Assembly: GCA_030018135.1 (NCBI GenBank)
Contig: JASEGJ010000013.1
Location: 1-28,025, forward strand
Length of the DNA stretch: 28,025 nucleotides
Reading direction: 5' to 3'
Source: Candidatus Hodarchaeaceae archaeon
Lineage (GTDB): Archaea; Hadarchaeota; Hadarchaeia; Hadarchaeales; Hadarchaeaceae
The position numbers and the translations under genes are program-made. The notes beneath the pieces are model-generated. The model was not told the DNA's origin. It saw nothing but the letters and a program-made list of their open reading frames with translations, and ran no database searches. Numbering within the stretch: position 1 is the first letter of the stretch; each line of letters begins with the position of its first letter. Shown here in pieces: positions 1 to 28,025 of the stretch.

Positions 1-36
1 TAAAATGAGATTTATTTGTCCGGGAAGTGCAGCAAA

Positions 37-102
37 ATGAGTGAACAAGATAAAAATTTAGTTGCATATTGTGGTCTGTATTGTCCCTCTTCCATTATCT
101 GA
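37..102 (+). pseudogene. DUF3795-like N-terminal remnant
   Basis: A 21-codon ORF opens with ATG and reads MSEQDKNLVAYCGLYCPSS before a TGA. The stretch KNLVAYCGLYC resembles the conserved N-terminus of DUF3795 proteins (cysteine-rich, function unknown), which normally continue past 100 residues with a further cysteine two or three positions later. Here the frame closes almost at once, and I see no continuation in the other frames before the convergent gene that ends at 111. It is best read as a truncated or decayed gene. The match is short and comes from memory of the family, so confidence is modest. Confidence 0.4.
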
Positions 103-110
103 TTAACTCC

Positions 111-854
111 CTAGATAAACGCGGGTGAGAGCATTTTTCTTACCGGTATTGGCTCAGCCAGCGACCTGGGCGAAAGCCAAGGATGGAAATCACTTACTCT
201 CTTCTGAACGTCTTCAATTTTTCCATTCTCATCCAATTCCACAAATAACTTATCCCCAACGATCTTTTTTATCCTCCAAGTTTCCTTCCAATGAGGAACT
301 TTGTGCCAGGGCTCATCGTCCCAAATCTCATATTTCAGGACAAGCCCTTCTTTTAAGCAAGTTGATCTCTTTTTCATCAGATCTTCGAGCATTCTCACAT
401 CCCTTACTATCCTCCTTTTCTCTTCCTCGGCTTTTTTGCGTGCAATCACCTTCTGAGGGGATTCAAAATCGAAAAGATCTACAATGCATTTTTCACAAAC
501 CCTGAAACCTTTCCATTCCCTCCAGCACTTCGAGCAGATTAGCCCAGCACAATTCCAGCATGCCCTGACATTACCTGACTTGATATCCTCCATCAAAATG
601 AGATTACCGCATGTGCACTGATGGCTGCTTGTTTTTATCGTCCTTATGCCAGAAGCCTCCACCAAGGATTTTTCTTCCTCATAGAAGAGCAATTCACCCT
701 GCGAGGTTTTGAGTATCAGCTTACCATCAGGCAGATCCTCAACTACCCTTTCTTCAATGACCCTTTCTTTCAGCCTGCCCTGCACGAATTCCCTGAAAGC
801 TTGCTGATCGACCTTCATCGGAAAAATATCTGCACCGCTTATTAATAGGGCCAT
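111..854 (-). CDS. Eight-cysteine zinc-binding protein of unknown function
   Basis: Product of 247 residues, or 235 if it starts at the second Met (position 818), which has a TATA-like ATTAATAA about 25 nt upstream. The N-terminal third is charged. The middle holds eight cysteines at C80, C82, C99, C102, C107, C110, C120 and C123. Four CxC/CxxC pairs of this kind suggest two zinc sites of a zinc-ribbon or treble-clef type. The C-terminal half is lysine- and glutamate-rich, probably partly coiled coil (around residues 135-165), with several tryptophans. I do not recognise the family. It is divergent from the broken HerA-like ATPase at 875 with only 20 bp between outer starts, so the two may share a promoter region and a role in an accessory element. 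Unlike its neighbours the frame is intact. Confidence 0.75.
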   Translation of the reverse strand: MALLISGADIFPMKVDQQAFREFVQGRLKERVIEERVVEDLPDGKLILKTSQGELLFYEEEKSLVEASGIRTIKTSSHQCTCGNLILMEDIKSGNVRACWNCAGLICSKCWREWKGFRVCEKCIVDLFDFESPQKVIARKKAEEEKRRIVRDVRMLEDLMKKRSTCLKEGLVLKYEIWDDEPWHKVPHWKETWRIKKIVGDKLFVELDENGKIEDVQKRVSDFHPWLSPRSLAEPIPVRKMLSPAFI

Positions 855-874
855 CGAATTCAGAAAGGGATAAA

Positions 875-3300
875 ATGGGCCTTGAGGAACTGGGATTCGT
901 AAAGATCCTTGAGTTCAAGCAGGTCCCATGTGATGTTTACTTCCATCCTAAAAGGGCTGTCACGCTGAGCGTGGGTTTTTTAAATGACAGTGTCTGGCTT
1001 AAAGCATCTAAGCAAATGTTCATCAAAGCTCTAAAGAGGAATGGCGAGGGATTTTACAGCAAGCTCCAGAACATCACAAAATTCATGGATACCTGAAAAG
1101 CAGTTTGCCAGAATTTCAGTGCGTTGCATATTTTATCAGCGAAATAACACCCAAGATCGCCGAAGAGAGTTTTAAGCCCATGCCAAAGATAAAGGAACTT
1201 TTAGAGGAGCGAAAGAGGTTAGAGGAAGCCCTAGGAGGAGATGAGGAAAAGATCAAAAGGGGACTTGAACTTATCAAAGGGGTTAGAACTTCTGATGAAT
1301 CTTTGAAGCTCCTTGAGGATTCTTTAAAAAGGAAACTTGAAACCATTCAACAGATCAAGAAGTTAGATTCTAAACTCGAAACCGCGAACAGTGTGCTCAA
1401 CGAATGGATTGAGAAGGGCTACGCTCTTTGCCTGCTCTGGAATTTCTCAACAACCATTCATGTCTGCTCTAAGTATGCCATTTCAGCCGAGATTGAAAAA
1501 GTTCTTGATGAAATCGAAATGATAGAAAAACAAAGCGTGCGGGCTAGAGCATATCAGCAGGAGCTCTGGATAGAAGAGGTGAAGGATCCGTTCCACGTTT
1601 ACTTCGCCGAGGCAGTAGGATTCACCCACCCAAAAATCCTGCAGACTTATGATAGCCTGGTAATGAAGAAATTTGCCGAGGAGATTGAGCAGTGGTTTAA
1701 CGCTAGACTAGCTCTACCCATTCAGAGAGCCGGGTTCACGGAGGAGAGCTCCACAGCAGTTGCGGAAGCTCTGGCTGCCTTTTTGAGGCAGGTTAAGGTC
1801 GTGGAAGCAGTACCAAAGAAAGCCGAGGCCAAGCTATCCCTTGAGAAGATAAAAAAGCCAGTTTACTTTGGATATCTCCAGACCAAAACTCCGGAAGGAT
1901 TTGAGAGCTCTAACATTCCTTTCATGGTGGATCTGGATGAGCTGAGGAAGCACTGCCTGATAACAGGAACAACAGGTTCAGGAAAAACAAGGGTTGCCCA
2001 GCTGGATAGCTGAATCTTCCTGTGTGCATGTCCCCACGATAATAATCGACCCTATCGGAGAGTTCACTGGCATGCTCAAGGAAAACAAGGGTATGGAAAA
2101 GGAGCTTACAAAATTTAAAATCGACAGGCCAGTAGCTTACAGTTTTGCAAAAGTTTTTACTCTTGATGACGTAGGAATTCAGTTCAAAGCAAACCTTCTA
2201 AAGAAGCCTGATCTGCAGAGGGATTTGCTGATAAGCGATGCGGATATTACAGCTCTCATCATAAGCCAGCTAGTTGGAGATGAAAGGCTCAGGGACATTA
2301 TCAGGGAATCCTTGATTGAGATCTGGCAGGAAGGGAAAGAGGGATTCGAGGAGTTCATCGAAACCGTGAGGGCAAAGGCAGAGAAAAGGAGAACAGCAAT
2401 AAAGCTTGACAGGCTGGTCCAATATAGGCCTTTGATGAGCAGAGGAATATTTTCAATCAAGGATCTTCTTGAAGAAAGGCTTGTAATCTTCGATCTAAGC
2501 TCAGTGAGCTTTACAGATTCTCAAAAGCTTATGATAATGTGGTTTATTCTTAAGGAACTTCTAAACCATTTTTTGGCCCAACCCCATTCTGATGAACTGA
2601 AGGCTTTGCTAGTATGCGATGAGGTTCACAGGTTCTACGGGCCCGATGTTCCGAGAAATGCCGCAGTTGTGCTTGAAAACATTGTAAAACAGGGGAGGGC
2701 AAAAGGCCTTGGTGCTGTAATGATTTCCCAGAGATAAAAGATTTGGGTGAAGCACTAACGCAGGCCAACCTTAGAATCCTTCTGAAGATACTTGAGGCTG
2801 AGGTTCAAAGTCCCTATGGTGTGAAGTTTGGCCTTGAGCTTGCAAGATCTCTGTACAACTTGAACCCAACAGACAGAATCGGTTATGTCTTCTATTCAGG
2901 TGAGGAGTACTGGTGCAAGTTCAGGCCAACCCTAAGTCTGCCCAAGGGACTTGAAAGCCATGAGGAGATTAAGCAAGCTATGGCTCCTGAAAAAGCGGTA
3001 GAGCTTTTCAACAGACAGATCCAGCAGATAGCTCAGACAGTCAGAGAAAAGGAAGAAAAAGCCCCAGAGCTCAGCGAGGAGGAGAAAGCGGTTGTTAAAG
3101 CTCTGAAGGAATTCCACAAAAAGGGCATAAAACCGAACAAATCCCAGCTTCAGAGACAGATAAAGGTCGGAAGGGAGAAAATAGTCGATTTAATCGATAG
3201 CTTGAAGAAAAAGGGCATTGTAAAGGTTGTTGAGCTTAAGGAAAAGGAACATCCAAAAGTCGTTGAGCTTCTGTCTGGCTGTCAGGAAGAATTCTGCTAG
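875..3300 (+). pseudogene. HerA/DUF87-type ATPase, split by three frameshifts
   Basis: Four successive open segments (875-1096, 1105-2013, 1994-2737, 2743-3300) alternate between two frames and together read as one protein of about 808 residues. The N-terminal part has a long charged coiled coil (about residues 95-170). Walker A is GTTGSGKT (near nt 1970), followed by TIIIDPIGEF. Walker B is LLVCDEVHRF (near nt 2610), and the motif ISQR-IKDLGEAL lies across the last break. The C-terminus is a basic helical, winged-helix-like region. This order is typical of hexameric HerA/DUF87 translocases that pump DNA. Breaks: near 1085-1095 one base is missing (GGATACC, expected GGATTACC); near 2009 one G is extra (CTGGATA, expected CTGATA, giving AQLIAES); near 2734 one base is missing (Q-R then I-K-D-L). 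The start ATG has an AAAGGGATA-type ribosome site. It is either a pseudogene or a run of sequencing errors. Confidence 0.8.
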
Positions 3301-3332
3301 TTGCTTTGAAACTATACCTTCTAGGTGGGCCT

Positions 3333-3366
3333 GTAGAGAGATTTTTTAAGTAGAGAGATTTTTTAA
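3333..3366. repeat. Perfect 17-bp tandem duplication
   Basis: GTAGAGAGATTTTTTAA occurs twice head to tail (3333-3349 and 3350-3366) with no mismatch. It lies 33 bp after the stop of the broken ATPase gene. Each copy ends in a run of six T, which on the plus strand could act as an archaeal oligo-T termination signal, so the array may be a doubled terminator. Confidence 0.8.
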
Positions 3367-3438
3367 TAAAAATAAAATCGCGGGACAGACAGACAATCAG
3401 ATAGTGACTTTGCCATTCTTAGCTGTTAGCTTATGTGA

Positions 3439-3585
3439 CTAACCAGATGCGGCTATCAAAGCAAAGACCAAAATTGCAAGTAGTGCTATCGTTCCTAAGG
3501 CTAAAGCGATAGTCCCGGCTCCAAAGAAATTAACGAAAATTCCTAAAACCAGGACCAAAGCACCTATCCCTATTACCTTATCATA
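3439..3585 (-). pseudogene. Small hydrophobic ORF without a clear start
   Basis: On the minus strand 48 codons run to TAG at 3439-3441, reading YDKVIGIGALVLVLGIFVN and then a second hydrophobic stretch ending in FALIAASG. This looks like a small protein with two membrane helices. No good start codon exists. The frame is blocked by TAG exactly inside the 16-bp tandem duplication (3571-3602). If one repeat copy is removed, the frame continues upstream through a basic stretch (AKAESRKKL) almost to the end of the gene at 3659-3862. This suggests a small membrane protein disrupted by the duplication. It is too short to judge firmly. Confidence 0.35.
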
Positions 3586-3602
3586 CTATTACCTTATCAT
3601 AC
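3571..3602. repeat. Perfect 16-bp tandem duplication
   Basis: TATTACCTTATCATAC is present twice head to tail (3571-3586, 3587-3602) with no mismatch. Because 16 is not a multiple of three, the duplication shifts the frame of the hydrophobic minus-strand ORF that ends at 3439. Apart from this repeat and the 17-bp one, the stretch 3301-3658 shows only that small ORF. Confidence 0.8.
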
Positions 3603-3658
3603 AGCTTTTTTCGAGATTCTGCTTTTGCTATGACCTTAGAATTTTTTGTTGCTATGAG

Positions 3659-3862
3659 CTAAGACCCCAAATATTCCCTCATCCGCCACTCCACGTCTGC
3701 TCGTTGTTCGGCCTCAGAAGGTATCCAGACTTCTCTTGCTCTCAAAAGCGTAAAGACTACCGTGATTACCAGACCGACCAAAATCCAAGCTGCGGCCAAC
3801 TGCCCGAATATGAGAATGACTAGGATAATCCCGACCGCGAGGAGGAAATCGTTAGTAGACAT
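3659..3862 (-). CDS. Small membrane protein, unknown function
   Basis: Product of 67 residues. Residues 5-42 are strongly hydrophobic (FLLAVGIILVILIFG, then AAAWILVGLVITVVFTLL) and form one long or two short membrane helices. The C-terminal 24 residues are charged (RAREVWIPSEAEQRADVEW) and presumably cytoplasmic. It is upstream of, and in the same direction as, the small hydrophobic frame ending at 3439, so the two could have formed a pair. An A+T-rich stretch (positions 3905-3925) upstream could hold a promoter. I do not recognise the family. Composition and membrane profile make it more likely real than the overlapping frames. Confidence 0.5.
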   Translation of the reverse strand: MSTNDFLLAVGIILVILIFGQLAAAWILVGLVITVVFTLLRAREVWIPSEAEQRADVEWRMREYLGS

Positions 3863-4201
3863 ACAGTTCTAGGTATATCCCGGAGATTTTTTGGCTTTTG
3901 CTCAGGCGATAAAAATTTAAAGCTACTTTTAACAGAATTTCATGAAAATCAGCTTTGTGGACCCGCCTCGAATAAACTCGAAACTAGAGCCCTCATAACT
4001 TCTAAATTTGTGGAAAATCGATTGAGTGTACGGAAAAACTTTACCGCAAACCCCTACTTTGATAATGAGGATTTTAAAACGCTCGTAAGGAGGTACAAAT
4101 CCGGAGCTCAAGTCACTTTTAAATCCCGGAGAAAATACGGGAAAATTCCGGGTTTTTCCGTAAAATCTCCAGTAAAATGTCTGTTTTGCCGGGAAAGCCT
4201 A
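3863..4201. other. Non-coding A+T-rich stretch beside tRNA-Leu
   Basis: No credible gene is visible here. Short frames on both strands have poor composition, and one (4010-4231) runs into the tRNA gene. The stretch contains a perfect 11-bp inverted repeat, TACGGAAAAAC at 4029-4039 and its complement at 4152-4162, and several CCGGAGA/CCGGG motifs (near 3874, 4126 and 4148). It lies immediately at the 3' end of tRNA-Leu. I found no second copy of the tRNA 3' end in the window that would mark an attachment site. Confidence 0.4.
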
Positions 4202-4204
4202 TGG

Positions 4205-4325
4205 TGCGGGGGAGGGGATTTGAACCCCTGAAAGCCCTGCGGCTACAGGATCTCCCAGCTCAGCTCTTAAGTTTAGCAGCGGTGCCTCCGCCCCTGCCCT
4301 TTAGGCCGAGCTCAGGCACCCCCGC
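4205..4325 (-). tRNA. tRNA-Leu(UAA), apparently with two introns
   Basis: The acceptor stem GCGGGGG (4319-4325) pairs with CCCCCGC (4206-4212). The discriminator is A, and CCA is encoded at 4202-4204. The T arm is AGGGG-TTCAAAT-CCCCT (4213-4229), and a long variable arm has stem AGCC/GGCT, so this is a class II tRNA. At 121 nt it is 34 nt longer than expected. Removing 20 nt (4273-4292, after tRNA position 30) and 14 nt (4252-4265, between positions 37 and 38) leaves an anticodon arm CAGGA-CTTAAGA-TCCTG, fully paired and with the classic Leu UAA loop, in an 87-nt tRNA. A single-intron reading would give anticodon GGA with C33, which disagrees with discriminator A and the Leu-type acceptor stem. 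A TATA-like GCTTTAT lies about 26 nt upstream. Exact splice sites need confirmation. Confidence 0.85.
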
Positions 4326-4340
4326 GAGAAAAAATTTCTC
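4326..4340. other. Perfect 6-bp hairpin before tRNA-Leu
   Basis: GAGAAA-AAA-TTTCTC forms a perfect stem with a three-base loop, flanked by a C:G pair. It lies between the stop of the 35-codon ORF and the first base of the tRNA-Leu gene, so it could be a terminator or processing element for the short gene, or a spacer in the tRNA leader. The function is inferred from position only. Confidence 0.4.
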
Positions 4341-4356
4341 GGGCGGGGGAATAAAG

Positions 4357-4464
4357 CTAACCCCGGCGCTTCCTGTGCGCCCTGCGGTAGACCGCGCGGA
4401 ACTTCCTGCGCTTCTTCCGCAGCTTGCGCTCCAGCTCCCCCTCAAGCTCTAGCGGCATGGACAT
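4357..4464 (-). CDS. 35-residue very basic ORF
   Basis: ATG at 4464 opens a 35-codon frame: an acidic start (MSMPLELEGELE) followed by a strongly basic tail (RKLRKKRRKFRAVYRRAH then RKRRG) that reaches TAG at 4357. A GTG directly before the ATG is an alternative start. Two stop codons lie just upstream in frame, so the gene cannot be much longer. A TATA-like ATATAAAC lies about 35 nt upstream, a spacing that suits a nearly leaderless transcript. The composition resembles very small ribosomal proteins or RNA/DNA-binding peptides, but I do not recognise it as L41e or another known protein. It runs toward tRNA-Leu on the same strand. Its G+C-rich, basic codons might be chance, so confidence is limited. 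Confidence 0.45.
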   Translation of the reverse strand: MSMPLELEGELERKLRKKRRKFRAVYRRAHRKRRG

Positions 4465-4496
4465 CACGTGGAGCCCCGGACCATGTTATCACTCGC

Positions 4497-4504
4497 GTTT
4501 ATAT
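4497..4504 (-). promoter_or_regulatory. TATA-like box for the 35-residue ORF
   Basis: On the minus strand the sequence reads GGATATAAACG, a good archaeal TATA box, about 33-40 nt before the ATG at 4464. Transcription would begin roughly 10 nt before the start codon. Confidence 0.45.
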
Positions 4505-4578
4505 CCACCTCGTCCTTTTGTGCTGGTTCTTGGCAATAATTAAAGATTTGGACAATATTTTTGGAGGAAGTCACGGAC

Positions 4579-4824
4579 ATGATAAGGGCAACCCTCGCCG
4601 ATCGTGGCGGAGTTAATGGTCAGCCCCATGAGGTCGTTCTCGGAGCGGGGGATTTTAACGATGCGTTGGCCGAGATCGGTAAAGATAGGCTATTCTGGCC
4701 AGCCGCTCTATCTTTCGACGGGAACTACCTCTGGGTTGGGGGGTTCAAGCTCTCCGAGAGGATACCGAGGTTCAGCCCATTAAGTAATGGCCACTTTTCG
4801 CGCGGGGTATCAAGCAGGATTTAG
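4579..4824 (+). pseudogene. Fragment resembling the C-terminus of a beta-propeller protein
   Basis: The frame encodes 81 residues from ATG 4579, which has a GGAGG ten to twelve bases upstream; an in-frame TTG at 4561 is the alternative start. The readable core is GAGDFNDAL, then FWPAALSFDGNYLWVGGFK and RIPRFSP. This SFDGxYLWVGxxK pattern is what I recall from the last blade of archaeal hypothetical propeller-like proteins, which are several hundred residues long. Only this C-terminal piece is present, and the frame is closed by TAA at 4537. I therefore read it as a gene remnant whose 5' part is lost. The alternative is a genuine small protein. Identification is from memory of the motif, not an alignment. 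Confidence 0.4.
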
Positions 4825-4881
4825 GCAAGGAATTTGGCGAAAAGGAGTATGATATTTGCCCCGATCTGGGATTTTTAATGG

Positions 4882-4956
4882 TGCCCCGGGCGGGATTTGA
4901 ACCCGCGTCGCAGGCTCGAGAGGCCTGCATGATTGGCCGGCCTACACCACCGGGGC
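4882..4956 (-). tRNA. tRNA-Glu(CUC)
   Basis: The acceptor GCCCCGG (4950-4956) pairs with CCGGGGC (4883-4889). The discriminator is A and CCA is encoded (4879-4881). The anticodon arm is CAGGC-CTCTCGA-GCCTG, giving anticodon CUC. The T arm is GCGGG-TTCAAAT-CCCGC. The length is 75 nt with no intron. A TATA-like TTTTTAAT lies about 26 nt upstream on the minus strand. It is separated from the EncFtn-like gene at 5019 by 62 bp. Confidence 0.95.
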
Positions 4957-5018
4957 GCAAGTCACTCTGTGCTGCGAAAATTAAAAATCTGCTGCCCAAG
5001 CGCTAGTAGCGAAGTCCC

Positions 5019-5240
5019 TCAATCGTGCTCCTCGAACACCTTGTCCTGCGTCGGATCCTTCTTCCTCAGCCACTCGACGAGCATCGCGACGTGCTCCTTC
5101 TCCTCGTCCATATTGTGCTGCAAGACCTTCCTCAGGGATTCGTCCCCCGTGGCGTCTATCCTCGCCTGGTACTTATTTATGGCGTCCAACTCCTCGATCA
5201 ACGACTGCCTCGCCATCGCCCAGTTTTCATGCTCCCCCAT
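5019..5240 (-). CDS. Encapsulated-ferritin-like (EncFtn) iron protein
   Basis: The product has 73 residues, starting at the ATG preceded by a strong AGGAGGTGA site; an in-frame longer version would lack a ribosome site and overlap the upstream gene. Two helices carry ligands E17, Y24, E47 and H50. This spacing (E-x6-Y, then E 30 residues after the first, then x2-H) matches the ferroxidase residues E32, Y39, E62 and H65 of Rhodospirillum EncFtn, as does the signature EELDAINKYQ / HNMDEEKEHVAMLVEWL. EncFtn forms ring-like decamers that oxidise iron and normally sit inside encapsulin shells. No shell gene is in this window, and no obvious cargo-targeting tail follows KDPTQDKVFEEHD. The gene starts 12 bp after desulforedoxin, clearly one operon, suggesting iron or oxidative-stress handling. 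Confidence 0.85.
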   Translation of the reverse strand: MGEHENWAMARQSLIEELDAINKYQARIDATGDESLRKVLQHNMDEEKEHVAMLVEWLRKKDPTQDKVFEEHD

Positions 5241-5251
5241 TTTGTCACCTC

Positions 5252-5386
5252 CTATCTTTTCTTCTCGGCGATCAATTCCATCGGTTGCCCGCAGCAGACC
5301 AGCTCGCCGCCGCCGACCTTCGTCACAACGACTTCGTTGCCGCACACGTTGCACCTGTAGCCTTCACCTACCTTCTTAACCCCCAT
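5252..5386 (-). CDS. Desulforedoxin-like Fe(Cys)4 protein
   Basis: Product of 44 residues starting MGVKKVGEGYRCNVCG. Cysteines C12, C15, C31 and C32 form the C-x2-C-x15-C-C site of desulforedoxin, which binds one iron in a rubredoxin-like centre. The free-standing Desulfovibrio protein has 36 residues, and the same fold is the N-terminal domain of desulfoferrodoxin (superoxide reductase). The C-terminal superoxide-reductase domain is absent here, so this should be an electron-transfer protein. A longer frame reaches into the tRNA-Arg gene and is not credible; the chosen ATG has a GGAGGGGGT upstream. Its 3' end carries the ribosome site of the EncFtn-like gene, so the two are co-translated and probably work together. 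Confidence 0.88.
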   Translation of the reverse strand: MGVKKVGEGYRCNVCGNEVVVTKVGGGELVCCGQPMELIAEKKR

Positions 5387-5441
5387 TTTCGGACCCCCTC
5401 CAGTTTTTGGCCACCAAGGCGCGCGATGGGTTCCTGAGTGG

Positions 5442-5526
5442 CGGGCCCGCGGGGATTCGAACCCCGGATTTGCAGCTTTCCCCAAGGATAGGAGGCTGCT
5501 GCCTTATCCAACTTGGCCACGGGCCC
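5442..5526 (-). tRNA. tRNA-Arg(CCU) with a short intron
   Basis: The acceptor GGGCCCG (5520-5526) pairs with CGGGCCC (5443-5449). The discriminator is G and CCA is encoded (5439-5441). The T arm is CGGGG-TTCGAAT-CCCCG. Anticodon stem GCAGC/GCTGC encloses 18 nt instead of 7. Removing 11 nt (5478-5488) after the purine at position 37 leaves the loop CTCCTAA with anticodon CCU, the canonical archaeal intron position and a normal 74-nt tRNA. A TATA-like TTTATGA complement lies about 24 nt upstream. Eleven nucleotides is near the lower limit for archaeal introns. Confidence 0.92.
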
Positions 5527-5561
5527 GTGTAAAATTTGGTCGCGGAGGTTTATGACGGTTG

Positions 5562-7376
5562 CTACGCGAAAACGGCATGAATGGGCACGCTCTGCTTCGT
5601 CAGGTTCCTCAGCTGTTTCCCGAGCTCGCTTCCCTTCTCGATGCGGATGTCGCCCCTGACGCCGACGGTAGCCCTGAAGAGGAAGGCGTCGCCGGCATGG
5701 ATCTCGACGTTTCTGCCGCGATGCTCCGCCCCGAGCGTTAGTACGAGGTGGTCCTTCGTTTCCTGCAGCCCGACCTCCAGCGCCTCCTGAGCCTCAGCGC
5801 CCCCGCGCTCGCGCTCCCGCACATCTATCCTGACGCCCAGCCTCCGCTGGATCGCGTCGACGGTCGAGCCGCCGCGCCCTATTATCCTGGGTATGAACTC
5901 TTGGTCCGCCCTGACGATCGCCTCGCTCTCGGATAGCATCTCCACCTCCACGTCCGCCCTCGCCCGCCGTTTTATCTCGCGCCTGATGTCCTCCGCCATC
6001 TTGCGCTCGGCCCTCGTCGGCGCCCTCCTTCGAACTGGCATGACCACTATTTCCTCGCCGAACGAGTAAATTTCGTAGACCGGTTCGTCGGTCTCGAAGT
6101 CGCACACCTGAATTATCGGCCTCGCTAGGTCGGCTTCCATCATGCCGTGCGGGACCTTGACCACTGACTTGAGCGCGTAGACCTCCCTGATCTCGCCATC
6201 CTTGATGAAGATCACCGTGTCGGCGATCATGGGTATCATGCCGAGCTCCACCCTGCCTATGAGGCGCTGGATCGCGTCGATCGCGCGCGTGGCGTGGACG
6301 ACGCCCACCATCCCTATACCAGCGAGGCGCATGTCCGCGAAGATCTGAAAGTCCCTCGTCTTGCGCATCTCGTCGTAGATGGTGTAATCCGGGCGCACGA
6401 GCAGCAGCACATCGGCGGTCTTCTCCATATCGCCCTCGAGCGGGCTGTACTGCGTTATCTCGTCGCTCACCTGCAGGTCGCGGGGCGACTCCATGGTCTT
6501 GACTATCTTGTCCTGGGAGCGGTAAAGTTCCGCTAGCGCCTGCGCGAACGTGGATTTGCCTGCGCCCGGCGGGCCGGCGATCAGCACCCCCTCAGCCCTC
6601 TTGCTCAAGCGCTCCTTCAGCTTGTCCGACAGGCGATAGTCCTCGAGCTTGACCTCGGCGATCGGCCTCACCGCGGTGATCTCAAACCCGTCGCTGAACG
6701 GCGGGCGGGCTATGGCTATGCGGTACTCACGGAACTGCACTATCGTGATACCCTCGCGCTCGAGCTCGATGAAGCCATCCGGGTCCTGCCTCGCGATCTC
6801 GACGATCTCCCGCGCCATCTCTCGCAACTGCCCCTCGGTCAGCGGCCTCTCGTCCAGCACCTTGAGTTCGAACTTGCCCGGGCGCCCGACCTTCGCCATG
6901 GGCCGCACACAATCTTTTAGGTGCACGGACATGGTGTTCGGGTCGAAGTACTCGAGCAACTTGGGCTTGCGCTCGACGGGCAGGGGCTTTAGATACATGA
7001 CCTCCAGCCCCTCGACCCGGCCAGTTTCGGCCATCACCATATCGCTGGTAATCAACGCCGCGCCGTGTTCGCGCGCGAGGTCCCGAATCGCCGCATCGAT
7101 CGCGCCGAACTCGGCCCCGGCGAGTTGGTCGGCTGTCGGCCTCTCGCCCACGAAGCTCAGCTTCACCCGCCCTTCGTCGGCCAAGTTGCGGAGGCGCCTG
7201 AGCTCCGCAAGCCCGCTGTAGCCCGAGTCCTTGCCGGAGTTGGCCTGATGCTCGAGTTCGGCCACGACGAGATTGGGCACGATGATCTCGCAATCCCTCA
7301 GCTCGCCGCCATCGACCAAGCGCGTGACGCGTCCGTCGACGACGACGCTGGTATCCGGCACGTAAACTTTCGTCAT
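5562..7376 (-). CDS. PIN domain-ATPase-KH protein (PINc/PilT-like)
   Basis: Product of 604 residues from ATG 7376; a TTG three codons upstream is possible. The N-terminal PIN domain begins VYVPDTSVVVDGRV with acidic residues typical of PIN nucleases (D7, a glutamate in VAELE, and a later SD pair). A PilT/VirB11-type ATPase follows with Walker A GPPGAGKST near residue 267, a D-E pair (YTIYDEMRKTRD) and VVHATRAIDA. A C-terminal KH domain (IIGRGGSTVDAIQRRLGVR) suggests RNA binding. This architecture is widespread in archaea as an uncharacterised single-copy protein, likely acting on RNA or ribosomes. There is no ribosome site, and the ATG lies next to an A+T-rich stretch, suggesting a nearly leaderless message. 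It is divergent from the membrane protein gene at 7486. Confidence 0.93.
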   Translation of the reverse strand: MTKVYVPDTSVVVDGRVTRLVDGGELRDCEIIVPNLVVAELEHQANSGKDSGYSGLAELRRLRNLADEGRVKLSFVGERPTADQLAGAEFGAIDAAIRDLAREHGAALITSDMVMAETGRVEGLEVMYLKPLPVERKPKLLEYFDPNTMSVHLKDCVRPMAKVGRPGKFELKVLDERPLTEGQLREMAREIVEIARQDPDGFIELEREGITIVQFREYRIAIARPPFSDGFEITAVRPIAEVKLEDYRLSDKLKERLSKRAEGVLIAGPPGAGKSTFAQALAELYRSQDKIVKTMESPRDLQVSDEITQYSPLEGDMEKTADVLLLVRPDYTIYDEMRKTRDFQIFADMRLAGIGMVGVVHATRAIDAIQRLIGRVELGMIPMIADTVIFIKDGEIREVYALKSVVKVPHGMMEADLARPIIQVCDFETDEPVYEIYSFGEEIVVMPVRRRAPTRAERKMAEDIRREIKRRARADVEVEMLSESEAIVRADQEFIPRIIGRGGSTVDAIQRRLGVRIDVRERERGGAEAQEALEVGLQETKDHLVLTLGAEHRGRNVEIHAGDAFLFRATVGVRGDIRIEKGSELGKQLRNLTKQSVPIHAVFA

Positions 7377-7436
7377 ATTTATCAAAACTACTTTCGTGCC
7401 GGGGTAATAAGGTTGTTTGCGGGCTGACTGCGAAAG

Positions 7437-7445
7437 TTATTTAAA
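7437..7445 (+). promoter_or_regulatory. TATA-like box before 7486 gene
   Basis: TTATTTAAA, preceded by the purine run CGAAAG (a BRE-like element), lies about 45 nt upstream of the GTG start at 7486. This is consistent with a short leader containing a ribosome site. Confidence 0.5.
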
Positions 7446-7485
7446 TTGCCGTAGCGATGATTGAGCAGTTCAGGTAGGTGATCAA

Positions 7486-7743
7486 GTGGGTGCTTCGAGA
7501 GCTTTGGGCGCAATCCTTTGCATCGCGTGCGTCGCCGTAGCCGTAGCTCATGTCTACTTCGGATACGTAAGCGGCACTCGTCAAATATCTCTAGCATTTG
7601 CATTGCCCATCACCGTTGGCCTGCTGGTTGTCGTCGGCTTGGGCTTTTGGCTAGGGTGGATAATGGCGACCACGAGGGAGGTGGCACCATCCCCTCCGCC
7701 GGCGCCGGAGACTCCAGCGAAATCCAAAAAGGCCGAGAAGTGA
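7486..7743 (+). CDS. Small two-helix membrane protein
   Basis: Product of 85 residues starting at GTG, with an AGGTGAT ribosome site at the right distance. It has two predicted membrane helices, residues 7-27 (LGAILCIACVAVAVAHVYF) and 34-61 (SLAFALPITVGLLVVVGLG then WLGWIM). A proline-rich linker (VAPSPPPAPETPA) leads to a basic tail KSKKAEK. The layout of two helices and a cytoplasmic basic tail is common to small LapA-like or accessory membrane proteins, but I cannot assign a family. It sits between the PIN-ATPase and STT3 genes, about 90 bp ahead of STT3, which has its own TATA-like box. Confidence 0.75.
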   Translation: MGASRALGAILCIACVAVAVAHVYFGYVSGTRQISLAFALPITVGLLVVVGLGFWLGWIMATTREVAPSPPPAPETPAKSKKAEK

Positions 7744-7789
7744 ACTAAAAACGCAAAGCAACTTTCTCGGGTTTTGGCCAGCTGATATG

Positions 7790-7798
7790 TTTTTAAAG
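7790..7798 (+). promoter_or_regulatory. TATA-like box before the STT3 gene
   Basis: TTTTTAAAG lies about 35-42 nt upstream of the TTG start at 7832, the spacing expected for an archaeal promoter with a leader of about 12 nt. Confidence 0.5.
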
Positions 7799-7831
7799 TT
7801 TGCCACCGCCTAAAGCTTAGCGGGTGTTGAC

Positions 7832-9961
7832 TTGAGATATAAGCGGTGGCTGCTCCTCTGCTACTTGCTCGTGATGATGGCATTCTCGCTCTCCGTGCTG
7901 TTGGTCGCCGCACCTAAATTCGGGGGGTACACCACCTCCGACAGCGGCTACTTCCACCACCTCACCGAGGAGATCGTCGACGCCGACGGTATGGTTACCC
8001 GCCATGACCTCTCGCATCCGCCCCAAGGGCTTCCGGTCGGCATATCCGACCAGCTCCAGCCACTCGTCGCGGCGATGATCTATAAGGGGCTCCATCCAAT
8101 TTTTCCCGAGCTCGCGGTAGAAGACATCACTCGGCATATATCAGCCTTCTTTTTCGTGTTGATGTTCATCCCCGTTTTCCTGATCGGCAAGGAGCTTGCT
8201 GGCGACCTTGGGGGCTGCGCGGCGGTCTTCTTCTTGGCCACCATGGCGAGCTGCCCGGGGACGACCTCGCCCGTCTACTGGTCGAAGGTCGGGGCTTTTG
8301 ACCGAGATGTGTTTACGGCGCTCTTGGCAGCATGGGTTATCTACGCTACGATACGTGTCTTCAAGGTGCCGCGCGATTCGACGATGAAATTTGCCGTACT
8401 GGCTTGCCTGACCTACGGTCTCTTCCCGATCGCTTGGGGTGGCTACCCTTACCTGATGCCGATAATCGTCGCTGCACTCTTGCTCGTCCTGCTCAACGAA
8501 AGTTTCGCCAAAGGCAGCCCGGGTTGGGGCTTGGGCGCTATTTGGGCGAGCATCCGCGCGAATACGGTTCTGATCTACGGCGCGGCGGCGATGTTGGGCG
8601 TCACAATTTTCGTAGCAGGGGTACTAGGCGGTCACGTATTTGGGCCCGGCCTGGTCACATGGGGGCTGGAATACGTGGGGCTGAAGGCGCCAGCCGTCAG
8701 GATACCGCAGTACGCGTCAGAAATGCAGCCATCCACCTGGGGAAGTCTTTACGGTTTTTACGGGGATGGCATACTCACGGCGATAGTTTTCGGGCTGGCG
8801 GCTTTAGCGCTGATGAAGATTTTTTGGTCGAGGAGGCGGGAGGAGTGGATTTTGTTGCCTTGGCTCGCCGTTGTGGCCCTCCTCGCGGTCACCCAGACTC
8901 GATTTCTGCGGCTTTGGTGGCCGCTTTTGGCCTGCCTAGCGGGCGTAGGTTTAGTCGCGCTCGCGCTAGGGATAAGGCGGCTATCGGTTTCACAAATGGC
9001 GTCCACATCTGAATGGCTGAGCCTGCTCCGAAAGCCGATAGTCGTAGCGATTTGTTTGACCCTGCTTGCAACTCCATTCATCCACAACGCGTACGCTCAA
9101 GCCGAACGAACCGGGCCGCCCATGGCTGCGGAGCTGCACAACGCCCTAGTTGAGGCGTCCGGATGGCTCAGGGAGAACACGCCGGAAAACTCGGTTGTCG
9201 CCATCCAGTGGTCCTACGGCCACCTCCTAACCGCTGTTGCCAAACGACCATCGGTGGTGGACGGCAGCGAGACTTGGGCTCTCGAGGGGAAGTGGGAAAA
9301 TGACCCCGATGTAATTATTCGCCCCCCCGACTACATATGGCGCCCTAGGGAGGGTAGGGACGCCCTGCTCGTCGGGGGCAGGCGGGTCGACGTGGACCGC
9401 CTCTTCTCCGTTGACAACGACGAAAAGTTCGCGGGTATCGTCCGCACCTATCGAGAAAACTACGGCTTGAAGATGGATTACATCGTGTTTGACCTTTCGA
9501 CCTCGTACTATGCGATAGGGAATGCCATCTCCGGGGCAAGGCTCAAGGCACAGGCCCGGTCGTGGGCGCAGGAAGAAGAGGCGGGAACGATAGTATTTGG
9601 ATTCGGGGAGAACCGGGAAAATGTCGTGTTTGACCGGTGGGTCGAGGGAGTCTACCTTAGGGTCGACAATGAAAAATCCTACCTTACGGGATATGCCATC
9701 TTTACCGTCTATCCCGATGGCACCGCGGCCCTGCGCGGCTTCAAATTTCTGCAACTCAGTCCTGAAATTCCAGAAACGCTGGTCCTCTACATCGATGAAC
9801 AAAACAACATAGCTGACGCCGGCTTGGTTGAACTTTCCGTTCCCATGGGTGCGAGGATATTCTATTTCGAGGAAAACATCAGTTATCTGCAACTGCGCTA
9901 CACCAGCTCAAACGGGTGGGTTGGGGTCTACGAGATCGTGCACGAGAACCTGCCTGGATAA
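7832..9961 (+). CDS. aglB: STT3/AglB-type oligosaccharyltransferase
   Basis: Product of 709 residues from a TTG start. It transfers lipid-linked glycans to asparagine in N-X-S/T sites on the outer face of the membrane. A first helix (residues 7-27) is followed by the external loop with D37 (SDSGYFHH), the first acidic motif. The second acidic motif, D157-R-D159, lies in KVGAFDRDVF, as in other STT3 proteins. About a dozen hydrophobic segments reach residue 425, followed by a soluble C-terminal domain. The signature WWDYG is present only as Q-W460-S-Y-G (IQWSYGHLLTAVAKRP), an unusual substitution at W2 and D. The context of the motif and the length fit AglB. HisRS follows 94 bp later. A second, broken GT-C-type gene lies at 18366. 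Confidence 0.9.
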   Translation: MRYKRWLLLCYLLVMMAFSLSVLLVAAPKFGGYTTSDSGYFHHLTEEIVDADGMVTRHDLSHPPQGLPVGISDQLQPLVAAMIYKGLHPIFPELAVEDITRHISAFFFVLMFIPVFLIGKELAGDLGGCAAVFFLATMASCPGTTSPVYWSKVGAFDRDVFTALLAAWVIYATIRVFKVPRDSTMKFAVLACLTYGLFPIAWGGYPYLMPIIVAALLLVLLNESFAKGSPGWGLGAIWASIRANTVLIYGAAAMLGVTIFVAGVLGGHVFGPGLVTWGLEYVGLKAPAVRIPQYASEMQPSTWGSLYGFYGDGILTAIVFGLAALALMKIFWSRRREEWILLPWLAVVALLAVTQTRFLRLWWPLLACLAGVGLVALALGIRRLSVSQMASTSEWLSLLRKPIVVAICLTLLATPFIHNAYAQAERTGPPMAAELHNALVEASGWLRENTPENSVVAIQWSYGHLLTAVAKRPSVVDGSETWALEGKWENDPDVIIRPPDYIWRPREGRDALLVGGRRVDVDRLFSVDNDEKFAGIVRTYRENYGLKMDYIVFDLSTSYYAIGNAISGARLKAQARSWAQEEEAGTIVFGFGENRENVVFDRWVEGVYLRVDNEKSYLTGYAIFTVYPDGTAALRGFKFLQLSPEIPETLVLYIDEQNNIADAGLVELSVPMGARIFYFEENISYLQLRYTSSNGWVGVYEIVHENLPG

Positions 9962-10055
9962 TCCCGCTAAAGTTCTGTCGACGAAGCGCACTTGTCGTGC
10001 AAATTCTGGGAAAGTTTAAGAGGTTTCGACAGATAACCGCATCCGAGGCGACCCG

Positions 10056-11321
10056 ATGCAGAGACCCCGCGGAACGCGCGATCTTTTCGGCGAAGAGCTC
10101 GCGAGCGTGCGTTACGTCACGCGCGTAATGGACGATGTATTCAAGCGCTACGGCTACGTCGAGGTCGAGACGCCGATGTTCGAGAACCTCGAGCTATTCA
10201 CGAAGAAAACGGGCGCTGGCGTGATAAAGCAGATTTATGCGTTTCAGGACAAATCCGGGCGTTGGCTTGCCCTCAGGCCAGAATTGACCGCCCCAGTCGT
10301 CAGGTTTTACATCAATCAGCTTAGGTCCGCGCCCAAGCCCGTGAAGCTATTTTACTTCGGTAGCTGCTTTCGCTACGAGGAGCCACAGGCCAGGCGTTGG
10401 AGGCAATTTCTGCAGTCCGGTGCCGAGATAATCGGCAGCTCCAGGCCCGAGGCGGATGCCGAGATAATAGCGCTCACCGACGATATCGCGAAGGAACTCG
10501 GCCTAAGCAGCTATGAGTTGCGCATCGGCCACGTTCGACTGCTGAGGGAAATCTTAGCCCGGGCCGGGGTCAAAGGCGATGCCCAAGATCCGATAATGCG
10601 TGCCATCGACGGACGCGACGATGCGAGGTTAAAGGAGGAGCTCGACCGCTCGGGGATTAAGGGGGATGACAGGGAGCTACTAAAAGCTGTGATCGCGCTA
10701 CGGGGCGAAATCGAAGTTTTAAATCGGGCTGAAAAGCTCCTGAGCGGCTTGCCGAGGGCGGCAGCGGCGGTGCAAAATTTGCGCGATATCTTGAGCCACG
10801 TTCATTCGCTCGGCGTCGAGGAATCTTGCATCGACCTCAGCATTGCGAGGGGCCTCGAGTATTATACGGACATGGTATTCGAATTGTACGTGGGTGATGT
10901 TCAAATAGCCGGCGGAGGACGCTACGACCAACTGATCGAGATACTCGGCGGTGAACCATGTCCTGCGGTCGGCGTTGGCTTGGGCGTCGATAGGATCGCC
11001 CAAGTGCTCCTAAAACAAAAGGCCAAGGTCCCGCGGGAGCGCTTGGACTGTATGGTTTTGCCCGCGAGCGAGGAGATGTTGAGTGATTGCTTAAAAATAG
11101 GGGATGAGTTGCGCAAAGTCGGCCTGCTCGTCGACGTCGATCTGATGGGGCGCAGTTTATCCAAGGCCATAGCGTACGCCGACGCCAAGGAGGCCAGATA
11201 TGTAGTCATAGTGGGGGCAAAGGACCTTTCGGCTGGAAAGGTCACGCTCAGGGACATGCAAACTGGCAAACAAGAGCTGATCGCGCGTAATGAATTGGCC
11301 GGGAGATTGAAGTCAGCTTGA
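10056..11321 (+). CDS. hisS: Histidyl-tRNA synthetase
   Basis: Product of 421 residues, the normal length for this class II enzyme, which charges tRNA-His with histidine. It begins MQRPRGTRDLFGEE, typical of HisRS. The motif 2 region FYFGSCFRYEEPQ, the histidine-specific GLEYYTDMVFELY (near residue 268), GGGRYDQL, and motif 3 GVGLGVDRI (near residue 310) are all visible. The C-terminal anticodon-binding domain runs from about residue 328 to the end. The ATG is preceded by GAGGCGACCCG, and a TTTAAGAGG box lies about 40 nt upstream, so it can be transcribed apart from the STT3 gene. Confidence 0.97.
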   Translation: MQRPRGTRDLFGEELASVRYVTRVMDDVFKRYGYVEVETPMFENLELFTKKTGAGVIKQIYAFQDKSGRWLALRPELTAPVVRFYINQLRSAPKPVKLFYFGSCFRYEEPQARRWRQFLQSGAEIIGSSRPEADAEIIALTDDIAKELGLSSYELRIGHVRLLREILARAGVKGDAQDPIMRAIDGRDDARLKEELDRSGIKGDDRELLKAVIALRGEIEVLNRAEKLLSGLPRAAAAVQNLRDILSHVHSLGVEESCIDLSIARGLEYYTDMVFELYVGDVQIAGGGRYDQLIEILGGEPCPAVGVGLGVDRIAQVLLKQKAKVPRERLDCMVLPASEEMLSDCLKIGDELRKVGLLVDVDLMGRSLSKAIAYADAKEARYVVIVGAKDLSAGKVTLRDMQTGKQELIARNELAGRLKSA

Positions 11322-11325
11322 GCTT

Positions 11326-12159
11326 TTACCGAAACCGATAGCCCAAGCCTTGCAAGACGCGTTTCATTTCCAATGCATCCTTTTCCAATATCGGCGATTC
11401 AGAGATTATGGTGATGTCAATTTTTCTCCTCAAAATCTCCCTTGCGAGAGGCTCAAATGGGGGCTTATTGGATTTGATCTCGAGGTGATGTTTTTCATTA
11501 CCTCTGCCGGGGCCGACGGTTGAAAATTCAACCCCCGTGAAATGCGTGTGCAAATGCTTCAACTTCAGCGGCCCTAGCTCGTCGAAGATTTTCGCGTAGT
11601 CAATTTTGCCGCCACCACGGGCGAACATGTGCGCCCAGTCCACAACGGGCGCGCAGCCGTCCACCTCTTTACAGATTTTGATTATTTCCCCCAAGGTACC
11701 AAACGTCGTCTGTTTTCCCGTCGTCTCCAAGCCAAGCCTCACGCCCTTCATCCCCCTAGACTTCATTTGATCCACGATGTCTTCGCATGATCGCTTTACA
11801 GCCCCATGAGCTTGCTCTTGGGATAGCTTGCCGTAAAAGCCCGGGTGGAAGACCGCCACATCGGCGCGCATGAAGTGCGCCCTTTCCACGGAATCGAGGA
11901 TCCTCTTCTTTGATGCCTCCAGCTTCTCCTCGTCCGGCGAGCAAAGGTTGACGAAATAGGGACAGTGAACCGACAGTCGCACGTTGAGCTTCTCCGCCAG
12001 CTCGCCGACCTCCCTTGCGGTGTCGTTGTTCATCCCCACCCTCCTAACGAACTCGCACTCGAACGCGTTTAACCCGAGGTCGGCCACGCACATGATGCCC
12101 GCCGCCGTGCTCCTTTCCTCACTCGCCAGCGGGACGCCGGCCGGCCCAAGAAATATCAC
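11326..12159 (-). CDS. AP-endonuclease-2-like TIM-barrel protein (endonuclease IV family)
   Basis: The product has 277 residues if it starts at the GTG (12159) that gives MIFLGPAGVPL and has a GGTGG ribosome site; an upstream GTG at 12177 lacks one. Candidate metal ligands follow the endonuclease IV order: His in SVHCPYFVN, His in VFHPGFYG, Glu in GLETTGK, Asp and His in VVDWAHMF, His pair in HLHTHFTG and Glu in ISESPILE. Endonuclease IV cuts DNA at abasic sites, and many archaeal relatives of this size are annotated as such without tests. The gene converges with hisS (4 bp apart) and is divergent from the CDP-alcohol transferase gene at 12214. Confidence 0.85.
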   Translation of the reverse strand: MIFLGPAGVPLASEERSTAAGIMCVADLGLNAFECEFVRRVGMNNDTAREVGELAEKLNVRLSVHCPYFVNLCSPDEEKLEASKKRILDSVERAHFMRADVAVFHPGFYGKLSQEQAHGAVKRSCEDIVDQMKSRGMKGVRLGLETTGKQTTFGTLGEIIKICKEVDGCAPVVDWAHMFARGGGKIDYAKIFDELGPLKLKHLHTHFTGVEFSTVGPGRGNEKHHLEIKSNKPPFEPLAREILRRKIDITIISESPILEKDALEMKRVLQGLGYRFR

Positions 12160-12213
12160 TCGGCCACCACAATGCACTTATGCGCGGATATTTATGGCTT
12201 TAGCGAGGAAAGC

Positions 12214-12777
12214 ATGCTGAGCGAAATCCGCGGGAAGATAACCCCGCTGTTGGAACCGCTCGCAAGAGCTTTTGCTCGAGCCGGTTTCACGCCGAATAGC
12301 CTGACCCTTTTAGGGCTTACAGCGGGCTCCGCCGCCGCACTGCTTTTTGCTGAGGGCGAGCCGCGCCTAGCTGGCCTAACCCTACTCGTGTGCGGGCTCT
12401 TCGATGTGGTCGACGGTGCAGTCGCCCGCTTAACCGGCGGGGAAACGGCGTTTGGAGGCTTGCTCGATTCAGTCGTCGACCGCTACGTCGATTTTGCCAT
12501 CTTCGCCGGCGTCATCTACGGCGGTTTGGCGAGCTGGACTTGGAGCATCGCAGCCTTAACGGGGGGCTTCATAGTCAGTTACACCCGCGCCCGAGCCGAA
12601 GCTGCTGGCTCGGGCAAACTCGATGTCGGCATTGCCGAGCGAGGGGAGCGCCTCCTGATCCTAGCTTTGGGCGGGTTATTCAAACTAACGGATTACGCCG
12701 TGGCGCTGGTGGCGACTCTGGCGCACGTCACGGCGGTTCACAGGTTGATTATCGCAAGGCGACGACTAGCTCGATGA
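12214..12777 (+). CDS. CDP-alcohol phosphatidyltransferase, likely archaetidylinositol phosphate synthase
   Basis: Product of 187 residues; the ATG at 12214 has a GCGAGGAAAGC ribosome site, while the longer frame from 12172 does not. The complete family motif is present: D64-x2-D67-G-x2-A-R-x8-G81-x3-D85-x3-D89. Five or six membrane helices are visible. The family swaps CMP on a CDP-lipid for an alcohol. The length and the AR/GG details fit archaeal synthases that join inositol-1-phosphate to CDP-archaeol. The inositol-1-phosphate synthase gene 400 bp downstream provides exactly that substrate, which favours this assignment over a serine or glycerol-phosphate enzyme. It overlaps the convergent padR gene by 12 bp. 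Confidence 0.85.
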   Translation: MLSEIRGKITPLLEPLARAFARAGFTPNSLTLLGLTAGSAAALLFAEGEPRLAGLTLLVCGLFDVVDGAVARLTGGETAFGGLLDSVVDRYVDFAIFAGVIYGGLASWTWSIAALTGGFIVSYTRARAEAAGSGKLDVGIAERGERLLILALGGLFKLTDYAVALVATLAHVTAVHRLIIARRRLAR

Positions 12778-13098
12778 TTTCCTCTTGAATAGCTTTGCGT
12801 ACAGATCCTTGACATATTCCTCTGCTTCCTGTAGTAGCTCTTGTCCCTTTTCCGTGATCTTGTAGTACCTGCGCGCTGGCTTGCCGTGTTGCTCCTGCCA
12901 CTCCGTGGTAACGTAGCCGCTCCGTTGAAGCCTGTAGAGCACCGTGTAGGAGGTAACCATCGGGGGTTTCCATCCGAACCTCCTGTTGATCTCCTTGCGC
13001 AGCTCGTACGCGTACATCGGGCGCTCCTGCAGCAGTCTCAAGATATACGGCCACAACAGCTCTGCGGTGGTCTTGCGCTTAAGTCGCCGTATGGCCAA
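12766..13098 (-). CDS. PadR-family transcriptional regulator
   Basis: Product of 110 residues from a TTG start. It has the winged-helix core typical of PadR: AELLWPYILRLLQERPMYAYELRKEI, GWKPPMVTSYTVLYRLQRSGYV, then the wing RRYYKITEKGQELL and a C-terminal dimerisation helix ending in a basic tail. PadR proteins are usually ligand-responsive repressors that bind inverted repeats near their own promoter. The gene is divergent from inositol-1-phosphate synthase with 91 bp between. That space contains a symmetrical TATA box and a perfect 8-bp-arm palindrome, so this protein probably controls the inositol gene and itself. Effector unknown. Confidence 0.9.
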   Translation of the reverse strand: MAIRRLKRKTTAELLWPYILRLLQERPMYAYELRKEINRRFGWKPPMVTSYTVLYRLQRSGYVTTEWQEQHGKPARRYYKITEKGQELLQEAEEYVKDLYAKLFKRKSSS

Positions 13099-13128
13099 AA
13101 TAGCACCACTTTTTAAAATCCAACCGCA

Positions 13129-13141
13129 AACTTTATAAGTT
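13129..13141. promoter_or_regulatory. Symmetrical TATA box shared by padR and ino1
   Basis: AACTT-TAT-AAGTT reads as a TATA box on both strands (TTTATAAG plus, CTTATAAAG minus). It is about 37 nt from the padR TTG and about 55 nt from the ino1 ATG, so it could drive both genes. The use in both directions is an inference. Confidence 0.55.
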
Positions 13142-13152
13142 TTCTTCTCAGA

Positions 13153-13186
13153 ATCTCAAAATTTGAGATAATACAAAATTGGAGAT
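13153..13186. promoter_or_regulatory. Palindromic operator and partial copy before ino1
   Basis: ATCTCAAAATTTGAGAT (13153-13169) is a perfect inverted repeat with 8-bp arms around one base. A second half-site, CAAAATTGGAGAT (13174-13186), repeats CAAAATTTGAGAT with one mismatch, 17 bp further on. The palindrome covers the expected start of ino1 transcription, the right place for a repressor site. The divergent PadR protein is the obvious candidate to bind it. Confidence 0.6.
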
Positions 13187-13189
13187 AAA

Positions 13190-15664
13190 ATGGGGGAAAT
13201 TAACGTAGCAATCGCAGGAGTCGGCAATTGTGCGTCCTCGCTGGTCCAAGGTATCGAGTGCTACAGGGAGGCAAGGGAGGACCAATTCATCCCGGGCTTG
13301 ATGCACGTCAACTTAGGCGGCTACCACATCCGCGATGTCAAATTCGTTGCGGCGTTCGATGTGGACGCGAACAAGGTCGGCAGGGATCTAGCTGAGGCAA
13401 TATTTACCCCGCCAAATTGCACGGTCAAATTCAGCGATGTTCCAAAGCTTGGGGTGGAGGTTGTAAAAGGGCCGGTCCTAGACGGCCTCGGCAAGTACCT
13501 CAAAAGCGTGATACCCCTCGACAGAACGCAGGAGGCGGTAGATGTGGCTCAAGTCCTCAAAGATGCGCGCGCGGACGTGCTGGTGAGTTACCTGCCCGTT
13601 GGTAGTTATGAGGCCTCGCGCCACTACGCGCAGCAGGCCATCAAGGCGGGGTGCGGCTTCATCAATTGCATCCCTGAGTTCATAGTTTCTAGCAAAGAAT
13701 GGGGGAAGCGCTTCACCGACGCAGGGCTGCCCTGCGCTGGCGACGACATAAAATCGCAGGTTGGGGCGACGATTCTTCACCGAACCCTCGCGAGGTTGCT
13801 GATCGACCGGGGCGTCAAGCTTGAGGAGAGCTATCAGCTCAACATCGGGGGAAACAGCGTCACGGGCGATGAGGAAATTTTGCTTGAAGTAGACGGCGCC
13901 CTGAATAGAACTAGGATCGGGGATTTTATCGACAAAATGATGGAAAAGTACGGTTTTGTGCAGGAGGGAGGGAAAGAGGTTTTAGAAACAAACAAGATGA
14001 AAGAAAAAATAAGATGCTTCACGATCAACGATGACTACAAGCTGATGTTAGCTCCGGTGACCAAGCTTATCCGTCACAAAATTGATGAATCACTTTTTGA
14101 GGTAACACTTGCAAAAGGCAATCGAATCAAAATCACAGGCGATCATAATTTATTCACCTTGGATGAAGATGGGAATCTCAAATCAATACCCGTGAAAGAG
14201 CTCAAACAAGGGCAGACTTTTATCGCCATACCAACCACCCTCTCGCCAGGCGAGGAGCTTTCGCACATAGATTTAACTTCACGCTTTAGCGACACGTGGG
14301 CGGCAAAGGTTGGCGATGGAGAATTTCTAAAAACCCACAATCATCCCGAGATCAGGATACCGGTTAAGTTCCCCGTTTCGAAGGAATTCCTCGATGTAAT
14401 TGGCCTCTGGCTAGCAGATGGTTCCTTTGATAGAAGTGGCAGCTCTAACTTGGAAATAGCCGTTGGGGATGAACCGGAATGTTTAGACGTTATAACCCGA
14501 TGGACAGGGGAATTTAACATCCGATGTGAACGCAGAGGGAAAGGTGGGGTCGCGGTACGAATACATTCAAAGACATTGGCATCTATAGCTAAGAAAATTT
14601 TTAGGTTATCTGGGAATTGTTATACCAAGCGGGTCCCAGGGTGGGTGTTTAACCTATCCGAAAAGCAAATTTGTGAGGTTTTGAAGGGTTACTTTAGTGG
14701 TGACGGCTGTGTTATAGGAAACCAAATCAGGTGGACATCTACGTCCTCTGGATTGGTAAGAGACATCCAGACTTTACTTTTACAGGTTGGGATCCATTCA
14801 ACGGTTTTTAAAGAAAACAAACGTGGATCGAAAACATCATACCGTTCAACAGCACCGTTCTGGCATGGTATCATCTCATCAAAGGAGGCACTTGGGGCAT
14901 TTCTGGAAAAAGTTGGATTCCTCCAGTCACGCAAGAATGAGATGGTCAAAAAAGTAGTTCAGAGGAGAAAATTTGAGAAGTCCTTCATCCCAAAGATTCG
15001 TCTAATAGAAGAGTCGGGGATCGAGCCAACTACTACACGAGATTTGCCAGCGATTGAAAAGAGAACAATCCTGTCCCAGCTCGACTGTGTGAAGGATAAA
15101 TCGATCAGTGAAAAACTCAAAAAACTCTGCACCGGAGAAATAGAATTTGTAAAAGTCAAGAACATTAAGAAGCTCGAGCTCGAACCACAATATGTCTACG
15201 ATTTGAGCGTCGAACATTATGAAAGGTTCATCTGCTCCAACATCTTAGTACACAACACCGACTTCCTAAATATGCTCGAGGAGGAGCGGCTGAGCTCGAA
15301 GCGCATAAGCAAGACGGAAGCGGTGGCAAGTCAGGTGCCCTACGAGGTGCCGCTCCGGATCGGCCCCAGCGACTACGTGTCATTCCTGAAGGACAACAAG
15401 ATATGCTACATCCACATGCGCGGCAGAAAGTTTGGTGACGTTCCGCTGACCATCGATGTCAAGCTCTCGGTTGAGGACTCGCCAAACAGCGCCGGCGTTG
15501 TGATCGATGCAATACGCGCGGTGAAGCTCGCGCTCGACCGCGGCATCGGCGGGCCGCTCATCGGCGTCTCCGCATACTTCTTTAAGCATCCACCGATACA
15601 GATGTCCGATGTCGAGGCCAAGCAGGCGGTTGAGGATTTCATATCCGGCAGAGGGGAGCGATAA
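13190..15664 (+). CDS. ino1: Myo-inositol-1-phosphate synthase with an intein
   Basis: The frame codes for 824 residues: 357 of host protein (222 before and 135 after) and a 467-residue intein. The enzyme converts glucose-6-phosphate to inositol-1-phosphate with NAD. The NAD-binding motif [15 protein letters not shown] is at residues 8-22. The conserved GGN-TDFLNM is interrupted between N222 and T690 (frame numbering). The catalytic lysine region is [16 protein letters not shown]. Without the intein, the length agrees with archaeal and actinobacterial synthases (360-390 residues). It starts 91 bp from the divergent padR gene and is followed 2 bp after its stop by a PfkB kinase, with which it surely forms an operon. 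The product should feed archaetidylinositol or di-inositol-phosphate synthesis. Activity requires splicing. Confidence 0.96.
13856..15256 (+). mobile_element. LAGLIDADG homing-endonuclease intein in Ino1
   Basis: The 467-residue intein begins with Ser223 ([12 protein letters not shown], block A). Block B is KITGDHNLF, with the TxxH-like histidine. Two endonuclease motifs follow, [14 protein letters not shown] and [12 protein letters not shown]. Block F is [14 protein letters not shown], and the end is ILVH-N689 before Thr690. All residues needed for splicing (Ser1, block-B His, penultimate His, terminal Asn, +1 Thr) are present, and both endonuclease aspartates are intact, so the element may still be mobile. 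Its DNA is more A+T-rich than the flanking exteins, suggesting arrival by transfer. It sits in the most conserved part of the host enzyme, as inteins usually do. Confidence 0.95.
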
Positions 15665-15665
15665 C

Positions 15666-16544
15666 GTGGAATTTGACGCCGTCGTCATCGGGCATGTCGC
15701 GATAGATGTCAACGTTTTGCCTTGGGGTGTGATCGAAAACGTCCTCGGCGGGGCGCCCACGTACGCGGGCCTCATGCTGGCAGCCTTGAGGAAAAATGTG
15801 GGGATTGTATCAAAGGTCGGCGCCGATTTCCCCGACAAATTTCCACCGCTGTACCGCAAGCTCGATTTAGACACTGAAGGAATTTTGGTGACCGGCGAGC
15901 ATACAACAACATTTGAAAACATCTACGATGAGGCCGGTTACCGCAAACAAGTGTGTAAGTATGTTGCGAAAAAAATATCCCCCGATGACATCCCGCGAGC
16001 GTACCATGATGCCCAAAGTTTCTACGTTTCACCGATCGCGGGCGAGATAACTGCAGACGTGTTGAAGTCGATCAAAAGAAAAACAAACACGGTGATGCTC
16101 GATCCGCAGGGGCTCCTTCGAAGGATCGATAGGGAGGGGAAAGTTGAGATAGGACCACGTGAGGATTTGGACGACTTCCTAAGACACGTCGACATCGTGA
16201 AAATTGGCAGGGACGAGGCCAAGGCGCTTGAAGGCGATGTGGGGGGCATTTTAGAGGACCTGCGGAGGATGGGGCCGAAAATCGCAATTCTGACCCAAGG
16301 GGAAAAGGGATGTGCAATGCTCTCGGAGGAAGGATTCAACAAGATCAAAAGCCTAAGGGTGGAGGCGAGAGACCTGACCGGCGCTGGCGATGTCTTCGGC
16401 GCCGCTTTCTTGGCAAGGTACATAGACACGCGAGATGCGGTTAAATCGGCGAAATTTGCGGCCGTTGCTGCTGGCCTGAAGATAAGGTACAGGGGGCCGA
16501 CAGGGTTCCCATCCGAAAAGGAGATCCTGAGCGCTATTGGCTAA
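15666..16544 (+). CDS. PfkB-family sugar kinase, possibly inositol kinase
   Basis: Product of 292 residues from GTG 15666, preceded by GAGGGGAGCG, starting 2 bp after the ino1 stop. The N-terminus has GHVAIDVNVLP and GGAPTYAGLMLAAL (substrate site). The C-terminal signature DLTGAGDVFGAAFLA holds the catalytic base D242 and the anion hole. The family phosphorylates sugars, nucleosides or inositol. A PfkB protein of Thermococcus kodakarensis is a myo-inositol 3-kinase, and the tight coupling to inositol-phosphate synthase makes inositol the leading candidate substrate here. Ribokinase or nucleoside kinase remain possible. Its last 4 bp overlap the convergent acylphosphatase gene. Confidence 0.88.
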   Translation: MEFDAVVIGHVAIDVNVLPWGVIENVLGGAPTYAGLMLAALRKNVGIVSKVGADFPDKFPPLYRKLDLDTEGILVTGEHTTTFENIYDEAGYRKQVCKYVAKKISPDDIPRAYHDAQSFYVSPIAGEITADVLKSIKRKTNTVMLDPQGLLRRIDREGKVEIGPREDLDDFLRHVDIVKIGRDEAKALEGDVGGILEDLRRMGPKIAILTQGEKGCAMLSEEGFNKIKSLRVEARDLTGAGDVFGAAFLARYIDTRDAVKSAKFAAVAAGLKIRYRGPTGFPSEKEILSAIG

Positions 16545-16819
16545 TAACGGATGTCGAAGCTTTGAAACTCTCCCCTATAGCTTTCCCACGACACCTCGAC
16601 GCCTGCCACTTTGGCCCCCACTGGCCCCCTTCTGCAGAAGTCTATCATCCTTTCGACCATTTCCCTCTCGCCCTCGAAAACGGCCTCCACCCTACCGTCG
16701 GGCAAGTTCCTAACCCACCCCTTGACCCCTAGCCCATCCGCCCTGTCCCTTGTTTCGTATCTGAAGAAAACGCCCTGAACCCTCCCACTCACGTAAACGT
16801 GGGCTCTAACCTTGGGCAT
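16541..16819 (-). CDS. acyP: Acylphosphatase
   Basis: Product of 92 residues, the standard size. The signature GRVQGVFFRYETRDRA carries the phosphate-binding loop and catalytic Arg20, and GWVRNLPDGRVEAVFEG carries the catalytic Asn38. It hydrolyses acyl phosphates such as carbamoyl phosphate or 1,3-bisphosphoglycerate. The start ATG has GGCGGGATGAG just before it and lies 20 bp after the proS stop, so it is probably the second gene of the proS transcript. Confidence 0.95.
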   Translation of the reverse strand: MPKVRAHVYVSGRVQGVFFRYETRDRADGLGVKGWVRNLPDGRVEAVFEGEREMVERMIDFCRRGPVGAKVAGVEVSWESYRGEFQSFDIRY

Positions 16820-16839
16820 CTCATCCCGCCTAATCGCCG

Positions 16840-18267
16840 CTAATAGGTTCGGGTGACAAGTATGTTAAGCTTGGCCCTCTTCGAACAAATCGGGCAAACG
16901 CCCGTCGCTGGCTTGCCGTCCAGCTCCTGACCTAAGATATCTCCGCCGGTCTTCTCCTCCAGCTCCAAGCCGCATTTCTCCTCCCCGCACCACGGCACGC
17001 GGACGATGCCGCCCCGCCTGTCCATCAACTGCTTTATGGTCCCAACGTCGGAAGCCTCGTGCGTCATCTCCTTAAAGAACTTCCAAGCTCGCTCGCGCAG
17101 GTCGCCGTCTATCGCCTCGAGTAACTCCCTAACTTTATTTCTGAGTGCCCGCCTTGGAATAGCTTGCCTCTCGCCGGTGTCGCGCCTAACGGCGGTCACC
17201 TGGTCCTTTTCGATGTCTTCCGGCCCGATCTCCAACCTGAGCGGCACACCGCGGCGCTCCCAATGGTAGAATTTTCGGCCGGGGCGCAGGTCGCGGTCGT
17301 CAAGGTGCGCTTTAATGCCCGCCGTCACCAATTCATTTGTCGCTGCGGCGGCGATCTGCTGAACGGGTGCCTCCTTGCTCTTAAATGGTATCGGTACGAC
17401 CACAACCTGGATAGGCGCCACCGTGGGCGGCATGCACAAACCAGCGTCATCGCCATGTACCATCATAACCGCGGCGATTACTCTCTCGGATATACCGTAG
17501 CACGTCTGATAAACGTACTCGTGTTTGCCATCGGGGGTTTCGAACTTAAGCTCGTAAACCTTTGCGAAATTCTGACCGAGATTGTGCGCGGTGCCGATCT
17601 GAAGCGTCCTGCCGTCAGGTGCGAGAGTGTCGAACGCAAGCGAGTACTTCGCGCCGGCGAAGGTGTCCCACGGCGGTCGCCTCGTGACAATGTACGGCAC
17701 GCCGAGTTCATCGAAGAAGCGCTTATAGATCTTAACGGCCTCGCGCACTTGGGCCTCGGCCTCGTCCCATGTGGCATGCGCGGTATGAGCCTCTTTAAAA
17801 GTCGTCACCTCCCGCAGGCGGATCATCGGCTTCGTCATCTTGGTTTCATAGCGGAAGATGTTGACTATCTGATAAACTCGAATTGGCAGGTCGGCGTGCG
17901 AACGGACCCAAAGTGCAAACATCGGATAAATCGAGGTCTCACTGGTTGGGCGCAACGCAAGTTTTACGTCCAGCTTGTCCAATCCGCCATGCGTTACCCA
18001 ATAGACTTCGCCCTCAAAACCACGGATGTGCTCGGCCTCCTTTTTGAAAATATCCTCGGGGATCAGCAACGGAAATAACACTTCTTGGTGACCGGTCTGC
18101 TCGAGTAGCTGACGTATGACCCCAAACACCTGGTTGCGCAACTTCAAGCCGTAGGGGAGCCAAACATAAAGGCCCTTCACGGGGTAGCGCGTGTCCATGA
18201 TGTCGGCACTACGGAGAATGCCGTTGAACCACTCGCTGAAGCTCTTTCGCCACCGCTCGCGCTTCAC
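16840..18267 (-). CDS. proS: Prolyl-tRNA synthetase, archaeal/eukaryotic type
   Basis: Product of 475 residues. The class II core has motif 2 around RVYQIVNIFRYETK (near residue 135), LREVTTFKEAHTAH, the LQIGTAHNLGQNFAK active-site stretch and motif 3 MMVHGDDAGLCMPP. There is no bacterial-type editing insertion. An anticodon-binding domain (about residues 285-385) is followed by a zinc region with CGEEKCG and CPICSK, and the chain ends in LVTRTY, a C-terminal tyrosine that in this subgroup reaches the active site. All features fit the archaeal form. It is divergent from the GT-C gene, with 98 bp of A+T-rich promoter DNA between. Confidence 0.97.
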   Translation of the reverse strand: MKRERWRKSFSEWFNGILRSADIMDTRYPVKGLYVWLPYGLKLRNQVFGVIRQLLEQTGHQEVLFPLLIPEDIFKKEAEHIRGFEGEVYWVTHGGLDKLDVKLALRPTSETSIYPMFALWVRSHADLPIRVYQIVNIFRYETKMTKPMIRLREVTTFKEAHTAHATWDEAEAQVREAVKIYKRFFDELGVPYIVTRRPPWDTFAGAKYSLAFDTLAPDGRTLQIGTAHNLGQNFAKVYELKFETPDGKHEYVYQTCYGISERVIAAVMMVHGDDAGLCMPPTVAPIQVVVVPIPFKSKEAPVQQIAAAATNELVTAGIKAHLDDRDLRPGRKFYHWERRGVPLRLEIGPEDIEKDQVTAVRRDTGERQAIPRRALRNKVRELLEAIDGDLRERAWKFFKEMTHEASDVGTIKQLMDRRGGIVRVPWCGEEKCGLELEEKTGGDILGQELDGKPATGVCPICSKRAKLNILVTRTY

Positions 18268-18365
18268 CAGACCACCCGCAAATAGTCAACTTAGTATTAA
18301 CTTAAACGTTTGTCCTCTGCATAAAGCCTGATTAATTTTACCCAGTATTACTCGATTGTGGTCGA

Positions 18366-20057
18366 ATGGATAAAAGGAGAGCCCTAATGGTATCTGCTAT
18401 AGTGGCGATATTCTTGGTTGCACTTTTCATAAGGCTGCAAACGAACTTTAAGCAGAAACTTTTGCTTGGCATAGACTCACCCTACTACTTGCAAAGCACC
18501 GAATATCTGTTAAACAATTGGCCAAGTCTGCCTGACAAGGCCCCACCTTTGGTGTTCAACGTTCTGGCAGGACTCCATGTGCTCTCATCGCCATTCGACC
18601 TTTCGCTGATGACCTCGCTTAAGATAGGATCGGCGCTGGTCTCGGCCATAGTTGTGTTTGCCGTTTACTTCATGGTTATACAATTGACGAAAAATAGGGT
18701 CACAGCAGTAGTTGCGGCATTCCTCGTGGCGTTCACGCATGCAAATGTGAGGATATCCCAAGACCTTTGGAAGAATGCCTTGGCCGTGTCCCTAACGCCG
18801 CTGTCCGTGTTTTTCTTTTGGCGGGGAATGGAAACCGGCAAGAAAATCAACCTTTTAATGGCGGGGGTTTCATTCGGTGCCGTGGCGTTGACTCACGAGC
18901 TAACGGCAGGGGCGCTCGGCATCGCCTATCTATCCTATATCGGGTTTTTGATCGGGCGTCGGCAGCAACTGCCGTGGTTGGAAATTCAAGCGGTTGCGAT
19001 CACATTTCTTGTGGCAATGTGCACCGGCGGCATTTACTTTCTTGATAAACGTGGGAGCGCTCGTGGACGTTGGTCACGTTTCGCCATTTTTTGGGGAGGC
19101 ACTCCCGCATCAAATCGTGATTTATGGTGAACTCATTGGACCATTGATTTCGATCCTTGCGGCGGTGGGGGCCGTGGTAGCCCTCCAACGCAAAAAGGCC
19201 GCCGACATATTCCTGCTCGCATGGGGACTCAGTGCCCTGATTCTCGCCCAACCTTGGGTGTCGACCACATATCTTTGGCGGTTTGCCTTGCTACAGGGGA
19301 CCCGTTGGCGGTGTTGGCCTCGATCGGTACGGTCGATGGGATCGGCGCCTTTTTGAAGCGTTTTGAAAAACGACATCTCGCATTCCTAGGCCTAATTTCG
19401 GCGATCGTCGTCTACCAGGCACATAGCACCTACGTATATGCGATGAGGTTCCACCCAACTATTAGCGATCAGGAGTACGATGCCTTTGTGGAGCTTCATG
19501 GTCAACTTGGCGATGATGCCTGTCTGATCAGCGAATTCGGGCACTACTGGATCGATGCGGTGGGCATGAGAAACTTGAGAGATGAGCGAGCGCTACGCGT
19601 TTTACGGGCCCCAGATGACATTCGAGCTGCCACCAGCCTCTATTGGCTACAAGAGGAGGTCGGAGAAAATTTGTACGTGCATGTAAATCCCTTCGACCGC
19701 CGCATCGACCCGCAAAAATTTGAGAGCCCATTTTTCAAATCGATCTTCAGCAGACCATTCATGAAGATCTATGCTCTTCCCGAGAACTTTGAACCCCCAC
19801 GGGGTCTGAAACCGCCTTCTCCCCGTGAGCCTCCGAGACAGAATTATTTGGCCCTGCTGACATCGAATCCGCTCAGGGTATTTATCTTCCCCATCGACTT
19901 GGCAAATTGTTATCTGAGCGGATTTTGGTCCTCAGCCCTAAAATTTGTGCTAGCGGTGCCGTTCACGGTATTTTTATGGGTATTTATAGCTGGCTTATTT
20001 TACGAGAAGATCCGACCCCTGATCGTCGAGTTCCGACATAAGCTATTGAGTAAGTAG
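18366..20057 (+). pseudogene. GT-C-type membrane glycosyltransferase, two frameshifts
   Basis: The gene starts with ATG 18366 and reads about 563 residues if two frame changes are corrected. The frame runs to about 19030, moves by one base to about 19295, then returns. Likely causes are an extra base in TACTTTCTTGATAAAC (19033-19047) and a missing G in CAGGGGACCCG (19294-19304). The N-terminal loop has LGIDSPYYLQSTEYL, like the acidic first loop of STT3/GT-C enzymes, followed by ISQDLWKNALAVSLTPL and ALTHELTAGALG. Around ten membrane helices are followed by an external domain with ISEFGHYWIDAVG, and a final helix near the C-terminus. It resembles STT3 relatives acting on lipid-linked sugars, but has no WWDYG motif. 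Uncorrected, the product would stop after 254 residues. It may be a pseudogene or contain sequencing errors. Confidence 0.75.
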
Positions 20058-21107
20058 TTCATGTCCATCTTTAGTTACGAGCACGATATCCTCCCAACGA
20101 GCCCCGCCCACACCTGGCGCATAAACCCCTGGCTCGACAGTTACGACCATCCCCCTCTGCAGCAAGTCACTAGATCCGGGCACCAAGTTTGGGGGTTCGT
20201 GAATGGCCAAGCCCAAGCCGTGCCCGGTGCCGTGCGAAAAGAATTTTTCAAGGCCCGCGCGGCAGACAACCTTCCGGGCCGCTCGGTCGACATCAGCGGC
20301 CGAAACTCCGTCGCGGATGCGATCGATTGCGGCCGACTGCGCCCGTTTAGCCGCGTTCATCAACTTGAGCTGTCTTCGGGTTGGCCCGATGGAGAATGTC
20401 TTGGTCATGTCGGAGGCATAGCCTTCATAGGTCGCCCCGAGGTCGACGATTATTAGTTCCCCTCGCCTAAAGCGCTTGCGCGTGGCGGTGGCGTGGGGCA
20501 ACCAAGAATTTCTGCCAGATGCCACGATGGTACTAAACGGCGTGCCGCCCGAGCCCTGTTTACGCATGATATACTCAACCTCCGCTGCCACCTCAAGCTC
20601 GCTTCGTCCCTCCTCAATGAGTTCCGCCGCCCGCTGCATGCCCTCCATCGCAAGCGCGGCCGATCTGCGCAACCACGCGATCTCCTGCTTGGACTTGATT
20701 TTGCGCATGTTCACAACCAGCTCGGGCAATTCCTGGTAATCTGCCTCGTACGCGCCGCGCAATTTTCGCAGAAATTCAGAGCTCATGCCATCGAATCCAA
20801 TCCGCCGCGCGCCCAGCTCCCGCAGACAATCTGCCAAAACTTGCCAAAGCTCACAAAATTTTACCCGCTCGCCGCGGCGTAGGGGTACCTCGTATGGGAA
20901 ATAAGCTCGGATGTCGCGAAATGCGCTTTCACGTCTCGCCCTGTCGAACTCAAGCCGCTTGCATATCAAAATTGGCTCCTGCTCTGAAATTATTGTGGCA
21001 GTGACTGCCGAGGTGCCCGATAGATAGCGTGCATTTTGAATCGCCACGTAAGCTTCAAGCTCTCTGGCCGCCAGTTCCGCCCTTAACTTGCGAATGCGCG
21101 CTCGCAA
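20043..21107 (-). CDS. pepQ: Xaa-Pro aminopeptidase-like M24 metallopeptidase
   Basis: Product of 354 residues from TTG 21107 with GGGAG upstream. An N-terminal creatinase-like domain (residues 1-130) precedes the pita-bread catalytic domain. All five metal ligands are present: D222 and D233 (VDLGATYEGYASDMT), H296 (GTGHGLG), E325 (TVEPGVY) and E339 (ARWEDIVLV). HEPPN supplies the second active-site histidine. Such enzymes release residues preceding proline from peptides, or split dipeptides with C-terminal proline (prolidase); the sequence cannot tell these apart. The gene overlaps the end of the GT-C gene by 15 bp tail to tail and is divergent from the methyltransferase gene. Confidence 0.93.
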   Translation of the reverse strand: MRARIRKLRAELAARELEAYVAIQNARYLSGTSAVTATIISEQEPILICKRLEFDRARRESAFRDIRAYFPYEVPLRRGERVKFCELWQVLADCLRELGARRIGFDGMSSEFLRKLRGAYEADYQELPELVVNMRKIKSKQEIAWLRRSAALAMEGMQRAAELIEEGRSELEVAAEVEYIMRKQGSGGTPFSTIVASGRNSWLPHATATRKRFRRGELIIVDLGATYEGYASDMTKTFSIGPTRRQLKLMNAAKRAQSAAIDRIRDGVSAADVDRAARKVVCRAGLEKFFSHGTGHGLGLAIHEPPNLVPGSSDLLQRGMVVTVEPGVYAPGVGGARWEDIVLVTKDGHELLTQ

Positions 21108-21167
21108 CGCACTCCCACTCGAGCTTGGGGCACGAGGTTAAAAGCATTTGTCGCGGAGGATGTAGCG

Positions 21168-21707
21168 ATGCCCCTCCACAAACCCGAACTCAAGCGTCGC
21201 TACGACCTGACCGCATACATGTACGACCAACGCTACGGGGAAATTCAACGGAAAAAATACCAAGTTCTAGCGAAAAACCTCCCGCGCGCGAACCGCGCGC
21301 TGGATGTCGGCTGCGGCACGGGCATGTTTTTGAGCTTGCTCTCGCAAAAGGCCAAATTCATCGTGGGTATCGATATGTCCGCCGAGATGCTACAAATAGC
21401 AAGAAAGCGGGCGGCCGGGGCGGCCCTCGTACAAGCGGATGCCGATAACCTGCCATTTGCTGATGGGAGCTTTGATGTAATTGTCTCGGTAACCTTGCTT
21501 CAAAATATGCCAGACCCCGCTTTCACCGTGCGCGAGTTCGCTCGCGTGCTCCGCCCCGCGGGGATCGCGATGATGACAAGCCTTAAACATAAACACTCAC
21601 CCCAACAATTAATGGCTTGGACAACTGCTGCAAATTTAAAACCATTAAAAGCTTGGGAAATGCAAAATGGGGAGGATGTTATTTGCATCGCGAGGCGGGA
21701 GGGGTGA
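21168..21707 (+). CDS. Class I SAM-dependent methyltransferase
   Basis: Product of 179 residues with a strong GGAGGATGTAG ribosome site. The Rossmann core is ALDVGCGTGMFLSLL (motif I, about residue 43), VGIDMSAEMLQIARKRA (acidic ribose-binding end of strand 2), ADADNLPFADGSFDVIVSV, and FARVLRPAGIAMM. This is the UbiE/type-11 arrangement, and the substrate cannot be read from it. It is the first gene of a tight plus-strand run (methyltransferase, nicotinamidase, nicotinate phosphoribosyltransferase), 4 bp before the next start. That hints at a small-molecule or cofactor-linked substrate, but it may only be a passenger. Confidence 0.9.
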   Translation: MPLHKPELKRRYDLTAYMYDQRYGEIQRKKYQVLAKNLPRANRALDVGCGTGMFLSLLSQKAKFIVGIDMSAEMLQIARKRAAGAALVQADADNLPFADGSFDVIVSVTLLQNMPDPAFTVREFARVLRPAGIAMMTSLKHKHSPQQLMAWTTAANLKPLKAWEMQNGEDVICIARREG

Positions 21708-21711
21708 TATC

Positions 21712-22281
21712 TTGGGGGTTGCTGTTCTCGTCATAGATATGATCAACGATTTCGTGAGCGGGATGTTGAAAAGCAGTCGAGCAAAGGGAGTAGTCCCAAA
21801 CATTCAGAAGTTGCTCGAATTCGCGAGATCGAGAAAAATTCCTGTAGTTTATACCTGCGATTCTCACCAAAGTACCGATGCGGAGTTTGAACTCTGGGGC
21901 CCTCACGCAATTGCTGGGAGCAGGGGAGCGGAGGTGGTATCGGAACTCAAGCCCAAGAAAGGCGACCACATCGTCAAAAAGGGCAAATACAGCGCCTTTT
22001 TCGGCACCGACCTAGACCAGCTCCTGCGAGATCTGGATGTTACAAGGTTGGTGCTGGTCGGCGTATCCACGGATGTGTGCGTCCAAAATACCGCTGCGGA
22101 CGCTTTTTATAGGGGGTATGAAATCGTCGTACCCCGAGATTGCGTCGACGCGTTCACCGAAGAGGGACACAGGAGAGCGCTCGAGTATATGGGAAAAGTT
22201 TATGGGGCGAAGGTGACAACCAGCGATGAACTTATAAAAAACTTGAGGCGTGAGCATGCGGTTATTCCATGTAGCTTCTGA
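21712..22281 (+). CDS. pncA: Nicotinamidase (isochorismatase-like hydrolase)
   Basis: The product has 189 residues from TTG 21712, which has GGGAGGGGTGAT just upstream; the ATG at 21667 would lie inside the methyltransferase gene and lacks a site. The catalytic triad D9 (VIDMINDF), K90 or K92 (IVKKGKYSAFFG) and C123 (GVSTDVCVQNTA) is complete. Candidate metal ligands D50 and H52 (TCDSHQ) and H65 (WGPHA) mark nicotinamidases rather than isochorismatases. It turns nicotinamide into nicotinate, the substrate of the next gene, whose start lies inside its 3' end (26-bp overlap). The two steps form a compact NAD salvage route. Confidence 0.9.
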   Translation: MGVAVLVIDMINDFVSGMLKSSRAKGVVPNIQKLLEFARSRKIPVVYTCDSHQSTDAEFELWGPHAIAGSRGAEVVSELKPKKGDHIVKKGKYSAFFGTDLDQLLRDLDVTRLVLVGVSTDVCVQNTAADAFYRGYEIVVPRDCVDAFTEEGHRRALEYMGKVYGAKVTTSDELIKNLRREHAVIPCSF

Positions 22282-23440
22282 AGATGAAATAAAAAAGGGC
22301 GAGACGACCGATGTCTACTTTGTAAGGACTAAACAGGTCCTAGAAGCTAAGGGGCTCGATAAGGTTAAGGTCGTCGCGGAGGTTACCTCGGGCAAACTAC
22401 CGGAGAACTGGGAGTGGGGAGTACTGTGCGGGGTCGAAGAGGTCGCTAGGCTATTCGAGGGGTGTCCCGTCGACATCCACGCGATGCCTGAGGGCAGCGT
22501 GTTTCGCCCCTTCGACTATCATGGCGCCAGGGTCCCGCTGATAAACATAGAAGGCGCTTACGCGGACTTCTGCACGTTGGAAACGCCGTTGCTGGGGCTC
22601 ATCTGCCAAGCCTCTGGGGCCGCGACGATGGCTGCAAGGATCCGAAGGGCGGCCGGCGATAAACTCCTGATGGCATTCGGCATACGGAGGATGCACCCGG
22701 CGCTGTCCCCGATGCTCGACCGCGCAGCTTACATCGGCGGCTTCGACGGCGTCTCAAGCCTGAGCGGCGCCGAGGCAATAGGTAAGGAACCGATGGGTAC
22801 GATGCCCCACTCGCTCATCATCTTGTTCGGCGACCAAGTTAAGGCATGGAAGGCCTTCGACGAGGTCATGGCAAAGGGTGTGCCGCGGATAGCACTCGTC
22901 GACACATATTTTGATGAAAAGGCGGAGTCGATCATGGCCGCCGAGGCGTTAAAGAGCAGGTTGCAGGGTGTGAGGCTAGATACGCCCGGCTCGAGGAAGG
23001 GAAACTTTGCCGAGTTGATCCGCGAGGTTCGCTGGGAGCTGGATGCCCGAGGATACAACCATGTTAAAATTATGGTCTCGGGCGGCTTGAATGATGAAAA
23101 TATTGGGGAGTTAGCTAGAGCCGGAGCCGATGGCTTCGGCGTCGGGACTTCTATCAGCAATGCCCCTACGATAGATTTCGCCATGGACATCGTGGAGGTC
23201 GAGGGCAGGCCCGCCGCGAAAAGGGGCAAACTCGGAGGGCGAAAACAGGTGTGGCGATGTCCTCGATGTTTGACGGATGTAGTTCGGCTGGCAACCGAGC
23301 CGCCGTCAAAATGTCCGAGCTGCGGGGGCAAGACGGAGGCCTCTTTGAAGCTACTCGTCAAAAACGGAAAACTTGAAAAACTTCCCTCGGTTGACCAAAT
23401 TCGAAGACACGTTCTGGTGCAATTGAAAAAGATCTCCTGA
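22256..23440 (+). CDS. pncB: Nicotinate phosphoribosyltransferase, archaeal form
   Basis: Product of 394 residues; ATG 22256 has GAGGCGTGA upstream, and a GTG two codons earlier is possible. The enzyme makes nicotinate mononucleotide from nicotinate and PRPP. Key stretches are FRPFDYHGARVPLINIEG, ICQASGAATMAARIRRAAG (about residue 120), AFGIRRMHPALSPMLDRAAYIGGFDG (given in part; conserved Arg and His), LVDTYFDEK, and IMVSGGLNDENI with GFGVGTSISNAP (phosphate binding). A C-terminal zinc ribbon CPRC...CPSC (about residues 335-360) is typical of the archaeal and thermophile version. Translationally coupled to nicotinamidase. Confidence 0.94.
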   Translation: MRLFHVASEDEIKKGETTDVYFVRTKQVLEAKGLDKVKVVAEVTSGKLPENWEWGVLCGVEEVARLFEGCPVDIHAMPEGSVFRPFDYHGARVPLINIEGAYADFCTLETPLLGLICQASGAATMAARIRRAAGDKLLMAFGIRRMHPALSPMLDRAAYIGGFDGVSSLSGAEAIGKEPMGTMPHSLIILFGDQVKAWKAFDEVMAKGVPRIALVDTYFDEKAESIMAAEALKSRLQGVRLDTPGSRKGNFAELIREVRWELDARGYNHVKIMVSGGLNDENIGELARAGADGFGVGTSISNAPTIDFAMDIVEVEGRPAAKRGKLGGRKQVWRCPRCLTDVVRLATEPPSKCPSCGGKTEASLKLLVKNGKLEKLPSVDQIRRHVLVQLKKIS

Positions 23441-23466
23441 TTTTAGCGGGAGCTTAGCGGAGGGGC

Positions 23467-23955
23467 GTGAAAGTGAAATTCAAGAAAGTCGCGGTTGGTG
23501 GGACGTTTGACTACCTGCACGATGGCCATGTGGCGATCCTATCAAAAGCATTCGAGCTGGGTGAGCGCGTGATCGTCGGCATAGCATCAGACGAAATGGA
23601 GCTCATCAAGGATTCCGCGGGGGTTCAGCCCTTAGAGACCCGCGAACATGCGCTCATGGGACTATTGCGCTCCACCGGTTGGCTCGAACGTGCCGAAGTT
23701 TGCGTCATCTCAGACCCATTTGGGCCAGCGATTAGCGATGTTGAACTCGATGCAATTGTCGTTAGCCCGGAAACGAGACCGAGGGCCGAGGAGCTCAACA
23801 AGCTCAGGATTTCTAAAGGGTTGGCGCCGCTCCACATAGTCGAAATCCCATTTGTCTTAGCAGAAGACGGAACGCCGATATCATCGATAAGGATCCGCTA
23901 CGGGGAAATGGATGTCCACGGCAAGTTGCTGAAGCGTCGAAATTTACTGGGATAA
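23467..23955 (+). CDS. coaD: Phosphopantetheine adenylyltransferase, archaeal type
   Basis: Product of 162 residues beginning KFKKVAVGGTFDYLHDGH. H18-D-G-H21 is the nucleotidyltransferase HxGH motif, and ISSIRIRYGEMD near residue 140 is the second ATP-binding motif of the ISSTxxR type. The enzyme transfers AMP to 4'-phosphopantetheine, the penultimate step of coenzyme A synthesis. The length and KVAVGGTFDxLHDGH start are those of the archaeal/eukaryotic-like form. GTG 23467 or GTG 23473 may be the start; GGAGG lies at 23459-23463 and suits the second better. It follows nicotinate phosphoribosyltransferase by 26 bp, in the same cofactor operon. Confidence 0.95.
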   Translation: MKVKFKKVAVGGTFDYLHDGHVAILSKAFELGERVIVGIASDEMELIKDSAGVQPLETREHALMGLLRSTGWLERAEVCVISDPFGPAISDVELDAIVVSPETRPRAEELNKLRISKGLAPLHIVEIPFVLAEDGTPISSIRIRYGEMDVHGKLLKRRNLLG

Positions 23956-24033
23956 TCTTAACAACCCTTTTAAGTCTGCCTGCAATGGCTCAAAGCACGC
24001 GCCTTATCTTACGGGTTGTAGATGTCCCGCACT

Positions 24034-24210
24034 CTATTCGAAGGTTATGGCGCCCCTAGGACATGCGACCTCGCATGCCCTGCACTCTATACACGCATCG
24101 GCGTTTACGACGGCCGCCTTCCCGCCCTTAAGGGCCAAGACGCTCGCTGGGCAGACCTCGACGCAAGCGCCGCAGCCATCGCAGAGCTTCGCGTTTATCT
24201 TCGGCGGCAT
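24034..24210 (-). CDS. 2[4Fe-4S] ferredoxin
   Basis: A 58-residue product with two complete cluster motifs: CDGCGACVEVCPASVL (C10, C13, C16, C20) and CIECRACEVACPRGAI (second set, about residues 39-49). It is a small low-potential electron carrier. The ATG directly follows the TGA of the S17e gene (TGAATG), with a GGGGAGGGTGA ribosome site inside the end of that gene, so translation is coupled. Ferredoxins of this size serve many archaeal oxidoreductases, and the partner cannot be inferred. Confidence 0.95.
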   Translation of the reverse strand: MPPKINAKLCDGCGACVEVCPASVLALKGGKAAVVNADACIECRACEVACPRGAITFE

Positions 24211-24408
24211 TCACCCTCCCCTCCCCTGTTGTTTCAGCAGCGCGGTTATATAACCAGCTACCCTGTTCTTGAGCGGCTTGCTCTCCACGCGCGCGAGCTT
24301 TTCGAGCGCTTGGCAGTTGTGCTCGAAATTCGTTGAAAAAATGTCTGGATATCGCTCAAGCAATTGCTTAGCTGCACGCTTTACATACGTCGGACGTATC
24401 CTGCCCAT
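24211..24408 (-). CDS. rps17e: 30S ribosomal protein S17e
   Basis: Product of 65 residues, the family's usual length. It reads MGRIRPTYVKRAAKQLLERY, followed by FEHNCQALEKLA and the conserved RNRVAGYITALLKQQ (here KNRVAGYITALLKQQGRGG). S17e is found only in archaea and eukaryotes and binds the small subunit head. It is first in a two-gene transcript with ferredoxin. A TATA-like box lies about 40 nt upstream. Confidence 0.96.
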   Translation of the reverse strand: MGRIRPTYVKRAAKQLLERYPDIFSTNFEHNCQALEKLARVESKPLKNRVAGYITALLKQQGRGG

Positions 24409-24445
24409 ACGCTGCCCCCGCCCGCTGGGCTTTAGCGTATGGCTC

Positions 24446-24452
24446 TATAAAG
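24446..24452 (-). promoter_or_regulatory. TATA-like box before S17e
   Basis: On the minus strand CCTTTATAGAG lies about 40 nt before the S17e ATG, the distance expected for a promoter with a leader of about 12-15 nt. It is just 14 bp after the stop of the thiDN gene. Confidence 0.55.
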
Positions 24453-24466
24453 GTTTTCGAGTTACT

Positions 24467-25798
24467 TTACTCGACGATCTCCGCTATGCGCAATGCCATG
24501 TCTGCTACCTCGGGTGCGGAACGGCCAAGCAATCTCACCATCGGCTCCTTGCCCAGCCCGCCGCGGTCGAAAATTACGTCCGGCACTTTACCCATCTTTT
24601 TTATCGCTTGCTCGGTGCCCCAGACCATGGTTTTGACGCCGGGTGGCTCCCTACTGCGATCAAACTCGGCCATGCCAAGTCCTAACCTACGACATGCGCG
24701 TAAAACCTCCTCGGAAAAACGGATGTTAAGACCCGCCCGAATTCCGGGATTGTAGCGTAGCGCGGCAAGTATAATGTTAGCGATGTGCTCGGAGCCGCCC
24801 AGCGCTGGAAAACCGGTCAAGTGCGGACGACCGCCCACGCGGACGATGCGGCCAGATAGCCCAACGACCTCCGATGTGCTTTTCGCTCCCGGCAGAGCCA
24901 CCGCGAGGTTTGACCCGACCTCCGGCAGGAGCTTCGCAAACCTTGGCTCGGCCGCAAGCGACCGCGCGGCCGCCCAGACCTCCTCGATCGCGCGCGCCTT
25001 TTCGGCATCAAAAAATAGCGCTGCCATGGGGTTGACGGGCTTAACGCCCTTTCCCACATCCAACCTGCCCTCGATCGCGCGCGCGATGAATCTTCTGGCC
25101 CTCTCGATGGCCTCACGAATGCCCGCCCCCTTCGCCAGCTCGGCCGTTATGGCTGCGGAAAAGGAGCACCCGGTGCCGTGCGTCGGTCCGCTTGGTACCC
25201 TCGGCCCCCTGAACTCCTGGAACTTCCTTCGGTTTAAGTAAAGGATATCAACGACCTCGCTTCCCGGAAGGTGCCCTCCCTTAACTAAAACAGCCTTCGG
25301 ACCGAGTTTTGCTATCCTGCGCGCCGCCTTTTTCATGTCGGCTTTAGATCCAATTTTGATGCCCGAGAGCCTCTCCGCCTCCGCCACGTTTGGCGTCACG
25401 AGTTCCGCACGTTTGAACAATTTTATCAGCGACTCAAATGCATCGTCTCGTAAAAGCGGCGCACCGGTCGCCGCGACCATAACCGGATCGATGACAACGC
25501 GGATGTCATATTTCTTGACGCACGCTTCGACAGCCCGAACGATCGCCGCATTGCTCAGCATGCCAGTCTTAGCCCATTCGACGTCGAAGTCTCGCATGAG
25601 GGTGTCGAGTTGTTGCGTCACGAACTCCGGCGGTAGTTCGAATATAGCATCTACGCCGCGGGTATTTTGTGCAGTCACCGCTGTTACAACGCACAGCCCA
25701 TGCACGCCTAGCGCGGCGAATGTCTTCAAATCGGATTGGATCCCAGCTCCACCGCCTGAATCGGAGCCCGCGATCGTCAACGCACATGGAAGCCTCAT
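24467..25798 (-). CDS. thiD: Bifunctional HMP(-P) kinase and thiamine-phosphate synthase ThiDN
   Basis: Product of 443 residues from ATG 25798, which has GGTGAG upstream; the frame runs further up but overlaps the preceding gene. The N-terminal ThiD domain (about 1-255) reads [20 protein letters not shown], with [18 protein letters not shown] and [14 protein letters not shown], and phosphorylates hydroxymethylpyrimidine twice. The C-terminal ThiN domain (about 270-443), with [30 protein letters not shown] and [10 protein letters not shown], joins pyrimidine and thiazole phosphates. ThiN replaces ThiE in many archaea, and this fusion is typical of them. It starts 4 bp after the stop of the methylthiotransferase gene on the same strand. 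Confidence 0.95.
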
Positions 25799-25802
25799 GT
25801 AC

Positions 25803-27080
25803 TCACCCGATGGGTTCGCCGACCAAGTATGTCTGGCGGGCATCGGTTATCTTGACGTTCAAGAAATCCCCAAGCCTAGCATTACTGAGTATCGCGGGTT
25901 TATAGTTTGGCAACCTCGTCACGTAACCGCCCTTTTGGCCTTCTTCAACCACCAGCCCCTCCGTAACCAGCCCGATGTAGCGGCGATTTTGTTCGTGACC
26001 TATTTTTCTGCACCTGACGCTCAGCAGCTTGGACCGCCGCTTGACCTCGCGCTCGTCCACCTGCTCCATTTTGGCGGCTTCGGTGCCAGGCATCGGTGAA
26101 AAGCGCGTTAAATTCACCCTATCCGGTCTAACCCCCTCGATTAGTTTACGTGTATCCCCGAACTCCCTCTCGCCTTCGCCCGGAAAGCCCACTATGATGT
26201 CCGTTGCCAGATACAGGTCCTCGAATTTGCCCTTAAACGCGCTCACGATTTTCAAGAACTCGTCGACGGTATACCCACGGCGCATCGCCGCAAGTATTTC
26301 GTCGCTACCGCTTTCCACGGGCAAATGCAAGAACTTGTAAATTTTTTCGCTCTCATAAACGTCGAGCAGCCCCCGTAAGATGCGTTTAACTGTATTTGGA
26401 TTCATCATGCCTATGCGAACCTTAAACTTGCCATCCAGGGCGACGATTTCTTTGAGCAATTCAGGCAGGCTCCTACCCGAATCCATGCCATACGCAGCTG
26501 TATCCTGAGATGTCAACAGGATTTCGCGATATCCCTTTCGGACGGCGTCTCCTATCTCCGATAAAATAGATTCCACATCGAAGCTATGCAATCTACCGCG
26601 CGCCAGCTTGACCGAGCAATAGCTGCAGTTTGAGACGCAGCCCTCCGAAATCGCGACCACGGCGCTGACGTTGCTGAGACGGAATTTCGGCAAGCATGGC
26701 TTCTCGCGGGGTACGCGTCCAAGCACGCGGACATCCGTCTCACCACGGGCTATTCGTTCGACCACTGGTACGATCGAATCGACCGAGTGGCACGATATTA
26801 TGCCGGCGAATGTTCCCAACCGCTCAATTGACGCGAGGTCTATCAACGGCAGGCAACCCGCTACAACTATCAACTTTCCGCCGAGCTCGCGTAGCTCCCT
26901 CAGCCTGCGCAACACCCGTCGCTGAGTCGGGCCCTTGACCGCGCAGGTGTTGACGACTATGACGTCTGCGTCCGCCAACCTACCCACTGGTTCATGCCCA
27001 GCTACCTTGAGACAACCGAGCATGATCTCGCTGTCGCCCTTGTTCGTGGTGCAGCCAAACGTCTCGCAGAAGACCCGCAA
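25803..27080 (-). CDS. Archaeal tRNA t6A37 methylthiotransferase (MtaB/CDKAL1 type)
   Basis: Product of 425 residues from a TTG at 27080 that follows GGTGGCGGC and gives [10 protein letters not shown], as in relatives; a TTG at 27113 is the outer alternative. The N-terminal UPF0004 domain has cluster cysteines C10, C46 and C76. The radical SAM motif C148-x3-C152-x2-C155 ([11 protein letters not shown]) binds the second cluster. [19 protein letters not shown] and [11 protein letters not shown] are typical. A C-terminal TRAM domain (about 365-425) binds tRNA. The family adds a methylthio group to t6A37 in tRNAs reading ANN codons. It is divergent from GTP cyclohydrolase III and shares a transcript with thiDN. 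Confidence 0.94.
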
Positions 27081-27137
27081 GCCGCCACCAAGATTATTTA
27101 CGGCTTCCGACAATAAAATCAGGCGATCGGTGGTGGA

Positions 27138-27896
27138 ATGAAGAAGATCCAGTTGACTCTAGTTCAGATCGACAACTATGGCCCTTGGACAGTTACTCCG
27201 GTTCATCGACGCGAGGCGGACCTTCAAACGTTGCAGGCGGAACTCTTCGCCGACTTGGAGCGACTTTTTGCAGCCCGTGAGGGGCTGGTGTTTTACACGA
27301 GGTTCGACAACATGCTCGCGATCTCAAACGGCATTGATTTAGACGCACATCGCGCCATCCAAACGAGCATCCACAACCGCTACCCGATCACGGTGAGCAT
27401 GGGCATCGGCGCCGCGGAAACGCCGTACGAGGCACAATCGCTCGCGACGCGCGCGCTTCAGCAGGCCGGCAGCAGCAGGTCGGTGGAGCGGCGCGGGGTG
27501 ATCGCGGGCAATGGCGTTGGTCAGCCGGATGAAAATTGGGTGCAGATCGCGCACATGGACATCAACCACGCAAGCCTGATGACCGACAAAAGGCCCATAT
27601 ACGACACGCATGTGCTGCTCCAACAAACGCATCTCCTGCTGATGAAAGCCTTATCTCAACGCCGGGCGCTCGTCTTCTACACGGGGGGCGACAATTTCAT
27701 GGCCCCCTCAAACGGCGTTGACACAAGAGAGCTTCAAGCCGTCATGGACGAAGTACAGCAAACGCTTGGGATAGAACTCAAGGCGGGAGTCGGTGCTGGG
27801 CCAACCGCCGAACTTGCCGCGCGTTTGGCGAGCCAAGGGTTAAGGGAGATTAGGGAGGGCAAGACCTCAGAACGCGTAGTTTTTAAAACGAGTTGA
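27138..27896 (+). CDS. gch3: GTP cyclohydrolase III
   Basis: Product of 252 residues with a GGTGGTGGA ribosome site. It begins KKIQLTLVQIDNYGPWTVTP, the hallmark of archaeal GTP cyclohydrolase III (Methanocaldococcus MJ0145 type). It is a tandem duplication of a GGDEF-like fold: FYTRFDNMLAISNGID in the first half and FYTGGDNFMAPSNGVD, with the metal-binding GGDN, in the second. The enzyme turns GTP into a formylamino-pyrimidine nucleotide without losing formate, the first step to riboflavin and coenzyme F420. The final 129 bp of the window after this gene show no clear gene, only a TTTTATAG-like element near 27990. Confidence 0.95.
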   Translation: MKKIQLTLVQIDNYGPWTVTPVHRREADLQTLQAELFADLERLFAAREGLVFYTRFDNMLAISNGIDLDAHRAIQTSIHNRYPITVSMGIGAAETPYEAQSLATRALQQAGSSRSVERRGVIAGNGVGQPDENWVQIAHMDINHASLMTDKRPIYDTHVLLQQTHLLLMKALSQRRALVFYTGGDNFMAPSNGVDTRELQAVMDEVQQTLGIELKAGVGAGPTAELAARLASQGLREIREGKTSERVVFKTS

Positions 27897-28025
27897 CACG
27901 CGATTCTTGGACCGTTGCCCTGATCGATCGTTAATAAATTCCTCAATTTGGGCCCTAAATTAGGCGATAGGGTTTTCCTCGGAAATGTTGATTTTATAGC
28001 TTGCTAAGTGAATACTGTAGGGGCT

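What the first reader, a model, noticed from the sequence alone, without database searches (positions are those of the whole stretch)
4205..4325. tRNA-Leu(UAA) interrupted by two introns, one at an unusual site
The gene is 34 nt too long. One canonical intron cannot explain it: that would give anticodon GGA with C33 on a tRNA with a Leu acceptor and discriminator A. Removing 20 nt after position 30 and 14 nt after position 37 restores a fully paired anticodon stem around the classic CTTAAGA loop. Double introns, with one inside the anticodon stem, are rare outside Thermoproteota.
Basis: partly seen in the sequence, partly recalled or inferred. Interest (0 to 1): 0.62.

Follow-up and report, generated by a model that had tools for sequence, protein, structure and literature searches.

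The report
Twice-interrupted leucine tRNA gene, Hadarchaeon
A leucine transfer-RNA gene in an uncultured subsurface archaeon is broken by two tiny removable inserts, one at a known but unusual place; the gene kind is known, but its genome is packed with such inserts although it seems to own only the simple form of the cutting enzyme thought unable to handle many of them.

Summary
The finding holds. On the minus strand (4325..4205) lies the genome's only detectable tRNA-Leu(UAA). A 20-nt intron sits at 30/31 (4292..4273) and a 14-nt intron at 37/38 (4265..4252). Removing them gives an 87-nt tRNA with anticodon arm CAGGA-CTTAAGA-TCCTG. The strongest evidence is comparative: of 18 orthologues in Hadarchaeales, 11 are intronless with exactly this junction, 4 have only the 37/38 intron, and 3 (three genera) have both introns at the same sites. 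Both introns form bulge-helix-bulge motifs. The second motif gains its outer helix only after the first intron is gone, which predicts ordered splicing. Double introns and position 30/31 are already published, so the gene is a new member of a known kind. The context is more interesting: about 23 of 33 recognised tRNA genes here appear interrupted; among 18 checked against intronless relatives, 17 introns are non-canonical and 6 canonical. Yet only one, alpha-type, splicing-endonuclease gene is detectable, without the Crenarchaea-specific loop. The literature links intron diversity to two-subunit or loop-bearing enzymes, with Korarchaeum cited as the only alpha2 exception. No RNA data were available; cleavage and enzyme specificity are inferred.

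The parts
4205..4325 (-). tRNA-Leu(UAA) gene, two introns
   Evidence: only Leu(UAA) match in the assembly
4293..4325 (-). exon 1, tRNA positions 1-30
   Evidence: colinear with intronless orthologues
4273..4292 (-). intron 1, 20 nt (GGCGGAGGCACCGCTGCTAA), between positions 30 and 31, in the anticodon stem
   Evidence: absent from 15 of 18 orthologues, present at the same site in G001 and G002; BHB: central helix GGCA/UGCU, bulges GG|G and AA|A, inner helix GCGG/CCGC, outer AAG/CUU
4266..4272 (-). exon 2, ACTTAAG, positions 31-37 with anticodon UAA
   Evidence: invariant in orthologues
4252..4265 (-). intron 2, 14 nt (AGCTGAGCTGGGAG), canonical position 37/38
   Evidence: BHB: central helix CUUA/UGGG, bulges AG|A and AG|A, inner helix GC/GC; orthologous introns TAGG, TAAG, TAAG, TGAG keep pairing with CUUA
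4205..4251 (-). exon 3, positions 38-73 with long variable arm (16 nt), T arm, acceptor and A73
4202..4204 (-). genome-encoded CCA
   Evidence: sequence
4349..4360 (-). conserved promoter-like box (TTAGCTTTATTC, relatives TAGTTTTATTGC), 35 to 24 nt upstream
   Evidence: aligned upstream regions; promoter role inferred
4305..4312 (-). D-loop AGCTCGGC, complementary over 8 nt to intron 2 (4264..4257)
   Evidence: 8 of 8 pairs in all three two-intron genes, 7, 6 and 5 of 8 in one-intron genes; suggestive only

Best explanation
The gene encodes the leucine tRNA that reads UUA (and perhaps UUG). Its transcript carries two archaeal bulge-helix-bulge (BHB) introns. In the unspliced transcript, the end of the D arm (AAG-GGCA) pairs with intron 1 and the anticodon loop, forming a complete BHB at 30/31; in that state the 37/38 motif has only one outer pair. 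Splicing endonuclease EndA would cut at 30/31 first and RtcB would rejoin the ends. The anticodon stem can then close, completing the 37/38 BHB (outer helix 1 -> 6 pairs), and a second cut and ligation give the 87-nt tRNA-Leu(UAA). Shown: the gene, both introns by homology to intronless relatives, both motifs, one detectable EndA gene and one RtcB gene. Inferred: transcription, the order of removal, cleavage by this EndA, joining by RtcB.
For: 18 orthologues in Hadarchaeales: 11 intronless (one truncated at its 3' end), 4 with only a 37/38 intron (G005, G009, G019, G022), 3 with both (G000, G001, G002), all giving the same UAA loop. Solver optimum and BHB geometry; shuffle controls. Compensated variation in the 37/38 central helix (TGGG, TAGG, TAAG, TGAG against CUUA); a six-sequence fold without intron 1 shows the anticodon stem and part of the 37/38 motif. 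Order: the 37/38 motif has h=1 before and h=6 after removal of intron 1. Machinery: EndA gene, RtcB. Only Leu(UAA) copy found. Conserved upstream box. The same 30/31 + 37/38 pair in Thr(UGU) of this genome.
Against: No RNA evidence. Unconstrained folding of the G000 intermediate prefers a D-loop/intron-2 helix over the canonical 37/38 BHB, though the six-sequence consensus fold supports the anticodon stem. In G001 the 30/31 central helix has one mismatch (3 of 4). The assembly is a 93%-complete draft, so another gene copy could lie in a gap.
Confidence: 0.93

Rival explanations
1. A single canonical intron of 34 nt in a Ser-like (GGA) tRNA.
Against: Gives C33 and a Ser anticodon on a Leu acceptor with A73. 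A dedicated Ser(GGA) gene probably exists (L044). Intronless orthologues show CAGGACTTAAGATCCTG.
Confidence: 0.02
2. A decayed pseudogene or disrupted attachment-site copy with random insertions.
For: Standard tRNA finders miss it; 3' tRNA fragments do occur elsewhere in this genome.
Against: It is the only Leu(UAA) copy found; all stems are intact; insertions at the same two sites with BHB-compatible sequence occur in three genera; the upstream box is conserved.
Confidence: 0.02
3. Two introns, with the first junction one nucleotide later (31/32), giving a G31-U39 pair.
For: In G000 alone a one-base slide still yields a paired stem (sequence).
Against: The intronless orthologues have A31; the slide gives U31-U39 in G001; the BHB register fits 30/31.
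Confidence: 0.03

Closest known systems
Archaeal BHB tRNA introns at non-canonical positions (Thermoproteales and others; reviewed in PMC4090602, PMC8450103)
   Same: Short introns bounded by BHB motifs; 30/31 is a listed position; a non-canonical intron may accompany a canonical one in the same gene; the tRNAscan-SE 2.0 paper describes introns so close that one must be removed before the next motif forms.
   Different: Host is a Hadarchaeon with one detectable alpha-type endonuclease rather than an (alpha-beta)2 or loop-bearing enzyme.
Split tRNA-Lys(CUU) at 30/31 of Nanoarchaeum equitans and some Staphylothermus (PMC4090602)
   Same: Same junction, 30/31.
   Different: There two genes are trans-spliced; here the interruption is a 20-nt cis intron in a leucine gene.
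Multi-intron tRNA genes of Methanopyrus, Methanothermobacter, Korarchaeum and ARMAN (PMC4033280) and of Asgard Atabeyarchaeia/Freyarchaeia (PMC11291895)
   Same: Multiple introns outside Thermoproteota.
   Different: Of these, Korarchaeum is described as the only alpha2-enzyme archaeon with non-canonical introns, and its enzyme has the specific loop; the Hadarchaeal enzyme lacks a CSL-length loop.
alpha4-type EndA of Methanocaldococcus jannaschii (PDB 1a79)
   Same: Single gene of about 180 aa, near end-to-end alignment, same catalytic Tyr/His/Lys motifs.
   Different: alpha4 and alpha2 enzymes are described as cutting only canonical BHB motifs (PMC4033280); this genome carries many non-canonical introns.

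Membership tests
Archaeal BHB tRNA intron | Removal restores a complete cloverleaf and a plausible anticodon | tested here: met
Archaeal BHB tRNA intron | Two 3-nt bulges around a 4-bp helix, with flanking helices, at the junctions | tested here: met
   30/31 complete in the precursor; 37/38 complete after intron 1 is removed
Archaeal BHB tRNA intron | Excised by EndA and exons joined by RtcB | not testable with these tools
   Genes present; activity needs RNA or enzyme assays
Non-canonical tRNA intron (other than 37/38) | Junction elsewhere than 37/38 | tested here: met
   30/31, fixed by orthologues that lack this intron
tRNA-Leu(UAA) | Leu acceptor, A73, long variable arm, UAA anticodon, U33 | tested here: met
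   orthologues in the order
alpha4-type EndA | One gene of about 180 aa with the catalytic Tyr/His/Lys, no second subunit | tested here: met
   the same search finds two genes in G027 and a fused protein in G030
alpha4-type EndA | Homotetramer | not testable with these tools
   inferred from size and gene number only; a divergent or unassembled second subunit is not excluded
Loop-bearing (CSL/ASL) EndA | Extra loop with conserved Lys near the active site | tested here: not met
   about 9 residues of the A. pernix CSL, including K44, are missing; the corresponding short stretch (GKPLSGGKLQL) is nearly the same in intron-poor relatives. ASL equivalence of K35 is not excluded
Group I/II intron | Catalytic core of hundreds of nt | tested here: not met
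   introns of 20 and 14 nt

The most novel reading that the evidence does not exclude
In this Hadarchaeal lineage a single alpha-type EndA without the Crenarchaea-specific loop excises many introns at non-canonical sites, several with relaxed motifs. That would break the rule tying intron diversity to (alpha-beta)2 or loop-bearing enzymes. In the two-intron leucine precursor, intron 2 may also pair with the D loop and extend the outer helix of the 30/31 motif, helping to set the order of splicing.
Probability: 0.5. Interest if true: 0.66.

Novelty: new member of a known kind. Interest (0 to 1): 0.48.

Why it matters
The gene is one well-resolved case of ordered double splicing, with intronless, one-intron and two-intron orthologues inside one archaeal order, a natural series for intron gain and loss. 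More broadly, the host genome is very intron-rich for a lineage outside the Thermoproteota/Nanoarchaeota/Asgard groups known for this. By available evidence it has only the simple alpha-type endonuclease. Whether that enzyme cuts non-canonical and relaxed motifs is directly testable and bears on the accepted enzyme-intron coevolution scheme. The two general tRNA searches used here missed this gene, so tRNA sets of such genomes are easily under-counted.

Tried and rejected
ARAGORN and Rfam RF00005 do not report the gene properly. One-intron and Ser(GGA) readings and a 31/32 junction were rejected by orthologues and scoring. An EndA tree could not resolve the order of intron gain (11 of 12 inner branches open), so whether the 37/38 intron is ancestral with losses or was gained repeatedly stays open. 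Plain folding of the G000 precursor shows outer and central helices of the 30/31 motif but not a clean 37/38 motif. I compared the 30/31 introns of Leu, Thr and Met by eye and saw no convincing similarity that would suggest transposition. Marck and Grosjean 2003 and Sugahara 2007 are not held. The held papers that match Hadarchaeota or Hadesarchaea with tRNA or splicing terms do not, by title, abstract or the passages read, describe Hadarchaeal tRNA introns; subscription papers were not searchable.

Full report
Observation. The minus strand 4325..4205 reads as a tRNA interrupted in its anticodon arm. ARAGORN and Rfam at its cut-off list only two other tRNAs in the window. The genome (G000; 1.11 Mb, 45 contigs, 93% complete) shows one full match to this gene; its other matches are partial and fall on other Leu tRNA genes or a 3' fragment.

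Comparative proof. A DNA search of relatives brought orthologues of 121, 101 and 87 nt. A second search for the diagnostic 5' end across the order brought the total to 18. Eleven have no intron (G003, truncated at its 3' end, G004, G006, G007, G012, G013, G014, G017, G020, G021, G023), with the arm CAGGA-CTTAAGA-TCCTG. Four have only a 37/38 intron (G005, G009, G022 with 14 nt; G019 with 17 nt). Three genera (G000, G001, G002) have both a 20-nt intron at 30/31 and a 14-nt intron at 37/38. The junctions are thus fixed by homology, independently of any motif. A slide of the first junction by one base would give U31-U39 in G001.

Motifs. My solver enumerates intron removals with BHB geometry and scores the resulting cloverleaf; it puts the 30/31 + 37/38 reading first for all three double genes. 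At 30/31: outer helix AAG/CUU, central GGCA/UGCU, inner GCGG/CCGC, bulges GG|G and AA|A. At 37/38: anticodon stem as outer helix, central CUUA/UGGG, inner GC/GC, bulges AG|A and AG|A. In relatives the central strand of intron 2 is TAGG, TAAG, TAAG and TGAG, always pairing with CUUA (G022 has 3 of 4). Shuffling intron 1 never reproduced its motif in 100,000 trials; shuffling intron 2 did in 0.46%. The outer helix of the 37/38 motif is 1 pair before and 6 pairs after removal of intron 1, hence the predicted order. RNAalifold on six sequences without intron 1 gives the anticodon stem and part of the motif.

Wider genome. Running the solver on 33 recognised tRNA genes of G000 suggests introns in 23, at least six of them with two. 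Positions are provisional by a nucleotide or two in some cases, and L040, L044, the Pro-like gene in L021 and Met L005 are not well resolved. For 18 of the interrupted genes the spliced product matches an intronless tRNA of a relative with the same anticodon at 81-99% identity with 0-3 gaps; in these I count 17 non-canonical and 6 canonical introns. By the solver's criteria about 7 of the 17 have complete motifs and about 10 relaxed ones. As a measure that does not use the solver, RF00005 matches longer than 88 nt are 16 of 28 over-cut-off matches in G000, 17 of 42 in G001, 9 of 44 in G020 and 5 of 47 in G007. Intron richness therefore differs strongly within one order.

Enzyme. PF01974 finds one endonuclease gene in G000, with an ATG-started frame of 179 aa. 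It aligns nearly end to end with M. jannaschii EndA (1a79) and lacks about nine residues of the A. pernix Crenarchaea-specific loop, including K44. At E up to 10, eight order genomes at least 90% complete each show one gene, apart from one 11.6-bit noise match in G012. The same search finds two genes in G027 and a fused protein in G030, so it can detect second subunits, though a very divergent one could escape. The loop region is nearly the same in intron-rich and intron-poor genera. RtcB is present.

Lineage.

What is known. Position 30/31 is listed among non-canonical sites, and Euryarchaeota with alpha4/alpha2 enzymes are described as having only single canonical introns (PMC4090602). Non-canonical introns are nevertheless noted in three thermophilic methanogens (PMC3218864), multi-intron genes in Methanopyrus, Methanothermobacter, Korarchaeum and ARMAN, and Korarchaeum as the only alpha2 case (PMC4033280). 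Loops CSL and ASL are held to explain broad specificity (PMC6379350, PMC12397907). Asgard genomes with 92-95% interrupted tRNA genes exist (PMC11291895). Introns so close that one must go before the next motif forms are described with tRNAscan-SE 2.0 (PMC8450103).

A side observation. In the three double genes intron 2 is complementary over 8 nt to the D loop, with two compensated differences; in one-intron genes the match is 7, 6 and 5 of 8. The predicted helix extends the outer helix of the 30/31 motif. With three sequences, and flanking bases already fixed by the BHB and the D arm, this is a lead, not a result.

Verdict. The gene is a new member of a known kind; the intron load of its genome beside a single alpha-type enzyme is the part a specialist would want tested.

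Noticed in passing
G000 genome, loci L001-L058: About 23 of 33 recognised tRNA genes appear interrupted, including D-arm introns in all three Gly tRNAs, and double introns in Thr(UGU), Lys(CUU), Arg(GCG) and a Met-type CAU tRNA (9/10 + 30/31).
   Followed up: partly
window 4305-4312 and 4257-4264, minus strand: D loop and intron 2 are complementary over 8 nt, with compensated differences among the three two-intron genes; possible splint for the 30/31 motif.
   Followed up: partly
window 4357-4464, minus strand: Small basic ORF (35 aa, MSMPLELEGELERKLRKKRRKFRAVYRRAHRKRRG) directly upstream of the tRNA; similar C-termini precede the tRNA in at least seven relatives, the stop lying at the promoter-like box.
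   Followed up: partly
L025 about 1645-1672 (G000:C40), also L055 and L054: 3' tRNA fragments with acceptor end and CCA and no recognisable 5' half: one like the Leu(UAA) 3' end beside Leu(CAG), one Gly-like, one Arg-like; possible attachment-site remnants or split/large-intron genes.
   Followed up: no
window 5442-5526, minus strand: tRNA-Arg(CCU) with an 11-nt insertion at 37/38, reported by ARAGORN as tRNA-??? with a four-base anticodon.
   Followed up: partly
window 13190-15664, plus strand: Inositol-1-phosphate synthase-like ORF of 824 aa that appears to hold an intein (my reading of the translation).
   Followed up: no
G000:C11:68229-70859 (L191, L192): The RtcB match is split by about 1.4 kb (profile 23-50, then 49-426) in an 874-aa frame, suggesting an intein or insertion.
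   Followed up: no
L040 (181 nt, G000:C10): tRNA-like gene with a very long interrupted middle that the solver could not resolve, perhaps three introns.
   Followed up: no
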